Positions 1-64,000 of a stretch of DNA of 64,000 bases are shown piece after piece (the first letter of the stretch is position 1; each line of letters opens with the position of its first letter). The DNA lies in contig NZ_PYAU01000001.1 of the NCBI RefSeq assembly GCF_003014675.1, positions 930,001 to 994,000 of the forward strand, written 5' to 3'. The DNA is from Labedella gwakjiensis. GTDB taxonomy: Bacteria; Actinomycetota; Actinomycetes; Actinomycetales; Microbacteriaceae. The translations under genes were made by a program, and so were the position numbers. Below the pieces are notes generated by a model. That model made no database searches. It worked only from the letters and a program-made list of their open reading frames with translations, and was not told where the DNA came from.

Positions 1-379
1 CCACGAGGCTGTTCGTCTGGCGGAACGACGGGATGTACTGGTACTCGATCTGGGCGACGTCCGGCGCGCCCTTCCCGGCCTTGAGGGCCGTCCGCAGCTT
101 CGGGTACTGGGCTGTTCCCGTGCCGACGTTGACGACGTCGACCGTGATCTTCGGGTACTTCGCCTCGAACAGGTCGACCTCCTTCTGGATGTCGGGGACC
201 CACGTCCAGAAGGTGATGGTCGTCTCGGTGTCCATCGCCTCGTCGATCTCGGCCTGCGAGACGGGAGCGGTGGTCTGGCCGGCGTCCGTGCCTCCGTTGC
301 TCGGTGCGCACGCGCTCAGTGCGACGGCCGTCACGACGGCCACAGACACGAGCGCCATTGCTGTGTTCTTCCTCTTCAT
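1..379 (-). CDS. Sugar ABC transporter substrate-binding lipoprotein (3' end outside window)
   Basis: N-terminal 126 residues of an extracellular solute-binding protein that would deliver a sugar to an ABC permease at the membrane. It begins MKRKNTAMAL, has a hydrophobic signal segment and a lipobox LSAC (Cys about residue 23), then a Ser/Thr/Gly-rich linker and ITFWTWVPDIQ, the typical start of a family 1 binding protein. The ATG lies 36 bp after the stop of the GH42 gene on the same strand, so the two are probably one operon and the substrate is probably a galactoside. The permeases would lie beyond the left edge. Family assignment is secure; substrate is inference from context. Confidence 0.88.
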   Translation of the reverse strand, partial: MKRKNTAMALVSVAVVTAVALSACAPSNGGTDAGQTTAPVSQAEIDEAMDTETTITFWTWVPDIQKEVDLFEAKYPKITVDVVNVGTGTAQYPKLRTALKAGKGAPDVAQIEYQYIPSFRQTNSLV

Positions 380-415
380 TGTCTTCTCTCTTCGATGGGT
401 GTCAGGTCGGGGTGT

Positions 416-2545
416 TCAGGATGTGGGGGTGGAGGTTTCGTGCCCGCCACCGACGTGCTCGAACACGTGGGCCGAGCGCGGGCCGAGGGTCAGGGTGTTG
501 CCCGACTCGAGGACCTCGCCGGTCTCGAGGTCGCGGACCGCCGACGGCGGCGTGACGGCGGCCTCGTGGGCCGACCAGTTGGACACGAACGCCAGATCGG
601 TGCGACCGGGCCGGGACCCGGTCGTGACGGTGACCGTGTCGGCCGCCGACCACTCGCGCGCCGCCGTCGCCGGGACGAGCCAGCGGGCGATGCTGCGCGA
701 GAGCTCGGGGTTCGGCACGGTGGCCACGTAGCTCACGCGTCCAGCGCCGGCCGCGCGGGTCGTGAGCACGGCGTCCGCGCCGATCTCCGTGACGCCGGCG
801 TAGCGCAGGACGACGTCGGCGTCGTCGACGATCAGCACGTCGGACCAGCGGGTGCCCGCCGATCCGGGCTCGAGCTCGAGTGCCGGATCGGAACTCTGCA
901 CGGCGAGGGGCTCGTCGAGGTTGGTGTACTCCTCGTACCAGACGCCGGCCGACGCCGACAGGACCGCGGGCGCGACTTCGCGCCGGGCGCGGGCCAACCG
1001 GTCACCGTAGGCGGTGCGGACGCCGAGGACGAGGTGTCCGCCCGCCTCGACGTAGGCGGAGAGGGCCGCGAGCGTCTCGTCGTCGACGACGTAGAGGCCC
1101 GGCACCACGAGCACCGGGTGCGCGGCGGCGACCGCGGCGGGACCGGCGGCGAGGAACTGCTCGACGTGCTGGATGCGGACCTGCGCCCCGGACTCGGCGA
1201 GACCACGGTAGTGCGCGTCGAAGAGGTGAAGGTAGGAGTCCGGGTCGGGGTCGCCGTTCGGGAGCGCGAGCGGCGGGTACCCCTCGAACGACCACTTCGT
1301 GTCGGTCGACCAGAGCATGAGCACGTCGGACGCCGGCTCGAACCCGTCGACGGCTCCCCCGATCGCCTTGAGCGCGGCCCCGAGGCCGGCGACCTCGCGG
1401 TGGATGCGGCCGGGGCGCTGACTGTGCGGCAGCACCCCACCCCAGTAGGTCTCGACGCCGAAGTGCAGCGTATGCCAGTGCCAATACTCGACCATGCGTG
1501 CGCCGCGGGACACCAGGGCGAGAGCCGCCTGCTTGATCTGGCCGTCGAAGGGAGGGTGGTTCTGCCAGGGTCCGCCGATGGACTGGGCGTTGGTCTCGGT
1601 GACGAGGAACGGCGCCTGCGCAGAGGAGAACGCGCGGTCGCCCCACTGGTGGAGCGCCCAGACGCCCGTGTGCCACCAGCCGGCCTCGCGGGGAATCTCG
1701 ACGCCGAGCGTGAGGCCGTCCTGCATCTTGTAGTACGGGTTGCCGGCGGTCACGTCGAGGCTCTTCACGAGTCGGTCGTCGGCCACCTGGGGTCGGGAGT
1801 AGGAGATGCACGTCGTCACGAACTGGTCGTCGCGGGCGTACTCGCGCACGACGGCTGCCTGCCACGCGATGAGCTCGTCGGCGAGTTCGCCTTGGAACCG
1901 GCGCCATTCGAGGTCGTACTGCGGCTGCACGTTGCCATCGGGCCTCCAGAGCTGCGACCACTCGGTGATCCGGTGGGACCAGTAGACGAGTCCCCATTCC
2001 TCGTTGAGGCGCTCGACGGTGCCGTAGCGGCGCTGGAGCCAGGCGAGGAAGCGGGTGAAGACCTGCTCGTTGCGCGGAAGCTCGTTGCCGGGTTCGTTGT
2101 CGACCTGCCATCCGACCACGGCCGGGTGGCCGGCGTACCGCTCCGCGATGCGACGTACGATGCGCTCGGCGTAGAAGCGGTATGCCGGGTGGCTCTGGTC
2201 CATCTCCTGACGTGCGCCCCATCCGGCGCGGACCCCTGTCTGGCGCTCAGCGGCGATCTCGGGGTGCAGCACCTGCAGCCACGGCGGGACGGCGTACGTG
2301 GGCGTTCCGAGGATCACGGAGATCCCGCGAGCGTGCGCGCCGTCGAGGACCGGCTGCAGCCAATCGAGCTCGAACTCGCCTTCGCGCGGCTCCCATGTGG
2401 ACCACACGGACTCGCCCACACGGATCACGGTGAACCCCGCCTCGACCATCAGGTCGAGGTCCCGGTCGAGAGTGCCGGCCTGCTGGTACTCGGCGTAGTA
2501 GGCGGCGCCGAAGAGGACTCCGGAGTGGCGGGGCGTTGACGTCAT
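416..2545 (-). CDS. GH42 beta-galactosidase
   Basis: A 709-residue glycoside hydrolase family 42 enzyme, which hydrolyses terminal beta-galactosides inside the cell (no signal peptide is visible). The N-terminal TIM barrel begins FGAAYYAEYQ; the acid/base Glu is E151 in WQVDNEPGN and the nucleophile is probably E317 in FLVTETNAQS. A trimerisation-type domain (about 385-600) and a small C-terminal beta domain follow, giving the usual family length. It is followed by a sugar-binding lipoprotein gene and preceded by a LacI-family gene with operator sequence between them, so it is likely repressed in the absence of a galactoside. The ATG is the first plausible start; only a weak AGG-type ribosome site precedes it. 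Confidence 0.93.
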   Translation of the reverse strand: MTSTPRHSGVLFGAAYYAEYQQAGTLDRDLDLMVEAGFTVIRVGESVWSTWEPREGEFELDWLQPVLDGAHARGISVILGTPTYAVPPWLQVLHPEIAAERQTGVRAGWGARQEMDQSHPAYRFYAERIVRRIAERYAGHPAVVGWQVDNEPGNELPRNEQVFTRFLAWLQRRYGTVERLNEEWGLVYWSHRITEWSQLWRPDGNVQPQYDLEWRRFQGELADELIAWQAAVVREYARDDQFVTTCISYSRPQVADDRLVKSLDVTAGNPYYKMQDGLTLGVEIPREAGWWHTGVWALHQWGDRAFSSAQAPFLVTETNAQSIGGPWQNHPPFDGQIKQAALALVSRGARMVEYWHWHTLHFGVETYWGGVLPHSQRPGRIHREVAGLGAALKAIGGAVDGFEPASDVLMLWSTDTKWSFEGYPPLALPNGDPDPDSYLHLFDAHYRGLAESGAQVRIQHVEQFLAAGPAAVAAAHPVLVVPGLYVVDDETLAALSAYVEAGGHLVLGVRTAYGDRLARARREVAPAVLSASAGVWYEEYTNLDEPLAVQSSDPALELEPGSAGTRWSDVLIVDDADVVLRYAGVTEIGADAVLTTRAAGAGRVSYVATVPNPELSRSIARWLVPATAAREWSAADTVTVTTGSRPGRTDLAFVSNWSAHEAAVTPPSAVRDLETGEVLESGNTLTLGPRSAHVFEHVGGGHETSTPTS

Positions 2546-2607
2546 CGTCGACCTGTCTGTTCGCGCCTCAGCGAGGGCCGAGGCTCGTGGTGAAGGGGCT
2601 GTGCAAA

Positions 2608-2636
2608 ATGTTGTCGATAAATGTTGTCGATAACAT
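2608..2636. promoter_or_regulatory. LacI-type operator with a duplicated half-site
   Basis: In an AT-rich island between the LacI gene and the GH42 gene, ATGTTGTCGATAACAT (2621-2636) is a near-perfect 16-bp palindrome with the central CG usual for LacI-family sites. The 13 bases immediately before it repeat its left half (ATGTTGTCGATAA, 2608-2620), so the two copies form a direct repeat offset by 13 bp. It sits 76 bp upstream of the GH42 start. Repressor binding is inferred from family knowledge. Confidence 0.75.
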
Positions 2637-2709
2637 CCCGGCTGAAGTGAACATACCCGACCACCGGGGGCGGCGCAAGAGCAACATCCGGGCCCCTCGA
2701 GGGGCGCGT

Positions 2710-3732
2710 TCAGGAGCGGGGAGCCGCCGTGGACTGCCGGAGGACCAGGCGCGGCGTGTGCAGGTGGAGCGACGGATCGGTCTCCCGGCCCTCGATGCGC
2801 GCGATGAGGGACCGGACCACGAGGGCACCCTCGGAGTCGAAGTCGAGGGCGACCGTCGTGAGCGACGGCACCATGAAACGCGCCTCCGGCGAGTCGTCGT
2901 TGCCCATGACGCTCACGTCGCCGGGAACCGAGATGCCGGCCTCGGCGAGGGCCGCGAGCAGCCCCATCGCCATCGCATCGTTGCCCACGGCGATGGCTGT
3001 CACACCCCCGCCGCCCCCTCCTGCTGTGACGTGCCCGGCGGCCACGAGCCGACGACCGATCTCGAAGCCCGATTCGGCCGACCAGTCGCCGTCAGCGGTG
3101 ACGGCAACGCGACCGCCCACGGCCTCCGTCGCGGCCGTGAACCCGTCGAGGCGCTCGCGCGAGGCGAGCCACTGCTCCGGGCCCGAGACGTAGGCGACGA
3201 CGCGGTGGCCGAGCGAGACGAGGTGCTCGGCCGCCACGGCGCCGGCATGCCCGTTCAGCGACTCGTCCGAACCGTCGAGCAGCAGCCCGAAGTCACGCGC
3301 GACGGGGACCTCGATCTCGCGTCGATCGATGGCCGCGCGGGCGATCGCGGTCTGCGCCGTGAGCACGAGACCCGCGATCTGTTGACTGAGCACGAGGTCG
3401 AGGGCGTCGCGGACGCTCGCCTCGTCGCCGCCGTCCATCGACACGATGTCGGTCACGTAACCGAGCTCGCGCGCGGCCTTCGTCGCGCCGGCGATCGTAC
3501 GCGCCGGGCCCGACTGGTGCATGTTGTCGGCGAGCAGGCCGATACGATTCGTGCGCCCGAGGCGGAGGAATCGGGCCGCACTGTTCGGGCGGTATTCGAG
3601 CTCCGCGAGCGCGCGCTCGACCTTCGCGCGGGTCTCTGGCCTGATGCCCTCGAAGCCGCGCAGGAACCGACTGACGGTCTGATGCGAGACCCCCGCTCGC
3701 TCAGCCACGTCGTAGATCGTGGCGTCGCTCAT
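2710..3732 (-). CDS. LacI-family transcriptional regulator of the galactoside locus
   Basis: A 340-residue LacI-family repressor. The N-terminal helix-turn-helix is TIYDVAERAGVSHQTVSRFL, followed by the hinge (EYRPNSAARFLRLGRTNRIG) and a periplasmic-binding-protein-like sugar-sensing domain. An unusual run of seven glycines (AGGGGGGGV, about residues 237-245) interrupts the effector domain just before the conserved ND motif. The gene is upstream of the GH42 gene on the same strand, with the palindromic operator between them, so it most likely controls that operon. A TACCCT hexamer lies 6 bp before the ATG and no clear ribosome site is present, which would fit a leaderless mRNA. Confidence 0.9.
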   Translation of the reverse strand: MSDATIYDVAERAGVSHQTVSRFLRGFEGIRPETRAKVERALAELEYRPNSAARFLRLGRTNRIGLLADNMHQSGPARTIAGATKAARELGYVTDIVSMDGGDEASVRDALDLVLSQQIAGLVLTAQTAIARAAIDRREIEVPVARDFGLLLDGSDESLNGHAGAVAAEHLVSLGHRVVAYVSGPEQWLASRERLDGFTAATEAVGGRVAVTADGDWSAESGFEIGRRLVAAGHVTAGGGGGGVTAIAVGNDAMAMGLLAALAEAGISVPGDVSVMGNDDSPEARFMVPSLTTVALDFDSEGALVVRSLIARIEGRETDPSLHLHTPRLVLRQSTAAPRS

Positions 3733-3759
3733 AGGACGAGGGTACCGGTGCAGCGACCG

Positions 3760-4131
3760 TCAGCGGCGGGCGTCGAGGAGCGCGATGAACTCGTCGGCCA
3801 TCTCGAGCTGCGTGCGGAGCTTCTCGCGGCGTTCGCTCGCGCTCCGGACGAAGCCGTCGAGCTTCGCGTCGGCGTCGGGCTGGGCCGCTGTGACGCCGTC
3901 GATGACGTCGAGCAGCTCGGCCATCTCCTCGAGGGAGTAGCCGAGCGGCTTCATCCGCCGAATGAGGAGGAGTCGCTCGTAGTCGTCGTGCGTGTAGAGG
4001 CGGAAGCCGCCCTCGGTGCGCCCCGACGCGGTGACGAGGCCGACCTCGTCGTAGTGGCGGAGCGTGCGCAGCGACATACCGGTGCGCTCGGCCAGTTCGC
4101 CGATGTGCATGGTCCCCTGCTCGTCGCCCAC
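3760..4131 (-). CDS. MerR-family transcriptional regulator
   Basis: A 123-residue MerR-family activator/repressor. The winged helix-turn-helix (MHIGELAERTGMSLRTLRHY, residues 8-27) is followed by the DEVGLVTASGRTEGGFRLY wing and a C-terminal coiled coil (about 80-120) for dimerisation; no metal-binding cysteines are present, so it is not a metal sensor. I chose the GTG at 4131 because GAAGGG lies at proper distance; an internal ATG (codon 8) has its purine run too close. A 24-bp palindrome lies 15 bp upstream, suggesting autoregulation. It is divergent from the SulP transporter gene, a likely co-regulated partner. Confidence 0.88.
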   Translation of the reverse strand: MGDEQGTMHIGELAERTGMSLRTLRHYDEVGLVTASGRTEGGFRLYTHDDYERLLLIRRMKPLGYSLEEMAELLDVIDGVTAAQPDADAKLDGFVRSASERREKLRTQLEMADEFIALLDARR

Positions 4132-4145
4132 GATTCACCCTTCAT

Positions 4146-4169
4146 CTCTACCCTTACGTTAGGGTAGAG
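4146..4169. promoter_or_regulatory. MerR-type palindromic operator
   Basis: Two perfect 9-bp arms, CTCTACCCT (4146-4154) and AGGGTAGAG (4161-4169), flank a 6-bp spacer TACGTT. The position between the divergent MerR and SulP genes, and the long dyad symmetry, fit a MerR-family site lying in a promoter spacer. It probably controls the MerR gene and possibly the SulP transcript. Confidence 0.72.
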
Positions 4170-4343
4170 TTTAGATCACCGGCCGTCGAGCCGGACTCCC
4201 CCACCATCATCTCGCGACAGAGCGTGCGTCCTCGACGCCGCCGGCGGCGCGCGTGTCGGCGGTGGCGAGCGCAGCGTCGCGCCGGGCCCACGAACATCCC
4301 CATCGGCGCTCGCGACGAGCGCCCCGACTCCGACAGGAGACCC

Positions 4344-5855
4344 ATGTCGACACTCGAAGACCTCGCCAGACACCGAGCCGCGAACGACTCGTCCGTCCTC
4401 GGCGCCCTGCGCTCGCCCCGCATCCTGACCCGCGAGGTCCTCGCCGGCCTCGTCGTGGCCCTCGCCCTCATCCCCGAGGCGATCTCGTTCTCGATCATCG
4501 CGGGGGTGGACCCGCGCGTCGGGCTCTTCTCCTCGTTCGTGATGGCCGTGTCGATCGCGTTCCTCGGCGGACGACCCGCCATGATCACGGCCGCCACCGG
4601 AGCGATCGCCCTCGTCATCGCCCCCGTGGCACGCGAGTACGGCATGGACTACTTCATCGCCACGGTCATCCTCGGCGGCGTCTTCCAGCTCATCCTCGGC
4701 CTGCTCGGCGTCGCGAAGCTCATGCGCTTCATCCCCCGCAGCGTCATGGTCGGCTTCGTCAACGCGCTCGCGATCCTCATCTTCACGGCGCAGCTGCCCC
4801 AGCTCATCGGCGTCCCGTGGCTCGTCTACCCGCTCGTGGCGGTGGGCATCGGCATCATGGTGCTCATGCCGCGCGTCACGAAGGTCGTGCCGGCCCCGCT
4901 CGTGGCGATCGTCCTCATCACCGTCGCGACCGTGACCATGGCGATCGCCGTCCCCACGGTCGGCGACCAGGGCGAGCTGCCCCGCAGCCTTCCCGAGCTG
5001 TTCGTCCCGAACGTGCCGCTCACGATGGAGACCTTCACGATCATCGCGCCCTACACCCTCGCGATGGCGCTCGTCGGGCTCATGGAGTCCCTCATGACGG
5101 CGAAGCTCGTCGACGACGTCACCGACAGCGGATCGAACAAGACGCGCGAGTCGCTCGGACAGGGCGCCGCGAACGTGCTGTCGGGCCTCTTCGGCGGCAT
5201 GGGCGGCTGCGCCATGATCGGCCAGACGATGATCAACGTGAAGGCCTCGGGGGCGCGGACGCGGATCTCCACGTTCCTCGCCGGCGTCTTCCTCCTCATC
5301 CTCGTGGTCGTGCTCGGCGACATCGTGGCGATCATCCCCATGGCCGCGCTCGTGGCCGTGATGGTCATGGTCTCGGTCGGCACCTTCGACTGGCACAGCA
5401 TCCGCCCGTCCACCCTGCGGCGCATGCCCGTCGGCGAGACACTCGTCATGGTCGCGACGGTCGCGGTCGTCGTCGTCACGCACAACCTCGCGATCGGCGT
5501 GATCGTGGGCGTGATCGCCGCGATGGTGATCTTCGCCCGCCGCGTCGCGCACTTCGCGACCGTCGAGCGCACTCTCGCCGACGATGGCGCCACGGCGCAC
5601 TACACGGTGACCGGCGAGCTGTTCTTCGCCTCGAGCAACGACCTCACGACGCAGTTCGATTACGCGGGCGACCCCGAGCGCGTCGTCATCGACCTCTCCG
5701 GATCGCACGTGTGGGACGCCTCGACCGTCGCGGCCCTCGACGCCATCACCACGAAGTACGAGCACCACGACAAGACCGTCGTGATCGAGGGCATGAACGA
5801 CGCGAGCGCCCGTATGCACGGACGCCTCGCCGGTCGCCTCGGCGCCGGCCACTGA
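4344..5855 (+). CDS. SulP-family anion transporter with STAS domain
   Basis: A 503-residue inner-membrane transporter of the SulP/SLC26 family, which moves sulfate, bicarbonate or other anions. Residues about 25-410 hold ten or more hydrophobic segments including the family motif LAGLVVALALIPEAISFSII near the N terminus; residues about 425-500 form a STAS domain with VIDLSGSHVWDASTVAALD. I chose ATG 4344 because GACAGGAGA precedes it and an upstream extension would be an Arg-rich, non-homologous segment. It is divergent from the MerR gene and may be its target. The substrate cannot be read from sequence. The stop codon lies in a 17-bp tandem repeat. Confidence 0.9.
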   Translation: MSTLEDLARHRAANDSSVLGALRSPRILTREVLAGLVVALALIPEAISFSIIAGVDPRVGLFSSFVMAVSIAFLGGRPAMITAATGAIALVIAPVAREYGMDYFIATVILGGVFQLILGLLGVAKLMRFIPRSVMVGFVNALAILIFTAQLPQLIGVPWLVYPLVAVGIGIMVLMPRVTKVVPAPLVAIVLITVATVTMAIAVPTVGDQGELPRSLPELFVPNVPLTMETFTIIAPYTLAMALVGLMESLMTAKLVDDVTDSGSNKTRESLGQGAANVLSGLFGGMGGCAMIGQTMINVKASGARTRISTFLAGVFLLILVVVLGDIVAIIPMAALVAVMVMVSVGTFDWHSIRPSTLRRMPVGETLVMVATVAVVVVTHNLAIGVIVGVIAAMVIFARRVAHFATVERTLADDGATAHYTVTGELFFASSNDLTTQFDYAGDPERVVIDLSGSHVWDASTVAALDAITTKYEHHDKTVVIEGMNDASARMHGRLAGRLGAGH

Positions 5856-5902
5856 GCGGCGCCGGTCCCTGAGCGGCGCCGGCCACTGAGCGGCGCCGGC
5901 CC
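5850..5902. repeat. 17-bp tandem repeat spanning the SulP stop codon
   Basis: About three copies of a 17-bp unit (CGGCGCCGGCCACTGAG and variants CGGCGCCGGTCCCTGAG) run from the last codons of the SulP gene into the intergenic space. TGA occurs at 5853, 5870 and 5887, and because the period is not a multiple of three these stops fall in all three frames. Confidence 0.8.
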
Positions 5903-5910
5903 CGCAGGGA

Positions 5911-7131
5911 TCAGGCGGAGAGGGGCGAGGCGATGAGGGCGTCGATGGGCATGAGCGCCGAACCGAGAGCCACCGTGTCGCCCCCGAACGTGGCAGCGAC
6001 GAGCTCGAGGCGGTCGCCCACGTGTGCCAGGCAGTTGGCGCGGATCGTGTCGAGGATGCGGTCGGCGTGACGTTCCATGAGGCGCAGCCCCACCCACCCG
6101 CCGATCACGACGCGCTGCGGACCCGCGAGGTTGACCATGCTCCCGAGGGCGGCCCCGAGGGCGCGGAGAGTCTCGTCGAGGACGGCCGCGGCGGCAGGGT
6201 CGGTCTCGGCGGCGTCGAGGAGGCGACCGAGCGCGTGCCACCCCGTCCCCTCGAACTCGCCGCCGGCCCGTCTCCACGCCTCGAGGATCGCGTCGGCACC
6301 CACGTAGGCCTCCACACAGCCCCGATCGCCGCATCGACACAGCTCGCCGTCGAAACGGATCTTCGTGTGCCCCCACTCCGACGCGCTGCTCGACCACCCG
6401 GTGAGCACCTGGCCGTCCGACACGACGCCGAGGCCGACGCCGCGACCGAGCAGCGCGACGAGCGCATGATCGACCCCGACGGCGGCACCCGACCACAGCT
6501 CGGCCTTCGCGAGCGTCTTCGCCCCGTTCTCAGCGAACACGGGGATGTCGCCGCCCAGCTCGGACGGGACCGCGCGCGGCTCCCAGCCCAGGCTCTGCGC
6601 GAAGAGCGTCTGCGTGCCGTCGTCGCCCGTCTCGACGACCCCGGGGAGTCCGAGTCCGATGCCGAGCACGCGCGGCCAGCGCGCGATGTTGCGCACGCGG
6701 AGCGCCTCGATGGCATCCCGGAGGTCGGCCTCGATCGCCTCGGGCCGCTCCTCCGCCCGTCCCCCGCGGAACTCCCGGTCCACCATCGTGAGGGAGAGGT
6801 CGAAGAGCTCGACGGCGACGCCGCGCTCCCCGACGTCGGCCCCGAGGGCGAAGGCGCCGTCCGCTCGCGGCGCGATCACGGCGATGGGCCGGCCACCTCC
6901 GGACGAGACCGAGCCGGCCTCTTCCACGAGCCCCTCCGCGACGAGGTCGGCGACGATGTTGGCCGCCGAGGCCGTGGACATGCCGCAGGCCCGAGCGAGG
7001 TCGGCGCGGGTGGTCCGTCCGGCGCGGAGGATGTGCCGGAGGCCGAGGGCCCGGTTCCGTTGGCGCAGGGACCCGACGGTCCCCGTCTCCGCACCCGGCT
7101 GACCGAGCGCAGGAGAGGGGTTCTGGGTCAC
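5911..7131 (-). CDS. ROK-family transcriptional regulator of the beta-glucan locus
   Basis: A 406-residue ROK-family regulator (XylR/NagC type). Residues about 20-80 carry a winged helix-turn-helix (TRADLARACGMSTASAANIV), followed by an actin-like sugar-kinase fold with the glycine-rich GIGLGLPGVV segment and the ROK zinc signature CRCGDRGCVEAYVG. The GTG start gives VTQNPSPALG; GGAGGGAG lies about 13 bp upstream. It is the last gene of a five-gene run (binding protein, two permeases, GH5, ROK), 67 bp after the GH5 stop, and probably represses that operon by binding the 25-bp palindrome near 11837. Confidence 0.88.
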   Translation of the reverse strand: MTQNPSPALGQPGAETGTVGSLRQRNRALGLRHILRAGRTTRADLARACGMSTASAANIVADLVAEGLVEEAGSVSSGGGRPIAVIAPRADGAFALGADVGERGVAVELFDLSLTMVDREFRGGRAEERPEAIEADLRDAIEALRVRNIARWPRVLGIGLGLPGVVETGDDGTQTLFAQSLGWEPRAVPSELGGDIPVFAENGAKTLAKAELWSGAAVGVDHALVALLGRGVGLGVVSDGQVLTGWSSSASEWGHTKIRFDGELCRCGDRGCVEAYVGADAILEAWRRAGGEFEGTGWHALGRLLDAAETDPAAAAVLDETLRALGAALGSMVNLAGPQRVVIGGWVGLRLMERHADRILDTIRANCLAHVGDRLELVAATFGGDTVALGSALMPIDALIASPLSA

Positions 7132-7198
7132 GTTTAGACGGTACTCCCTCCGCAGGCGGCCGACCTCGACGGGCGCTCCGACCGTCGTCACGGCGACC

Positions 7199-8644
7199 TC
7201 ACACCTCCACGCGCATGCCGGTGACCGTGACAGCCCGACGAGCCGTCGCCACGAGTCTGTCGTCGACCCACGCGACGTCGACGGCGCCGTCGTCGCTCGA
7301 TCGCACGACCCACGACGACGGCTCGGATGCGAGCGGGAACTCGAGCCGCGCACCCGTCGGCAGGTGCACCGAGACGTGCTCGTCGGTCGCATAGGGCTCG
7401 CCGGCGGTGTGGTGCCACATCCCCTCGGGGATGTCCGACCACGCGGGCCCGTCTGCCCCGCCGCCCCACGCCGGGAGGTCGAGGGGCAGGCGCCCGAAGA
7501 GGGCGTCGACCACCGGCGCCCGCCACTCGCACCGCTCGACCCGGATCCGATCGAGCATGTCGAGGAGGATCGTCCAGGCCGCCTCGGGCTCGAGCGCATC
7601 GGCAGGGTCCGTGATGCGCGACCACCCCTCGGGGGCGGAGACGGACAGCGGCGACGTGCGGGTCTCGAGCTTCTTCCACGGCCAGAAGTTCCAGCCGATG
7701 CCGTGGCGTTCGTAGAGGCGCGTGGCGCTGTAGATCCACTCCGGCGTGTTCTCGCCGCCCTCCCCCATGTAGATCGGCACGCCGAGACGGTCGCGCGCGT
7801 CGAGGTACTCGACGATGCTGCTGCGGTCCGGCGGGCACCAGTAGCGGTGGAACTGGAGCACGGCGTTGCCGTCCTCCACCCGATCGAAGATCGACCAGTC
7901 GGTGGCCCACCTCGTGCCCTCGTACATGATGAGGTGGTCGGGGTCGACCGCACGGACGGCGGACGTGAGCTCGGCGTAGAGGGTCACGAGGTCGTCGGCG
8001 TACCGGTCGTGCCATTCGTTCGGCAGCGGCTCGTTCAGGAGGTCGTAGCCGAGCACGGCCGTGCGCGACCTGTAGCGTCGCGCGATCTCCGTCCACAACC
8101 GGACGGTGAGCGCGCGGTAGCGCTCGTCCATGAACAGTTCGGGCACCCCGTTCGGCGAATCGTCGATGTTCGTCCCCGTCTGGCCCCCCGGCGCTCCGTG
8201 GAGATCGAGCAGTATCCACAACCCGTGGCGTTCGCACCAGTCGATGGCGTCGTCGATGTGAGCGAAGCCGTCCTCGAGGAACACCCCGTCGTCGTCCATG
8301 ACGCCCCGCGCGTTGATGGGGAGTCTGACGTGGTCGAACCCCGACTCGGCGATGAGCGCGATGTCGGCCTCTGTCACGTAGCGCGCCCGGAAGGTGCGCC
8401 AGAACTCGGCCGCTCGTTCGGCACCGACGAGCCCCTCGATCCGCGCCTCGATCTGCCGAGGGGAGGCGAGCTCGTCCCCGAAGCGCCACATGTAGCCCTC
8501 GGCGAGCAGCCAGTTGCCGAGACCCACCCCGCGCAGGAGGAGGCGGCGCCCGGCGCCGTCGACGATCTCCGTTCCGCTGGTGTGGACGAAGCCGGTGGGA
8601 GGAATGGTCACGGTGTCCTTTTTCATGTGAGCCCCGATTCTCAT
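7199..8644 (-). CDS. Cytoplasmic GH5 glucanase/glucosidase
   Basis: A 481-residue glycoside hydrolase family 5 enzyme with no signal peptide. The barrel starts at LLLRGVGLGNWLLAEGYMW; the acid/base is E205 in GYDLLNEPLPNE and the nucleophile E295 in IYMGEGGENTP; VRLPI and FHRYW are further GH5 landmarks. A C-terminal beta-rich domain (about 380-481) follows. The ATG at 8644 overlaps the preceding permease stop as ATGA, suggesting translational coupling; a second ATG six codons later (8626, MKKDTV) is possible. It likely trims beta-glucan oligosaccharides imported by the neighbouring ABC transporter; the exact linkage is inference. Confidence 0.88.
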   Translation of the reverse strand: MRIGAHMKKDTVTIPPTGFVHTSGTEIVDGAGRRLLLRGVGLGNWLLAEGYMWRFGDELASPRQIEARIEGLVGAERAAEFWRTFRARYVTEADIALIAESGFDHVRLPINARGVMDDDGVFLEDGFAHIDDAIDWCERHGLWILLDLHGAPGGQTGTNIDDSPNGVPELFMDERYRALTVRLWTEIARRYRSRTAVLGYDLLNEPLPNEWHDRYADDLVTLYAELTSAVRAVDPDHLIMYEGTRWATDWSIFDRVEDGNAVLQFHRYWCPPDRSSIVEYLDARDRLGVPIYMGEGGENTPEWIYSATRLYERHGIGWNFWPWKKLETRTSPLSVSAPEGWSRITDPADALEPEAAWTILLDMLDRIRVERCEWRAPVVDALFGRLPLDLPAWGGGADGPAWSDIPEGMWHHTAGEPYATDEHVSVHLPTGARLEFPLASEPSSWVVRSSDDGAVDVAWVDDRLVATARRAVTVTGMRVEV

Positions 8645-9552
8645 TTGAGCCCTGACAGGGCGAACCCCTGCACGACGAAGCGCTGGAAGACGACGAAGAC
8701 GATGAGGATCGGGACGACCATCAGCGTGGCGGCCGCCATCTGCAGCGACGGGTTGGAGGCGATCTGCTGATTGAGGAGCGCGACGCCGACCGACAGCGTG
8801 TAGAGCCGTTCGTCGTTCGCGATGATGAGCGGCCAGAGGAAGCTGTTCCACCCGCCGATGAAGGTCAACACCACCTGCACCGCGAGGATCGGCTTCGACA
8901 GGGGCATGATGATGCGCCAGAAGATCCGTGCCTCGCTCGCGCCGTCGATCCGCGCCGCCTCGATCATCTCCGTGGGGATGGTCGTCATGAACTGCCGGAA
9001 GAGGAAGACGCTGAACCCGCTCACGAGGCTCGGGAGGGCGATGCCCACGAGCGTGTTCGTGAGCTTCATCCCGTTGAGGATCAGGTAGGTGGGGATCATG
9101 GTCACCTGCACCGGGATCATCATCGTGACGAGCACGAGGAAGAAGAGCGGCTCGCGCCCGCGGAAGTCGAACTTCGCGAAGCCATAGCCCGCCATCGCCA
9201 TGAGGACGAGTCCGACCATGCCGATGAGCACGATCGCGATGGTGTTGAGCAGGTATCGCCCGAAGTCGAGCTCCTGGAAGAGCTGGACGAAGAACTCGAA
9301 CGTGGGCTCCTCCGGAAGCACGCGCGGCGGGTAGGCGAGCGACTCGCTGCGCGGCTTGACCGACGAGGCGATCATCCAGATGAAGGGGAAGGCCGTGATG
9401 AGGGCGCCCACCGCGAGCGCCGCGCCGATCGCCACGGTGAGGCCGCGGCCGCGACTGCGGTGCCGGCGCACCGGTCTGGCGGGGTCGTCGCGACGGGGCG
9501 GACGGACGGGAGACACGGCCTCCGTCGTCCGATCGAGGCTAGTAGTCGACAT
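8641..9552 (-). CDS. Carbohydrate ABC transporter permease (MalG family)
   Basis: A 303-residue inner-membrane permease of a carbohydrate-uptake-1 ABC importer. After a basic cytoplasmic N terminus it has six hydrophobic segments and the EAA loop that docks the ATPase (EAARIDGASEARIFWRIIMP). The C terminus VQGFALSGLK is typical of MalG-type subunits. Its start overlaps the MalF-type permease gene by 14 bp and its stop overlaps the GH5 start. No ATPase gene is present, so a shared ATPase encoded elsewhere (MsiK in other actinobacteria) is presumably used. Confidence 0.93.
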   Translation of the reverse strand: MSTTSLDRTTEAVSPVRPPRRDDPARPVRRHRSRGRGLTVAIGAALAVGALITAFPFIWMIASSVKPRSESLAYPPRVLPEEPTFEFFVQLFQELDFGRYLLNTIAIVLIGMVGLVLMAMAGYGFAKFDFRGREPLFFLVLVTMMIPVQVTMIPTYLILNGMKLTNTLVGIALPSLVSGFSVFLFRQFMTTIPTEMIEAARIDGASEARIFWRIIMPLSKPILAVQVVLTFIGGWNSFLWPLIIANDERLYTLSVGVALLNQQIASNPSLQMAAATLMVVPILIVFVVFQRFVVQGFALSGLK

Positions 9553-10417
9553 CTGCTCTCCTGGCTCGGAGTTGGACGAGGGTCACGGCGGCGATGACCA
9601 CGAAGAGGACGACGGAGCCGGCGCTCGCGTAGCCGAACTGGCTCGCCGAGAACCCCTCCTGGTAGAGGAAGAGCGAGATGCTCGTGGAGGCGCCGATGGG
9701 TCCGCCCTTCGTGAGGACGAACGGCTCGTCGAAGAACTGCAGCCACGCGATGATCGTCGTGATCGTCACGAAGAAGATCGCGAACCGCAGGAGCGGGATG
9801 ACGATCGACACCGTCTTGCGGAACCCGGAGGCGCCGTCGAGCGACGCCGCCTCGAGGTACTCCCGCGGGACGCCCTGGAGCGCCGCGAGGAAGATGATGA
9901 TGTTGAGCCCCGTCCCCCGCCAGACGGCGACGAGAGCGACGGAGAACTTGACGGCGACCGGGTCGCTCAGCCAGCTGACCGGCGGCAGACCCACGATCGA
10001 CAGCAGGTAGTTGAAGAGCCCGAACTGCGTGTTGTAGAGGTAGCCCCACACGAGCGAGATGGCGACGATCGCTGTGATGGCCGGCACGAAGTAGAACGAG
10101 CGGAGCGCCCGGAAGAACGCGCTCCCGCTGCGGTTGAGCAGCAGCGCGACCGCGAGCGACAGCGCGATGACGGACGGGACGCCGATGAGGGCGAAGATCC
10201 CCGTGTTGGCCATGGCCTGCCAGAAGGCGCCGTCGGCGAAGAGTTCGACGTAGTTGTCGACACCGATGAACTCGATGCGCGACCAGTCGCCGAGTCCCCC
10301 GAGGTTCATGTCCGTCAGGCTCACGAGCCCGGCGACGAGGATCGGGAGGACGCCGAAGGCGAGGAGGAGCAGGGTGGCCGGTCCGATGAAGACGTACGGC
10401 GCGATGCGGGGTTTCAT
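9539..10417 (-). CDS. Carbohydrate ABC transporter permease (MalF family)
   Basis: A 292-residue membrane permease beginning MKPRIAPYVFIGPATLLLLA, with six hydrophobic segments and the EAA motif EAASLDGASGFRKTVSIVIP. It partners the MalG-type permease encoded immediately downstream with a 14-bp overlap, and the binding lipoprotein encoded upstream. A hairpin lies in the 57-bp gap between the binding-protein gene and this gene, as is common where the binding protein is made in excess. Confidence 0.93.
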   Translation of the reverse strand: MKPRIAPYVFIGPATLLLLAFGVLPILVAGLVSLTDMNLGGLGDWSRIEFIGVDNYVELFADGAFWQAMANTGIFALIGVPSVIALSLAVALLLNRSGSAFFRALRSFYFVPAITAIVAISLVWGYLYNTQFGLFNYLLSIVGLPPVSWLSDPVAVKFSVALVAVWRGTGLNIIIFLAALQGVPREYLEAASLDGASGFRKTVSIVIPLLRFAIFFVTITTIIAWLQFFDEPFVLTKGGPIGASTSISLFLYQEGFSASQFGYASAGSVVLFVVIAAVTLVQLRARRADVDY

Positions 10418-10429
10418 GGGGACTCCTGG

Positions 10430-10467
10430 GCGGTGGGGCCGAGCGGGTGCGCGCTCGACCCCACCGC
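10430..10467. promoter_or_regulatory. Intercistronic hairpin between binding-protein and permease genes
   Basis: Arms GCGGTGGGG and CCCCACCGC are perfectly paired and the stem continues inward, after one mismatch, with CGAGCG/CGCTCG around a 6-nt loop. It lies between the stop of the binding protein and the start of the first permease, where it could stabilise the upstream message or partly terminate transcription. Confidence 0.6.
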
Positions 10468-10474
10468 GTCCTGA

Positions 10475-11722
10475 TCAGTTGACGGAGGTGCCGGACGTCG
10501 CCGCGACGAGGTCGGCGATGGTCTGGTCACGGTCCGCGCCGTTCAGGACGATCGCGTTGAGGCTGTCGAGCAGCGTCTTGCCCGTGTCGCCGTCCCAGTT
10601 CGGCACGAGCGGCAGGATCTTCGCGTCCTGGAGCTGCTCGGCGTAGACGGCGACGAGCGGGTCCTCCGTGAGCGACGGGTCCTCGAGGGCGGCCGTCGCC
10701 GTGGGGAGCTGGCCGTCGAGGCCGTACCAGGTGAGCTGCGTCTCGGGTTCGGAGAGGTAGTCGAGCAGCCGCAGGGCGCCCTCCTCGTTGTCGGTAGAGC
10801 CCCAGACCCCCATGTTGGATCCGGCGAGCAGCGACGTGTCCGCGTCGGCTCCGGGGATGGGCGCGACGGACCACTTGCCCTCGAGCTCGGGTGCGGCCTC
10901 GGTGATGGCGGCGGCGAGGTACGGGCCGCTCACGAGCATCGGGGTCACCCCGGAGGTGAAGCCCTGCGTCTGGTCGAAGTCGCTGTTCGTCGGCACGCTC
11001 CCGTCGGCGTACAGGCCGGTGTAGACGTCGACCGCGCTCTCGAACGCCAACGTGTCGAAGTCGACGGCTCCGTCCCCGTTCACGATGTCACCGCCGTGGT
11101 CCCACGTCATCACGACGGGGAGGGCGCTGTCCCACTGGGGCACGTAGTAGCCGTACTGGCCGTCTCCGCGACCCGCGAGGGTCTTCGCGTCGGCGCGCAG
11201 CTCGTCCCACGTGGCGGGCGGTTCGTCGATCCCGCTCTCCGCGAGGATGTCGGTGCGGTAGAAGAGCACGCGGGTGTCGCTGACCCACGGGACACTCACG
11301 ACCTCGCCGTCGATCGCCGTGGCGTCGCCGGACACTCCGGAGATGAAGTTCTCGGAGGCGAGGTTCGGGTAGTCGGCGAGCGTGTCGTCGTCGAGGGAGA
11401 GGAGTGCGCCCGAGTCGGCGAAGGTGCGCAGCTTGGAGATGCCGATCTGCACGACGTCCGGGCCGTTGCCCGAGGCGACGGCGGTCGTCAGCTTCTGGTC
11501 GATGCTGTCCCACGGGATGGCCACCGTGTCCACGGTGATCCCCGAGTCCTCGGCGAACGGGGCGACGAGTTCCTCGAAGTTCGCCGAGCTGTCGCCCATC
11601 ACCCAGACGGTGAGCGTGTCGTCGTTCTGGGCCGCGGTGTCTCCGCCGCCGGAGCAGGCCGTGAGCGAGAGCCCGGCGACGGCCACGACGGCGGGGAGCG
11701 CGAGGAGGCGTGATCTCTTCAT
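10475..11722 (-). CDS. Beta-glucan-locus ABC substrate-binding lipoprotein
   Basis: A 415-residue extracellular solute-binding protein (family 1). MKRSRLLALPAVVAVAGLSL is the signal peptide and LTAC the lipobox (Cys 23), followed by the anchoring linker and the mature domain (LTVWVMGDSSANFEELV). ATG 11722 was chosen because GAAAGGAC precedes it and the signal peptide starts there. It is first in an operon with two permeases, a GH5 enzyme and a ROK regulator, and divergent from a secreted GH5 glucanase; cello-, laminari- or similar oligosaccharides are the likely cargo, by context only. Confidence 0.92.
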   Translation of the reverse strand: MKRSRLLALPAVVAVAGLSLTACSGGGDTAAQNDDTLTVWVMGDSSANFEELVAPFAEDSGITVDTVAIPWDSIDQKLTTAVASGNGPDVVQIGISKLRTFADSGALLSLDDDTLADYPNLASENFISGVSGDATAIDGEVVSVPWVSDTRVLFYRTDILAESGIDEPPATWDELRADAKTLAGRGDGQYGYYVPQWDSALPVVMTWDHGGDIVNGDGAVDFDTLAFESAVDVYTGLYADGSVPTNSDFDQTQGFTSGVTPMLVSGPYLAAAITEAAPELEGKWSVAPIPGADADTSLLAGSNMGVWGSTDNEEGALRLLDYLSEPETQLTWYGLDGQLPTATAALEDPSLTEDPLVAVYAEQLQDAKILPLVPNWDGDTGKTLLDSLNAIVLNGADRDQTIADLVAATSGTSVN

Positions 11723-11824
11723 TGAGGTGCTGTCCTTTCGGGTGCTGCAGGTGGCTGACGGGGCATCGACCTCGATGGTCCCGTCGGGGTTCGTCGGTGA
11801 ACCCGTCAAGCAGCCGGAGTTTGT

Positions 11825-11849
11825 CTACGACTTAGCCTAAGGCGTAGAT
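11825..11849. promoter_or_regulatory. 25-bp palindromic operator between divergent glucan genes
   Basis: Outer arms TCTACG and CGTAGA and inner arms CTTAG and CTAAG are perfectly symmetric around a single central base, with one mismatched pair between the outer and inner arms. The site lies 103 bp from the binding-protein start and 71 bp from the secreted GH5 start. The inner TTAG...CTAA core resembles known ROK-family (XylR-like) half sites, and the only regulator in the cluster is a ROK protein. Confidence 0.72.
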
Positions 11850-11919
11850 AATGTGCGCGCAAGAGTGCATCATGGTCCCGTCGCGACATCGGCGTCGCGG
11901 CGGTCGATCAAGGAGGATC

Positions 11920-14373
11920 ATGAAGAAACGATGGGTGGCACTCGCGATCGCGAGTGCACTGACGGCGAGCGGGATGGTCTCCGTGACCTCCCCCGCCACG
12001 GCGGCTCCGCTCGCGAGCGGCGACTTCCTCAAGGTCAGCGGAAACGTCCTCAAGAAGAACTCGGGGACCGGCGCGACCATCAACCTGCGAGGCACGAACC
12101 TCGGCGGCTGGCTCACGCACGAGGACTGGATGTCACCCCTCGGCGAGTTCGCGCTCGACCGCGCCGGGTGGACGGCGACCGCCTCCGCCGGCTCGGCCGC
12201 TGCAGCGATCGACGGGGCCGACTCGACACGATGGACCACGAGCGCCGCGCAGACCGGCGGCGAATGGCTGAGTCTCGACCTCGGCGCCACGACACGGTTC
12301 AACCGCGTCGCCTTCAACCACACCGACTTCGCCGGCGGCGACTTCCCCCGGGGATACACGATCCAGACCTCGCCGAACGGGTCGACGTGGACCACCGTGT
12401 CGACCGGGGCGGGGTCGTCGTCGAGCACCGTGACGTCTGCGACCTTCTCGCCGACGGCCGCGCGCTACCTGCGCGTCAACCAGACGGGCAGCGCCGGCGA
12501 CTGGTGGTCGGTCGGCGAGATCAACGTCTTCAACGATGCCGCCTCCTTCGTCCCGTCGCAGTGGACGGCCACGAGCTCGGGGGGAACCGCCGCGTCCGCG
12601 ATCCTCGACGGCAACCTCGGCACGCGCTGGACGAGCAACGCGGCGCAGGCCGCCGGGCAGTGGGTCCAGCTCGACCTCGGTGCCCGGATGACCATCAACA
12701 ACGTCTGGCTCGACACGGCCAAGGACTCGACGGACGAAGGGGACTACCCGCGCGGCTACACCGTGCAGGTGTCGAACAACGGCTCGTCGTGGACGAACGT
12801 GGCGACGGGAACGGGGACGTTCAAGGCGACCAACATCAACTTCCCGCCCGTGAGCACGCGATACGTGCGCGTGAACCAGACGGGCACGGCGGCGCAGTGG
12901 TGGTCTATCGGTGAGATGGCCGTGGCCCTCAACAGCGACGACTACAACCTCCAGCTCACGATGAACCAGCGCTTCGGCGCCTCGGGCGCGCAGACCATCC
13001 GCAACGCGCACGAGGACACGTGGATCACCACGGCCGACCTCGACAACATCGCCGCGATGGGGACGAACCTCGTGCGTGTACCCATCGGGTGGACCACGTT
13101 CCTGAATCCCGACGGCACGTGGAAGTCGAACCCGTGGACGAAGCTCGACTGGATCGTGAGCGAGCTGCAGGCACGCGGCGTCTACACGCTCCTCGACCTG
13201 CACACGGTCCCCGGTGGCGGCTGCCCCTGGGGCAGCTGCGGCCGGATCGGACCGAACCCGAACGGGTTCTGGGGGTCGTCGACCTACCAGAGCTGGGTCA
13301 CCGGGATCTGGCAGGCGATCGCGACGCGCTACAACGGCAATCCCGCCGTCGCCGGCTACGACCTGATCAACGAGCCGCTCCTCGACTTCCAGGAGGACGC
13401 GGCGGACGTCGCGCAGAAGAGCGCGGTCTACAACACGCTGTACAACGCCGTCCGCGCGATCGATCCGAACCACACCATCTACATCGGCGCGTTCTTCGGG
13501 TACAACAACGTGGCACCGCCGTCGACGTACGGCTGGACCAACGTCGTCTACGAGCTCCACCCGTACGACATGCCCAATGCGAAGGACTGGAACGCGCAGA
13601 ACCAGCTCGTGACGGACCAGCTGAACGCGCTCCCCGGCCTGCTCGCCAACCCCGGCGTTCCCGTCCTCTTCGGCGAGTACTCGCTGTACTACTACGACGA
13701 CGTCTGGGCGCGCTGGATGGCCGGACTGAACAGCTACAACCAGTCGTGGACGAACTGGACGTACAAGGTGAAGGGCGGCGACGCCGACGGGCAGGGCTAC
13801 TGGGGCTTCTACTCCAACAACCCGGCGCCCGTGCCCGTCATCAACAGCGACTCGTCCGCCACGTTCATCGAGAAGCTGCAGCGCTTCGGCACCGCGAACT
13901 TCACGAAGAACGAGCGGATGACCGCGACGGTCACGAAGTACGCCGGCGGCCTGTCCACGTTCAACCCCGTGGCCATCAGTCGTGCGGGCTGGACGGCGAC
14001 CGCGTCGGCGACTGGTCCCGGAAGCTCCCTCGCGGGAGGCATCGACGGCAACGGGTCCACGCGGTGGAACTCGGGAGCGGCACAGACGCCCGGCCAGTGG
14101 TACCAGATCGACCTCGGCTCGTCCCGGACCATCGCGCAGGTGACCGTCCAGACGCCGGGCGACGCGAAGGAGGACTACCCGCGGGGCTTCCAGCTGCAGT
14201 TCTCGACGAACGAAACCACGTGGACGACCGTCGGGTCGGGAATCGGCTTCGGCTGGAAGAGACCCATCACGGTGACGCCGCAGTCGGCGCGGTACATCCG
14301 CATCACGCAGACCGGCTCGACGCCCACCAACTGGTGGTCGATCGACGAGGTGACGGTGTACTCGTCGTACTGA
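11920..14373 (+). CDS. Secreted GH5 glucanase interrupted by two CBM32-like modules
   Basis: An 817-residue secreted protein with a strong AAGGAGG site before ATG 11920 and a signal peptide ending ATA-AP near residue 29. The GH5 fold starts at residues 53-76 (INLRGTNLGGWLTHEDWMSP), is broken by two F5/8-type C (CBM32-like) modules (about 78-205 and 208-337, each with WTATxS and a closing WWSxGE), then resumes at about 342 (RNAHEDTWIT, NLVRVPIGW) and runs to about 676 with acid/base E485 (DLINEPLL) and nucleophile E586 (LFGEYS). A third CBM32-like module (about 687-817) ends the protein. The fold start and NLGGW motif resemble exo-beta-1,3-glucanases. It probably makes oligosaccharides for the divergent ABC operon. 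Confidence 0.9.
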   Translation: MKKRWVALAIASALTASGMVSVTSPATAAPLASGDFLKVSGNVLKKNSGTGATINLRGTNLGGWLTHEDWMSPLGEFALDRAGWTATASAGSAAAAIDGADSTRWTTSAAQTGGEWLSLDLGATTRFNRVAFNHTDFAGGDFPRGYTIQTSPNGSTWTTVSTGAGSSSSTVTSATFSPTAARYLRVNQTGSAGDWWSVGEINVFNDAASFVPSQWTATSSGGTAASAILDGNLGTRWTSNAAQAAGQWVQLDLGARMTINNVWLDTAKDSTDEGDYPRGYTVQVSNNGSSWTNVATGTGTFKATNINFPPVSTRYVRVNQTGTAAQWWSIGEMAVALNSDDYNLQLTMNQRFGASGAQTIRNAHEDTWITTADLDNIAAMGTNLVRVPIGWTTFLNPDGTWKSNPWTKLDWIVSELQARGVYTLLDLHTVPGGGCPWGSCGRIGPNPNGFWGSSTYQSWVTGIWQAIATRYNGNPAVAGYDLINEPLLDFQEDAADVAQKSAVYNTLYNAVRAIDPNHTIYIGAFFGYNNVAPPSTYGWTNVVYELHPYDMPNAKDWNAQNQLVTDQLNALPGLLANPGVPVLFGEYSLYYYDDVWARWMAGLNSYNQSWTNWTYKVKGGDADGQGYWGFYSNNPAPVPVINSDSSATFIEKLQRFGTANFTKNERMTATVTKYAGGLSTFNPVAISRAGWTATASATGPGSSLAGGIDGNGSTRWNSGAAQTPGQWYQIDLGSSRTIAQVTVQTPGDAKEDYPRGFQLQFSTNETTWTTVGSGIGFGWKRPITVTPQSARYIRITQTGSTPTNWWSIDEVTVYSSY

Positions 14374-14392
14374 TGTGACGGCACTGAGGCGA

Positions 14393-14425
14393 AAGGCCCG
14401 TCGAGGACACTCCCCGGCGGGCCTT
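14393..14425 (+). terminator. Terminator of the secreted GH5 gene
   Basis: AAGGCCCG (14393-14400) pairs with CGGGCCTT (14418-14425) 20 bp after the stop codon, giving a GC-rich hairpin with additional GAGG/CCCC pairing in the loop. No U-tract follows, as usual in high-GC actinobacteria. Confidence 0.7.
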
Positions 14426-14441
14426 ACGTCGTCCGGGTAGA

Positions 14442-14491
14442 GCGTTTGCGCCGATACGGTGCGGTGTGCCGCCGCGAATCGGCGCAAACGC
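14442..14491. repeat. Long-loop intergenic palindrome
   Basis: GCGTTTGCGCCGAT (14442-14455) and its exact complement ATCGGCGCAAACGC (14478-14491) flank a 22-nt loop that itself contains a CGG/CCG pairing. It lies between the GH5 terminator and the DUF2256 gene. Confidence 0.75.
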
Positions 14492-14561
14492 ACGACCTGA
14501 CGGATGTCCGAGGCGAGCGCTACCCCGTGCGCGGCGGACGTGGCGGGGCGAGACTGAAGGT

Positions 14562-14963
14562 ATGGCTCATAAGGCGCGAACGTCGGCACCCGTGCACGAG
14601 GACAAGACGTGCGCGTCGTGCGGTCGACGCATCGAGTGGCGCGCGAAGTGGGCGGACGACTGGGACGCGGTCCGCTACTGCTCCGACGCGTGCCGGCGCC
14701 GCGGTGTGACAGCGACTGATCGGAAGCTCGAGGAGACGATCCTCGAACTTCTCGGGAAGCGTGCGGCGACCTCCACGATCTGCCCGTCGGACGCCGCTCG
14801 CGCCGTGGGCGACGAGGACTCCTGGCGCGACCTCATGGAACCGGCCCGCCGCGCCGCCCGCCGCCTCGTCGCGGACGGCGTCGTCGACATCACCCAGGGC
14901 GGAAACGTCGTGGACCCGTCAACGGCGAAGGGCCCGATCCGCATCCGCCGCCACCGCGGCTAG
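14562..14963 (+). CDS. DUF2256/DUF3253 domain protein
   Basis: A 133-residue protein of unknown function. Residues about 13-47 form a small zinc-binding module with CASCGRRIEWRAKW and YCSDACRRR (CxxC...CxxxC), which fits DUF2256; residues about 52-130 (ATDRKLEETILELLGKRAAT) fit DUF3253, a winged-helix-like module. ATG 14562 has GAAGG just upstream. It converges on the SPL-like gene with only a 21-bp gap. The conserved domain pair suggests a nucleic-acid-related role, but no function is established from this sequence. Confidence 0.82.
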   Translation: MAHKARTSAPVHEDKTCASCGRRIEWRAKWADDWDAVRYCSDACRRRGVTATDRKLEETILELLGKRAATSTICPSDAARAVGDEDSWRDLMEPARRAARRLVADGVVDITQGGNVVDPSTAKGPIRIRRHRG

Positions 14964-14984
14964 GACGCGGTGCCGAGCCTTCCG

Positions 14985-16118
14985 TCAGAACGCGTAGCGG
15001 ACGCGGCACCACGGCGCGTAGTGCTCGACGAGGTCGAGGAACTGCCGGACGTACTGCAGCTTGTCCTCCCAGCGGTAGCGCACGTTCGACTGACCGTTCT
15101 GGGAGACCTTGCCCTCCTGGAGGTCGGGCCGCCAGAGCACCTCCTCGGCCTTCGGATGCCAGCCCGTGTTCACCTCGTGGAGCGCACGATTATGGGTGAG
15201 GAAGATCACCTCGCACGCGAGCTGCGCCTTCGTGGCCGGAGAGGTGGCCGCGTCGAGCTGCCGCAGGAGCTCCGTCCACTTCTCGATCCAGCCGTCCTCG
15301 ATGATGACAGGACTGAAATTCACGTGGGCCTCGTAACCCGCCTCCACCAGGTCGTCGAGCAGCGCGAGTCGCTCCGCCATGGGCGATGTGCGGACATCGA
15401 CGAGCTTGGCCGTCTCGGCGGGCATGAGTGAGACCCGCACGCGCATCTTGCCCTGGGGATCCCACTCCAGCAGTTCACGATTGACGTACTTGGTGGCGAA
15501 CGAGCCCTTCGCGCCGGGGAGGGAACGGAACAGCTCGACGAGGTCGCGCACGTTGTCGCTGATCATCGCGTCGACGCTGCAGTCGCTGTTCTCCCCGACG
15601 TCGTAGATCCAGAGGTCCGGGTCGCACTGATTGGGCTCGAGCTTCATCCCCTGTTTCGTGGAGTGCTTCGCGATGGCAGCCGAGATCTGCTCGATGTTCG
15701 TGAACGTCGTGACCGGGTTGCTGAAGCCCTTGCGCCGTGGCACGTAGCAGTAGACGCAGGCCATGGCGCAGCCGTTCGCGTGGGAGGGTGCGATGAAGTC
15801 GGCCGACCGGCCGTTGGGTCGGACCGTGAGGGTCTTCTTGGTGCCGAGGACGAGGGCCTCGGTCTTGATGCGCACCCACCGGCGCACGTTCCGTTCGTCG
15901 CCGTGGAGTTCCGGGATCTGCCAGTGGCTCGGCACCTCGACGACCTCGGCGTCCGGCCAGCGTGCGAGGATCTGCCGTCCCCGCTCCGACGCCGCCGCAG
16001 CCGGCTCGGCGTAGATGCGCGAGATCTCGAGCAGCGGGCGCGCAGGGCGGACCGGCGACGAGGCGGGGATCGCCGAGCCGGAGTCCGGGAGGGAGGGAGC
16101 AGTCGTCACCGTATCCAT
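14985..16118 (-). CDS. Spore photoproduct lyase-like radical SAM protein
   Basis: A 377-residue radical SAM protein related to spore photoproduct lyase, which reverses a UV thymine lesion. The cluster motif is C117, C121, C124 in CAMACVYCYVPRR (CX3CX2C, as in that family). NSDCS (about residues 173-177) and KYVNRELL are further conserved blocks. Actinobacteria of this group do not sporulate, so the substrate may be a related UV lesion or something else; that is inference. No strong ribosome site precedes ATG 16118. It follows rnj on the same strand but a strong hairpin separates them. Confidence 0.86.
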   Translation of the reverse strand: MDTVTTAPSLPDSGSAIPASSPVRPARPLLEISRIYAEPAAAASERGRQILARWPDAEVVEVPSHWQIPELHGDERNVRRWVRIKTEALVLGTKKTLTVRPNGRSADFIAPSHANGCAMACVYCYVPRRKGFSNPVTTFTNIEQISAAIAKHSTKQGMKLEPNQCDPDLWIYDVGENSDCSVDAMISDNVRDLVELFRSLPGAKGSFATKYVNRELLEWDPQGKMRVRVSLMPAETAKLVDVRTSPMAERLALLDDLVEAGYEAHVNFSPVIIEDGWIEKWTELLRQLDAATSPATKAQLACEVIFLTHNRALHEVNTGWHPKAEEVLWRPDLQEGKVSQNGQSNVRYRWEDKLQYVRQFLDLVEHYAPWCRVRYAF

Positions 16119-16201
16119 GTGCTCTGAGTCTGCCCGGAACCACTGACATTGCGGCCGAGGTCTCCGCCGCCCGGTCGCGCGCTCCCCGCCGCGTGAACGC
16201 A

Positions 16202-16234
16202 GAGTGCGGGTGTCGACACGCGACACCCGCACTC
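16202..16234 (-). terminator. Hairpin downstream of rnj
   Basis: GAGTGCGGGTGTCG pairs perfectly over 14 bp with CGACACCCGCACTC around a 5-nt loop, 55 bp past the rnj stop codon. It is the strongest simple hairpin here and is probably the rnj terminator, although it also sits upstream of the SPL-like gene. Confidence 0.7.
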
Positions 16235-16288
16235 GGTGATGACTCGATCGGAGAATCCCCGATGGGCGAGCCCCAGCTCCCCGGCGAC

Positions 16289-18022
16289 CTACTCGTCGAC
16301 GACGATCGTCGTGACGACCGGGTTGCGGCGGTGACGGCGCGACAGCCAACGGCCGATCGTGCGCGTGATGAGGGCCTCGAGGTCCTCGCTCGACGTCTTC
16401 GAACGCGGACCGGCACCGGCGAGGGCGTCGGTGATCGCCTTGCTCGCGTTCTCCTCCCAGCCCTTCTCCTCCACGAAGCCGCGCGCGAAGAACTCGAGCG
16501 GCTCGAGCAGGCGGTTGGTGGTGGAGTCGACGATCGCGAGGATCGTGATGGTGCCCTCCTCGGAGAGGACGCGACGGTCGTTCATCGCCGTCTCGGTCGC
16601 GACACCCATCGTGGAGCCGTCGACGAAGATGTGGCCGGCGGGGATGCGGCCGCTGATGCTGGACTTGCCGTCCACGAGGTCGACGGAGACACCGTCCTCG
16701 ATGACGAACACGTTCTCGTCCGGCACACCCGTCTTGCGGGCGAGCGCGGCGTTGGCCGTGAGGTGGCGCCATTCGCCGTGGTACGGCAGCACAGCGGTGG
16801 GCTTCACGATGTTGTAGCAGTAGGTGAGCTCGCCGGCGCTCGCGTGGCCGGACACGTGCACCTTGGCGTTGCCCTTGTGCACGACCTGGGCGCCCCAGCG
16901 CGTGAACGAGTTGATGATGCGGTAGATCGCGTTCTCGTTGCCGGGGATGAGCGAGCTCGCGAGGAGGATCGTGTCGCCCTCGCCGATCTCGATGATGTGC
17001 TCGCGGTTCGCCATGCGCGACAGCGCGGCCATGGGCTCGCCCTGCGAGCCGGTGCAGATGAGGACGGTGCTCGCGTCGGGCATCTTCTCGATCGCCTTCA
17101 TGTCGACGAGCATGCCCTTGGGGATGGTGAGGAAGCCGAGCTCCTGCGCGATGCCCATGTTCCGAACCATCGACCGGCCGACGAAGGCGATCTTGCGACC
17201 GTGGCGGTCGGCGGCGTCGATGACCTGCTGGATGCGGTGCACATGGCTCGCGAAGCTCGACACGACGATGCGACGCGGGGCCGTGCGGAACACCTGGTCG
17301 ATCGCGGGGGCGAGGTCCTCCTCCGAGGTCGTGAAACCGGGGACGTCGGCGTTCGTCGAGTCGGTGAGGAAGAGGTCGACGCCCTCGTCGGCGAGGCGCG
17401 CGAAGCCGCCGAGGTCGGTGATGCGGCGGTCGAGCGGGAACTGGTCCATCTTGAAGTCGCCCGTGGCGAGCACGGTGCCGGCGTCGGTGCGGATCGCCAC
17501 GGCGAGGCCGTCGGGGATGGAGTGGTTGACGGCGAAGAACTCGGTGCCGAACGGTCCGAAGTCGACCTCGTCGCCCTCGGCGACCTGCACGGTCTTCGGC
17601 TTGATCTTGTGCTCCTCGAGCTTCGCCGTGATGAGCGCGAGCGTGAGGCGCGAGCCGACGACGGGGATGTCCTGGCGCTCCTTGAGGAGGTACGGCACGC
17701 CCCCGATGTGGTCCTCGTGGCCGTGCGTCAGCACGATCGCGACGACGTCCTTGAGTCGCGAGCGGATCGCGCTGAAGTCGGGGAGGATGACGTCGATGCC
17801 CGGCTGGTTCTCCTCGGGGAAGAGGACGCCGCAGTCGAGGATGAGCAGTTTGCCCTTGTGCTCGAAGACGGTCATGTTGCGGCCGATCTCGCCGAGTCCG
17901 CCGAGCGGCGTGACGCGGAGGCCGCCGTCGACGAGCTTGCGGGGTGCGGGCAGATCGAGCTCGTGACGGGGTGTCTTGTTGTTCAACGTGTGTACTTTCG
18001 TTTCGTGAGGTGCGTCGTTCAT
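16289..18022 (-). CDS. rnj: Ribonuclease J
   Basis: A 577-residue metallo-beta-lactamase/beta-CASP ribonuclease that matures and degrades RNA with 5'-exo and endo activity. Landmarks are RVTPLGGLGEIGRNM near the N terminus, the metal-binding THGHEDHIGG, NHSIPD, ATGDFKMDQ, the beta-CASP TGSQGEPMAAL and the distal HVSGHAS. It ends in the usual C-terminal domain. ATG 18022 (MNDAPHETKV) gives a slightly longer N terminus than usual; a TTG at 17986 (LNNKTP) cannot be excluded because neither start has a strong ribosome site. The dapA gene often found next to rnj in relatives is absent. Confidence 0.95.
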   Translation of the reverse strand: MNDAPHETKVHTLNNKTPRHELDLPAPRKLVDGGLRVTPLGGLGEIGRNMTVFEHKGKLLILDCGVLFPEENQPGIDVILPDFSAIRSRLKDVVAIVLTHGHEDHIGGVPYLLKERQDIPVVGSRLTLALITAKLEEHKIKPKTVQVAEGDEVDFGPFGTEFFAVNHSIPDGLAVAIRTDAGTVLATGDFKMDQFPLDRRITDLGGFARLADEGVDLFLTDSTNADVPGFTTSEEDLAPAIDQVFRTAPRRIVVSSFASHVHRIQQVIDAADRHGRKIAFVGRSMVRNMGIAQELGFLTIPKGMLVDMKAIEKMPDASTVLICTGSQGEPMAALSRMANREHIIEIGEGDTILLASSLIPGNENAIYRIINSFTRWGAQVVHKGNAKVHVSGHASAGELTYCYNIVKPTAVLPYHGEWRHLTANAALARKTGVPDENVFVIEDGVSVDLVDGKSSISGRIPAGHIFVDGSTMGVATETAMNDRRVLSEEGTITILAIVDSTTNRLLEPLEFFARGFVEEKGWEENASKAITDALAGAGPRSKTSSEDLEALITRTIGRWLSRRHRRNPVVTTIVVDE

Positions 18023-18217
18023 GCGCGACGCGCAGGGGGTGGCACCACATGGGGTGCCGGAGTCTGAGGGGTTCCCTCCGCCCGAGTCGATCGATCGGAG
18101 TCGATCGACGGGTGGCGATGTCGGCGGAACGAGATGCGTTCGTCGACGGGGATCCCCTCTACCTTCCCACACGAACCTGTGCGGCGTGCGCCCGTGTCTC
18201 GACGAGGGCGCCGGACG

Positions 18218-19684
18218 TCACACCGCGAGCGGCCGAATCGACGGGGGCAGGACGTCGACGACGGACCGCGCGATTCCGAGCAGGCGGGCATCGCGGCGGG
18301 GGCCGGCCGTCAGCTGGAGGCCGATGGGCAGGCCGGACGCCGAGAAGCCGTTCGGCACGGAGATCCCGGGGACGCCGAGCGGGGTGAGCGCCAGACACGG
18401 CTCCATCCACGACAGGTAGTCGGTCGTGGGCTCGCCCGCGACCGCTCTCGGGAACCGGTCCTCGACGACGAACGGAAGCACCGAGGTGGTCGCCGAGAGG
18501 AGGACGTCGACGTCGTCGAAGAAGCGTGCGGCCTCGCGCACGAGTCGCGTCTGCACCTGCTGCGCTCGCAGGACGTCGACGGCGGTGAGGCGCCTGCCCT
18601 CCTCGATGTTCGCCGCGAGGAAGTCGACGAACGACTCCGTGCCGGCGTCGAGGTCCTCCCCGAACGCGTCGAAGAACTCCGCCGCGCGAAGGGTCCGGAA
18701 GGCCTCGACCGACCCGTCCAGGTCGGGAGCGACCTCGACGATCTCCGCGCCTGCGTCCTCGAGGAGACGAGCGGCCCGTTCGACGCTCTCGACGATCTCG
18801 GGGTCGACCCGCGTGCGTCCTCCGAGGGTCGGCGCGAGGGCGATGCGGAGCCCGGAGAGCGGGACGGCCTGCACGGGCGCGTCGATCGTCGGGGCGGCGT
18901 AGGAGAGCGGATCCCTCGCGTCGGGGCCTGCCATGACCGACAGCAGCAGCGCCACATCGTCGACGGTCCTCGCGAGGGGGCCCGTGACCGTGAGCGTCGA
19001 GAGGACATCGGTCGACGTGTTGGGCACGACGCCCGGTGTCGGGCGGAAGCCGACCACGTTGCAGAACGCGGCGGGGTTGCGCAGCGAACCACCCATATCC
19101 GATCCGTCCGCTATCGGCTGGAACCCCGCCGCGAGCGCGGCCGCGGCGCCGCCGGACGATCCCCCGACGCTGCGCGTGAGGTCGTACGGATTCCGGGTGG
19201 GCCCGAACAGGGTGTTGAACGTGTTCGAGCCCGCGGCGTGCTCCGGCACGTTCGTCTTGCCGATCCGGACCGCGCCGGCGGCGCGGATGCGCGCGACGTG
19301 CAGGTCGTCGGCTGTGGCCACATCGTTCGCGTGGCGCGGCGAACCGGACGTCGTCGGGAACCCCGTCGTCGACGCGGTGTCCTTGATGCTGATCGGCAGC
19401 CCGTGCAGGGGTCCGAGCGGCGCACCGGCCTCGCGCGCCCGGTCGGCACGCTGCGCCTCACGCATCGCACCGTCGGCGTCGATGTTGACGACGGCGTTGA
19501 TCGCTCCGTTCGCCTCGTCGAGTCTGGCCAGGTGGTCGGAGAGCACCTCGACGGCCGACACCTCGCCGGAACGAAGGAGTCGCGAGAGCTCCGTCGCCGT
19601 CCGCGCAGACAACCTACCGCCGTCGAGACTATGAGGACGGTCGAGACCGTCGAGACCGTCGGCGGTGCTCGTCCCGTCACGCAT
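18218..19684 (-). CDS. Amidase signature family protein
   Basis: A 488-residue amidase-signature hydrolase acting on an unidentified amide. The catalytic Ser-Ser-Lys triad is K101 (LPISIKDTAST), S176 (SVGGSSGGAAAA) and S200 (GSDMGGSLRNPA). The length and the C-terminal PNGFSASGLPIGLQL motif are typical of family members with small-molecule amide substrates rather than GatA, and no gatB or gatC is adjacent. It appears to be a single-gene unit between rnj and a lipoprotein gene. Confidence 0.9.
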   Translation of the reverse strand: MRDGTSTADGLDGLDRPHSLDGGRLSARTATELSRLLRSGEVSAVEVLSDHLARLDEANGAINAVVNIDADGAMREAQRADRAREAGAPLGPLHGLPISIKDTASTTGFPTTSGSPRHANDVATADDLHVARIRAAGAVRIGKTNVPEHAAGSNTFNTLFGPTRNPYDLTRSVGGSSGGAAAALAAGFQPIADGSDMGGSLRNPAAFCNVVGFRPTPGVVPNTSTDVLSTLTVTGPLARTVDDVALLLSVMAGPDARDPLSYAAPTIDAPVQAVPLSGLRIALAPTLGGRTRVDPEIVESVERAARLLEDAGAEIVEVAPDLDGSVEAFRTLRAAEFFDAFGEDLDAGTESFVDFLAANIEEGRRLTAVDVLRAQQVQTRLVREAARFFDDVDVLLSATTSVLPFVVEDRFPRAVAGEPTTDYLSWMEPCLALTPLGVPGISVPNGFSASGLPIGLQLTAGPRRDARLLGIARSVVDVLPPSIRPLAV

Positions 19685-19753
19685 GCCGTCTCCTCGTCGT
19701 CGGTCGGCGGACCCTCCTCGACCCTATCGGCGCGGACGGGGACACCGACCAGA

Positions 19754-20383
19754 TCACGGGTGCTCGGACTGCACCGGTCCGACGCTCAGGAGCGCGGCGT
19801 CGGGGTTCTCGCACGCCGTCATTCCCGACGCCTTCACGAAGACCGACGTGTAGGAGTGCGGCGGGTACACCCTGTAGCCGTCCGCCGTCACAGGGGTACA
19901 GTCGGCGGCGTCGTAGTTCTGGGCGTTCGCGACCTTGAGCGGCGCGTAGGCGGACCCGCCGGCCGCGATCGTCACGGGCTCTCCCGCACCCGTCTGGGTC
20001 GCCGGCGCACCGATCTGGGTGCCGTTCCCGTCGCCCACGAACGAGACGCCGGGAGGGCCGTCGAGCAGGCATTCGGCGTCCGTGGTGTTCGTGAACTGCA
20101 GCGCGAGGTCGACGCTACCCGCGGCCCCTCCGCCGCCGTCCACGACGGTGATGTCGAGACCGTCCGTCGGGCACGTGCCCTCGGGGGCAGGGGTCTGAGA
20201 GGCATTCGCGGACGGCTCCGCGCTCGGCGCGGAGACGGGAGCGGACGAGGCGGAGGCGGTTGGCGTCGACGACGGGGAGGCACTCACGGCGGAATCGGCG
20301 GACGAGGTGCACCCGGCGAGGGCGGCGGCGAGGACCGCCGCGGCACCGACGGACACGAGGGAGGAGAAGAGACGACGGGACAT
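19754..20383 (-). CDS. Secreted lipoprotein with DUF4232-like domain
   Basis: A 209-residue exported lipoprotein. A signal peptide ends in lipobox LAGC (Cys about residue 25), followed by a Ser/Ala/Pro-rich linker (about 26-65) and a beta-rich domain with CPTDGLDITVV, ECLLDGPPG and two further cysteines, which matches the DUF4232 pattern of mycobacterial and actinobacterial lipoproteins. GGAG precedes ATG 20383. Function is unknown; the linker composition suggests a domain displayed away from the membrane. Confidence 0.82.
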   Translation of the reverse strand: MSRRLFSSLVSVGAAAVLAAALAGCTSSADSAVSASPSSTPTASASSAPVSAPSAEPSANASQTPAPEGTCPTDGLDITVVDGGGGAAGSVDLALQFTNTTDAECLLDGPPGVSFVGDGNGTQIGAPATQTGAGEPVTIAAGGSAYAPLKVANAQNYDAADCTPVTADGYRVYPPHSYTSVFVKASGMTACENPDAALLSVGPVQSEHP

Positions 20384-20505
20384 GGCTCCATCCGACTCCC
20401 GCTGTGGATCCGGTGTCCAGACCCTCTCAGACGCGCCCAGCCTGCTCACGGCGCGCATCCAGGCCGAGGCCCGCTATCCGGTGGGGAGACGGGGTGGTGC
20501 CGCGC

Positions 20506-20874
20506 TCAGGCGTCGCGCTCGGCGGCTTCCGCGGCGTCGGCGCGAAGGCCCGCCCGAGCGGCCACGACGATCGCGTACGGGACGATGGCGGGGATGATCA
20601 CGAGGCACGCCGCAAGGAGGATTCGAGCCGAGGCGAGTGCGTCCGAATCGACGACGTACTCACCACGGACCACGTAGCCGACGGACTCCAGAGCCTGAAG
20701 GATGTGGCGTCGACTACCCGCGACATCCTGCGGCCCGTCCACGGCGGCGGACGTCGCGACGGCCGCAGCGACGCCGGCGGCGAGGCTCAGCACGAGCCAC
20801 GTCCAGAGCACCACGGAGAAACCGCGCCCGAGCCCGGGCCTCTTCGGGTCGCGTCGCGGCTCGAACTCGCTCAT
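20506..20874 (-). CDS. Small two-TM membrane protein of unknown function
   Basis: A 122-residue protein with two hydrophobic segments (about 19-45, VLWTWLVLSLAAGVAAAV, and 84-108, ILLAACLVIIPAIVPYAIVV) flanking an extracytoplasmic loop. The N terminus is charged (MSEFEPRRDPKRP). I do not recognise the family. It lies between the ptsH terminator and the lipoprotein gene, transcribed the same way. Confidence 0.65.
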   Translation of the reverse strand: MSEFEPRRDPKRPGLGRGFSVVLWTWLVLSLAAGVAAAVATSAAVDGPQDVAGSRRHILQALESVGYVVRGEYVVDSDALASARILLAACLVIIPAIVPYAIVVAARAGLRADAAEAAERDA

Positions 20875-20917
20875 CCGTCCAGTCTGGCAGGCACGTCACC
20901 GAGGACCGTCACGGGAG

Positions 20918-20963
20918 AACGCGGAACGGGCCGGGTGCGTCAGCACCCGACCCGTTCCGCGTT
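20918..20963 (-). terminator. Terminator of the fructose PTS operon
   Basis: AACGCGGAACGGG (20918-20930) pairs with CCCGTTCCGCGTT (20951-20963), and the stem continues after one mismatch with CGGGTGC/GCACCCG around a 4-nt loop. It starts 6 bp past the ptsH stop codon. Confidence 0.85.
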
Positions 20964-20968
20964 GCGCC

Positions 20969-21238
20969 CTACTCGGCGTCGAGGTCCGTCTCGAGGACCG
21001 CGGCGAGCTTCTCGAGCGCCTCCTCGGCGCCCTCGCCCTCGGCGCGCAGCGTCACGGTGTCGCCGTGCGACGCACCGAGTCCGAGGAGGGACAGGATGCT
21101 CGACGCCGGCATCGGCTGGCCGTCGCCCTTCGCGATGGTGACGGGCACGGACTGCTCCTTCACCGCGGCGATGAAGATGGAGGCGGGGCGGGCGTGAAGC
21201 CCGACGCGGCTCGCGATGACGGCGTTGCGTTCGGCCAT
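20969..21238 (-). CDS. ptsH: Phosphocarrier protein HPr
   Basis: An 89-residue HPr, which carries phosphate from enzyme I to PTS permeases in the cytoplasm. The active-site histidine is H15 in RVGLHARPAS and the regulatory serine position is S46 (PMPASSILSLLGLG). It is the last gene of the fructose operon, 36 bp after fruA; enzyme I (ptsI) is not in the window. The operon position suggests it is fructose-induced. Confidence 0.96.
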   Translation of the reverse strand: MAERNAVIASRVGLHARPASIFIAAVKEQSVPVTIAKGDGQPMPASSILSLLGLGASHGDTVTLRAEGEGAEEALEKLAAVLETDLDAE

Positions 21239-21274
21239 GATGTGTCCTTTCAGGGAACGGGGACGGGGTAGAGG

Positions 21275-23320
21275 TCAGGCGGCGACGGGCGCGCGGACGT
21301 CGTCCGCTACGACCGCCCTGTCCGTCTCGATCGGGCGACGACGCACCCAGCGCTTGAGGGCGATGACCGCGAGCGCCGAGATCACCGTACCGACCGCGAT
21401 CGAGAGGATGAAGAGCCACACGTTGCCGATCGCGAAGAAGACGAAGATTCCTCCGTGCGGGGCCTGCGATGTGACGCCGAAGCCCATGAGCATCGCGCCG
21501 GTGACGGCGCTTCCGAGGATCGACGCGGGGATGACGCGGAACAGGTCGGCTGCGGCGAAGGGGATGGCCCCCTCCGAGATGAACGCGGCGCCGAGGAGCC
21601 ACGCGGCCTTGCCGTTCTCGCGCTCGGCGGCGCTGAAGAGCTTGCGGTCGAGCGTCGTCGCGAGCGCCATGGCGAGCGGCGGCACCATGCCCGCGCCCAT
21701 GACTGCGGCCATGATGACCCACGGGGCCTGGTTGTCGATCGACCCGGCGCCGAGACCGGCGACGGCGAACGCGTAGGCCACCTTGTTCACGGGGCCACCG
21801 AGGTCGAACGCCATCATGGTGCCGAGGATGAGTCCGAGTCCCACGGCGGCGACGCCGGAGAGCGAGGTCAGCCAGGCGTTGAGGCCCGTGGTGATGGCGG
21901 CGATGGGGCCGCCGAGGATGATCACCATGAGGCCGCTCGCGATGATCGAGGCGACGAGCGGGATGATCACGACGGGCATGAGGCCGCGCAGCCAGCGGGG
22001 CACGGAGAGTCGGCCGATCCACATGGCCACGGCTCCGGCGAGCAGACCACCGACGATGCCGCCGAGGAATCCGGCACCCATGATGACGGCGATCGCGCCG
22101 GCCGTGAAGCCGGGGGCGATGCCGGGCCTGTCGGCCATCGCGTAGGCGATGTATCCGGCGAGGGCGGCGACGAGGAAGCCCATCGAGGCGTTACCGATCG
22201 TGAACGCGACCGCACCCAGGTACTCGCCGAGGCCACCGGCCGGGAGGTTCCAGAGCGTGTTGCCGAGGATGATCTCGACGGGACGCTCGGTGATGTCGAA
22301 GCCGCCGAGGAGGAAGCCGAGGGCGATGAGCAGACCGCCACCCGCGACGAACGGGATCATGTAGCTGACGCCGGTGAGTAGCCAGCGCTTCACGGCCGCT
22401 CCTCCACTCTCCTTCGGACCCGAGGATGCCGCGGCGGCCGAGGCGGAGGCGTCGGTGGACGAACCGGCGACGCGCGACGCGTTGGGGTCGTCCGCAGCGG
22501 CGAGCGCCTTCTGGATGAGGCCGTCGGCGTCGTCGATGCCGCGCTTGACGGGCACCTGCACGACGGGCTTGCCGGCGAAGCGGGCCTTGTCGCGCACGTC
22601 CACGTCGACCGCGAAGATGACGGCCTCCGCGCGCTCGATGAGTGCGGGGTCGAGCGGCGTCGCACCGGACGAGCCCTGGGTCTCCATGTGGAGCTCGACG
22701 CCGGCGCGCTTCGCGGCGGCGGTGAGCGAGTCGGCGGCCATGTAGGTGTGCGCGATGCCGGTGGGGCACGCGCTCACGCCGACGAGCACGCGCGGCGCGG
22801 CGGGCTCGGCAGAACCTGCGGCCGGGGCAGCGGCGGCCGGAGCAGCAGCAGCGGCCGGCTTCTCCCCCTCCGGAGTGAGCGCCTCGTCGACGAGAGCGAC
22901 GAGGGCCTCGGCCGTGGGGGCGGACCGGAGCGACTCGACGAACTCGGGACGGATGAGCGAACGCGCGAGGGTCGACAGGAGCGCGAGGTGCGCCTGGTCG
23001 GCGCCGTCGGGCGCAGCGATGAGGAAGACGAGGTCGGCCGGGGCGTCCGGCTCTCCGAAGTCGACGGGACGTGAGAGGCGCGCGAGGGCGAGCGTCGGCT
23101 CTGTGACGGAGGCAGAGCGGCAGTGCGGGATGGCGAGGCCGCCGGGGATGCCCGTGTCGGTCTGGCTCTCGCGGGCCCACGCGTCGGCGTAGAGCGCCTC
23201 GACGTCGGTCGCGCGGCCCGCGTCGACGACGCGCGTCGCGAGGGCTCGGATGACGCCGGACTTGTCCGGGCCGAGGTCCGCGTCGAGGGCGACGAGGGCC
23301 GGGGTGATGAGTGTGGTCAT
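21275..23320 (-). CDS. fruA: Fructose PTS permease, EIIABC
   Basis: A 681-residue three-domain phosphotransferase permease that imports fructose as fructose-1-phosphate. EIIA occupies about 1-150 with phospho-His H66 (LAIPHCRSA); an Ala/Pro-rich linker (about 153-174) leads to EIIB with phospho-Cys C185 (GVSACPTGIAHTYMAA); EIIC (about 315-660) has many membrane segments including GAGFLGGIVGGLLAG and AFDLGGPVNK. It lies between fruK and ptsH, with short gaps, in one operon. Confidence 0.96.
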   Translation of the reverse strand: MTTLITPALVALDADLGPDKSGVIRALATRVVDAGRATDVEALYADAWARESQTDTGIPGGLAIPHCRSASVTEPTLALARLSRPVDFGEPDAPADLVFLIAAPDGADQAHLALLSTLARSLIRPEFVESLRSAPTAEALVALVDEALTPEGEKPAAAAAPAAAAPAAGSAEPAAPRVLVGVSACPTGIAHTYMAADSLTAAAKRAGVELHMETQGSSGATPLDPALIERAEAVIFAVDVDVRDKARFAGKPVVQVPVKRGIDDADGLIQKALAAADDPNASRVAGSSTDASASAAAASSGPKESGGAAVKRWLLTGVSYMIPFVAGGGLLIALGFLLGGFDITERPVEIILGNTLWNLPAGGLGEYLGAVAFTIGNASMGFLVAALAGYIAYAMADRPGIAPGFTAGAIAVIMGAGFLGGIVGGLLAGAVAMWIGRLSVPRWLRGLMPVVIIPLVASIIASGLMVIILGGPIAAITTGLNAWLTSLSGVAAVGLGLILGTMMAFDLGGPVNKVAYAFAVAGLGAGSIDNQAPWVIMAAVMGAGMVPPLAMALATTLDRKLFSAAERENGKAAWLLGAAFISEGAIPFAAADLFRVIPASILGSAVTGAMLMGFGVTSQAPHGGIFVFFAIGNVWLFILSIAVGTVISALAVIALKRWVRRRPIETDRAVVADDVRAPVAA

Positions 23321-23329
23321 GATGTGTCC

Positions 23330-24343
23330 TTACTGGTGTCCGGCGACGATGCGCGGAAGGGGGGTGACCTCGACGAGGTCGGGACGGGTCTGATCGGGAC
23401 GCGGAACGGTGCTGCCCGCGAGGGAGGCGGCCGCCGCACCGTAGGCGACGGCGAGGCCGATGGCACGCTCGGGCGGCTGCCCGGCGTGCACGGCGACGAG
23501 GTAGCCGGCGAGCGACGAGTCGCCGGCGCCGACGGTGGACCGCGGGGTGATCCGCGGCGGCCGGGCCGCCCAGGATCCGTCGCGCGTCACGAGCAGCGCC
23601 CCGGCCGCGCCGAGCGTGAGCAGCATGGCCGCCACCCCGAGCTCGGGCAGGAGCGATTCGGCTACGCGTGCGGCGAGCTCCGGGTCGGCCTCGAGGGCGT
23701 CGCCGTCCGGGACGTCGGTGTAGCCGAGGGTCGCGGCGAGCTCGGCGAGCTCGTGGGCGTTGGGCTTGATGAGGTCGACGCCGCCCGACGTGCCCGCCGA
23801 GCGGATCACGGAGGCGAGGGCGGGCCCGGAGGTGTCGACGGCGACGGCGGGCGCCGGCACGCCGAGCTCCGCGGATCGCGCACGCACGGCCGCGATGAGG
23901 CGGGGGTAGAGGTCCTCGGTGGCGCCTGGGGGGACGGAACCGGCGAGGACGAGCCACTGCGCCGTCGCCGCGCGACGGGCCGTCTCCGCGATGAGCCGCT
24001 CGACGGCCGCGGCTGTGAGGGGCTCGCCCGCGGCGTTGAGCTTCGTCGTGGTGCCGTCTGGTTCGCTCACGGTCACGTTGGTGCGGACGAGAGCACCCGT
24101 CGGCACGTTCGCGACGGACGCCTCGAGCTCGGCGAGCTCCGTGAGGAAGGGGTCGCTCGCGTCGCACGGCACCACGGCGAGCACGTCGACGGCGGCTGCG
24201 TGGAGCGCCCGCGCCACGTTGACGCCCTTGCCACCGGCCTGCTCGTGCTGCTCGGCGACCACCTGCACCTCGCCGCGCTTGAGCGGCTCGGAGAGTTCGA
24301 TCGTGCGATCGATCGAGGGGTTGGCCGTGACGGTGACGATCAT
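23330..24343 (-). CDS. fruK: 1-phosphofructokinase
   Basis: A 337-residue PfkB-family kinase that phosphorylates fructose-1-phosphate to fructose-1,6-bisphosphate. It starts MIVTVTANPSIDRTIEL, has the PfkB sugar-binding motif AGGKGVNVARAL, and the ATP/catalytic motif TVGAGDSSLAGYL whose Asp is the catalytic base. Its start overlaps the fruR stop by 4 bp (ATGA), and it is 9 bp upstream of fruA. Function follows from family and operon. Confidence 0.95.
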   Translation of the reverse strand: MIVTVTANPSIDRTIELSEPLKRGEVQVVAEQHEQAGGKGVNVARALHAAAVDVLAVVPCDASDPFLTELAELEASVANVPTGALVRTNVTVSEPDGTTTKLNAAGEPLTAAAVERLIAETARRAATAQWLVLAGSVPPGATEDLYPRLIAAVRARSAELGVPAPAVAVDTSGPALASVIRSAGTSGGVDLIKPNAHELAELAATLGYTDVPDGDALEADPELAARVAESLLPELGVAAMLLTLGAAGALLVTRDGSWAARPPRITPRSTVGAGDSSLAGYLVAVHAGQPPERAIGLAVAYGAAAASLAGSTVPRPDQTRPDLVEVTPLPRIVAGHQ

Positions 24344-25128
24344 GCGACCACCACCTCCACACCCACGGATTCGAGGGTCTTCGAGAGCCGCGCGTCGGGC
24401 TCGGCGTCGGTGATGAGCATGTCGAGGTCGCCGAGGGCGGCGAAGCGGTGGAGCGCCTCCTCACCGAGCTTGCCGGAGTCGGCGAGCAGGATGCGGCGGC
24501 GGGCGCAGCGAACCATCGCGGCCTTCACGGCCGCCTCGAGTTCGTCGGGGGTGCTGAGGCCGAAGTCGGCGCTCACGCCGTTCGTGCCGATGAAGGCGAT
24601 GTCCGGTCGGAGGCGGTCGAGCTGCTCGACGGTGGGGGCGCCGACGGCCGCGCTCGTCTCGCCGCGCACCCGGCCGCCGAGGAGGTGGAGGTCGAGCGCG
24701 GGTGCGCCGTAGAGGGCGGCGGCGATGGGTACGGAGTTGGTGATGACGTCGAGGGTGTCCCCCGGCGTCTCGGGTGCCCACTCCCCGAGCCGCGCCGCGA
24801 ACGCGCCCGTCGTGGTGCCCGAGTCGACGAGGACCGATCCGCGGAAACCCGCGGGCACGAGCCGGATGGCGGCCGCGGCGATGCGCCGCTTGCCGTCGCG
24901 GTTGAGGGTCTCACGGTCGGCGAGCGTGGGCTCGGCGACGCTCGCGCGGGAGGCGGAGACGGCGCCGCCGTGGACGCGGCGGACGTGGCCGACCGATTCG
25001 AGCTGGTCGAGGTCGCGGCGGATGGTCTCGCTCGTCACGTTGAAGCGGCGGGACAGCTCGGTGACGGAGACGCGGCCGTCGGCCTCGATGGAGGCGATGA
25101 TCTCCTGGTGCCGCTCCGTTGCGTACAT
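24340..25128 (-). CDS. fruR: DeoR-family regulator of the fructose operon
   Basis: A 262-residue DeoR-family repressor. The N-terminal winged helix is ERHQEIIASIEADGRVSVTE...TSETIRRDLDQLE, and the effector domain (about 75-250) carries VLVDSGTTTGAFA and TNSVPIAAAL, typical of sensors of phosphorylated sugars. As first gene of the fru operon it probably represses its own transcription until fructose-1-phosphate appears. AT-rich direct repeats lie 60-105 bp upstream. Confidence 0.93.
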   Translation of the reverse strand: MYATERHQEIIASIEADGRVSVTELSRRFNVTSETIRRDLDQLESVGHVRRVHGGAVSASRASVAEPTLADRETLNRDGKRRIAAAAIRLVPAGFRGSVLVDSGTTTGAFAARLGEWAPETPGDTLDVITNSVPIAAALYGAPALDLHLLGGRVRGETSAAVGAPTVEQLDRLRPDIAFIGTNGVSADFGLSTPDELEAAVKAAMVRCARRRILLADSGKLGEEALHRFAALGDLDMLITDAEPDARLSKTLESVGVEVVVA

Positions 25129-25190
25129 GGCGTCTTCCTCGACTGTGTGTGCTCGACCGTGAATCTGCGTCTATCCCCGATGTGGGTAGG

Positions 25191-25233
25191 AACAAGAAAA
25201 CCACACAAACCCACATAAAACAAGACAACCACA
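25191..25233. promoter_or_regulatory. Direct-repeat operator upstream of fruR
   Basis: Two 15-bp copies, AACAAGAAAACCACA (25191-25205) and AACAAGACAACCACA (25219-25233), differ at one base and are spaced 28 bp apart; a related AACCCACA lies between them. They are in an AT-rich patch 63-105 bp upstream of fruR, which fits DeoR-type direct-repeat binding. Confidence 0.68.
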
Positions 25234-25271
25234 GAATCATTCCTCCTCCGCACGCCACGACACCCCGCCAC

Positions 25272-25331
25272 ATGCAGCTTTTGAGCGTGATCACACCGCT
25301 GTACCGGCGTAAACGCGCTCAAAAGCTGCAT
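25272..25331. repeat. Long-loop intergenic palindrome
   Basis: ATGCAGCTTTTGAGCG (25272-25287) and its exact complement CGCTCAAAAGCTGCAT (25316-25331) flank a 28-nt loop containing GTGATCAC across its left edge and a CCG/CGG pairing. It lies between fruR and the divergent hydrolase gene. Confidence 0.78.
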
Positions 25332-25343
25332 CCGACGGGAATC

Positions 25344-25432
25344 GGGGGCGGGGGGGCGGGGCGGGGGCGGGGCGGGGCCGGGGGCGGGGGTGCCGGGGGG
25401 GGGTGAGGGTGCCGGGGGGCGGGCGTATCGTC
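25344..25432. other. G-run tract with G-quadruplex potential
   Basis: Over about 90 bases the plus strand has a dozen or more runs of three to nine Gs separated by one to six bases (GGGGGCGGGGGGGCGGGG and similar). It completes the 332-bp intergenic region between fruR and the hydrolase gene and ends 28 bp before the hydrolase ATG, on its coding strand. Confidence 0.8.
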
Positions 25433-25460
25433 GGTCGCACGATCGTCGAAGGAGTCAGCC

Positions 25461-26282
25461 ATGAGTGCGTCCGACAGCCAGAGCACCAGCGCGCCGACCT
25501 CGACGCTCGACGGGTGGTCGCGCCGGCCGTTCACGTCGGCCGGGATCACCCATGACTGCTTCGAGAAGGGGACGGGGCCCGGCGTCGTCCTCATCCCCGA
25601 GATCCCCGGGCTCACACCGGAGGTCCTCGGGCTCGCCGACCATCTCGTCGAACAGGGCTTCACCGTGGTCGTCCCGTCGCCGTTCGGGACCCCCGGCCGC
25701 GAGGGAACGGTCGGGTACACGCTCGGCGTCGTGGCCCGCTTGTGCGTCGCCGCCGAGTTCCGCGCCTTCGCCGTGGGGGCGCGGCGCCCGATCACGGCCT
25801 ACATCCGGGGCGTCGCCGCCGACCTCGCGGCACGGACGCCCGGTCGCGGCGTCGGTGTCATCGGCATGTGCTTCACGGGCGGCTTCGCGCTCGCTGCGGC
25901 CGTCGACGACTCCGTGAGCGCGTCGATCCTGAGCCAGCCGGCCGCACCCTTCCCCGTGGGCGCGCGGCGACAGGCGGACCCCTCGATGTCACCGGCGGAG
26001 TTCGGTGTGGTCGCGGGGAGGGCGTCCCGCGGCGAGGTCTGCGCGATCGGCCTGCGCTTCAGCGAGGACGCGAGCGTGCCGCCCGCACGGTTCCGCACCA
26101 TCAGCGAGCGCCTCGGCGACGCCTTCGAGGTCATCGAGCTCGATTCGTCGGCCGGGAACCCGTGGGGTTTCCCCCGCCGCGCGCATTCCGTGCTCACGAG
26201 CGAGGTCCGCGAGACGCCCGGCCACCCGGCTCTCGCCGCCCGGGACCGCGTGGTCGCGTTCCTCCGCGAGCGCCTCGGCTGA
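25461..26282 (+). CDS. Dienelactone hydrolase family protein
   Basis: A 273-residue alpha/beta hydrolase of the dienelactone hydrolase family. The nucleophile is cysteine C137 in GVIGMCFTGGFA, the family's Cys-for-Ser elbow; the oxyanion region is VVLIPEIPGL, and a His in RRAHSVL near residue 242 is the likely catalytic base. GAAGGAG is well placed before ATG 25461. Substrate is unknown. The 5' region contains a G-run tract that may affect expression. Confidence 0.88.
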   Translation: MSASDSQSTSAPTSTLDGWSRRPFTSAGITHDCFEKGTGPGVVLIPEIPGLTPEVLGLADHLVEQGFTVVVPSPFGTPGREGTVGYTLGVVARLCVAAEFRAFAVGARRPITAYIRGVAADLAARTPGRGVGVIGMCFTGGFALAAAVDDSVSASILSQPAAPFPVGARRQADPSMSPAEFGVVAGRASRGEVCAIGLRFSEDASVPPARFRTISERLGDAFEVIELDSSAGNPWGFPRRAHSVLTSEVRETPGHPALAARDRVVAFLRERLG

Positions 26283-26294
26283 CGGGGCCCGTCA
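26280..26294. terminator. Shared hairpin formed by two convergent stop codons
   Basis: TGACGG-GGC-CCGTCA includes the TGA of the hydrolase gene on one arm and the complement of the TGA of the next, convergent gene on the other. A short bidirectional terminator is plausible. Confidence 0.5.
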
Positions 26295-26684
26295 GGCCTT
26301 CGCGGTTCCGTCGTCGAAGCGGATGTCGATGTCGAAGAAGGGGTCGACCGGGTCTCCACCCGTGTCGTCGCCGTGCTCCCCCTCGACGACGACCTCGGCA
26401 TCGCGGCGCGGGCGCACGGTGTCGAGGTGACGGCGGAGCTCGGCGGACTGCTCGGTGAAGTCGACCTCGTCGCCGTCCCATGCGTACGGGACGGACAGGA
26501 CGTCGTTCCCGACTCCCACGACGAGCTCGGCCCAGTCGTGTCGCCCGGTCTTCTCGATGACGATCGGGATGTGGACAGCCTCGGCCTGGCCGCGCTTCGC
26601 GAGCGCGGCTGTCAGTTCGACGAGGGTGGAAGCAACGTCGTCGGAGGTGATCACGTTCTCCCCTGCGTATGTGATGCATCTCAT
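26292..26684 (-). CDS. Small acidic protein of unknown function
   Basis: A 130-residue protein starting MRCITYAGENVITSDDVAST, with an alpha-beta pattern and an acidic C terminus (DPFFDIDIRFDDG). I do not recognise the family. GGGGGAGAG lies about 9 bp before the ATG. It is downstream of the DUF7882-type gene on the same strand, 94 bp away. There is no signal peptide or membrane segment. Confidence 0.65.
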   Translation of the reverse strand: MRCITYAGENVITSDDVASTLVELTAALAKRGQAEAVHIPIVIEKTGRHDWAELVVGVGNDVLSVPYAWDGDEVDFTEQSAELRRHLDTVRPRRDAEVVVEGEHGDDTGGDPVDPFFDIDIRFDDGTAKA

Positions 26685-26778
26685 ACGGAAACTCTCCCCC
26701 AACGGCTGCTGCGGTTTTCCCCGTTGCGCAAAACGGACAGGGCGTCTATGGGCCGGGTGAGGCGGGTCCGCCGGGGCG

Positions 26779-27102
26779 TCAGGAGTGCGCAGGGCTACCC
26801 GCCGGCGGTTCCTTCTGGGTGTCGAGGTCGAGACCACGCGTGGAATGCGTCGCGGACATCATGCGCTCGAGCCACTCGCTGTTGAGCGCAGCGGACTTCG
26901 AGCCCGAGTACCGGAAGCTCACGTCGGCCGACGGGCTGATCCAGATCGACACCCGCCCCCATGCCTCCTCGTGGGCGGGAGCCGTCCAGGAGAGGAGGAA
27001 GCTCTCGCGGCGACGCATCTTCTGCGCGAGCACCACCTGCACGTGTGCGAGGAAACGGTCCTCGAAGTCGTAGAGGTGACCGTCGTAGTTCAGAGAACCC
27101 AT
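26779..27102 (-). CDS. DUF7882-type small protein
   Basis: A 107-residue protein starting MGSLNYDGHLYDFEDRFLAH, with QKMRRRESFLLSW and SIWISPSADVSFRYSG. This pattern matches a family common in Microbacteriaceae (DUF7882) that is often mislabelled as ATP-dependent DNA ligase; there is no ligase motif. ATG 27102 was chosen because GGAG in the preceding codons gives a ribosome site; an ATG three codons earlier is possible. It may be involved in an unknown cytoplasmic function. It is separated by 61 bp from the upstream serine hydrolase. Confidence 0.78.
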   Translation of the reverse strand: MGSLNYDGHLYDFEDRFLAHVQVVLAQKMRRRESFLLSWTAPAHEEAWGRVSIWISPSADVSFRYSGSKSAALNSEWLERMMSATHSTRGLDLDTQKEPPAGSPAHS

Positions 27103-27163
27103 GCGCTCCATGATGCACCCGATCGGGCCGGACCCGCGACGGCCGCCGGCGCGTGTATCCGCC

Positions 27164-28378
27164 TCATGCCGAGCGGGTCCCGTCCGCGAGCGCGTCGCGC
27201 AGCGCGTCGACGATGCGGGTGGCGCGCCTGTCGTCGCCCGCCTCCATGCGGTTGGTGAGGAACGCGAAGCCCACCTCGTGCTCCGGGTCGGCGAAGGCCA
27301 CCTGCCCGCCGGCGCCGTCGTGTCCGAACGAGGAGGGCGTGAGGAGGCGCCGCGCCTCGGAGTCGAGCTGGAAGCCCATCCCCCACCGCGGCCACGGGCC
27401 GGGGAGGTCGAAGACGGGACGGCCGGAGGTCTGCTCGCGGGTCGCCTCGTGCACGACCACCTCGTCGAGCGAGCGCACCCCGTCGGTCTCGACGACCGTC
27501 GACGACCACATCGCGGCGAGCGCGCGCGCCGTGCCCACGCCGCCGGCGCCCGGGACCTGCGCGCCGAGCACCTCGACGTCGTTGAAGCCGACGCCGTCGG
27601 CGATGAGCTCGGGCGGGAAGGCCGCTCCGAGGGTCATCGCTCGCGCCGGCCAGTCGATCGTGTCGGGCGCGCGCTGCGCCTCCTGCGCCGCCGTGAGGGC
27701 GGCGAGCGACGGACCCACCGTCATCGGCGCGAGTCGCTCGCGCTGCTCCACCGGCAGGCCGAGCCAGAAGTCCGCGGCGAGCGGATCGGTGAGCAGCTGC
27801 CGGAGGTACTCGCCCGGCATGAGCCCCGTGACCCGTCGCACGAGCTCGCCGGCGAGCCAGCCGTGCGTCAGCGCGTGGTACGAGTAGCCGGTGCCGGGCT
27901 CCCACAGGGGCGCCTGTTCGGCGAGCGCGTCGGTCACGCGCGTCCAGTCGAGGAGGTCGTCCCTGGTGAGGTCGCGTCGCGGCGCCGAGAGTCCCGCCTG
28001 GTGGGAGAGGGCGTGCCGCACGAGCACTCTCTCCTTGCCGGCGGCGGCGAACTCGGGCCAGTAACGGGCCACGGGCGCCTCGTAGTCGAGCAGCCCGTCC
28101 TGCACGAGCCGGGCCGCGAGGAGCGACATGACGCCCTTCGTGGAGGAGAACACGACGCTCGCCGTGTCCTCCCGCCAGGGCCGACCGTCGCGCACGTCCG
28201 CGACGCCGCCCCAGAGGTCCACGACGGGTTCGCCGCGGTAGCGCACGGCGAGTGCCGCACCCATCTCGGTGTCGACACCGCCATCCGCTCCGGCGAACGC
28301 CTGCTCGAACGCCGAGCGGACGGCGTCGAACCGCGGGGCGACCGTGCCGTGGACGGGGACGGAGCGCACGGCGCTCAT
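27164..28378 (-). CDS. Serine beta-lactamase-fold hydrolase (class C/EstB type)
   Basis: A 404-residue serine hydrolase of the beta-lactamase/family VIII esterase type. The SxxK motif is S78-K81 in VVFSSTKGVMS; Y167 in PGTGYSYHALTHG is the likely second catalytic tyrosine; the third motif is GHDGAGGQ near residue 367. There is no signal peptide. Its ATG overlaps the stop of the permease gene (ATGA), so it belongs to the sugar ABC operon and may deacylate the imported compound or a derived metabolite. Not an obvious resistance enzyme. Confidence 0.88.
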   Translation of the reverse strand: MSAVRSVPVHGTVAPRFDAVRSAFEQAFAGADGGVDTEMGAALAVRYRGEPVVDLWGGVADVRDGRPWREDTASVVFSSTKGVMSLLAARLVQDGLLDYEAPVARYWPEFAAAGKERVLVRHALSHQAGLSAPRRDLTRDDLLDWTRVTDALAEQAPLWEPGTGYSYHALTHGWLAGELVRRVTGLMPGEYLRQLLTDPLAADFWLGLPVEQRERLAPMTVGPSLAALTAAQEAQRAPDTIDWPARAMTLGAAFPPELIADGVGFNDVEVLGAQVPGAGGVGTARALAAMWSSTVVETDGVRSLDEVVVHEATREQTSGRPVFDLPGPWPRWGMGFQLDSEARRLLTPSSFGHDGAGGQVAFADPEHEVGFAFLTNRMEAGDDRRATRIVDALRDALADGTRSA

Positions 28379-29199
28379 CCCTTCACCGCGCCCTGGAGGA
28401 GCGCGCGGATGAACTGCCGCTGGAAGACGAGGAACACGATGATCGCCGGCGTGATGATGATGAGCGCTCCGGCGTTGAGCAGCGGGATGCTCAGCGAATA
28501 CTGGCCCTGGAAGAACGTCAGCGCACCGGCGACCGTGCGGTTGAGCGGGTTCGCGATGAGCACCACCGGGAGCAGGAACTGGTTCCACGTCCAGAGGAAG
28601 AGCAGGATCGCGAGGGCGGAGAGCGCCGGGCGGGCGAGCGGCAGCTGGACGCTGCGGAACTCCTGCCACACACTCGCGCCGTCCACGCGCGCGGCCTCGG
28701 ACAGCTCGGGCGGCACGTTCACGAAGTGGGCGCGCATCCAGAAGACGCTGAACGGCATGTACAGGCCGATGAGGGGGAGGATCACGGCCCACTGGGTGTT
28801 GAGAGTGCCCATCGACTGCGACTGGTAGTACAGCGGGATGATGAGCGCTTCGAACGGGATCGTGAGACCGAGCACGAAGAAGAGCAGGATCGCGCGCGAG
28901 CCCGGGATCTTGAGCGCCCCGAGCGCATAGCCGGCGAGGGTGGCGACGAGGATGCTGATGGGCACGACGCCGAGCACGATGAACGCGCTCGACTGCATGA
29001 GAACCCACACATTGCCCACCTCGAAGGCCTCGACGAAGTTGCCCCACTGCGGATCGGTGGGCCAGACGAGTCCCGTCGGGTTGCGATCGGCGGGTTGGAG
29101 GGCCGCCGACAGCATGCTGACGAGCGGCAGGACGGTGAGCACGAGGATCGCGACGAGCAGGATGCGACCCGTCCACGCCTCGATGCGGCTGGCTTTCAT
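28375..29199 (-). CDS. Carbohydrate ABC transporter permease (MalG family)
   Basis: A 274-residue membrane permease beginning MKASRIEAWTGRILLVAIL with six hydrophobic segments and the EAA motif EAARVDGASVWQEFRSVQLP; it ends FIRALLQGAVKG, the classical MalG-type tail. Its start overlaps the MalF-type permease stop (TGATG) and its stop overlaps the serine hydrolase start, showing tight coupling in a four-gene operon. The ATPase is not encoded here. Confidence 0.93.
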   Translation of the reverse strand: MKASRIEAWTGRILLVAILVLTVLPLVSMLSAALQPADRNPTGLVWPTDPQWGNFVEAFEVGNVWVLMQSSAFIVLGVVPISILVATLAGYALGALKIPGSRAILLFFVLGLTIPFEALIIPLYYQSQSMGTLNTQWAVILPLIGLYMPFSVFWMRAHFVNVPPELSEAARVDGASVWQEFRSVQLPLARPALSALAILLFLWTWNQFLLPVVLIANPLNRTVAGALTFFQGQYSLSIPLLNAGALIIITPAIIVFLVFQRQFIRALLQGAVKG

Positions 29200-30173
29200 C
29201 AGTCGTTCGCCTTCGAGAGTCTTTGGATCGGAAGGACCACCGCGAGCACGAGCACCATGAGCACGATGCCGAACGCGGACGCGAGGCCCACGTCGCTCTG
29301 GGTGAATCCGATCCGGAAGATCGAGATGCCGGGCACGAGGGTGGCCCGGCCCGGTCCGCCCTGGGTGGACGTGTAGATGATGTCGAAGCTCGACAGCGCT
29401 GCGATCACGGTGAGGGTCACGAGCACGACGATCTCCTGGCGGAGGCCCGGGACCGTGATGGTGAAGAACTCGCGCCACCACCCGGCTCCGTCGAGGCGGA
29501 TGGCCTCGTACAGCGCCGTGTCGATCTTGCCGATGCCGGTGAGCAGCAGCACGGTGCAGAGGCCCGTGAGCACCCACGAGCCGATGAGGCCGACGGCCGG
29601 CAGTGCCGTCGCGTAGTCGGCGAGCCACGAGCGGGTGATGCCGCCGAGGCCGATCCAACCGAGGATCTGGTTGATCGTCCCCGTCTGCGCGTACATCCAC
29701 GACCAGGCGATACCGGCCGCGGCGAGCGGGATGATCTGCGGGAGGAAGAGGATCGTCTGGGCCGCGCTCGAGAAGACGCCGGCGCGGATCGACCGGATGA
29801 GCGTCGCGAGCACGAGTCCCACCGTCACGGGGATGACGGTGAAGAAGAGGATGAGGATGAACGCGTTCACGATCGAGCCGAGGAGGGCCGGATCGGTGAA
29901 GACGGTCGCGTAGTTGTCGAGACCGACCCACTCGGCCACGCCGATGCCGTTCCAGTCGTAGAACGAGTACTGGACGCCCTGGATGAGGGGCCAGATCACG
30001 AAGCCGACGTAGGCGGCGAGGGCGGGGACGAGCAGGATCCACCCCGTGAGCGCGGCCCGTCGGGCCGCCGCGCGAGCGGCGACCCGACGGGTGGGGCGGA
30101 CGGTGAGGATGGGACCGTCCGCCCCGGCATCGCTCGCCAGCGAGGGGCGAGCGTCGAGCGAGGGCGACGACAT
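29199..30173 (-). CDS. Carbohydrate ABC transporter permease (MalF family)
   Basis: A 324-residue membrane permease with a long basic cytoplasmic N terminus, membrane segments from about residue 41 (ALTGWILLVPALAAYVGFVI) and the EAA motif EAIRLDGAGWWREFFTITVP. It overlaps the binding-protein stop by one base (TGATG) and the MalG-type gene likewise. It forms the channel with the MalG-type partner and takes substrate from the lipoprotein encoded upstream. Confidence 0.93.
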   Translation of the reverse strand: MSSPSLDARPSLASDAGADGPILTVRPTRRVAARAAARRAALTGWILLVPALAAYVGFVIWPLIQGVQYSFYDWNGIGVAEWVGLDNYATVFTDPALLGSIVNAFILILFFTVIPVTVGLVLATLIRSIRAGVFSSAAQTILFLPQIIPLAAAGIAWSWMYAQTGTINQILGWIGLGGITRSWLADYATALPAVGLIGSWVLTGLCTVLLLTGIGKIDTALYEAIRLDGAGWWREFFTITVPGLRQEIVVLVTLTVIAALSSFDIIYTSTQGGPGRATLVPGISIFRIGFTQSDVGLASAFGIVLMVLVLAVVLPIQRLSKAND

Positions 30174-31528
30174 CAGCCGCCGATCTCGCTTTCATAGAAG
30201 GCCTGGACGCGCTCGACGAAGTCCTTGCCGGTGATCTTCCCGGTGACGAGCAGCTGCGACTCGGGGATGATCGAGCCGGAGTAGATGCCAGCCGTGGTGT
30301 TGGCCATGAAGTCGACCTGGCCGTTCTCCTCACCGATCTGCGCCGCCATGGCGAGGGCCTGCTCGATGAGCGACCCGGCCTCGACGGTCGGCTGCTCGAG
30401 CGACGGGTCGCCGCCCGGCGATGCGCCCGTGACGTCGACGACGATCTGGCGAGCCGTCTCGTCCGTGTGGATCCAGTTGAGGAAGTACACGATCTCGTCC
30501 ATGTTGTCGGAGCCGGCGGCCACGGAGAACGAGTTCGCCGCTCCCATGGCCACGTGGTCGCCGCCCTCCTCTGCCGGGGGCACGAGGAAGTAGGAGACGT
30601 CGCTGCCGAGGGCCTTCTGGTAGTTCGCGGCCTCCCAGTTGCCGTTGAAGGTGAAGAGTCCACCGCCCTCGGAGAAGCGCGTCACGAACGTGAAGTAGTC
30701 GACGGCGTTGATGTCCTCGTCGAAGTAGCCGGCCTTGGCCCACTTCTCGATGAGCTCCGCGCCCTCGATGTTCCCGTCGGTCGCGTAGGTCGCGTCCGGC
30801 TCGTTGAACATCCACGAGAGGAACTCGTCCTTGTCGGCGTACTGGTTCATCGCGGCCTGCACGACGAAGTTCACGACGCCGTCCTTGTCGCCCGCGACGA
30901 TCGGGGTGACGCCGGCGGCCTTGGCCGTGGCGAGGTCCTCCTCGAGCTCCGCGATCGTCTGCGGGGCCTCGTCGATGCCGAGCTCTCCGGCGATCTTGTC
31001 GTTCATGTAGATGCCGGTGATGCTGTAGCCGAGACCGAGCTGGTAGAGCGAGCCGGAGCCGCGCACGCCGTCCTCCGTCATGCGGAGCGGGGCGAGCTGC
31101 GAAGCGGGCCACGCGTCCCAGCCGTACGCGTCGTAGTACGGGTCGAGATTCGCGAGCAGGCCGTCCTTGACGGTGTCGCCGATCGTGGGCAGACGGATGA
31201 GGTCGGGCGGGTCGTTGCTCGCGAGGAGCTTCGGGGCGTTCGCCGTGAGGTTCGCGAACGTGTCGCGCGTGATCTCGAAGGTCACGTTGGGGTGCTGCTT
31301 CGTGAACTCCTCGGTCAGCTCGTCCGTGACCGGGAAGCCGGTCTCGTCGGCGATCGTGAGGACGACGTCCTCGCTCGTGAGCTCGGTGCTCACGTCGGTG
31401 TTCTGCGTCGCGGTCGGGGCCGAGGCTCCCGGTGCGCAGCCGGACATCGCGAAGACGCCGACGGCTGCCGTCGCCGCGATGGCGAATCGGGCCGCCCGGC
31501 GGGGCAAGCGGCGGGGGGATGGTGCCAT
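30173..31528 (-). CDS. Sugar ABC transporter substrate-binding lipoprotein
   Basis: A 451-residue extracellular binding protein. A twin-arginine-rich N terminus (MAPSPRRLPRRAARFA) leads to a hydrophobic segment and lipobox MSGC (Cys about residue 30), then a Thr/Ala-rich linker and the mature family 1 fold (VVLTIADETGFPV...TEEFTKQHPNVTFE). It is the first gene of the operon with two permeases and a serine hydrolase, divergent from a LacI gene. Substrate is not identifiable; the operon hydrolase hints at an ester- or amide-modified sugar. Confidence 0.92.
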   Translation of the reverse strand: MAPSPRRLPRRAARFAIAATAAVGVFAMSGCAPGASAPTATQNTDVSTELTSEDVVLTIADETGFPVTDELTEEFTKQHPNVTFEITRDTFANLTANAPKLLASNDPPDLIRLPTIGDTVKDGLLANLDPYYDAYGWDAWPASQLAPLRMTEDGVRGSGSLYQLGLGYSITGIYMNDKIAGELGIDEAPQTIAELEEDLATAKAAGVTPIVAGDKDGVVNFVVQAAMNQYADKDEFLSWMFNEPDATYATDGNIEGAELIEKWAKAGYFDEDINAVDYFTFVTRFSEGGGLFTFNGNWEAANYQKALGSDVSYFLVPPAEEGGDHVAMGAANSFSVAAGSDNMDEIVYFLNWIHTDETARQIVVDVTGASPGGDPSLEQPTVEAGSLIEQALAMAAQIGEENGQVDFMANTTAGIYSGSIIPESQLLVTGKITGKDFVERVQAFYESEIGG

Positions 31529-31592
31529 GAGGTGGACTCCTTCGTCTACGGGCGTGGTGCTGTATCGGTGCGGGTGATCGCTGAATTCGGGG

Positions 31593-31610
31593 TGCTAAAT
31601 GGTTTCAGCA
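31593..31610. promoter_or_regulatory. LacI-type operator between divergent genes
   Basis: TGCTAAATGGTTTCAGCA is an imperfect 18-bp palindrome (TGCTRAA...TTYAGCA) in the 188-bp gap between the binding-protein and LacI genes. TAGGAT (31615-31620) right next to it could be the -10 box of the LacI transcript. Confidence 0.65.
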
Positions 31611-31716
31611 CTCATAGGATGAGGGGACGGGCGAGAAAAAGCAAGAGGTCGTGACCTCACCGATATCATCGGCCGCACGGACGGTACCCCCGCGACGACG
31701 ACGAGCAGGAGACGAC

Positions 31717-32748
31717 ATGGCAGCGAAACGCGTGACGCTCGCCGACGTCGCCCGCAAGGCCGGCCTCTCGAGCGCCGCCGCGTCGATGATCCTCAACGGC
31801 CGACCCGACACGCGTCTGTCGAAGGAGGCGCATGAGCGCGTGCTCGCCGCCGCCGCGGAACTCGGCTACCGCCCCAACCTGGCGGCACGCGGCCTGCGCA
31901 CCGACAAGACCCAGACGATCGGTTTCGTCTCCGACCTCGTCGCCACCACGCGCTTCGCGAGCGGACTCATCACGGGGGCTCTCGGCGCGGCGGAGAAGGC
32001 GCGCCACGTGCTCCTCGTCACGGAGACGGGGGGCGATCAGCGGCGCGAGACCGATGCGATCGCCGCCCTCGTCGACCGTCAGGTGGACGGCATCGTGTTC
32101 GCCACGATGCGGGCGCGCGACCTCTTCATCCCCGACCTGCCCGAGACGACGCGCGCCGTGCTGCTCAACGCGACCAACCCGCGGTACCCGCTCAGCGTCC
32201 TGCCCGACGAGGAGACCGGCGGCCGTGCCGCCGTCGATCTGCTCGTCGCCGCGGGACACCGCGAGGGCATCGCCCTCCTCGGTCAGAACGACGACGTGGA
32301 GCGGGAGCTCTTCCGCTCCACCACGATCTCGCGACGGGCCGCCGGCATCCGCGCGGCGATGCGCGAGCACGGGCTCGCGTTCGCCGCGGAGGAGTCGATC
32401 TGGTTGTGGGAGCCGCAGAACGGCTACGAGGCCACGCATGCGCTGTTCGACCGGGAACCCGGCATCCGGGCACTCGTCTGCATGAACGACCGGCTCGCCT
32501 TCGGCGCGTACCAGGCGCTCGGGGAGCTCGGGCTGAGCGTTCCGGACGACGTCTCCATCGTCTCGTTCGACAACGACGAGCTCGCCGCATACCTGCGCCC
32601 GGGACTCACGACGGTCGGCCTGCCGCACGAGGAGATGGGCGCGCGCGCGATCGAGCTCCTGCTCGCCGAGGGCGGGACGACCGAGGGCGAGACGCTCGTC
32701 GACATGCCCGTCGTGGAGCGGGCGTCGGTGGCCGCTCCCCGCGCCTGA
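31717..32748 (+). CDS. LacI-family transcriptional regulator
   Basis: A 343-residue LacI-family regulator. The helix-turn-helix is VTLADVARKAGLSSAAASMIL, the hinge GYRPNLAARGLRTDKTQTIG, and the sugar-sensing domain runs to the C terminus with the usual ND (CMNDRLAFG) and SFDNDELAAY motifs. ATG 31717 follows AGGAGA at good distance; the reading frame remains open upstream but without homology. Divergent from the ABC/serine hydrolase operon, with a palindrome between, so it is the likely repressor of that operon. Confidence 0.9.
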   Translation: MAAKRVTLADVARKAGLSSAAASMILNGRPDTRLSKEAHERVLAAAAELGYRPNLAARGLRTDKTQTIGFVSDLVATTRFASGLITGALGAAEKARHVLLVTETGGDQRRETDAIAALVDRQVDGIVFATMRARDLFIPDLPETTRAVLLNATNPRYPLSVLPDEETGGRAAVDLLVAAGHREGIALLGQNDDVERELFRSTTISRRAAGIRAAMREHGLAFAAEESIWLWEPQNGYEATHALFDREPGIRALVCMNDRLAFGAYQALGELGLSVPDDVSIVSFDNDELAAYLRPGLTTVGLPHEEMGARAIELLLAEGGTTEGETLVDMPVVERASVAAPRA

Positions 32749-32869
32749 CTTTCGGGCTGGTCGGCCGCATTATCCGTCGAGCGCAGGGTTCTCGTCCGAG
32801 GACCTCGAACGGTGCGACGATGGAGGCGCGCGGATCCACCGCAGAACACGACCGCCGACGGGAGACATC

Positions 32870-34375
32870 ATGGACGACTTCTCCGTCATCCCCCTCTGGG
32901 CTGCCGCGCGGACCCAGCCGACAGCCCTCGTCGAGGCCGTCAGGGGGTCCGGTCCGGCCGACGCCGCCGACGCGCCGGACGAGGCGAGCGAGGCGGACGA
33001 GCCGAGCGAGGCCGACATCCTGCGCGTGTTCGCCGCGTTCCAGGCCGGCGAGTCGACCGCGTCGGCCTCCCTCCTCACCTTCGACATCCTGAACGAGTCG
33101 CTGGAGTCCCGCGGGTCGCGAGGCGCGGCCGAAGCCATCGTCGCCCGCCTCGCACACAGCCACCTCTGCCGCGCCCTCGGCCGCCTCGAGGACGCGGCCT
33201 CCGACGTCGCGGCCGCGCGCGGGCACCTCGCGTCGATCCTCCACGCGCCCCACCGCCTCGCGCTCACGGCCGACGTCCTCGTGGAGGACGGCCTCCTCCA
33301 CCTCCTGCGAGGCGACCTCGCCGCGGCACACGAGTCGCTGCTGGCCGCCACCGACCTCGGGGTCCTCTCCCACCCCACCGCGCAGTCCGCCTGGGCGGGT
33401 CTCGCCGTGACGACTTACGTGTACGGCGACCCCGTCGACGCCGACATGTGCCTTCGCCGCGTCGAGGCCGACGCGTCTCCCCTGGGAGCGGACGCCGCGG
33501 CGCTCCGCGACATCGCCGCGCTGCTGCTGTCGCCCGAGCGCGGTCCGACAGCCGAGTTCTACGCGCTCGCGCGGGCCGTCGACGCCCCGAACGCCCCCGC
33601 CGCCTGGGTGCCTCTCACCCTCGCCGCCCACGGGTACTTCATGGCGCGCGAGTCGCTCTTCGCCGAAGCGCTCGAACAGATGCAGCGCGTCGCCGCCGGC
33701 CTCGACGGCTACTGGTCCGACTGGGCCGACATGATCCGCGCGTTCGTCCACATGCGGCTCGGCGGGGTGGAGTCCGGCTGGGAGTACCTCGAGCGGGTGC
33801 GCCCCGACGATCGGCACGCCCTGTGCCCCTTCCGGGAGATCGCCGCGCTCCGCCTCCGTCTGAACGACCTCCCCGGCGCCGAGGCGGCCATCGCCGAGTG
33901 CGAGCTCGTCGGCGACCGGCACGTCCCCCGATCGCGGATGGCGATCCAATGGCTGCGCGCGGCCATCGAACTGCGGCGCGGGCGCATCGCCGAGTCCGAC
34001 ATCCATGCGGACGTCGCGCTCATCACGATGACGCGGAACGATACGACGGGTCCGATGTACTTCCCGCCCCTCGACGACATCCGCTCGCTCGTCGCTCGAG
34101 CACGAGCGCGCGGGACCGCCATCCCGCTGCTCGATCGTGTGGCCGCCCTCGACGACCGGAGCCGACTCGTCAAGACCTTCGTCGCGCTCACCGCGCGGGA
34201 ACGCGACGTCCTGTCGCTCCTCTGCGCCGGGGCGTCGAGCGATCAGATCGCCGACGAGCTCGTGCTCTCGCGCAACACCATCAAGACCCACTTGCGCCGC
34301 GTGTACAGCAAGCTCGGGGCGTCGAGCGCCCAGGAGGCCGTGCGCATCGCCCGTTGGATGGGCCTCACCGTCTGA
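32870..34375 (+). CDS. LuxR-type transcriptional regulator with helical repeats
   Basis: A 501-residue regulator. The C-terminal about 65 residues are a LuxR/NarL DNA-binding domain (LTARERDVLSLLCAGASSDQIA, NTIKTHLRRVYSKLGA). Residues about 50-420 are Ala/Leu-rich helices resembling TPR repeats, as in MalT-like regulators, but no P-loop NTPase domain is present. GGGAGA precedes the ATG. No signal or partner kinase is adjacent; it is followed by a long intergenic region and the LTD surface protein, a possible target. Confidence 0.85.
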   Translation: MDDFSVIPLWAAARTQPTALVEAVRGSGPADAADAPDEASEADEPSEADILRVFAAFQAGESTASASLLTFDILNESLESRGSRGAAEAIVARLAHSHLCRALGRLEDAASDVAAARGHLASILHAPHRLALTADVLVEDGLLHLLRGDLAAAHESLLAATDLGVLSHPTAQSAWAGLAVTTYVYGDPVDADMCLRRVEADASPLGADAAALRDIAALLLSPERGPTAEFYALARAVDAPNAPAAWVPLTLAAHGYFMARESLFAEALEQMQRVAAGLDGYWSDWADMIRAFVHMRLGGVESGWEYLERVRPDDRHALCPFREIAALRLRLNDLPGAEAAIAECELVGDRHVPRSRMAIQWLRAAIELRRGRIAESDIHADVALITMTRNDTTGPMYFPPLDDIRSLVARARARGTAIPLLDRVAALDDRSRLVKTFVALTARERDVLSLLCAGASSDQIADELVLSRNTIKTHLRRVYSKLGASSAQEAVRIARWMGLTV

Positions 34376-34523
34376 GACGAAAATCGCACCGGAGTCACCC
34401 CGAGATCACCCTCCCGTCGCCCTTCGCGGGGAGTTTCCACGGTGTGAGATGAAGGCGGAAGGCGAGATGGGGACGCCGGCCCCGGTTCTAGCCCGGAGGC
34501 CCCGGATGCAGGATCCGGTTCCC

Positions 34524-34560
34524 ACCGGCCGCGGAGCACCCCCTCAGCTCCGCGGCCGGT
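34524..34560 (+). terminator. Rho-independent-like hairpin
   Basis: ACCGGCCGCGGAGC (34524-34537) pairs perfectly with GCTCCGCGGCCGGT (34547-34560) around a 9-nt loop, followed by TCTCCCGTTTTCG. It is 148 bp after the LuxR-type gene and could end that transcript or a short non-coding RNA. Confidence 0.72.
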
Positions 34561-34585
34561 TCTCCCGTTTTCGTGAGACCACCGC

Positions 34586-34640
34586 GAGGTGCGGACGTCC
34601 GGCCCGATGGACCCGAACCGCCGGCAGACGTCCGCACCTC
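34586..34640. repeat. Long-loop intergenic palindrome
   Basis: GAGGTGCGGACGTC (34586-34599) and its exact complement GACGTCCGCACCTC (34627-34640) flank a 27-nt loop with an internal CGG/CCG pairing. It lies 120 bp upstream of the LTD surface protein gene. Confidence 0.76.
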
Positions 34641-34760
34641 CCGGTTTCCCCTACCCGTGTATCCGCAGGCGTGCGTTCGCCTGGCGTTCACCGGCGGTTC
34701 TCCTGCGATCGACACACTCGACGAGACCCCTGCCCCCTTTCGTCCCGAAGGTCGTCACGC

Positions 34761-37673
34761 ATGCGCTCCCGCCCCCGTTCCCCCCACCGATCCCGAGCGC
34801 TCTCCGCCCTCGCCGCCGCCGTCCCCCTGCTCGCAACCATCGCGATCGCCCCGACGCTCGTCGTCGACTCCGCCGCGGCGGCCGAGCCCACCGACATCCG
34901 CATCAACGAGGTCGTCCAGAACGGCGGCACCGCCGGCGACTGGATCGAGTTCACCAACACCGGCTCCGAGGCCGTCGACGTCTCGGGCTGGATCGTCAAG
35001 GACGACAACGACACGCGCACCGACGCGCTGCCCGCCGGTTCGGTCATCGCTCCGGGGGGCTACCTCGTGTTCGGCGAGCCCGGCCTCACCTTCGGACTCG
35101 GCCGCGCCGACCAGGCCCGCCTCTTCCTGCCGGACGGCACCACCGAGATCGACGCGTTCGCGTGGACCGACCACTCCCCCACGAGCTATGGCCGCTGCGC
35201 CGACGGCACCGGCGAGTTCACGGTGACCGCGGCCTCCACGCCGGGAGCGGCGAACGCGTGCGGCGCCGACCCGGCCGACGTGGTCGTCATCAACGAGATC
35301 GAGTCGAGCGGCGGCACGCCCGGCGACTGGATCGAGCTCACGAACACGGGACTCGTCGCCGTCGACGCGGCCGGCCTCGTGATCCGCGACTCCGACGACA
35401 CCCACACGTTCGTGGTCCCCGCCGATTCGACCATCGAGCCGGGTGGATACCTCGTGGTCGGCGAGCCGGAGATGACGTTCGGCCTCGGCGGCGCCGACAG
35501 CGTGCGCCTCTTCGACACCGACGGAACGACCCTCGTGGACGAGTACGCCTGGACGCAGCACGCGGCCACCACCTACGGCCGCTTCCCGAACGGCACCGGC
35601 GAGTTCACCGAGACGCTCGAACCCACGAAGGGTGCGGCCAACACCATTCCGACGCCCGAGGGCCTCGACGTGCGCATCAACGAGATCGAGTCGAACGGCG
35701 GGACCCCGGGCGACTGGGTGGAGCTCGTCAACCCGACGAGCGCCGCGATCGACGTGTCCGGCTGGATCGTCAAGGACAGCGACGACACCCACGTGAGCAC
35801 GCTCCCCACCGGCGCGAGCGTTCCGGCCGGCGGCTACTACGTCGTGGAGGAGGCGCAGCTCGGCTACGGGCTCGGCGCGTCCGACGCCGTGCGCCTCTTC
35901 GCGCCCGACGGCGTGACGATCGTCGACCAGTACGCGTGGACGGCCCACGCCGCCACGTCCTACGGGCGCTGCCCCGACGCCACCGGCGAGTTCGCCCTCC
36001 AGACGAGCACCACGAAGGCCGCGGCGAACGACTGCGGCTCGCCCATCCGCATCAACGAGGTCGAGTCGAGCGGCGGCGACCCCGTCGACTGGATCGAACT
36101 CGTCAACAACGGCGCAGAGCCCGTCGACGTCTCGGGGATGATCCTCAAGGACGACAATGACGCGCGCACCCTCGCGATCGCGTCCGGCACGACGATCGCG
36201 GCGGGCGGCTACCTCGCGGTGGACGTCGACGTGGACGGCGGCTTCGGCCTCGGCGGCGCCGATTCCGCCCGCCTCTTCGACACCGACGGCACGACACTCA
36301 TCGACGGGTACTCCTGGACCGAGCACGCCGCGACGAGCTACGGGCGCTGCCCCGACGGCACCGGCGAGTTCGCCCTCACGACCGCTCCGACGAAGGGCGC
36401 GACGAACGCGTGCGACGGCGACCTCGTGACGGAAGCCTGGCCCGGCGGCGAGACCGTCTCCACCGTGGACGAGGCCGGCTACTTCGGCACCAACATGAGC
36501 GGTCTCGCGTTCGAGGACACCGACGAGGGTTCCGGAACCGACACGCTCTGGGCGGTGAAGAACGGACCGGGCACGCTCTACCGCCTCGAGAACACCGACG
36601 GAACGTGGGCGCCGGTGACAGACGCCGGCTGGGCCGACGGCAAGACGCTGCACTACGCCGACGGCACGGGTGACGTGGACGCGGAGGGCGTCGCCCTCAC
36701 CGACGCCGGAGCGGACGGCGGCATCTTCGTCTCCACCGAGCGGAACAACGCCGTGTCGGGCACGAGCCGTCCGTCCGTGATCCGCTACGACGTGGGCGGC
36801 ACGGGCACCGAGATCTCGGCGACGCGCGAGTGGAACCTCGCGGCCGACCTCGCGACGGACGTTCCCACGATCGGGGCGAACGCGGGCCTCGAGGGCATCG
36901 CGTGGATCCCCGACGCCGACCTCGTGGCGAAGGGCTTCGTGGACGAGAGCACGGGCGCGCTCTACGACCCGGCCGACTACCCCGGTCACGGCGGCGGGCT
37001 CTTCGTCGTCGGACTCGAGGCGAACGGTTCCCTCTACGTCTACGCGCTCGGTCAGGAGACGGGCGACATCACGCGGATCGCGACCGTCGCGAGCGGCTTC
37101 CTGAGCATCATGGACCTCGAGTACGACCCGGCGACGGACGAGCTGTGGGCGGTGTGCGACGACACGTGCGACGGCCGCTCGGCCGTCCTCGACGTGGTCG
37201 GCACCGATTCCGCCGCTGACGCCGACACCGCTGACGCCGTGGCGGCGGCCGCTCCCGGCGCCTTCGCGGTCGAGACGGTCGTCGAGCGACCGGCCGGCAT
37301 GCCCAACGTCAACAACGAGGGCTTCGCGATCGCGCCGAACGACCAGTGCAGCGACGGCGTGAAGCCCGTCGTCTGGTCGGACGACAACGGCACGGACGGC
37401 TTCTCGCTCCGCGAGGGCACGATCCTGTGCACGCTCGACGAGCCGACGGAACCGACCCCCGGTCCCACCGACCCCGGCACCGACCCGAGCGACCCCGACA
37501 CGGGCGCCGGGCCCGATGCCCCGGGCACAGGCACAGACGCCGGCGCGGGCGACGGCCTCGCCGTCACTGGTGCCGCCGAGCCGATCGGCGCCCTGGCCGC
37601 CGCGCTCGTGCTGCTCCTCGCCGGAGCCGCGGTGGTCGTCGCCCGCCGCCGCAGCCACGGCGCCGCCGAGTAG
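34761..37673 (+). CDS. Sortase-anchored surface protein with four LTD domains and a propeller-like domain
   Basis: A 970-residue exported protein. After a signal peptide (to about residue 41) come four lamin-tail (LTD) repeats of about 125 residues each, starting near 44, 173, 298 and 425, each with INE(V/I), DWxE(L/F)xN and a closing SYGRCxDGTGEF block. Residues about 555-875 resemble the esterase-like phytase/SdiA-regulated beta-propeller family (GLAFEDTDEG, EGVALTDAG, EGIAWIPDADL). A Pro/Asp/Gly-rich spacer leads to LAVTG (933-937), a hydrophobic segment and RRR, an LAxTG cell-wall sorting signal. No sortase gene is in the window. Role may be DNA/phosphoester binding at the cell surface; inference. 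Confidence 0.87.
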   Translation: MRSRPRSPHRSRALSALAAAVPLLATIAIAPTLVVDSAAAAEPTDIRINEVVQNGGTAGDWIEFTNTGSEAVDVSGWIVKDDNDTRTDALPAGSVIAPGGYLVFGEPGLTFGLGRADQARLFLPDGTTEIDAFAWTDHSPTSYGRCADGTGEFTVTAASTPGAANACGADPADVVVINEIESSGGTPGDWIELTNTGLVAVDAAGLVIRDSDDTHTFVVPADSTIEPGGYLVVGEPEMTFGLGGADSVRLFDTDGTTLVDEYAWTQHAATTYGRFPNGTGEFTETLEPTKGAANTIPTPEGLDVRINEIESNGGTPGDWVELVNPTSAAIDVSGWIVKDSDDTHVSTLPTGASVPAGGYYVVEEAQLGYGLGASDAVRLFAPDGVTIVDQYAWTAHAATSYGRCPDATGEFALQTSTTKAAANDCGSPIRINEVESSGGDPVDWIELVNNGAEPVDVSGMILKDDNDARTLAIASGTTIAAGGYLAVDVDVDGGFGLGGADSARLFDTDGTTLIDGYSWTEHAATSYGRCPDGTGEFALTTAPTKGATNACDGDLVTEAWPGGETVSTVDEAGYFGTNMSGLAFEDTDEGSGTDTLWAVKNGPGTLYRLENTDGTWAPVTDAGWADGKTLHYADGTGDVDAEGVALTDAGADGGIFVSTERNNAVSGTSRPSVIRYDVGGTGTEISATREWNLAADLATDVPTIGANAGLEGIAWIPDADLVAKGFVDESTGALYDPADYPGHGGGLFVVGLEANGSLYVYALGQETGDITRIATVASGFLSIMDLEYDPATDELWAVCDDTCDGRSAVLDVVGTDSAADADTADAVAAAAPGAFAVETVVERPAGMPNVNNEGFAIAPNDQCSDGVKPVVWSDDNGTDGFSLREGTILCTLDEPTEPTPGPTDPGTDPSDPDTGAGPDAPGTGTDAGAGDGLAVTGAAEPIGALAAALVLLLAGAAVVVARRRSHGAAE

Positions 37674-37689
37674 CCCGACCCGCGAGACG

Positions 37690-37727
37690 ACGGAAGCCCC
37701 GCGACCTTCCGGTCGCGGGGCTTCCGT
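37690..37727. terminator. Bidirectional terminator
   Basis: ACGGAAGCCCCGCGACC (37690-37706) pairs perfectly over 17 bp with its complement (37711-37727) around a TTCC loop. It lies between the convergent LTD surface protein gene and the MacB-type permease gene and can serve both. Confidence 0.88.
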
Positions 37728-37739
37728 CCATTCACGGGG

Positions 37740-39053
37740 TCACTCGTAGCGGAGGGACTCCACGGGGTCGGCCTTCGCCGCGCGAGCGGCGGGGAGGGTG
37801 CCGGCGAGGAACGCGATCACCATGATCACGACGATCACGACGGCGATCGAGATCGGATCGAACGCGATGAGCGTGAGTCCCGGCAGATCGGCGAGCAGCG
37901 TCGTCGAGAGTGCCGAGCTGATCACGCTGCCGGCGAGCATCGCGATCACCACTCCGATGGCGCTCCCGAGGAACCCGATGAACGTGGCCTCGAGGCTGAA
38001 GAGCCCGAACACCTTGCCGCTGCCCATGCCCATCGCCTTCATGAGCCCGATCTCACGCGTCCGTTCCTGCACCGACATGAGCAGGGTGTTGACGATGCCG
38101 AAGCTCGCGGCGAGCAGGGCGATGATGGCGAACGCGTTGAGCACGAGCACGATGCCGTCGATGACGGTCTTGATCGTGCCGAGCTGGTCGGCGACCGTCA
38201 CGCCGGAGTACCCGTCGTCGGCGAGCCGGTCCTTGAGCGCCGTGATGTCGGCGTCCGTCGCATCCTCCGCGAACCAGACGCTCGCTTGCGCGTAACGCTC
38301 GGTCTGCTCGGTGGGCAGACCGGTGTTCTGCAGGGTGTACAGCTCGTCCGTGAGGGCCGTGTTGGGCACGATGCTCGCGCCCGTCGCGGAGGCGATGGAC
38401 GATTCCGCGACACCGACCACGGTCGCCTCCACCGTGTGCTGCGTTCCCACGGCGTCCGTCACGGCCAGCGTGACGGTCTTCCCGACAGCGTCGGCGTCGT
38501 CGTCGTAGCCGAGCGCGTCGACGTAGGACACGGGGAGGACCACCTGGAAGTCGTCCGTCGAGCCGTCCGGCTGCTCGCCCGCCGTCAGCTGGATCGACTG
38601 CCCGGCCACGAGACTGCCGACACTCGCGACGTACTTCGTGTCGTCGGCCCCCTCGACGTAGTCCGCGGAGATCGACTTCGTCGCCTCCACCTCGAGGACA
38701 CCGTCGATCCCCTCGAGCGTGTCGAGGTCGTCGGGAGTGAGGGCCACGACCGTCGAACCCGGGGCCCCGCCGGCCCCGCCGCTCGCCACGGCGTCCGGGT
38801 CGTACTCGGCCGGCCCGTCGTCGGAGTCGCCGATGGTGGTGGCCGTCTCCGACGGCTTCGTGACCGTCATGACGTCGGACGCGCCGACGGCCGTCACCGT
38901 GTCGTCGATGTACGCGTTGATGCCGGTGCCGAGGCCCTGCGTGAGGGTGAGGGTGAAGGCGCCGACGAAGATCGCCAGGATCGTGAGGATCGTGCGCGTC
39001 TTGGCCCTGAACGTGTTCGAGACGGCCGAGCCGACGAGGTCCACGGCGTTCAT
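37740..39053 (-). CDS. MacB/FtsX-type ABC transporter permease
   Basis: A 437-residue membrane protein with the four-TM MacB/FtsX layout: one N-terminal segment (TRTILTILAIFVGAFTLTL), a large extracytoplasmic domain (about 45-290), and three C-terminal segments including FGIVNTLLMSVQERTREIGLMKAMG and the closing LPAARAAKADPVESLRYE, which are family hallmarks. Its ATG overlaps the ATPase stop (ATGA). Such exporters act on peptides, lipids or antibiotics, or transmit mechanical force. The two-component genes across the gap suggest envelope-stress or antibiotic sensing. Confidence 0.9.
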   Translation of the reverse strand: MNAVDLVGSAVSNTFRAKTRTILTILAIFVGAFTLTLTQGLGTGINAYIDDTVTAVGASDVMTVTKPSETATTIGDSDDGPAEYDPDAVASGGAGGAPGSTVVALTPDDLDTLEGIDGVLEVEATKSISADYVEGADDTKYVASVGSLVAGQSIQLTAGEQPDGSTDDFQVVLPVSYVDALGYDDDADAVGKTVTLAVTDAVGTQHTVEATVVGVAESSIASATGASIVPNTALTDELYTLQNTGLPTEQTERYAQASVWFAEDATDADITALKDRLADDGYSGVTVADQLGTIKTVIDGIVLVLNAFAIIALLAASFGIVNTLLMSVQERTREIGLMKAMGMGSGKVFGLFSLEATFIGFLGSAIGVVIAMLAGSVISSALSTTLLADLPGLTLIAFDPISIAVVIVVIMVIAFLAGTLPAARAAKADPVESLRYE

Positions 39054-39805
39054 GCGGCCACCTCCGGCGAACCGTGGCGGCCGTGAGGCGCCGACGTGGT
39101 CGAGGCGTCCGGATCGTTCGGTCGTGAATCCTCCACGAGCACCCCGTCGCGGATGACGAGGCGACGGTCGCAGCGCGCGGCGAGATCCTCGTCGTGCGTG
39201 ACGATGATGAGTGTGATGCCGTTCTCGCGGTTGAGTCCGAAGAGGATGTCCTCGACGATCGCTCCCGTGTTCGAGTCGAGGTTCCCCGTCGGCTCGTCGG
39301 CGAAGATGATGCGCGGGTTGTTCACGAGCGCCCGAGCGATGACGGCGCGCTGCTTCTGACCTCCCGAGAGGTTCACGGCCTTGTTCTTCGCCTTGTCCGC
39401 GAGGTCGAGCTGCTCGAGCGCGGCCATCCCTCGACGCTTCCGCTCGGCCCGGCCGACGCCGGCGATCTTCATCGGCAGGATGACGTTCTCGAGGACGCTC
39501 GCGTTCGCCGTGAGGAAGAACTGCTGGAACACGAAGCCGAATGTGCGGTTGCGCGTGCGATTGAGCCGGCCCCCGGTGAGCGTACGGGTGTCGACGCCTT
39601 CGAGCGCGATCGTGCCGGAGGTGGGGGCATCGAGGAGCGCGAGCGTGTGCATGAGCGTGGACTTGCCGGAACCGGACTTGCCGATGATCGCGACGCTCTC
39701 GCCCTCCGCGATGTCGAAACTCACCCCCCTGAGCGCATCGAAGCGGTTCTGGCCTCGGCCGTACGACTTCCGTACGTCGGAGACCGAGATGATCGGGCTG
39801 GGCAT
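39050..39805 (-). CDS. MacB/LolD-type ABC transporter ATPase
   Basis: A 251-residue ATPase partner of the permease downstream. Walker A is IIGKSGSGKSTLMHT, signature LSGGQKQRAVIARAL, Walker B IIFADEPTGNLDS, H-loop VTHDEDLA. The LDS after the Walker B is typical of the MacB/LolD/FtsE group. ATG 39805 follows GAGGAG. It is divergent from a histidine kinase gene with a 190-bp gap holding a 16-bp palindrome. Confidence 0.95.
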   Translation of the reverse strand: MPSPIISVSDVRKSYGRGQNRFDALRGVSFDIAEGESVAIIGKSGSGKSTLMHTLALLDAPTSGTIALEGVDTRTLTGGRLNRTRNRTFGFVFQQFFLTANASVLENVILPMKIAGVGRAERKRRGMAALEQLDLADKAKNKAVNLSGGQKQRAVIARALVNNPRIIFADEPTGNLDSNTGAIVEDILFGLNRENGITLIIVTHDEDLAARCDRRLVIRDGVLVEDSRPNDPDASTTSAPHGRHGSPEVAA

Positions 39806-39902
39806 GCTGACTCCTCGGGTGTCGGGCCGGTCTCTCCTGGCCACCTCTCGAGCCTCCCGCGGCGCGCCGATCCGCGCGTCGCCCCACCGCGGACACTGCG
39901 AC

Positions 39903-39918
39903 TACCGCGGTCGCGGTA
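39903..39918. promoter_or_regulatory. Palindrome between the exporter and two-component genes
   Basis: TACCGCG-GT-CGCGGTA is a perfect 7-bp dyad lying 93 bp before the histidine kinase ATG and 98 bp before the ATPase ATG. It is a candidate site for the NarL-type response regulator encoded at 41345. Confidence 0.5.
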
Positions 39919-39995
39919 CGCCGGCTGCTCCGCTGGAGGGATGCGGCTTCCATCTCGTGGCACCAGACTGAAGCGATGGACGTGGGACGGGACCG

Positions 39996-41348
39996 ATGAG
40001 CGCATCCGCTCCAGCGCCGTCGCGCCTCCCCGGCTGGCTGGGCACGTCTCAACCGGTGACCAGCCGGCTCTCGCCCGGGCGTCGGCTCCTCGCCGCGTGG
40101 GCCGGGGATCTCTTCGCCGCGCTTCTCATCATCGCCGCGGCCTTCTCCCCGTTCATGGCCGACCGGCCGGAGACCGTGGTCGAGCGGGCCATCGTCATCG
40201 CGCCGGCGTTCCTCCTCCCCCTCCGCCGCCGCTGGCCGGTCCCCGTGCTCGCGCTGTGCCTCGTCGCCTACGGCGCAGCGGCGATGACGGGGGTCCTCGC
40301 CCACGGCGTCGTGCTCGCCTCCGCGATCGCGATGTTCGGGGTCGCGAACCGTTCGGACCGCCGTCGGACGATGCTCGTCGCGGGCGTCGCGATCGCCGGC
40401 ATCGTGGGGTTGAGCCTGCTCGCCGCGATCAGCAGCGCTGCCGACCCGCGCGTCGTCCAGTTCGCCGTGACGATCGCGTTCTCCGCGGCGGCCGGCGATG
40501 CGACGCGATCCCGTCGCGAATACATCGTGGCGATCACGGAGCGCGCCGAGCGCGCGGAGCAGACCCGGGAGGCCGAGGCCCGACGGCGCGTCTCCGAGGA
40601 GCGACTGCGGATCGCGCGCGATCTCCACGACGTGGTCGCGCATCAGATCTCCGTGATCAGCCTCAACGCCGGCGTCGCCTCCTCGTCCCTGCGCTCCCGG
40701 CCCGATCGCGCGGAGGAGTCGCTCGGCACCATCCGCAGCGCTGCTCGCACCGTGCTCGGCGAGATCGGGGACCTCCTCGCGATGCTCCGCGCCGACGGCG
40801 ACGACGCCGTCGACCGTGCGGCACCCCCTCAGGGGCTCGACGGCCTCGACGGTCTCGTGTCCGAGTTCGCGACGGCGGGACTCGACGTGCGCGTGCGCGT
40901 GGAGGGAACGATCGACGAGCTGCCGGCGACCGTCGACGTGGTCGCCTACCGCGTCCTGCAGGAGGCGCTCACGAACGCTCTCAAGCACGGAGCCGAGCGG
41001 CGTGCCCACGTGCTGGTCTCGGCGGGGCCGGCCGCCGTGGAGATCGTCGTCACCAACCCGACGATGCCGGCGGTGCCCGACGGCGATCCGACCGCTGCCT
41101 CAGCCGGCGGGTACGGTCTGCTCGGCCTCCGGGAGCGAGTCGCCGCCGTCCGGGGCACGATCGATGCTCGGCCCGCCGCGGGGGGATTCCGCCTCGCCGC
41201 GACGCTCCCGACCACGGTCGACGACGCCGAACGCCCCGACGCCGCCGTTCGCCCCGACCCCGCCGTTCGCCCCGACCCCATCGTTCGCCCCGACCCCATC
41301 GTTCGCCCCGACCCCACTGGCCGGCCCGATCCGGAGGAGACCACATGA
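39996..41348 (+). CDS. Two-component sensor histidine kinase (NarL/DesK type)
   Basis: A 450-residue membrane sensor kinase. Several membrane segments occupy about 28-150, a coiled coil follows (about 165-200), then the HisKA_3 phospho-acceptor in RIARDLHDVVAHQISVISL and an HATPase domain with EALTNALKHG and GGYGLLGLRERVAAV. The C terminus after about residue 408 is a tandem repeat of VRPDP units encoded by 18-bp repeats. The gene ends ATGA-overlapping with its response regulator. Divergent from a MacB-type exporter which is its probable target. Confidence 0.92.
   Translation: MSASAPAPSRLPGWLGTSQPVTSRLSPGRRLLAAWAGDLFAALLIIAAAFSPFMADRPETVVERAIVIAPAFLLPLRRRWPVPVLALCLVAYGAAAMTGVLAHGVVLASAIAMFGVANRSDRRRTMLVAGVAIAGIVGLSLLAAISSAADPRVVQFAVTIAFSAAAGDATRSRREYIVAITERAERAEQTREAEARRRVSEERLRIARDLHDVVAHQISVISLNAGVASSSLRSRPDRAEESLGTIRSAARTVLGEIGDLLAMLRADGDDAVDRAAPPQGLDGLDGLVSEFATAGLDVRVRVEGTIDELPATVDVVAYRVLQEALTNALKHGAERRAHVLVSAGPAAVEIVVTNPTMPAVPDGDPTAASAGGYGLLGLRERVAAVRGTIDARPAAGGFRLAATLPTTVDDAERPDAAVRPDPAVRPDPIVRPDPIVRPDPTGRPDPEETT
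41239..41326. repeat. 18-bp in-frame tandem repeat in the histidine kinase C terminus
   Basis: About five copies of an 18-bp unit (GTTCGCCCCGACCCCATC and variants) encode a run of VRPDPI/VRPDPA hexapeptides. The copy number could vary without disturbing the frame. Confidence 0.85.
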
Positions 41349-42016
41349 CGCGCGTCCTCGTCGTCGACGACCAGTCGCTCATCCGCCAGGCGGTGTCCGC
41401 CATCCTCGACGGGGTCGACGGCGTCGACGTGGTCGGCGAGGCGCCGGACGGCCACGGGGCCGTCTCGCTCGCGCGAACGCTCCACCCCGACGTCGTGCTC
41501 ATGGACATCCGCATGCCCGGTCTGGACGGCATCGCCGCCACGGCCGCGATCTGCGCGGATCCCGAGCTCGCCGAGACGCGCGTGCTCATCCTCACGACGT
41601 TCGAGGAGGACGAGTACCTCGTGCAGGCCCTGCGGGCGGGCGCGAGCGGATTCATCGGGAAGGGGGCCGAGCCCGACGCGATCGTGCGCGCCGTGCGCTC
41701 CGTGCACGCGGGGGACGCGCTCCTCTCCCCCGCGGCGACGCGCAGCCTCATCACCCGCTACGTGCTCCCGCGGGCCGACTCGGCGCCGCGCCCCCTGCCG
41801 CCGGAACTCCGCGAGCTCACCGATCGCGAGAGCGAGGTACTTCTGCTCGTGGCCCGCGGGCGGTCGAACCAGGAGATCGCGGACGATCTCGTGATCTCGC
41901 CCCACACCGCGAAGACCCACGTGAACCGGATCATGACGAAGGTGCACGCGCACGACCGCGCGCAGCTCGTGATCCTGGCCTACGAGAGCGGCCTCCTCGA
42001 ACCCGGTGGCGGCTGA
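41345..42016 (+). CDS. NarL-family response regulator
   Basis: A 223-residue response regulator. The receiver domain has DD acids at 8-9, phospho-acceptor D54 in VVLMDIRMPG and Lys in FIGKGAEPD; the output domain is a LuxR-type helix-turn-helix (LTDRESEVLLLVARGRSNQEIA, HTAKTHVNRIM). ATG overlaps the histidine kinase stop as ATGA. It likely controls the divergent MacB-type exporter. Confidence 0.95.
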   Translation: MTRVLVVDDQSLIRQAVSAILDGVDGVDVVGEAPDGHGAVSLARTLHPDVVLMDIRMPGLDGIAATAAICADPELAETRVLILTTFEEDEYLVQALRAGASGFIGKGAEPDAIVRAVRSVHAGDALLSPAATRSLITRYVLPRADSAPRPLPPELRELTDRESEVLLLVARGRSNQEIADDLVISPHTAKTHVNRIMTKVHAHDRAQLVILAYESGLLEPGGG

Positions 42017-42031
42017 GGGGCCACGTCCCGG

Positions 42032-42895
42032 TCAGGACGCCGGGCTCGCGAACGTCTGCGTGCCGACGACGCCGAGGAGCGCGAGCTTCTCCGCAGCCTC
42101 CGTGTGCGGCGCCGCCGTGAGCACGAGGAGCGCTTGCGAGCGGTCCTCCGTGAAGAGCGACTGGCAGTCCACGTCGATCGCGCCGATCTCGGGGTGCACG
42201 AGCGTCTTGTGGTCCTCGAAGCGGCGGGCCACCTCGTGCCGCTCCCACAGCTCGGCGAACTCCGGCGAGTGCTCGAGCAGCGCGGACACGAGTGCCCCGG
42301 CGCGCGAGTCTGCTCCCATCGTCCCGTGGGCGGCGCGAAGGGCAGCCACCTGCGCACGACTGTGACGGTCGCGATCCGCCTCCGGGTAACGCAGTCGTTC
42401 CCGCTCGGGGTGGAGGAACCAGCGGTAGACCTCGCTGCGCTCGAGCCCCGTGTACACCGAGGCGTCGCCGAGCAGGGCGACGGCCAGGCGGTTCTGCACG
42501 AGCGTCTCGCCGAGGTTCGAGATGATGAGCGCCGGGGTGTCCTGCAGACGGTCGAAGACGCGCAGGAGCGCGGCGGCCACGTGGGAGCCGGGGTCGGTGC
42601 GATCCGGCGGGTTCTGGCCCGCGAGCCGGAAGAGGTAGTCGCGCTCGTCGTCCGTCAGCCGGAGCGCGCGGGCGATCGACGTGAGCATCGGCGCGCTCGG
42701 CTGCGGCCCCCTCTGCTGCTCGAGTCGCGTGTAGTAGTCGACGGACATCGAGGCGAGGAGCGCGACCTCCTCGCGGCGCAGCCCCGCGGTGCGCCGACGC
42801 GCGCCGTCCGGCAGCCCGGCGTCGGAGGGCTGGAGGACCTCCCGGTGGCGTCTGAGGAAGTCGGCGAGAGCTGCGCGGTCCATGCGTCCATCCAT
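42032..42895 (-). CDS. XRE-family regulator with MmyB-like ligand domain
   Basis: A 287-residue regulator. The N-terminal helix-turn-helix is RTAGLRREEVALLASMSVDYYTRLEQ, characteristic of the MmyB-like group, and residues about 105-275 match the MmyB-like transcription regulator ligand-binding domain (WFLHPERERLRYPEAD, HPEIGAIDVDCQSL). ATG 42895 follows GGGG. It is divergent from a short-chain dehydrogenase gene; this regulator group is commonly next to the dehydrogenase it represses. Confidence 0.92.
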   Translation of the reverse strand: MDGRMDRAALADFLRRHREVLQPSDAGLPDGARRRTAGLRREEVALLASMSVDYYTRLEQQRGPQPSAPMLTSIARALRLTDDERDYLFRLAGQNPPDRTDPGSHVAAALLRVFDRLQDTPALIISNLGETLVQNRLAVALLGDASVYTGLERSEVYRWFLHPERERLRYPEADRDRHSRAQVAALRAAHGTMGADSRAGALVSALLEHSPEFAELWERHEVARRFEDHKTLVHPEIGAIDVDCQSLFTEDRSQALLVLTAAPHTEAAEKLALLGVVGTQTFASPAS

Positions 42896-42996
42896 GTCCC
42901 CATTGTGCGCGCGGTCGCAGCCCGCGAACCAGGGATCGCTGATCCCCCGATGGATGCGCCCTGCCGGTGGCGTGCGAACGGGTGGAGAGTCGAACC

Positions 42997-43761
42997 ATGC
43001 AGATCACCGGACACACCATTTTCATCCCCGGCGCCACGAGCGGCATCGGGCTGGCCCTCGCCCGCGCCTTCCACGCCGCGGGCAACGTCGTCATCGTCGG
43101 CGGGCGCCGCACCGAGCTGCTCGAGCGAATCGTCGCCGAGAACCCCGGAATGCACGCCGCGCGCATCGACACCGCCGACCCCGCGAGCATCGCGGAGGCC
43201 GCCGCGACCGTCATCGCCGAACACCCCGAGCTCGACACCCTCATCACCATGGCCGGCATCATGCGGGCCGAGGACTGGCATTCCGCCGACGGCTTCCTCG
43301 ACACCGCCGAGGAGATCGTGACGACGAACGTCCTCGGCCCGATCCGCCTCATCGCGGCCTTCGTCGAGCACCTCCAGAGCCGCCCGGATGCGACCATCAT
43401 GACCGTCTCCTCCGGCCTCGCGTTCGCGCCCCTCGCCGTGACACCCACCTACAACGCGAGCAAGGCGGCGATCCACATGCTGAGCGAGTCGATCCGCCTC
43501 CAGCTCGCGGACACGTCCGTGCGGATCGTCGAGCTCGAACCGCCGTCCGTGCGGACGGCGCTCATGCCCGGTCAGGAGGAGAGCGAGTTCGCGATGCCGC
43601 TCGACGACTTCGTGACCGAGGTCATGGGGATCATCGCGTCGTCGCCCGACGCGACGGAGATCCAGGTGGAGAACGTGAAGTTCCTGCGATACGGAGAGGC
43701 GCGCGGCGACTATCCCTACGTCGTCGCGACGCTCAATCGGCTCGACCCGCACGGGCACTGA
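42997..43761 (+). CDS. Short-chain dehydrogenase/reductase
   Basis: A 254-residue SDR enzyme with Rossmann motif GATSGIG (residues 12-18), the NNAG-equivalent TMAGIM, catalytic Ser in MTVSSGLAF and YNASK (Tyr/Lys). The sequence resembles DltE-type reductases. GGAGAG precedes ATG 42997. It is divergent from the XRE/MmyB-like regulator, 101 bp away, and probably repressed by it. The substrate is unknown. Confidence 0.92.
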   Translation: MQITGHTIFIPGATSGIGLALARAFHAAGNVVIVGGRRTELLERIVAENPGMHAARIDTADPASIAEAAATVIAEHPELDTLITMAGIMRAEDWHSADGFLDTAEEIVTTNVLGPIRLIAAFVEHLQSRPDATIMTVSSGLAFAPLAVTPTYNASKAAIHMLSESIRLQLADTSVRIVELEPPSVRTALMPGQEESEFAMPLDDFVTEVMGIIASSPDATEIQVENVKFLRYGEARGDYPYVVATLNRLDPHGH

Positions 43762-43772
43762 CGGTCGCGGGC

Positions 43773-43805
43773 TGGCCGGACGAGTGCCGGCCGGACGAGT
43801 GCCGG
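43773..43805. repeat. 15-bp short tandem repeat
   Basis: GGCCGGACGAGTGCC is repeated twice head to tail just after the dehydrogenase stop codon. The rest of the 183-bp gap to the next gene holds AGGAGG at its end and a TAGCAT hexamer. Confidence 0.6.
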
Positions 43806-43944
43806 CGTCGACAGCCGCACGGCGTCCGGTAGCATCTGGAGGCCCACTATCGGTCGAGCGGCGGCGACACCACCCTCTCGACCCGATGTCGAGGGATCGG
43901 CAGACTGGGACCCCCCGCTCACCCGAAGCGCCAGGAGGTCGCCC

Positions 43945-44952
43945 GTGCGGATCGTCGCCGTCGCCCTGTCCACCGTGATCGGACTCGTCGTGATCACCAC
44001 GACGACCGTCGGAATGCCGACCATCGGCGTCAGTGGTGGCGCGATCGTGCCGTTCGTCTCGGCGCTCGTCGCGTTCTGGGGCGTCGGCTTCCTCGCGAGC
44101 GCGATCCCCGCCGTGTCCCTCCGCGATCCGTCGTCGGCGGACGGTCGACGGGCGTCGCGGATCTTCGCCGGCGCGTCCGCCGCTGTCGCCCTCGCGGCCG
44201 CTCTGCTCGTCGCGGTGCCGACGGTCGCGGGTGACGTCCCCCTCGCCGTCGGGTCCGCCACGGTGGCGGGCGGCGCTCTCTACGTCGCGGCCAACGGGGC
44301 CCTGGGGCGGTACCTGCGACGACGGGCCGAGGGGCGACGGCTCGAACCGTTCGCCATCCCGCCGCTCGATCCGGACTACTCCCGTCGGCGGGCGCGTTCG
44401 GTCGTCGTGATCTCCGCGACCGTCCTCATCATCGGGGTCTTCTACGCCCTCGCCGCCGGCCGTCCCGCGGTCGAGTCGGCGCCGAGCACCCCGACGACGA
44501 TCGCGATGGCCGTCTCACTGACGGCGATCGTCGCATCCGTCATGTGCGCCGTTCCCGTCGTCACCCTGTCCGGCCGTGTCCGCGACCTGTCCGGGACGGA
44601 CGCCGCACGGCTGCGACGCATCCGCGGCGTCGTCCTCCGCGGCAAGCGCACGCCTCTCTCCGACGACGAGCTCGACATCGCCGCCCGCTACGCACCCTTC
44701 GCCGCGCAATCGCAGCGCTGGACGCTCGCGCAGACGCTCACCCTGCTCGTCGCGCTCCTCGCGATCAACGAGCCCGTCCCCGACAGGCCCCTCCAGCTCG
44801 CGATCTGGATCGCGTTCCCCATCCTCGCCGTGATCGTGACCGCTCTCGGCCTGCGTGCAGCGCACCGTGCGGAGACGTACGCGCTCGCGCACCGGAACGA
44901 CGCCCCCGGGGCGGCCTCACCGGCGGATGCACTGTCGAGTGGGCGATCGTGA
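43945..44952 (+). CDS. Membrane protein of unknown function (paralogue A)
   Basis: A 335-residue membrane protein starting at GTG 43945 with AGGAGG placed 8 bp upstream. Eight or so hydrophobic segments come in three groups, around a cytoplasmic arginine-rich segment (RYLRRRAEGRRLEP) and a soluble stretch GTDAARLRRIRG...LDIAARYAPFA. I do not recognise the family. The next gene overlaps it (GTGA) and encodes a protein with the same layout and matching blocks, so the pair probably arose by tandem duplication and may form a heteromer. Confidence 0.78.
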   Translation: MRIVAVALSTVIGLVVITTTTVGMPTIGVSGGAIVPFVSALVAFWGVGFLASAIPAVSLRDPSSADGRRASRIFAGASAAVALAAALLVAVPTVAGDVPLAVGSATVAGGALYVAANGALGRYLRRRAEGRRLEPFAIPPLDPDYSRRRARSVVVISATVLIIGVFYALAAGRPAVESAPSTPTTIAMAVSLTAIVASVMCAVPVVTLSGRVRDLSGTDAARLRRIRGVVLRGKRTPLSDDELDIAARYAPFAAQSQRWTLAQTLTLLVALLAINEPVPDRPLQLAIWIAFPILAVIVTALGLRAAHRAETYALAHRNDAPGAASPADALSSGRS

Positions 44953-45992
44953 AGATCGCCGCGTTCGCGCTCACGACGCTCCTCTCGATGGCCCTGCTCT
45001 TCGGCTTCGTGTTCGGGATCGTCGCATCGGACGACGAGCTCTCGACCGGTGCTCTCATCGCGACGGTGACGGCGATCACGGCTTTCATCATCGCGGGATT
45101 GATGGCCGGATTCCTTCTCGTAACGTCGGGTCGAGACCCACGAACGGAGGATGGGCGACGGTTCTTCCGACGCGGTGCGATCATCCTCGGTGTCCTCGTC
45201 ACCGGGGCGGTCGTGGCCCTCGTCTCGGCGGCCGTCGTCGGCCCTGTCTCGCCTGCGACGGTGGCGGTCTTCCTCGCATCGGGCCTCCTCTACGTCGCAC
45301 TCAACGTGATCGGCGGCGAATACCTCAGGCGACGTGATGACCGACTCCGGCCGACCCGGCCCACGGTGGCACCATTCGACGAGCCCACGACGCGACGACG
45401 CATGCGCACGGCCTCGACGATATTCGTCGTCCTCCTCGCCGTGGGTGTTCTGACGACGATCGTCGTGTCGACGGCGTGGGGCGACGCGAGTGATGTTCCG
45501 CCCCTGCTCGGACTCTCGGTCCTCTTCGCCGCTCTTGGTGCGGCATTCGTCAGCCTCAACGCGGTCATGAGGTTGAACACGGCCGCTCGTGAGTTGATCG
45601 GGACGGACGCGGCACGGGGGAAGCGGATCGGTCGTCACATTCGTGGACACGACGCCGAGGTCTCCGACGAGGAACACGCTCTCGCCGTGCGCTACGCACC
45701 GCTCGGCCGTTCCCTCCTGGGGTGGAACATCGCCCAGTTCACGCTGTTGCACGTGGGGCTGCTCGCACAGAACCTCGGACGACTACTCGGCGAGGACAGC
45801 GATCTCGATGTGCTCTACGGGGCCGTCTCGGTTGTCCTGGTCGCCGTCGGGGCTGCGCTCATTCCGCACATGGCGCATCAATACCGCACCATCGGCCGGT
45901 TCATCGCCACTCACGTCGACACGGCCACTGCAGCCATCGGCGACGATGGCGGAGCCGGTCAGAGCACAACAGCCGATCACTCCCCGAGGTAG
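44949..45992 (+). CDS. Membrane protein of unknown function (paralogue B)
   Basis: A 347-residue membrane protein starting at GTG 44949 (VKIAAFALTT), overlapping the previous stop. It shares with its neighbour the block LYVAxN...YLRRR, GTDAARxxRI, and RYAPxxxxxxxWxxAQ, at the same spacing, and has a similar number of membrane segments. GTG 44937 would add four residues and cannot be excluded. Its 3' end overlaps the convergent small gene by 16 bp. Function unknown. Confidence 0.75.
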   Translation: MKIAAFALTTLLSMALLFGFVFGIVASDDELSTGALIATVTAITAFIIAGLMAGFLLVTSGRDPRTEDGRRFFRRGAIILGVLVTGAVVALVSAAVVGPVSPATVAVFLASGLLYVALNVIGGEYLRRRDDRLRPTRPTVAPFDEPTTRRRMRTASTIFVVLLAVGVLTTIVVSTAWGDASDVPPLLGLSVLFAALGAAFVSLNAVMRLNTAARELIGTDAARGKRIGRHIRGHDAEVSDEEHALAVRYAPLGRSLLGWNIAQFTLLHVGLLAQNLGRLLGEDSDLDVLYGAVSVVLVAVGAALIPHMAHQYRTIGRFIATHVDTATAAIGDDGGAGQSTTADHSPR

Positions 45993-46210
45993 CGCCGCAG
46001 CTGGATCTCGACCGTGCGCAGGCGCCACCTCACGCGCACCGAGGTGAAGCCTCGGCGCTGCAGCTGCCTGGCCGACTCCTCGGAGAGACGCATCCCGGAT
46101 TCGGGGTTGTCGCGCCAGCCCGACGTGGAGTCGTAGACCTCGCGGATGCGGGGCGTGGCGCGCTCGGAACGGAACTTGCGGACGCCATAGGGCGTGACGG
46201 TCAGTGACAC
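45977..46210 (-). CDS. Small basic protein of unknown function
   Basis: A 77-residue, arginine-rich protein. I chose GTG 46210 (VSLTVTPYGV) because TGGAG lies 5 bp upstream; the frame is open further, to an ATG at 46285, without a ribosome site. It has no membrane segment or known motif; EVYDSTSGW and RRGFTSVRVRWRL are the most distinctive stretches. It converges on the paralogue pair and overlaps the last codons of the second. Confidence 0.55.
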   Translation of the reverse strand: MSLTVTPYGVRKFRSERATPRIREVYDSTSGWRDNPESGMRLSEESARQLQRRGFTSVRVRWRLRTVEIQLRRYLGE

Positions 46211-46609
46211 GTGAACTCCAGTACCGGTCGGACGCGGAACGAAGGATGCGAGTCTCAGCGCCGATGCAGAGGTCGTGCGAGCCATGCCCTCACATGCTCA
46301 CGGGGCCAGGGTACTCCTCCGCCGCTTCGAGGACGAGACCCATATCCGGGGTACCCGGGTGAATGTGTGGTGACGCGACCCGGGGACCGCTCGGCGGTGG
46401 TGCGAAGGTGATGACGCGCCGGTGACGGCGCGATTCCATCAGGTGCAGCGCCGCCCGTCTCGACTCGACGGCGAGGTCTCGGATGACCCGGCGATCCGCG
46501 GAGTCCTGCCGCGAGAGAGCCTCCGCGACCGGTCGAACGGGCGTCCACGGAGGGTGCCGGTCCGCCGATGGGCCGCACGGCGGGGGTCAAGACCTGGGAG
46601 ACTGACGAG
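46211..46609. other. Intergenic region of about 400 bp
   Basis: Between a small minus-strand gene and an ankyrin gene. Apart from a short GGGTACCC palindrome (46349-46356), I see no gene, hairpin or repeat that I can support. Promoters for both flanking genes must lie here. Confidence 0.45.
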
Positions 46610-47152
46610 ATGACCTATCCCACCGTGTTCCGCAACACCCGGAAGAGCGAGCGCGCATTCCTCGCAGATTATCGACCGGAGCAGGCGGGCTGGTCGGACA
46701 GCACGGGTACGACGCTCCTCATGTATGCGCTGCGGAACCCGGACATGTCGGCGCGCATCGCGATCGCCGGCCGCCTCATCGACGACGGCGCGGACACCGC
46801 CGTCGAGACGAGCGATCACGTGAACGCCCTGCACGTCATGCTCGGGTCGATGACCCACGACTTCGAGCGCGAGCCCGCGCTCCTGCAGCGACTGCTCGAC
46901 GGCGGCGCCGACGTGAACCTGTGCGCCGGGCAGCGCACGGGCACCCCGATCCAGGCGCTCACCCGCAACTTCACCTTCTCGGATGCGATGCTCGCACCCT
47001 TCTACGACGTGCTCTTCGCCCGTCCGGAGCTCGACGTCACGAGCCAGAGCCGTACCGGCAGCAGCGTCATCGACGGCGCTCGCGCCATCGGCGCACGTCG
47101 CGCCGACCTGCTCGCGCGCTGCGAGGCGCACCTGGCGCGCGTCGCCGCGTAG
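46610..47152 (+). CDS. Ankyrin-repeat protein
   Basis: A 180-residue protein with ankyrin-like repeats: TTLLMYALRN, IAGRLIDDGADTAVET, NALHVMLGS, LLQRLLDGGADVNLC and GTPIQAL. No signal peptide or membrane segment is present. GGGAG is about 12 bp before ATG 46610. Bacterial proteins of this size usually mediate protein binding; there is no clear partner nearby. Confidence 0.85.
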   Translation: MTYPTVFRNTRKSERAFLADYRPEQAGWSDSTGTTLLMYALRNPDMSARIAIAGRLIDDGADTAVETSDHVNALHVMLGSMTHDFEREPALLQRLLDGGADVNLCAGQRTGTPIQALTRNFTFSDAMLAPFYDVLFARPELDVTSQSRTGSSVIDGARAIGARRADLLARCEAHLARVAA

Positions 47153-47181
47153 CGACGAGGACTCGTTCGCTGCGTCGACAC

Positions 47182-48591
47182 TCATCCTGTGCGCGGGAGC
47201 GGTATTCGCACTCGGGACATTCCGGCTGGCGTCCACTCGTTGATTCCCGGGCCCCGCACGTGCGGGACTCCGTCCGGCATGGAGAGGCGCCACGGTCCGG
47301 AATCGATGCGTTGGTGGTGCCCCCAGCACAGCAGGACCCCGTTGTCGACGTGCGTCTCACCTCCCTCTCGCCAGGGCACGACGTGATGGACCTCGCACCA
47401 CCCCGCGGCGGTCGTGCAGCCGGGGATGACGCATCCTCCGTCACGCGCGATGATCGCGCGACGCTGAGACGAGGTGAAGCACCGCTGGACCGATCCGAGT
47501 GACAGGACCCGGCCGGACTCGTTCATCGTCACGATCTGCATCCCGCGCGAATCGACGAGTCGTTCGACGGCGCCGGCGGAGATCGGGGTGGTGTGGTCGT
47601 CGAGGAATCCGACGCCGCCGTCATCGAGGGCCTTCTTGGTGACCGTGACGATCACGGCCGGAGCCGAGCCGGCGATCTCCGGAGCGTCTTTCACGCGTGC
47701 CGCCGCGCCGAGGATGTCCGCGAGCGTGTCGTGGCGTCGCTGGGCGGGGGTGCGGTCGTCAGCGACGATGTACCCGGCCGCCTCGGCTCCTTCCGCCTGG
47801 GCTCCCGCCGCCTCGCCGTCGTCGCCAGGGCCTGTGGCATCGGCGCCGAAGGCGACCTTTCGCCGGTGTGCCTCGACGAGGCGCTTGAACTGCGCCCCGA
47901 CCTCCGCGACGAGCATTCCCGTGACGGGGATCATGCCTTCGGGCGTCTCTCGGCCGAACGTGAGTCGGCGCCGCATGCGCGCCGTGCGCTCCGTGGGTTC
48001 CGCTCCATCGGGGTCGATCGCGAGGAGGTAGAGCGCGACCTGCTCCCTCACGAGTTCGGCCCGCAACGGCGGTCGGCTGTGACTGCCCCTCGCGAGCTCG
48101 ACCAGACCAGCCTCGGCCTCGTGGATGACGCCGGAGTCCACCCGCAGCGCAACGCCACCGAGCTCTCGCGTGATGATCTCCGCCGCCTCGACCCCGAGCT
48201 CACCGTCGAGCACGGCGTCGGCGACCGCAGGGAAGCGCGGGGCGACCGGGGCACCCGAGAGGGACAGACCGGAGCTGATCCGTTCGCCGAGCCGGATACG
48301 GCGGGCCGCCTCGGCCTCGGACACGCCGGCGAGCTGCGCGACGGCGTCTCGCGCGGACGCGTATCCGGCCGCGCCGAGAGTGTCGACGGGGCCCATCATG
48401 CGCTCCGACGCATCCGCAGCATGCACGGCGCGGAGCCCGTCGATCAACCTCCCGAGCTGCTCGAGCCGGGGCACGCGAGCCAGGAATCGCGCACCGGAGA
48501 GACGGGCAGGCGACGCCTCACGCGTGACAGCCTCGAGGAGCGCGATCGCACCCTCGATCGCCTCATCGGCGGCGTCGGCTGCGGGGTTCAT
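47182..48591 (-). CDS. DUF222/HNH endonuclease (13E12 repeat family)
   Basis: A 469-residue protein with an N-terminal DUF222 domain (about 10-330) and a C-terminal HNH nuclease motif: CVIPGCTTAAGWCEVHHVVPW followed by GGETHVDNGVLLCWGHHQRI, carrying both zinc cysteine pairs and the HH and N-H catalytic residues. This 13E12 family is abundant and multicopy in actinobacteria; its role is unclear, and it is often linked to mobile DNA. The start ATG 48591 lacks a good ribosome site; a GTG five codons upstream is an alternative. No mobile element boundary is visible. Confidence 0.88.
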   Translation of the reverse strand: MNPAADAADEAIEGAIALLEAVTREASPARLSGARFLARVPRLEQLGRLIDGLRAVHAADASERMMGPVDTLGAAGYASARDAVAQLAGVSEAEAARRIRLGERISSGLSLSGAPVAPRFPAVADAVLDGELGVEAAEIITRELGGVALRVDSGVIHEAEAGLVELARGSHSRPPLRAELVREQVALYLLAIDPDGAEPTERTARMRRRLTFGRETPEGMIPVTGMLVAEVGAQFKRLVEAHRRKVAFGADATGPGDDGEAAGAQAEGAEAAGYIVADDRTPAQRRHDTLADILGAAARVKDAPEIAGSAPAVIVTVTKKALDDGGVGFLDDHTTPISAGAVERLVDSRGMQIVTMNESGRVLSLGSVQRCFTSSQRRAIIARDGGCVIPGCTTAAGWCEVHHVVPWREGGETHVDNGVLLCWGHHQRIDSGPWRLSMPDGVPHVRGPGINEWTPAGMSRVRIPLPRTG

Positions 48592-48964
48592 ACGACCAGT
48601 GAACACGACACCACCGACATTCGGACGGTATCCGGAAAAGGAGTCAGTTTCTCTGAGAGATGCGGCCTGTGGACGACAGGTCGGGGTGTCGAAGAGGCAC
48701 CTCTGGGTAGACTCCGGGACCGAAGGAGCCGCGTCATCCGAGTACCCGAAGGGGCACCCCTGGGCAGACCGACGGACCGTAGGAGTTGCGTCAGCCGAGT
48801 CCCGGTCGCCGGGCCCGTCGAAGGGTGACGCGGCGGCCCGCCGTCCGCGACCTTCGACGGGCTCGATGCCCGAGAGACGCCTCTCGCACCGGTTCGGGCT
48901 CGAGCGTCCGCACCCGACGAAGGACCCGACGAAGGACCCGACGGGACGCACTACGCTGAGCGGG
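48592..48964. repeat. Repeat-rich intergenic region
   Basis: No gene is supported in these 373 bp. They hold an imperfect 57-bp direct repeat (48691-48747 and 48748-48804), a long-loop palindrome (48813-48862) and a 12-bp short tandem repeat (GACGAAGGACCC, about 48916-48942) just before the LacI gene. TACGCT (48952-48957), 7 bp before the LacI ATG, is a possible -10 box for a leaderless message. Confidence 0.65.
48813..48862. repeat. Long-loop intergenic palindrome
   Basis: GCCCGTCGAAGG (48813-48824) and its exact complement CCTTCGACGGGC (48851-48862) flank a 26-nt loop with internal GACG/CGTC-type pairing. The arm sequence resembles a CCTTCGAC...GCTC repeat I recall as common in actinobacterial intergenic DNA. 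Confidence 0.7.
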
Positions 48965-49969
48965 ATGAGCGACGGTGGAGGCAAGCGGCGGGTCGGCGTG
49001 CGCGACGTCGCGCGGCATGCCGGCGTGTCCACGCAGACCGTCTCCCGCGTGCTCAACGACTACCCCGGCATCCGCGACGACACCCGCGAGCGCGTCCTCG
49101 CCGCCGTCGCCGACCTCGACTACCGCATCAACAACGCGGCACGCGCGCTGGGGACGAGCCGCTCGCGAACCGTCGGCGTCGTCGCGTCCGACACCGCGCT
49201 CTACGGCCCGTCGGCCGGGATCGCCGCGCTCGAAGCCGCGGCGCGCGACCGGGGACGCTGGATCGCGACCGCCTACGCGAACGCCGAGGACGAGTCCTCC
49301 TTCGCCGCCGCAGTCCGGCACCTGCTCGCCCAGGGGGTCGACGGCATCGTCCTCGTCGCGCCTCACGTCGGCACGCGTGCGACGCTCGACGAGGCGGGGC
49401 TCGGCGTCCCCGTCGTGTCGTTCCACGAGGAGACCGGCGAACGTCAGGCCGACGGCGCAGCCCTCGCGGTGAACCACCTCGTGGAGCTCGGGCATCGCCG
49501 GCTCGCGGAGGTCGCCGGGCCGTCCGACTGGTTCGAGGCCACGGCGCGTTCAGCGGGCATCGCCGCTGCGGTCGCGGGCTCCGGTGCCGCCGTGACGGAC
49601 GAGTGGAGCGGCGACTGGACCGCATCCTCGGGGTACGCCCTCGCCGACGAGGTCGCCGTCCGGATCGGCCGCGATGACGGACCGACGGGCATCGTGGTGG
49701 CGAACGACCAGATGGCCCTCGGCCTCATCGCCGGCCTGACGGCCCGGGGTGTGGCCGTGCCTGGCGCCGTGTCGATCACCGGTTTCGACGACAACCCCGA
49801 TGCCCCCTTCTACACGCCGGCCCTCACGACGGTGCGCGTCGATCTCGCCGGTGAGGCCCGCCGCGCCGTCGCCGAGGTGCTCGGCGAGTCGGCGCCTCCC
49901 CCGTCTCCGCCCCTCCTCGTGGTGCGCGACTCCACCGCCCCGCCGCACACGTTCGCCGCCACTCTGTAG
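48965..49969 (+). CDS. LacI-family regulator of the arabinose locus
   Basis: A 334-residue LacI-family repressor. The DNA-binding helix-turn-helix is VGVRDVARHAGVSTQTVSRVL, followed by the hinge DLDYRINNAARALGTSRSRTVG and a sugar-binding domain with NDQMALGLI and GFDDNPDAPFYTPALTTV. The gene is in line with araD, B and A but separated from them by 502 bp holding a tandem array and a palindrome, so it probably has its own promoter and represses them. The ATG has no good ribosome site. Confidence 0.9.
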   Translation: MSDGGGKRRVGVRDVARHAGVSTQTVSRVLNDYPGIRDDTRERVLAAVADLDYRINNAARALGTSRSRTVGVVASDTALYGPSAGIAALEAAARDRGRWIATAYANAEDESSFAAAVRHLLAQGVDGIVLVAPHVGTRATLDEAGLGVPVVSFHEETGERQADGAALAVNHLVELGHRRLAEVAGPSDWFEATARSAGIAAAVAGSGAAVTDEWSGDWTASSGYALADEVAVRIGRDDGPTGIVVANDQMALGLIAGLTARGVAVPGAVSITGFDDNPDAPFYTPALTTVRVDLAGEARRAVAEVLGESAPPPSPPLLVVRDSTAPPHTFAATL

Positions 49970-49980
49970 GAGCCGGGGCC

Positions 49981-50303
49981 GGTCCCTCCAGGCGAGGGCG
50001 GTCGTTCCACGCGAGGCCGAACCTCGCACGGGAGAGCGGTCGTTCCACGCGAGGCCGAACCTCGCACGGGAGAGCGGTCGTTCCACGCGAGGCCAGACGT
50101 TCCAGGCGAGGCCAGTCACTCCACGCGAGGCCAGTCCCTCCAGGCGAGGCCAGTCCCTCCACGCGAGGCCAGTCCCTCCAGGCGAGGCCAGTCACTCCAC
50201 GCGAGGCCAGTCCCTCCGGGCGAGGGCTGTGGTTCCACGCGAGGCCAGTCCCTCCACGCGAGGCCGAACCGTCCACGTGAGGCCGATCGCGCTCGTCGAG
50301 GGC
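49981..50303. repeat. 19-bp tandem repeat array, about 17 units
   Basis: Seventeen contiguous 19-bp units begin 12 bp after the LacI gene stop. The commonest is AGTCCCTCCACGCGAGGCC with variants (AGGCGAGG, AGTCACTCC, GGTCGTTCC); units 2-3 and 4-5 form an exact 38-bp duplication. All units are in perfect register; units drift at the 3' end. There are no spacers, so this is not CRISPR. Stops are absent in several frames, so it produces spurious ORFs on both strands. Confidence 0.92.
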
Positions 50304-50410
50304 GCCTGTTCGGAGTCGAGGGCGCCACTCCCAGCTGTAGCCTTCGCTCGGGAGTAGCACTCTGGGGGGCGGTCAGGCGGGTGGGATGGAGGGGATCTGG
50401 CGTCGGGGGG

Positions 50411-50426
50411 ATGTTACCGGTAACAT
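50411..50426. promoter_or_regulatory. LacI-type operator of the arabinose operon
   Basis: ATGTTACCGGTAACAT is a perfect 16-bp palindrome with a central CG, 45 bp upstream of the araD start. It matches the operator at 2621-2636 at 12 of 16 positions or better in its arms. Confidence 0.8.
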
Positions 50427-50471
50427 GACGGTGGGTCGACGGAGTCGGCCCCCGACCTCGATGGAGACGCG

Positions 50472-51248
50472 ATGAGCAGCCCCCTCCCGGCAGAGCCGCC
50501 GGAGACGACACCCCCGACCGACCGCGACGGAACGGGGACCTCGCTCCCGTTCGATCCCGAGACCGCCGCAGCCGTCGACCGCGTCCGCGCCGACGTCGCC
50601 TCCCTCCACGGGGAACTCGTGCGCTACGGACTCGTCGTCTGGACGGGCGGGAACGTCTCGGGCCGCGTGCCCGGCACCGACCTCTTCGTCATCAAGCCGT
50701 CCGGCGTCTCGTACGACGACCTGGCTCCCGAGAACATGATCGTCTGCACTCTCGACGGCGAGGTCGTGCCGGGAACGCCCGGCAGCGACCGCAGCCCCTC
50801 GAGCGACACGGCGGCGCACGCGTACGTGTACCGGAACATGCCGGACGTCGGCGGCGTCGTGCACACCCACTCCACCTACGCCGTCGCGTGGGCGGCCCGC
50901 GCGGAGGAGATCCCCTGCGTGATCACCCAGATCGCCGACGAGTTCGGCGGACCGATCCCCGTCGGCCCGTTCGCGATCATCGGCGACGACTCGATCGGCC
51001 GCGGCATCGTTGACACTCTCACGGGCCACCGTTCGCGCGCCGTGCTCATGCAGAACCACGGCCCGTTCACGATCGGCGTCAACGCCGCCGACGCCGTGAA
51101 GGCCGCCGTCATGTGCGAGGACGCCGCCCGCACCGTGCACATCGCTCGCCAGGCCGGCGAGCTCGTGCCCATCCCGCAGGACAAGATCGACAGCCTCTTC
51201 AACCGCTACCAGAACGTGTACGGCCAGTCATCGGACGACCGCCGATGA
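50472..51248 (+). CDS. araD: L-ribulose-5-phosphate 4-epimerase
   Basis: A 258-residue class II aldolase/AraD-family enzyme that converts L-ribulose 5-phosphate to D-xylulose 5-phosphate. Landmarks are [23 protein letters not shown], the zinc histidines in VVHTHSTYA, and [10 protein letters not shown]. An N-terminal Pro/Thr-rich extension of about 28 residues is unusual. GGAGA precedes ATG 50472. Its stop overlaps the kinase start (ATGA). Confidence 0.93.
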
Positions 51249-52915
51249 GCGCCACGACCCCCGACACGGCAGCACTCCGAGAAGCAGCAGCGCTCCGAGA
51301 GGCGGCAGCGCTCCGAGAGGCGGCAGCGCTCCGAGAGGCGATCGGGCAGGGCAGCACCTCCCTCGGGATCGAGCTCGGCTCCACGCGCATCAAGGCGTGC
51401 CTCATCGCCGACGACGACCCCTCGACGGTGATCGCGACGGGGAGCCACGACTGGGAGAACGCCTTCGTCGACCGGATGTGGACGTACTCCCTCGAGGACG
51501 TGTGGGCGGGGCTGCAGGCCGCGTTCGCCGACCTCGTCTCCGACGTCGAGTCGCGCCACGGCGTGCGGCTCGAGACGGTCGGGGCACTCGGCGTCTCGGC
51601 GATGATGCACGGCTACCTCGCGTTCGACGAGAAGGACGAGCTGCTCGTGCCCTTCCGCACATGGCGCAACACCACGACGGGCCGCGCCTCCGACGAGCTC
51701 TCCGTTCTCTTCGGCGTCAACATCCCCCTGCGGTGGTCGATCGCGCACCTGCACCAGGCCGTGCTCGACCACGAGCCGCACGTGCCCGACATCCGCTTCG
51801 TCACGACGCTCGCGGGCTACGTCCACTGGCGCCTCACGGGCGAGAAGGTGCTCGGGGTGGGCGACGCGTCCGGCATGTTCCCGATCGACCCGGCGACGCG
51901 CGACTACGACGAGGAGCTCGTGGCCCGTTACGACCGGATCGAGGCGAGCGAGGCTCCCGGCCTCCACCTCCGCGAGGTGCTTCCGCGCGTGCTGCCCGCC
52001 GGCGAGGAGGCCGGTCGTCTCTCCGAGGACGGCGCGGCCCTCCTCGACCCCACCGGTGGACTCCGTCCCGGCATTCCCCTCTGCCCGCCCGAGGGCGACG
52101 CGGGGACGGGCATGGTCGCGACGAACGCCGTCTCCCCCCGCACCGGCAACGTGAGCGCCGGCACGAGCATCTTCGCGATGGTCGTGCTCGAGCGTCCGCT
52201 CGCGCAGGCCCACGACGAGCTCGACATCGTGACGACGCCCGCCGGCGACCCCGTCGCGATGGTGCACTGCAACAACGGCGCGAGCGAGCTCGGCGCATGG
52301 GTGGGGCTGTTCCGCCGCTTCGCCGAAGCCGCCGGCACGCCCGTCGACGCCGACACCGCCTTCGAGACCCTCTTCCGGGAGGCCCTCGACGGCGACGCCG
52401 ACGGCGGTGGACTGCTCGCCTACAACCAGCTCTCCGGCGAGCCGATCGCGGGGCTCGACGAGGGACGACCGGCCGTCGTCCGTACGCCGGACAGCCGGTT
52501 CACGCTCGCGAACTTCATGCGCACGCAGGTCTACGGAGTCTTCGGGACCCTCGCCCTCGGCATGCGGGTACTCGCGAACGAGGGCGTGGCCATCGACACG
52601 ATGTTCGCCCACGGCGGCCTCTTCCGCACGGCCGGTGTCGCGCAGCGCTTCCTCGCCGCCGCGATCGACGCCCCCGTCGCCGTCACACGAACGGCGTCCG
52701 AGGGCGGACCGTGGGGCATGGCCGTCCTCGCGTCGTACCTGCGTGCCGCGACCGACGGCGTCTCGCTCGGCGACCACCTCCGCGACGCGGTGTTCGCCGG
52801 CGGAGAGTCCGACGTCGCCGAACCCGACGCCGCCGACGTCGCCGGCTTCGCCTCCTACCTCACCCGCTACGAGGCGGGGCTCGCGATCGAGCGCGCCGCC
52901 GTCTCCGCCATCTGA
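51245..52915 (+). CDS. FGGY-family carbohydrate kinase, probable ribulokinase
   Basis: A 556-residue FGGY-family kinase, by context phosphorylating L-ribulose. The actin-like ATPase start [18 protein letters not shown] occurs near residue 38, preceded by an N-terminal tail of tandem ALREAA repeats. [25 protein letters not shown] and [10 protein letters not shown] are later landmarks. Database labels for this family include xylulokinase; placement between araD and araA argues for ribulokinase. The 18-bp DNA repeats at the N terminus are likely a local expansion. Confidence 0.88.
51269..51340. repeat. 18-bp in-frame tandem repeat at the kinase N terminus
   Basis: Four consecutive 18-bp units (GCAGCGCTCCGAGAGGCG; the first copy diverged at three bases) encode a run of ALREAA hexapeptides. 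The copies two to four are identical, pointing to recent expansion. Confidence 0.92.
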
Positions 52916-52941
52916 CCCTCCCCACAGACAGGATCCATCGC

Positions 52942-54459
52942 ATGCCCACCCCTCTCACGACCTCGTTCGACGGCCTGGAGATCTGGTTCCTCACCGGAAG
53001 CCAGGGACTCTACGGCGAGGACACTCTCCGCCAGGTGGCCGAGCAGTCGCAGCAGATCGCGACGACGCTCAGCGACAGCGACATCCCCGTGCGCATCGTG
53101 TGGAAGCCCGTCCTCACGGATTCCGCGTCGATCCGACGCGCCATGCTCGACGCGAACAGCGATGACAAGGTCATCGGCCTCATCGCGTGGATGCACACGT
53201 TCAGCCCCGCGAAGATGTGGATCGCCGGCCTCGACGCGCTGCGCAAGCCGCTCCTCCACCTGCACACGCAGGCGAACGTCGAGCTGCCGTACGCGGACAT
53301 CGACTTCGACTTCATGAACCTCAACCAGGCAGCGCACGGCGATCGCGAGTTCGGCTACATCCAGACGCGTCTCGGCGTTGCCCGGAAGACCGTCGTGGGG
53401 CACGCCACCAACCCGCGCGTGACCGCCTCCATCGCGATCTGGAGCCGCGCGGCCGCCGGCTGGCACGCGTCGCAGAACCTCAAGCTCGCGCGCTTCGGCG
53501 ACAACATGCGCTACGTCGCCGTGACCGAGGGCGACAAGACCGAGGCGGAGCACCGCTTCGGCGTGCAGGTGAACACGTGGTCCGTCAACGAGCTCGCGGA
53601 GGCCGTCGACTCGGCCACCGACGAGGCGATCGACACCCTCGTCGCCGAGTACGAGGAACTCTACGACGTCGTGCCCGAGCTGCGTCGCGGCGGCGAGCGC
53701 CACCAGTCGCTGCGCGACGGCGCGGCGATCGAGATCGGCCTGCGGAGCTTCCTCGAGGAGGGCGGATTCTCGGCCTTCACGACGAGCTTCGAGGACCTCG
53801 GCACGCTCAAGCAGCTGCCGGGTCTCGCGGTGCAGCGCCTCATGGCCGAGGGATACGGCTTCGGCGCGGAGGGCGACTGGAAGACGGCCGTGCTCGTGCG
53901 TGTCGCGAACGTCATGGGCGCCGGCCTCCCCGGTGGCGCGAGCCTCATGGAGGACTACACGTACGACCTCGTCGACGGTGCGGAGACGATCCTCGGCGCG
54001 CACATGCTCGAGGTGAGCCCGTCGCTCACGACCGCGAAGCCGACCCTCGAGTTGCACCCGCTCGGCATCGGCGGCAAGGAGGACCCGGTCCGCCTGGTCT
54101 TCACGGCCGACCCCGGCACCGCCGTGGTCGTGGCCCTGTCCGACGTGCGTGACCGCTTCCGCCTCACGGCGAACGTCGTCGACGTGGTCGAGCCGCGCGC
54201 CCCCCTGCCGAACCTGCCCGTCGGCCGCGCCGTGTGGACCCCGCGTCCCGACTTCGCGACGTCGGCGGCCGCGTGGCTCACGGCCGGTGCCGCCCACCAC
54301 ACCGTGATGTCGACGGCCGTCGGCATCGAGGCGTTCGAGGACTTCGCACGAATCGCCGGGGTGGAGCTCCTCATCATCGACGAGGACACGACGCTCCGTG
54401 CGTTCGAGCAGGAGGTCCGCTGGAACGCGGTGTACCACCGCCTGGCCGACGGCATCTGA
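52942..54459 (+). CDS. araA: L-arabinose isomerase
   Basis: A 505-residue isomerase that converts L-arabinose to L-ribulose. It begins with [17 protein letters not shown] and contains [43 protein letters not shown] and the metal-binding histidine in LEVSPSL and HPLGIGG. Length is the family norm. It is the last gene of araD-kinase-araA, 26 bp after the kinase, and followed by a strong terminator. Confidence 0.97.
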
Positions 54460-54533
54460 TCCGGCGAGCGGCGCGGGCGGCGCGACCACCCGCCCGTTCC
54501 GTCGCGCGCTGATCCACCGAGCGCTGCAGATCA

Positions 54534-54567
54534 GCCGACCGCTCCTCGAATTCGAGGAGCGGTCGGC
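54534..54567. terminator. Bidirectional terminator after araA
   Basis: A 34-bp perfect palindrome: GCCGACCGCTCCTCGAA (54534-54550) meets its complement (54551-54567) with only the AATT centre as loop. It lies 75 bp past araA and 32 bp past the convergent membrane-protein gene. Confidence 0.88.
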
Positions 54568-54598
54568 GACATGGGCCGGGACGGAGGACACGTCCGGG

Positions 54599-55165
54599 TC
54601 AGTGGACGGCGTTGACGACGCTCGAGATGAGGACGGTCAGGAGCGTGGTCCAGGCGACGATCGCGACGCCCTGCCAGAGGAGGATGCGCGCCTTGTCGAC
54701 GCCGGCGGCGGCGAGCATCGTCGCGGTGAAGTGGGTCGGGAGCAGCAGCGGACCGAGCAGGCTCACGCCGGGAACTCCGTAGCGTTCGAACGCGCGCTGG
54801 AACTTCGCCTTGCGGGGCGTCGTCTCCTCGACGGGCATGACCGCGTCGGTCGGGTCCACGGGGCTGCCCGCACCGTCGCCGCCTCCGACGACCACGGACT
54901 CCCGCGCCTTGAGCTGCGCACGGCGGCGCGAGACGACGGCATCACGCGCCCCCGCTCCGAGCAGCACGAGGAGCGCGACACACACGAAGTTGCCCACGAT
55001 GCCGGCGATCGCCGCCACGACGGGGTGGATCCCGCCGATGATGCCGATCGAGGCCGCACCCTCGCCCTCGATAAAGGGGACGGCTCCGGCGAGCGCCACG
55101 ATGAGCGGCTGGAGGAACTCCGGGACCTGCGCGACGAGATCCTGGAAGGTGTCGATGAGGTTCAT
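54599..55165 (-). CDS. Putative small multidrug export family membrane protein
   Basis: A 188-residue membrane protein with four or five hydrophobic segments. The conserved start FIEGEGAASIGIIGGIHPVVAAIAG and the later FERYGVPGVSLLGPLLLPTHF match the small multidrug export (PF06695-type) family, whose real substrate is not established. A cytoplasmic loop (about 80-120) is charged. AGGAG precedes ATG 55165. It is divergent from a histidine kinase gene (168-bp gap with a palindrome), so it could be a target of that system. Confidence 0.8.
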   Translation of the reverse strand: MNLIDTFQDLVAQVPEFLQPLIVALAGAVPFIEGEGAASIGIIGGIHPVVAAIAGIVGNFVCVALLVLLGAGARDAVVSRRRAQLKARESVVVGGGDGAGSPVDPTDAVMPVEETTPRKAKFQRAFERYGVPGVSLLGPLLLPTHFTATMLAAAGVDKARILLWQGVAIVAWTTLLTVLISSVVNAVH

Positions 55166-55301
55166 GATGAGCTCCTGTCGAGGCGGTGATCCGGGCGGGA
55201 CCTGAGCGATCCCTCGGTGATGACACCAGTCCATCGCGGACGACCGCGGCGCAGAAGTGCCGCCGCGTCACCGGTTCCCGAGCGCATCGCACGACCGATC
55301 C

Positions 55302-55317
55302 GTGACTTTTGTCACGT
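55302..55317. promoter_or_regulatory. Palindrome upstream of the second two-component system
   Basis: CGTGAC-TTTT-GTCACG is a perfect 6-bp dyad 16 bp before the histidine kinase GTG. TAGGAT (55322-55327) next to it is a likely -10 box, so a protein bound here would affect that promoter. Confidence 0.55.
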
Positions 55318-55332
55318 CCATAGGATGAGCGG

Positions 55333-56610
55333 GTGACACCTTCCCCCGCGCCCTCGCACGACGCAACGGCCGACGCCGACGCGGATGCCGACGCGAACGC
55401 CCGTGCCGCCGTCCGGCTCTCGCGGGGCGTCACGGCGACCTGGTGGTACACGCTCAGCGGGATCGTCTTCTTCGAGGTCATGCTCGTGTTCGTCTGGGCG
55501 ACTGCGCTCCTCGACCGTGGCGACGGCTTCGGGCCGGCGCTCACCGTCTTCCTCGGAGGACTCGTGTGGGCGGGTGCCACGGTTCCGCTCCTCCTCGACT
55601 ACCGCAACACAGCCGAGCTGACGGCCGCGGCACGGAGGCGACGCGCCATCGCGCCCCTCGCGGTGTCCGTGGTCTACGGTGTCGTCGCCTTCGTGGTCAG
55701 CGGGGTGTGGACGTTCGGTGTCGTCCCGCTCCTGGCTGCGATCGTGCTGCTGACCTGGCCGACCGGCGTGCGTCGTCGCGTCACGATCGGCGTCGTCGTC
55801 GTGGTCGCGGCCCTCTGGTTCGTCGACACCCGCTCTACCCTGCAGGCGGACAGCGTGTCGAGTCTGTGGCTCATCGGCTTCTTCTCGATCATGCTGCCAC
55901 TGATGTCGGTCGTCTCCGTGTGGTGGTGGGACGTGCTCGACACGATGAACCGCGCGCGGGCATCCGAGGGACGGCTCGCCGCCACGCAGGAGCGGCTCCG
56001 CGTCGCGACGGACGTGCACGACCTGCAGGGCCACCACCTTCAGGTGATCGCGCTGCAGCTCGAGCTCGCCGAGCGACTGCTCGACGCCGACCCGGCCGCC
56101 GCCCTCGAGCAGCTGCGGGCCGCGCGGGTGAGTGTGGACGAGGCGCGACAGGGCACGCGCGACCTCGCGACCCGCTTCCGGTCGGCATCGCTGAGCGTGG
56201 AGCTCGCGAACGCCGTCGACCTCCTGCGCGCGGCCGGAACCCTCACCGAGCGGACCGCCGACCCCGACGTCGACAGTGCGCCCGGCGACGTGTTCGGTCC
56301 GGTGATCCGGGAGACCACGACGAACGCCCTCCGCCACGGCGGGGGTGCGTGGGCGCGGCTCTCGCTCACCCGCACGGGCGGGTCGTGGCGCTTCGAGATC
56401 GCGAACGACGTGGCCGCCGAGCGCTCGGTCGATGGCGAGGCGGGCGACGACGCGGGTGGCGGCTCGGGGCTCGACGGGATCGCGCGACGCGCGGCGGACG
56501 CGGGCGGCGCGCTCGAGGTGCGGCCCGAGCGGCAGTCGTTCACGGTGATCGTCACGGTGCCCGCAACGACGCCCTCCGCAACGCCCTCCGCAACGGAGGC
56601 AGTGCGATGA
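55333..56610 (+). CDS. Two-component sensor histidine kinase (DesK type)
   Basis: A 425-residue membrane sensor kinase, GTG start 55333. After a short Asp-Ala repeat (ADADADADANA) come about six membrane segments (about 37-205), the phospho-acceptor VATDVHDLQGHHLQVIAL, and an HATPase domain with ETTTNALRHGGG and GSGLDGIARRAADA. DesK-type kinases sense membrane state in Bacillus; the signal here is unknown. The GTG is only 5 bp after a -10-like TAGGAT, fitting a leaderless message. It overlaps the response regulator gene (ATGA). Confidence 0.92.
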   Translation: MTPSPAPSHDATADADADADANARAAVRLSRGVTATWWYTLSGIVFFEVMLVFVWATALLDRGDGFGPALTVFLGGLVWAGATVPLLLDYRNTAELTAAARRRRAIAPLAVSVVYGVVAFVVSGVWTFGVVPLLAAIVLLTWPTGVRRRVTIGVVVVVAALWFVDTRSTLQADSVSSLWLIGFFSIMLPLMSVVSVWWWDVLDTMNRARASEGRLAATQERLRVATDVHDLQGHHLQVIALQLELAERLLDADPAAALEQLRAARVSVDEARQGTRDLATRFRSASLSVELANAVDLLRAAGTLTERTADPDVDSAPGDVFGPVIRETTTNALRHGGGAWARLSLTRTGGSWRFEIANDVAAERSVDGEAGDDAGGGSGLDGIARRAADAGGALEVRPERQSFTVIVTVPATTPSATPSATEAVR

Positions 56611-57209
56611 TCCGTGTCCTGATCGCCGACGACGAGGGGATGATCCGCTCGGCCCTCGCCGCGCTCCTGCGTCTTGAGTCCGACATCGATGTGGTGGCCG
56701 AGTGCGCCGACGGCGAGCAGGCGGTGGCCGCGGCCCTCCGGCTCGAACCCGACGTATGCCTGCTCGACCTCGAGATGCCCGGCCTCGACGGCGTGGAGGT
56801 GGCCGAGCGGGTGACGCGCGCCGTCGCCACCCGCTGCATCGTCATCACCCGGCACGCGCGTCCCGGCGTGCTGCGGCGCGCCCTCGCGTCGGGCGTCTCG
56901 GGGTTCCTGCCGAAGTCGCGCGGAGCCGACGAGGTGGCCGCCGTGATCCGGCGCATCCACGCCGGCGAGCGCTACATCGACTCGGAGGTCGCCGCCGATG
57001 CACTGCGCGACGAGCGCTCTCCCCTCACCGACCGGGAGCTCGACATCCTGCGCGCCGGCCGCCGCGGCGAGACCACGGGACAGATCGCGCGCAGCCTGTC
57101 GCTCGCTCCGGGGACGGTGCGGAACCACGTGTCCGCGATCCTCGCCAAGCTCGCCGTGTCGACGCGCCAGCAGGCGGTCATCATGGCGGAGGAGGCCGGC
57201 TGGATCTGA
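56607..57209 (+). CDS. DesR-type response regulator
   Basis: A 200-residue NarL-family regulator. Receiver: DDE at 8-10, D54 in CLLDLEMPG, Lys in FLPKSRGADE. Output: LTDRELDILRAGRRGETTGQIARSL and GTVRNHVSAILAKL. Its start overlaps the kinase stop. It likely controls a nearby transporter, possibly the divergent small multidrug export gene. Confidence 0.94.
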   Translation: MIRVLIADDEGMIRSALAALLRLESDIDVVAECADGEQAVAAALRLEPDVCLLDLEMPGLDGVEVAERVTRAVATRCIVITRHARPGVLRRALASGVSGFLPKSRGADEVAAVIRRIHAGERYIDSEVAADALRDERSPLTDRELDILRAGRRGETTGQIARSLSLAPGTVRNHVSAILAKLAVSTRQQAVIMAEEAGWI

Positions 57210-57322
57210 CGCGGGTGCGCCCCCATGACCCCGCCGTACGACGGGCGACTACTGCGAAAGGATGAGGCCGGTTCCTCCCACAGGGCGATGCCCTCCGTCA
57301 CCGGCTCGACGAGGCTGGATGC

Positions 57323-57478
57323 ATGAGAGAAACCTCGCGGAACACCTCGTCTACCGTCCGCTCGCGCACCACGGACCCCGCCTACAGCGTGCTGACGGTC
57401 ACCGCCGGCACCCTCCTCCTGGCCGGCACCACGTCGACCGTCGCCGTCAGCACCCTGGAGCTCGCGCAGACCCTGTAG
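57323..57478 (+). CDS. Possible 51-residue membrane peptide
   Basis: A short open frame from ATG 57323 to TAG encodes MRETSRNTSSTVRSRTTDPA followed by a hydrophobic stretch VLTVTAGTLLLAGTTSTVAV, one membrane segment. GAGG lies 10 bp before the ATG. It is in the 337-bp space between the response regulator and the next gene. No homologue is recognised, so its reality depends on conservation. Confidence 0.4.
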   Translation: MRETSRNTSSTVRSRTTDPAYSVLTVTAGTLLLAGTTSTVAVSTLELAQTL

Positions 57479-57546
57479 TCGGGGGTGGCGGTTCTCAGCC
57501 ACCACGCGGGAACGCTAGCCATCGCCGGAGGCTTTACGGTGGGGTC

Positions 57547-57819
57547 ATGGCCACGCCTTCCCGCAGGTCCAGACTCTGGGCCATCGTGTTCTTCGTCGCT
57601 CTCGGAGTCGCCTTCATCGCGTACAGCTCGTACCGGTGGGCCACGAGCGATGCGGCCGACCTCGAGAGCTGGTCCACCGGCCGGGGTATTTCCCTGCCGG
57701 GGTGGGGGTGGATCGTCCTGGGGTATGTGTGCGGCCTCGCGCTGCTTGTCTTTGTGGCATGGGCCACGAGGTGGCGCCGCGACCGGCCGTCCATCACGTC
57801 GGAGCGACCGAGGGAGTGA
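57547..57819 (+). CDS. Small two-TM membrane protein
   Basis: A 90-residue protein with membrane segments at about 10-28 (LWAIVFFVALGVAFIAYSSY) and 52-72 (GWIVLGYVCGLALLVFVAWAT) and a charged C terminus. I do not recognise it. Its stop is 10 bp before the next gene, so the two are probably co-transcribed. Confidence 0.65.
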   Translation: MATPSRRSRLWAIVFFVALGVAFIAYSSYRWATSDAADLESWSTGRGISLPGWGWIVLGYVCGLALLVFVAWATRWRRDRPSITSERPRE

Positions 57820-57829
57820 GGTGCCGTCT

Positions 57830-58411
57830 ATGAGACTGACACCGCCACCGGATGGCGCGAGCTGGACCCACGTCGGAGCCCGAGCAGGTTTCGAGGTCGC
57901 CTTCTTCGATGATGTTCGCGACGGCCATCGACTGACCGGCCACACGACCGCGAACGAGTCGCTCGCGCGGTGGTCGGTCGGGTACGACGTGACCGTTGAC
58001 CATTCGTGGACGACGGTCTCGGCGCACGCATCGACCTTGACCGCACAGGGCCGACGGGAGCTGACGCTGACGCGGAGCCCCGAGGGCCGGTGGGACGCGG
58101 ACGGCGAGCCACGACCCGATCTCGACGGATGTCTCGACGTCGACTTCGAGTCGTCTGCCGTCACGAACACCCTCCCGCTCCACCGACTGGAGTTCGTCGA
58201 GGGGGTGGGCATCGACGTGCCCGCGGCCTTCGTCCGGGCCGACGACCTCCGCGTGGAACGCCTCGAGCAGCGCTACACCCTGCTCGACAACTCACCGGAC
58301 TCACTGCTCTTCCACTACGAGTCGTCGACGTTCGCCTTCTCCTGCGAGCTGCGATACGACCGTGCGGGACTCGTCGTCGAGTATCCGGGCATCGCGATCC
58401 GCCAGAGCTAG
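57830..58411 (+). CDS. Putative glycolipid-binding family protein
   Basis: A 193-residue protein matching the pattern of the PF06475 glycolipid-binding family: WTHVGARAGFEVAFF at the start, TTANESLARWSVGYDVTVD, LDGCLDVDFESSAVTNTLPLHRL and SCELRYDRAGLVVEYPGIA at the end. ATG 57830 was chosen; a GTG at 57821 with AGGGAG close by is an alternative. The protein is cytoplasmic by sequence. Actual ligand is unverified. Confidence 0.78.
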   Translation: MRLTPPPDGASWTHVGARAGFEVAFFDDVRDGHRLTGHTTANESLARWSVGYDVTVDHSWTTVSAHASTLTAQGRRELTLTRSPEGRWDADGEPRPDLDGCLDVDFESSAVTNTLPLHRLEFVEGVGIDVPAAFVRADDLRVERLEQRYTLLDNSPDSLLFHYESSTFAFSCELRYDRAGLVVEYPGIAIRQS

Positions 58412-58437
58412 CGGGCCGGTCGGTGAGCCGTCGAACG

Positions 58438-59075
58438 TCAGCGAGCAGACCCGTTCGACCCGTGTCGGCCCGCCCAACCCCGTGCCCGCAGCTCGTCGAC
58501 GATACGAGTGGCGTTGGCGGACGGAGACTCCTGCGTCGTGTCGACGGAGACGACCTCGGTCACGGGCGGTCGGTACAGGGTCGTGTTCAGCGTGTACCCG
58601 CGATATCCCTCCGGGTCGGCTCCCTTCCGCAGCGCCACGCGATCGGGGTGTCGATCCGGCTCACCTGGATGTCGATGTCGCACGTCAGCATGACGGCCAG
58701 GAACGGCGACCCCCGTCGCGTCGCGAGCGCGCGGATGGCCTCATACCGCGCGGCACCCTGGGGGCCGTCATCCAGGACGTTCGTGAAGACGAAGCTCTCG
58801 GTCGCGGGCGCGAGGTCCTCGATCGCTCGCATGACCGTGGCCCTGATGGGGGCAACGTAGTCCCAGACCCCCGCCGGCAGCGGTTCGATCCCGTCCCACT
58901 GGAACAGCTCCAGGACGGGCCGATTGATGAGGGCGTTGTCGACCAGCACACCGCCGAGCTGGCGCGCCACCTCCGCGCCGACGGTGCGTTTGCCCATGCC
59001 GGGATAACCCAGCATCAGCACGACACAGCCGGCGTCGCCGGTCGGTGCGCTCGCTGAGTCAGGGGAGGTCTCCAT
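58438..59075 (-). pseudogene. Frameshifted P-loop kinase/AAA family gene
   Basis: A P-loop protein of about 212 residues split by one frameshift. The first part (from ATG 59075) has Walker A in LGYPGMGKRTVGAEVA and continues to VMLTCDIDIQVSRIDTP; then the frame runs out into WRCGREPTRR and a stop. In the -1/+2 frame from about 58648 the sequence PDRVALRKGADPEGYRGYTL...TRIVDELRARGWAG continues to 58438 in typical fashion for this family. Insertion of a single G in the CCCCGATC run near 58641-58648 would restore the whole protein. Either a true recent pseudogene or a sequencing error. Confidence 0.82.
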
Positions 59076-59107
59076 CGACGAAGTCTAGGAGCGACGTGGC
59101 CGGGGCT

Positions 59108-59599
59108 CTATGCACCCGGCCGGCCTTCCCCGTGGTGGAGGGCTCGCACGATGTCGAGTTGACCCGTGTTCCACGCGAGCTCGCTGAGGACGTGCGTGTA
59201 GATGCTCATGATCGTGCGCCTGCCGCGTCCCGAGACGACGTCGTCGAGATCGAGACCGGCCAGGTTCTGGCGCGAGTGGGCGTGGATCTGGCGACAGTGC
59301 TCCGTGACGGAAGCGATGGTGTCGGTCTTGCGTGTCTTCCAGGAGTTCGCCGTCGCCCGGGGCAGGCCGAGATCCGAGAGCGGACGGCCGGTGATCGCCT
59401 CGCCGAACCAGACTCCCTCGACGTAGGCGGTGTGGCGCACGATGCCGAGCAACGACGGCCGACCGTCGACGACGGTGGCACGGGCCCGGTCATCGGAGAG
59501 GCCGTCGAGGCTGCGCAGGATGAGGTCGCGGTACTGCTCGATCCGCGCGTCGAGATCGCCCCGCGTGGTGACGCCCGAGTCGGCGTGCTGATGGCGCAT
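59108..59599 (-). CDS. DinB-like (DUF664-type) protein
   Basis: A 163-residue protein of the DinB/YfiT-like four-helix metal-binding superfamily. Features are LDARIEQYRDLILRSLDGL, LLGIVRHTAYVEGVWFGEAI with the first His, and VLSELAWNTGQLDIVRALHHG at the end. It is the first gene downstream of the ABC-F gene on the same strand (103-bp gap). These proteins are often thiol transferases or of unknown role. Confidence 0.85.
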   Translation of the reverse strand: MRHQHADSGVTTRGDLDARIEQYRDLILRSLDGLSDDRARATVVDGRPSLLGIVRHTAYVEGVWFGEAITGRPLSDLGLPRATANSWKTRKTDTIASVTEHCRQIHAHSRQNLAGLDLDDVVSGRGRRTIMSIYTHVLSELAWNTGQLDIVRALHHGEGRPGA

Positions 59600-59702
59600 C
59601 GAGGGCCTTTCGTTCGGTGATGTCGTCGTCGTGGCTCGATCGTCGCGCGATCCCTCCGGATGAGCAAACATCGTTGCCAGATCTGCAAAGAGGGGCTCCC
59701 GC

Positions 59703-61358
59703 TCACGCCCGCGCGTCGCCCTCGGTCTGCACGCCGAGGCGCATCGCCGGCCAGTCGCCGACGTCGCGAAGGAGCTGGCGGTCATGGGTGGAGAGCACCA
59801 CGGCCGCTTGCGTCGCGCCGAGGGCGTCGGTGAGTTCGTCGACGAGCGCGATCGAGAGGTGGTTGGTCGGTTCGTCCAGGAGCAAGACGTGCGGTCTTGT
59901 CGCGAGGACCAGCGCCAGGTCGAGGCGGCGTTGCTGCCCCATCGACAGCTCACCGATGCGCTTGCTCGCCTCGCGGGCGCGTAAGAGACCGAGCTGTGAG
60001 AGCCCGATCGCGTCCGACGCGGGAAGCGTTCCAGCCGTGACGAGCGCATCGATGTGGGCGGCGTACACCTCACTGGCCCGGCGGTGCAGCGGAAGCTCGG
60101 TCTCCTGACGCAGGAACCCGAGGCGCGCACTCTGCATCAGTCGAACCGAGCCGCTGTCGGGGTGCAGCTCGCCCGCGATCACACCGAGCAGCGTCGATTT
60201 GCCGGCGCCGTTCGGACCTGTCACGACGAGTCGACCGCGGTGCGAGAGCGAGAACGACACGGCCCCCGTCAGTCGGCCGGCCACACTCACGCGCTCAGCG
60301 CTCAGCAGCGCAGCGCCGGTTCGCGTCGGCAGATCGGGGAACCGGAACTGCAGGGGCGGCTCCGGCACGGTCACGGCGTGCGCTTCGAGGTGTTCCTGCC
60401 GGCGATGGACACTCTGCACGAGCCCGCCCGCGCGGGTCGCGCGGCCGTGCTTGTTGGATCCTTTCTCGGGCCGCCAACCGGACACGAGGCGGTTCTGCGC
60501 CGAGCTGAGACTGTCCTGCAGGCGGGCGTGCTCTGCCCGCTGGCGTTCGTACTCCTGCTCCCACCGCTCGCGTTCGGCCCGGCGGCCCTCGCGATAACCC
60601 GCGTATCCGTTGCCGTAGACCCGCACGCGATCGTCCGGCGTGGGGTCGAGGTCGACGATCGTCTCCGCCACGTCCGTGAGAAGCGCTCGATCGTGCGTGA
60701 CGACGACGACCCCGCCGACGCGGGAGCGGAGCTGTGTGCTGAGGAACTCGAGACCGGAGCGGTCGAGGTGGTTCGTCGGTTCGTCGAGCAGCAGGAAGTC
60801 GTCGTCGGCGCCGAGCAGGCACGCCAGGCGCACGCGATACCGCTGACCCACCGAGAGGTCGCCGAGCGGCCGGCCCGGGTCGGTCTCCGCGTCGAGGGCT
60901 TCGAGCGCGATCTGCACCCGCCGCTCGGCGTCCCACGCGTCGAGAAGCTCCGCGCGCTCCAATGCGGCCGCGTAGCTCTCGTCGGCGCCGGACGTTCCGG
61001 CCGAGAGAGCCTCGGCCGCCGCGTCGAGGGAGGCGAGGGCTGCGAGTGGTTCGGCGATCGCTTCCGCGACGGCCTGACCGACGGTCCGGTCGTCGCTCGC
61101 GGACATCTCCTGTTCCGCGACACCGAGCGTTCCGGTGCGCTGGACGGTGCCGGTATCGGGAATCAGCGCGCCACCGAGCACGTGGAGCAGCGTGGACTTG
61201 CCGCGCCCGTTCTCGCCGACGATCGCCACGCGCGATGCGGGCGTCACGGCGAGATCGACGTGGTTCAGGACGGGGGTGGCTCCGCGCATCACGGAAACGT
61301 CGGCGGCGATGAGCTGGGCGCGCTGGCGCGCCGGAAGAGGGGTGGTGGGGGTGTGCAT
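59703..61358 (-). CDS. ABC-F family ATPase, possible antibiotic resistance protein
   Basis: A 551-residue cytoplasmic protein with two ABC ATPase domains and no membrane segment. Walker [11 protein letters not shown] (residues 47-56) and [10 protein letters not shown]; signatures LSVGQ and LSMGQ; Walker [12 protein letters not shown] and [11 protein letters not shown]. The linker (about 240-330) is a long charged helix pair ([20 protein letters not shown]) as in ribosome-bound ABC-F proteins. These include EttA-like factors and resistance proteins that release drugs from the ribosome. GAAGGA precedes the ATG, and a 12-codon ORF lies upstream. Whether it protects against an antibiotic must be tested. 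Confidence 0.9.
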
Positions 61359-61387
61359 TCGAATCCTTCGAGACGACGCACCGACGA

Positions 61388-61437
61388 CCCCGCGAGAGCG
61401 GGGAAGGGCGCGCAGATGACGGCGACCCTGAGGGGTC
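61388..61437 (-). promoter_or_regulatory. Two short hairpins in the leader of the ABC-F gene
   Basis: CCCCGC-GAGA-GCGGGG (61388-61403) and GACCC-TGAG-GGGTC (61424-61437) lie 30-79 bp upstream of the ABC-F start, within the leader downstream of the small ORF. Neither has a U-tract. Confidence 0.5.
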
Positions 61438-61488
61438 GGGAACGAGCGGCCGCCGCAGGCTCGGATTACTCAACGAGCGCGGTGGGCC

Positions 61489-61527
61489 TTACTCGGCCGT
61501 CAAAGGAACAACAAGAACTGCACGCAT
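61489..61527 (-). CDS. Possible 12-codon leader peptide of the ABC-F gene
   Basis: A short open frame ATG to TAA encodes MRAVLVVPLTAE, 131 bp upstream of the ABC-F start and followed by two hairpins. A Val/Leu-rich short peptide with these features is like ribosome-arrest leaders of resistance genes. There is no strong ribosome site and no promoter is clearly assigned. Confidence 0.4.
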   Translation of the reverse strand: MRAVLVVPLTAE

Positions 61528-61635
61528 CGATCGTACGGCGCGGTCCGCGCCGTCCGCAATCGTTCGGCTGCGGAGGCCTCCCGAGTCGTCACGCCGAGGA
61601 TCGACGTGGTCGGGGCCGACGAACGGAGCCGACGG

Positions 61636-62691
61636 TCACACGGGATAGGCGACCGCGTCCTCGGCGGAGAAGGCGAAGCGGGCGACGGCTCCCGGCTGCA
61701 GGTCGAGGTCGGCGGCCTCCGCCGGCGTCACGTCGGCGGCGATCCGGCCCGCCCGGATGCGGACGACGTCTCCCCGTGGCTCGACGTCCGACACGGTTGC
61801 CGTGATCGTGTTGTCGTGGCGCCCAGGGATAGTCGGTGCGAGCACGCGCACCGCGGACGGGCGCACCGCGAGCGCGGCCGCGGCCCCCGGTTCGAGCCCC
61901 TGCGCGGATCGGGCGACGAGCCGCTGTCCGTCGTCGAGCTCGATCGTGCCTCCGGAGACGGCCGTCCCCATGAGCAGATTGAGACCCGCGAGGCCGGCGG
62001 CGAACGGCGTCGCGGGGCGGTCGAGCACGGCGCGCGTGGGTCCCGCGTCGACGACACGTCCCGCCTCGAGCACGACGACCCGGTCGGCGAGTGTGTACGC
62101 GTCGAGCACGTCGTGGGTCACGATGATCGCGGTCCGGTCGCGCAGCACCTCGCGCAGCATGCGCCGGATCGCGGGCGCGACCGACACATCGAGCGCGGCC
62201 ATCGGCTCGTCGAGCAGCAACAGCTCCGGTTCGGTCGCGAGGGCGCGCGCCACCGCGACGCGCTGCGCCTGGCCCCCGGACAATTCGGCGGGGCGTCGCT
62301 CCGCGAGCTCGGAGGCGTCCACCCGCTCGAGCCAGGCAACGGCCCGGTTCCGCGCATCGGCTCGGGACGACCCGGTGCTCCGCGGTCCGAACGCCACGTT
62401 CTCGCGCACCGACAGATGGGGGAAGAGGAGCGCATCCTGCGCGAGCATCGAGACGCCGCGCTTCCACGCGGGCAGGGCGACGCGGCGGCGACCGGGCTCT
62501 GTGTCGAACAAGACGCGGCCGCCGAGCGTCGCGCGCCCGCGGTCCGGCGAGAGGAGGCCGGCGGTGAGGTTCAGGAGTGTCGACTTGCCCGCACCGTTCG
62601 GTCCGAGGATCGCGACGGTCTCGCCGTCCGCGACGGTGATCTCGGCCTCGAATCCGCGAGCGCCCACAGCTGCCTTGAGCCCGAAGGTCAT
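61636..62691 (-). CDS. modC: Molybdate ABC transporter ATPase
   Basis: A 351-residue ATPase. Walker [18 protein letters not shown], signature [15 protein letters not shown], Walker [17 protein letters not shown]-loop VTHDVLDAY. Residues about 285-351 form a TOBE-like substrate-regulated domain ([12 protein letters not shown]). ATG 62691 overlaps the modB stop (ATGA). The modB-modA neighbours make molybdate or tungstate the likely substrate. Confidence 0.9.
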
Positions 62692-63569
62692 GAGACTCCC
62701 CCGTCGAACCGTCGACCGTTCGCCTCGCCCACCCGATGCGCCACGGCGACGACGATCACGGCCACCACCACGAGCACGAGAGAGAGCGCGACGGCCGCGT
62801 CCGGGTCGGTCTCCCGCTGCAAGTAGATCTCGAGCGGGAGGGTGCGCGTGACACCCTGGAGCGAGCCGGCGAACGTGAGTGTGGCACCGAACTCGCCGAG
62901 CGCACGGGCGAACGACAGCACCGCACCCGAGACGAGCGCCGGCAGCACGAGCGGCAGCGTGACGCGGCGCAGCACGGTGGTCGGTCGGGCTCCCAGGGTC
63001 GCGCTGACCGCCTCGAAGCGTGTACCGACGGAGCGCAGCGCGCCCTCGAGACTGAGCACGAGGAACGGGAGCGCCACGAACGTCTGCGCGAGCACGACGG
63101 CGGTGGTCGAGAACGCGATCGTCACCCCGAACGCCTCGAAGCCCTGCCCGAGCAGCCCGCGGCGCCCGAACGTGTACAGCAGCGCGATGCCGCCCACAAC
63201 GGGCGGCAGCACGAGCGGGAGCAGAACGAGCGAGCGCAGGATCCGCTGCCCCCGGAACTCCGTGCGAGCGAGCACGATCGCCATCGGCACCCCGAACACG
63301 ACGCACAACGCCGTCGCGGCGAGCGAGGTGCGTAGGCTCAGCGCGAGCGCATCGAGCGACGAGGGCGACGTGACGAGCGGCACGAATTCGGCCCAATTCA
63401 CGCGCAGCACCATCGCGAGGAGCGGCACGAGGACGAACGCGGCTCCGACCCCTGCGACGGCGACCACCCATCCGGGCACGCCCAAGGCGGCGGAGCGAGC
63501 CGCGCCGACGCGAGCGGGGCCCGCCGGGCGCCTAGGGCTGGCCGAAACCGGCGGCTTCGAGGACGTCAC
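62688..63569 (-). CDS. modB: Molybdate ABC transporter permease
   Basis: A 293-residue permease with six hydrophobic segments and the ModB-type EAA motif ([20 protein letters not shown]) followed by [21 protein letters not shown], a hallmark of molybdate permeases. Its GTG/ATG start region overlaps the modA 3' end by 38 bp, and its stop overlaps modC. A short Pro/Arg-rich cytoplasmic extension precedes the first segment. Confidence 0.9.
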
Positions 63570-64000
63570 GACCGACCTCCCCCGTCACGAACTCGACGAA
63601 CGCCTCGGCCAGGTCGGCATCGGCCGACGCCGCGAGGGGGGCGATCGGGTACACGTTGACGGCCTCGTCGGACTCCGGGAAGTCGATCCCCTCCACCGCG
63701 TCTCCCGCGGCGATCACGTCGGTGACGTAGACGAGACCGGCGTCGGCCTCCCCGCTCGTCACCTTGCCGAGCACGTCCGTGACGGACGACTCCTCGCTCA
63801 CCGGCGCGATGTCCACGCCCGTCGTCTTCTCGAGGGTGGCCGTCGCCGCACCGCACGGCACCTGGGGGGCGCAGATCACCGTCTTCACACCCGGCTTCGC
63901 GAGGTCGGCGAACGTCTCCACCTCGGCGGGGTTGTCCGGCGGCGTCACGATCTCCAGGGTGTTGGTGGCGAAGTCCACGGCGTCGGCCGCATCGACGAGC
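63532..64000 (-). CDS. modA: Molybdate-binding protein (5' end outside window)
   Basis: C-terminal 156 residues of the periplasmic-type molybdate-binding protein: [58 protein letters not shown] and [12 protein letters not shown], which agree with ModA. The start and lipobox would be past the right edge. It overlaps modB by 38 bp and is the first gene of modABC. Confidence 0.9.

Follow-up and report, generated by a model that had tools for sequence, protein, structure and literature searches.

A 19-bp tandem array, probably a species-specific minisatellite, between a lacI-type gene and the L-arabinose operon of Labedella gwakjiensis, and a dispersed element beside it

Seventeen 19-bp units stand head to tail in the gap between a lacI-type gene and the L-arabinose operon of Labedella gwakjiensis. 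The array is most likely an intergenic minisatellite, non-coding and species-specific, in which the 19-bp units form a higher-order unit of 38 bp; it would have arisen by slippage or unequal recombination and probably has no dedicated function. The window, a stretch of 64,000 nucleotides, is part of the single contig that makes up the 3.84 Mb genome of L. gwakjiensis (G000), and it was compared with the corresponding loci of three congeners in the Microbacteriaceae, L. endophytica (G001), L. populi (G002) and L. phragmitis (G003). The lacI-type gene, araD, the sugar kinase gene and araA all lie on the plus strand. AraD and AraA scored above the NCBIfam cut-offs and the sugar kinase below, in agreement with an initial annotation that had placed the array next to an arabinose operon. 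The features of the locus are as follows.

48965 to 49969, plus strand: LacI-family regulator gene (NCBIfam LacI-family match of 223 bits, under the model cut-off of 340).
49981 to 50303: array of 17 head-to-tail 19-bp units without spacers, consensus AGTCCCTCCACGCGAGGCC, with a 38-bp higher-order period.
50000 to 50094: exact duplication within the array, units 2-3 being identical to units 4-5 and unit 6 to units 2 and 4 (from the unit listing).
50295 to 50367, minus strand: copy of a genus-wide dispersed element of about 70 bp (from profile matches), whose terminal box coincides with unit 17 in the array register (from the sequence).
50411 to 50426: perfect 16-bp palindrome ATGTTACCGGTAACAT, a presumed LacI-type operator with the 14-base core TGTTACCGGTAACA.
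50472 to 51248, plus strand: araD, L-ribulose-5-phosphate 4-epimerase (NF005123, 366 bits; cut-off 251).
51245 to 52915, plus strand: sugar kinase in the araB position, xylulokinase-like, under the NCBIfam cut-off.
52942 to 54459, plus strand: araA, L-arabinose isomerase (NF002795, 784 bits; cut-off 622).

Units 1 to 17 run in a single gapless register from 49981 to 50303, as initially annotated. The last two units, 16 and 17, are degenerate, and the final one shares bases with the end of the dispersed element, which is a different sequence. The 38-bp duplication of units 2-3 as units 4-5 is exact, as had been noted, and, with unit 6 being one more copy of units 2 and 4, the exact repeat reaches 57 bp (50000-50056 identical to 50038-50094). 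The array starts at the 12th base past the lacI stop codon (49967-49969), and the palindrome lies 107 bp beyond the array end. Tandem Repeats Finder, proposed as a check, called the array at 49977-50284 with a period of 19 (16.2 copies, 74% matches) and, with a better score, a period of 38 (8.1 copies, 85% matches). Self-identity of the array was 0.74 at lag 19 and 0.82 at lag 38; 5000 first-order Markov shuffles gave a lag-19 identity of 0.30 ± 0.027 with a maximum of 0.40. Mean column identity of the units was 84%, based on 11 selected dimers of 16. The 17-unit array was confirmed as real and far beyond chance.

The units are contiguous and do not show the unique spacers between repeats that mark a CRISPR. 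Nor is the unit palindromic and dispersed as in REP or BIME sequences, as it forms a single genomic cluster and its best internal inverted match is 71% complementary. What was found instead, 16 to 17 head-to-tail units longer than about 10 bp and beyond chance, together with absence of the array from three orthologous Labedella loci, agrees with a lineage-specific minisatellite. The array resembles the bacterial minisatellites and VNTR loci of MLVA typing in its short head-to-tail units, intergenic position, lineage specificity and internal exact duplications; one genome of its species was found in the collections used. Mycobacterial MIRU units are longer than 19 bp and are members of one dispersed sequence family. 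The array shares with MIRU-VNTR loci an actinobacterial host and an intergenic position between co-directional genes, and differs in that its 19-bp units make one cluster in the genome.

PMC2884548 describes minisatellites as small tandem repeats in common use for typing strains, and considers slippage of replication from one short repeat to another a likely origin of small variable segments. The minisatellite collection of that paper was built with 90% identity and a 20-bp minimum unit, compared with which the array falls short in identity (74% matches at period 19 and 85% at period 38) and, at 19 bp, just below the unit length. A literature search, with most subscription papers outside its reach, gave no description of these repeats in the titles and the beginnings of abstracts of the papers listed. 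The initial annotation could name no family for the array, and likewise no Rfam match up to an E value of 1 was obtained for positions 49000-51500 of the window.

A search of the genome with the unit consensus had also been suggested, and it returned one cluster. The 13-base unit core gave 10 exact matches in the L. gwakjiensis genome, eight of them inside the array, and no period-19 array was present at either of the two places outside it. Allowing up to one mismatch, 34 matches were counted (26 forward and 8 reverse; 15 and 12 for a control pattern), and the array was the sole multi-copy run of the core. Among 59 genomes searched at the DNA level, the entire array was found in L. gwakjiensis only, with partial matches in two others. 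The match in G029 (75 bp, 79% identity, E value 1e-7) falls on an 18-bp array of 3.9 copies of another unit and was taken as similar GC-rich composition rather than the same array, and the two matches in G043 (33 and 22 bp) are both to the stretch beyond unit 16. A model of 38-bp dimers, built from 11 of the 16 possible dimers, was run with stricter filters on 120 family genomes, 56 candidates being scored in each. Three genomes reached E ≤ 0.001: L. gwakjiensis with eight matches, and two more in each of which a single weak match was obtained (E about 4e-4 and 5e-4). The array as a plasmid or phage element was not upheld: no match to it was found among plasmids, and a 17-base pattern matched once in each of 11 viral contigs. 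None of L. endophytica, L. populi and L. phragmitis has the 19-bp array between lacI and araD. This absence from three congeneric loci is opposed to the constant copy number with conserved coding that had been named as contrary evidence, and it fits a fast-evolving element.

The distance between the lacI stop and the operator is 441 bp in L. gwakjiensis, 198 bp in L. endophytica, 56 bp in L. populi and 46 bp in L. phragmitis. From the operator to the araD start, by comparison, it is 45 bp in L. gwakjiensis, 45 bp in L. endophytica, 51 bp in L. populi and 48 bp in L. phragmitis, with alternative candidate araD starts lying nearer in L. populi (12 bp) and farther in L. phragmitis (81 bp from the operator). 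Only the lacI-to-operator gap thus differs among the four loci, the operator-araD distance being about the same with or without the array. The idea that the array changes the spacing of the arabinose promoter, raised in the initial annotation, is therefore unsupported, the array lying upstream of the operator; it widens the space behind lacI and leaves the promoter region unlengthened. The corresponding gap of L. endophytica contains a 15-bp repeat of 2.3 copies with another unit (L074 5173-5207) and, at L074 5216-5287, a dispersed-element copy that is oriented on the plus strand.

As its perfect register and exact duplications of 38 and 57 bp suggest, the array most likely grew through slippage during replication or through unequal recombination, in the space that follows the lacI-type gene and in a host lineage where short GC-rich arrays are not rare. 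Other arrays with different units were found in the genus, pointing to a general slippage tendency rather than a special device at the ara operon. The window itself contains an 18-bp array of 4.1 copies at 51267-51340; L. phragmitis has a 15-bp array of 10.5 copies (L066 5823-5980) at about the araD/kinase junction, its position being deduced from araD length; and in L. endophytica tandem repeats of 15 bp fall within the lacI-type gene, whose frame is uninterrupted (L074 4607-4805). Copy number of the 19-bp array may still be changing, and the array is probably neutral, serving no dedicated function. Among the points that count against this explanation, the units are fairly alike, which recent homogenisation or selection would each explain, and two of them, units 1 and 13, are similar to units of the dispersed element, which might mean a more specific origin than random slippage. 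As DNA the array is of an ordinary kind, at most a possible strain-typing marker, and the dispersed element is the more interesting of the two.

An iterated profile over the extracted loci gave 286 non-identical hits to this element on both strands. After removal of opposite-strand duplicates and of hits with E above 1e-5, at least 137 copies were counted in the four Labedella genomes (at least 48 in L. endophytica, 36 in L. populi, 32 in L. gwakjiensis and 21 in L. phragmitis). The start of 91 of the 137 copies lies within 60 bp past the stop of a same-strand ORF judged coding by GC content, and 59 of these 91 start at -2 to +3 relative to the stop; the mirror-image test from the 3' end of the element gave 36 of 137. 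The copy by the array is an exception, as araD, the gene on that side, reads away from it. The genes upstream of the element are diverse (10 of 19 own-genome cases scanned, eight with a Pfam match). Flank-matched sites formed 34 reciprocal groups with 88 copies, six groups with four species, eight with three and 20 with two.

At the variable position of CTAC[T/A]CCCG (A2 column 15), copies of L. gwakjiensis and L. endophytica carried T in 67 cases and A in one (12 untyped, n = 80), and those of L. populi and L. phragmitis carried A in 47, T in four and C in one (five untyped, n = 57). In 15 of the 16 two-clade groups, every typed copy read T in the first clade and A in the second. The element seems to change in concert, with CTACTCCCG in L. 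gwakjiensis and L. endophytica and CTACACCCG in L. populi and L. phragmitis. An element that often stands right behind stops, is shared at corresponding sites by as many as four species and differs in step by a single letter between the two clades would, if the pattern holds, offer a testable example of concerted evolution in a sequence family; 3'-end formation, mRNA stability and DNA packaging are candidate purposes.

A model of the element made from 80 of 130 full-length copies was run on 150 family genomes, with up to 32 candidates scored in each, and matched eight of them, strongly in G000, G001 and G003 and weakly in five others. A related inverted element with its own consensus and CGAG units of about 19 bp is abundant in another genome of the Microbacteriaceae, G173 (64 rows, the strands overlapping), and gave seven rows in G031; the same query gave none in G005 (labelled as the same genus as G173), G134 and G060. 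In the putative hairpin of the Labedella element 83.6% of cells pair. Covariation was near that of shuffles, as the score was reached in 63 of 500, both-side pair changes in 34 of 500 and pair types in 3 of 500, and RNAalifold gave five pairs and no compensatory change. Rfam searches on four loci with element copies returned three matches, all far under gathering scores, and one of the three, sX12 (24.6 versus 106 bits), falls over an element copy. The element is like REP/BIME sequences in its dispersed intergenic units, inverted boxes and frequent position just behind genes, and unlike them in that many copies begin right at the stop codon, at sites common to several species. The Y1-type (RAYT-type) transposase associated with REP sequences (PF01797) was matched in none of the four Labedella genomes, whereas the control gave matches in 5 of 14 reference genomes, leaving a RAYT-driven REP reading of the element unsupported.

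The terminal-box CGAG of the adjacent element copy, read on the plus strand, keeps the 19-bp register of the array exactly and points in the same direction as its units. The array might be an amplified box unit of about 20 bp, the terminal CGAG box having been copied head to tail about 16 times, which we regard as possible but doubtful. The spacing of the last two element boxes is in keeping with it: of the 81 copies in which both were found, 77 have them 20 bp apart and four have them 19 bp apart. For units 1 and 13 the scores against three profiles of element units were high (p 0.000-0.003 in each, relative to the 1912 CGAG 19-mers of the window and uncorrected for 17 partly identical units and three profiles). 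The array consensus, on the other hand, gave p values of 0.03-0.08 against these profiles and of 0.06-0.16 among 687 CGAGG controls, and a local alignment test of array against element gave 0.72 and 0.48. Descent of the array from the element is only suggestive from these comparisons.

Arrays are also unenriched at elements: among gene ends in the extracted loci, 5 of 146 with an element and 13 of 399 without one carried an array (Fisher p = 1.0), several arrays being counted from both neighbouring genes, so that by eye about three are distinct among the 5 and about nine among the 13. The 19-bp array is counted with those 13, since its element lies more than 245 bp from the lacI stop. Preferential array growth at the element was rejected on the same grounds. 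An initial comparison had found arrays in 5 of 137 3'-flanks, 0 of 136 5'-flanks and 8 of 1370 segments placed at random in these loci, and the fairer control of other gene ends removes this signal (5/137 versus 13/399, p = 0.79; 5/146, p = 1.0).

A broader reading joins these observations into one modular family of CGAG units of about 19-20 bp in the Microbacteriaceae. It would have become a four-box element behind stops in Labedella, with orthologous copies changing together in each clade through a shared trans-acting factor, and the array would be a 17-unit amplification that could titrate this factor by the arabinose operator. We consider the whole of this chain improbable.

It is also improbable that the units serve as clustered binding sites of a regulator tuning the ara operon or the lacI-type gene. 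Its position between regulator and operon and its regularly spaced, fairly similar units are what such a cluster would look like, but three congeneric loci have the same operator and operon and no array, and the units are unlike the operator, the 71% complementary match being the only inverted one within the array. The DNA helix makes one turn per about 10.5 bp, and a 19-bp pitch puts successive sites on different faces. The operator core TGTTACCGGTAACA was present in 18 of 20 loci, the window included, within 2.5 kb downstream, and was not found within that distance in loci L079 and L080.

A repetitive peptide encoded by the array is extremely unlikely, for even with reading frames as open as the initial annotation had described (0 or 1 stop per frame in six frames, open frames on both strands, and ORFs of 202, 189 and 178 aa among those overlapping the array), GC by codon position is flat, at 0.68-0.77 in all six frames against 0.77/0.56/0.91 in lacI, the ground on which coding DNA was rejected, the 19-bp period is no multiple of three and the array is missing at three congeneric loci. 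A structured RNA was rejected on the lack of an Rfam match and on folds less stable than those of 100 shuffles, with z scores of +2.07 for 49967-50375 on the plus strand (flanks included) and +1.65 for 49981-50284 on the minus strand.

In two species, arrays built of unlike units, 18 bp in one and 15 bp in the other, occupy roughly corresponding places at the araD/kinase junction. A run of about 50 C lies upstream of the dispersed element in locus L140, and a low-complexity stretch of about 60 bases, mostly G, lies at 25344-25425 of the window.
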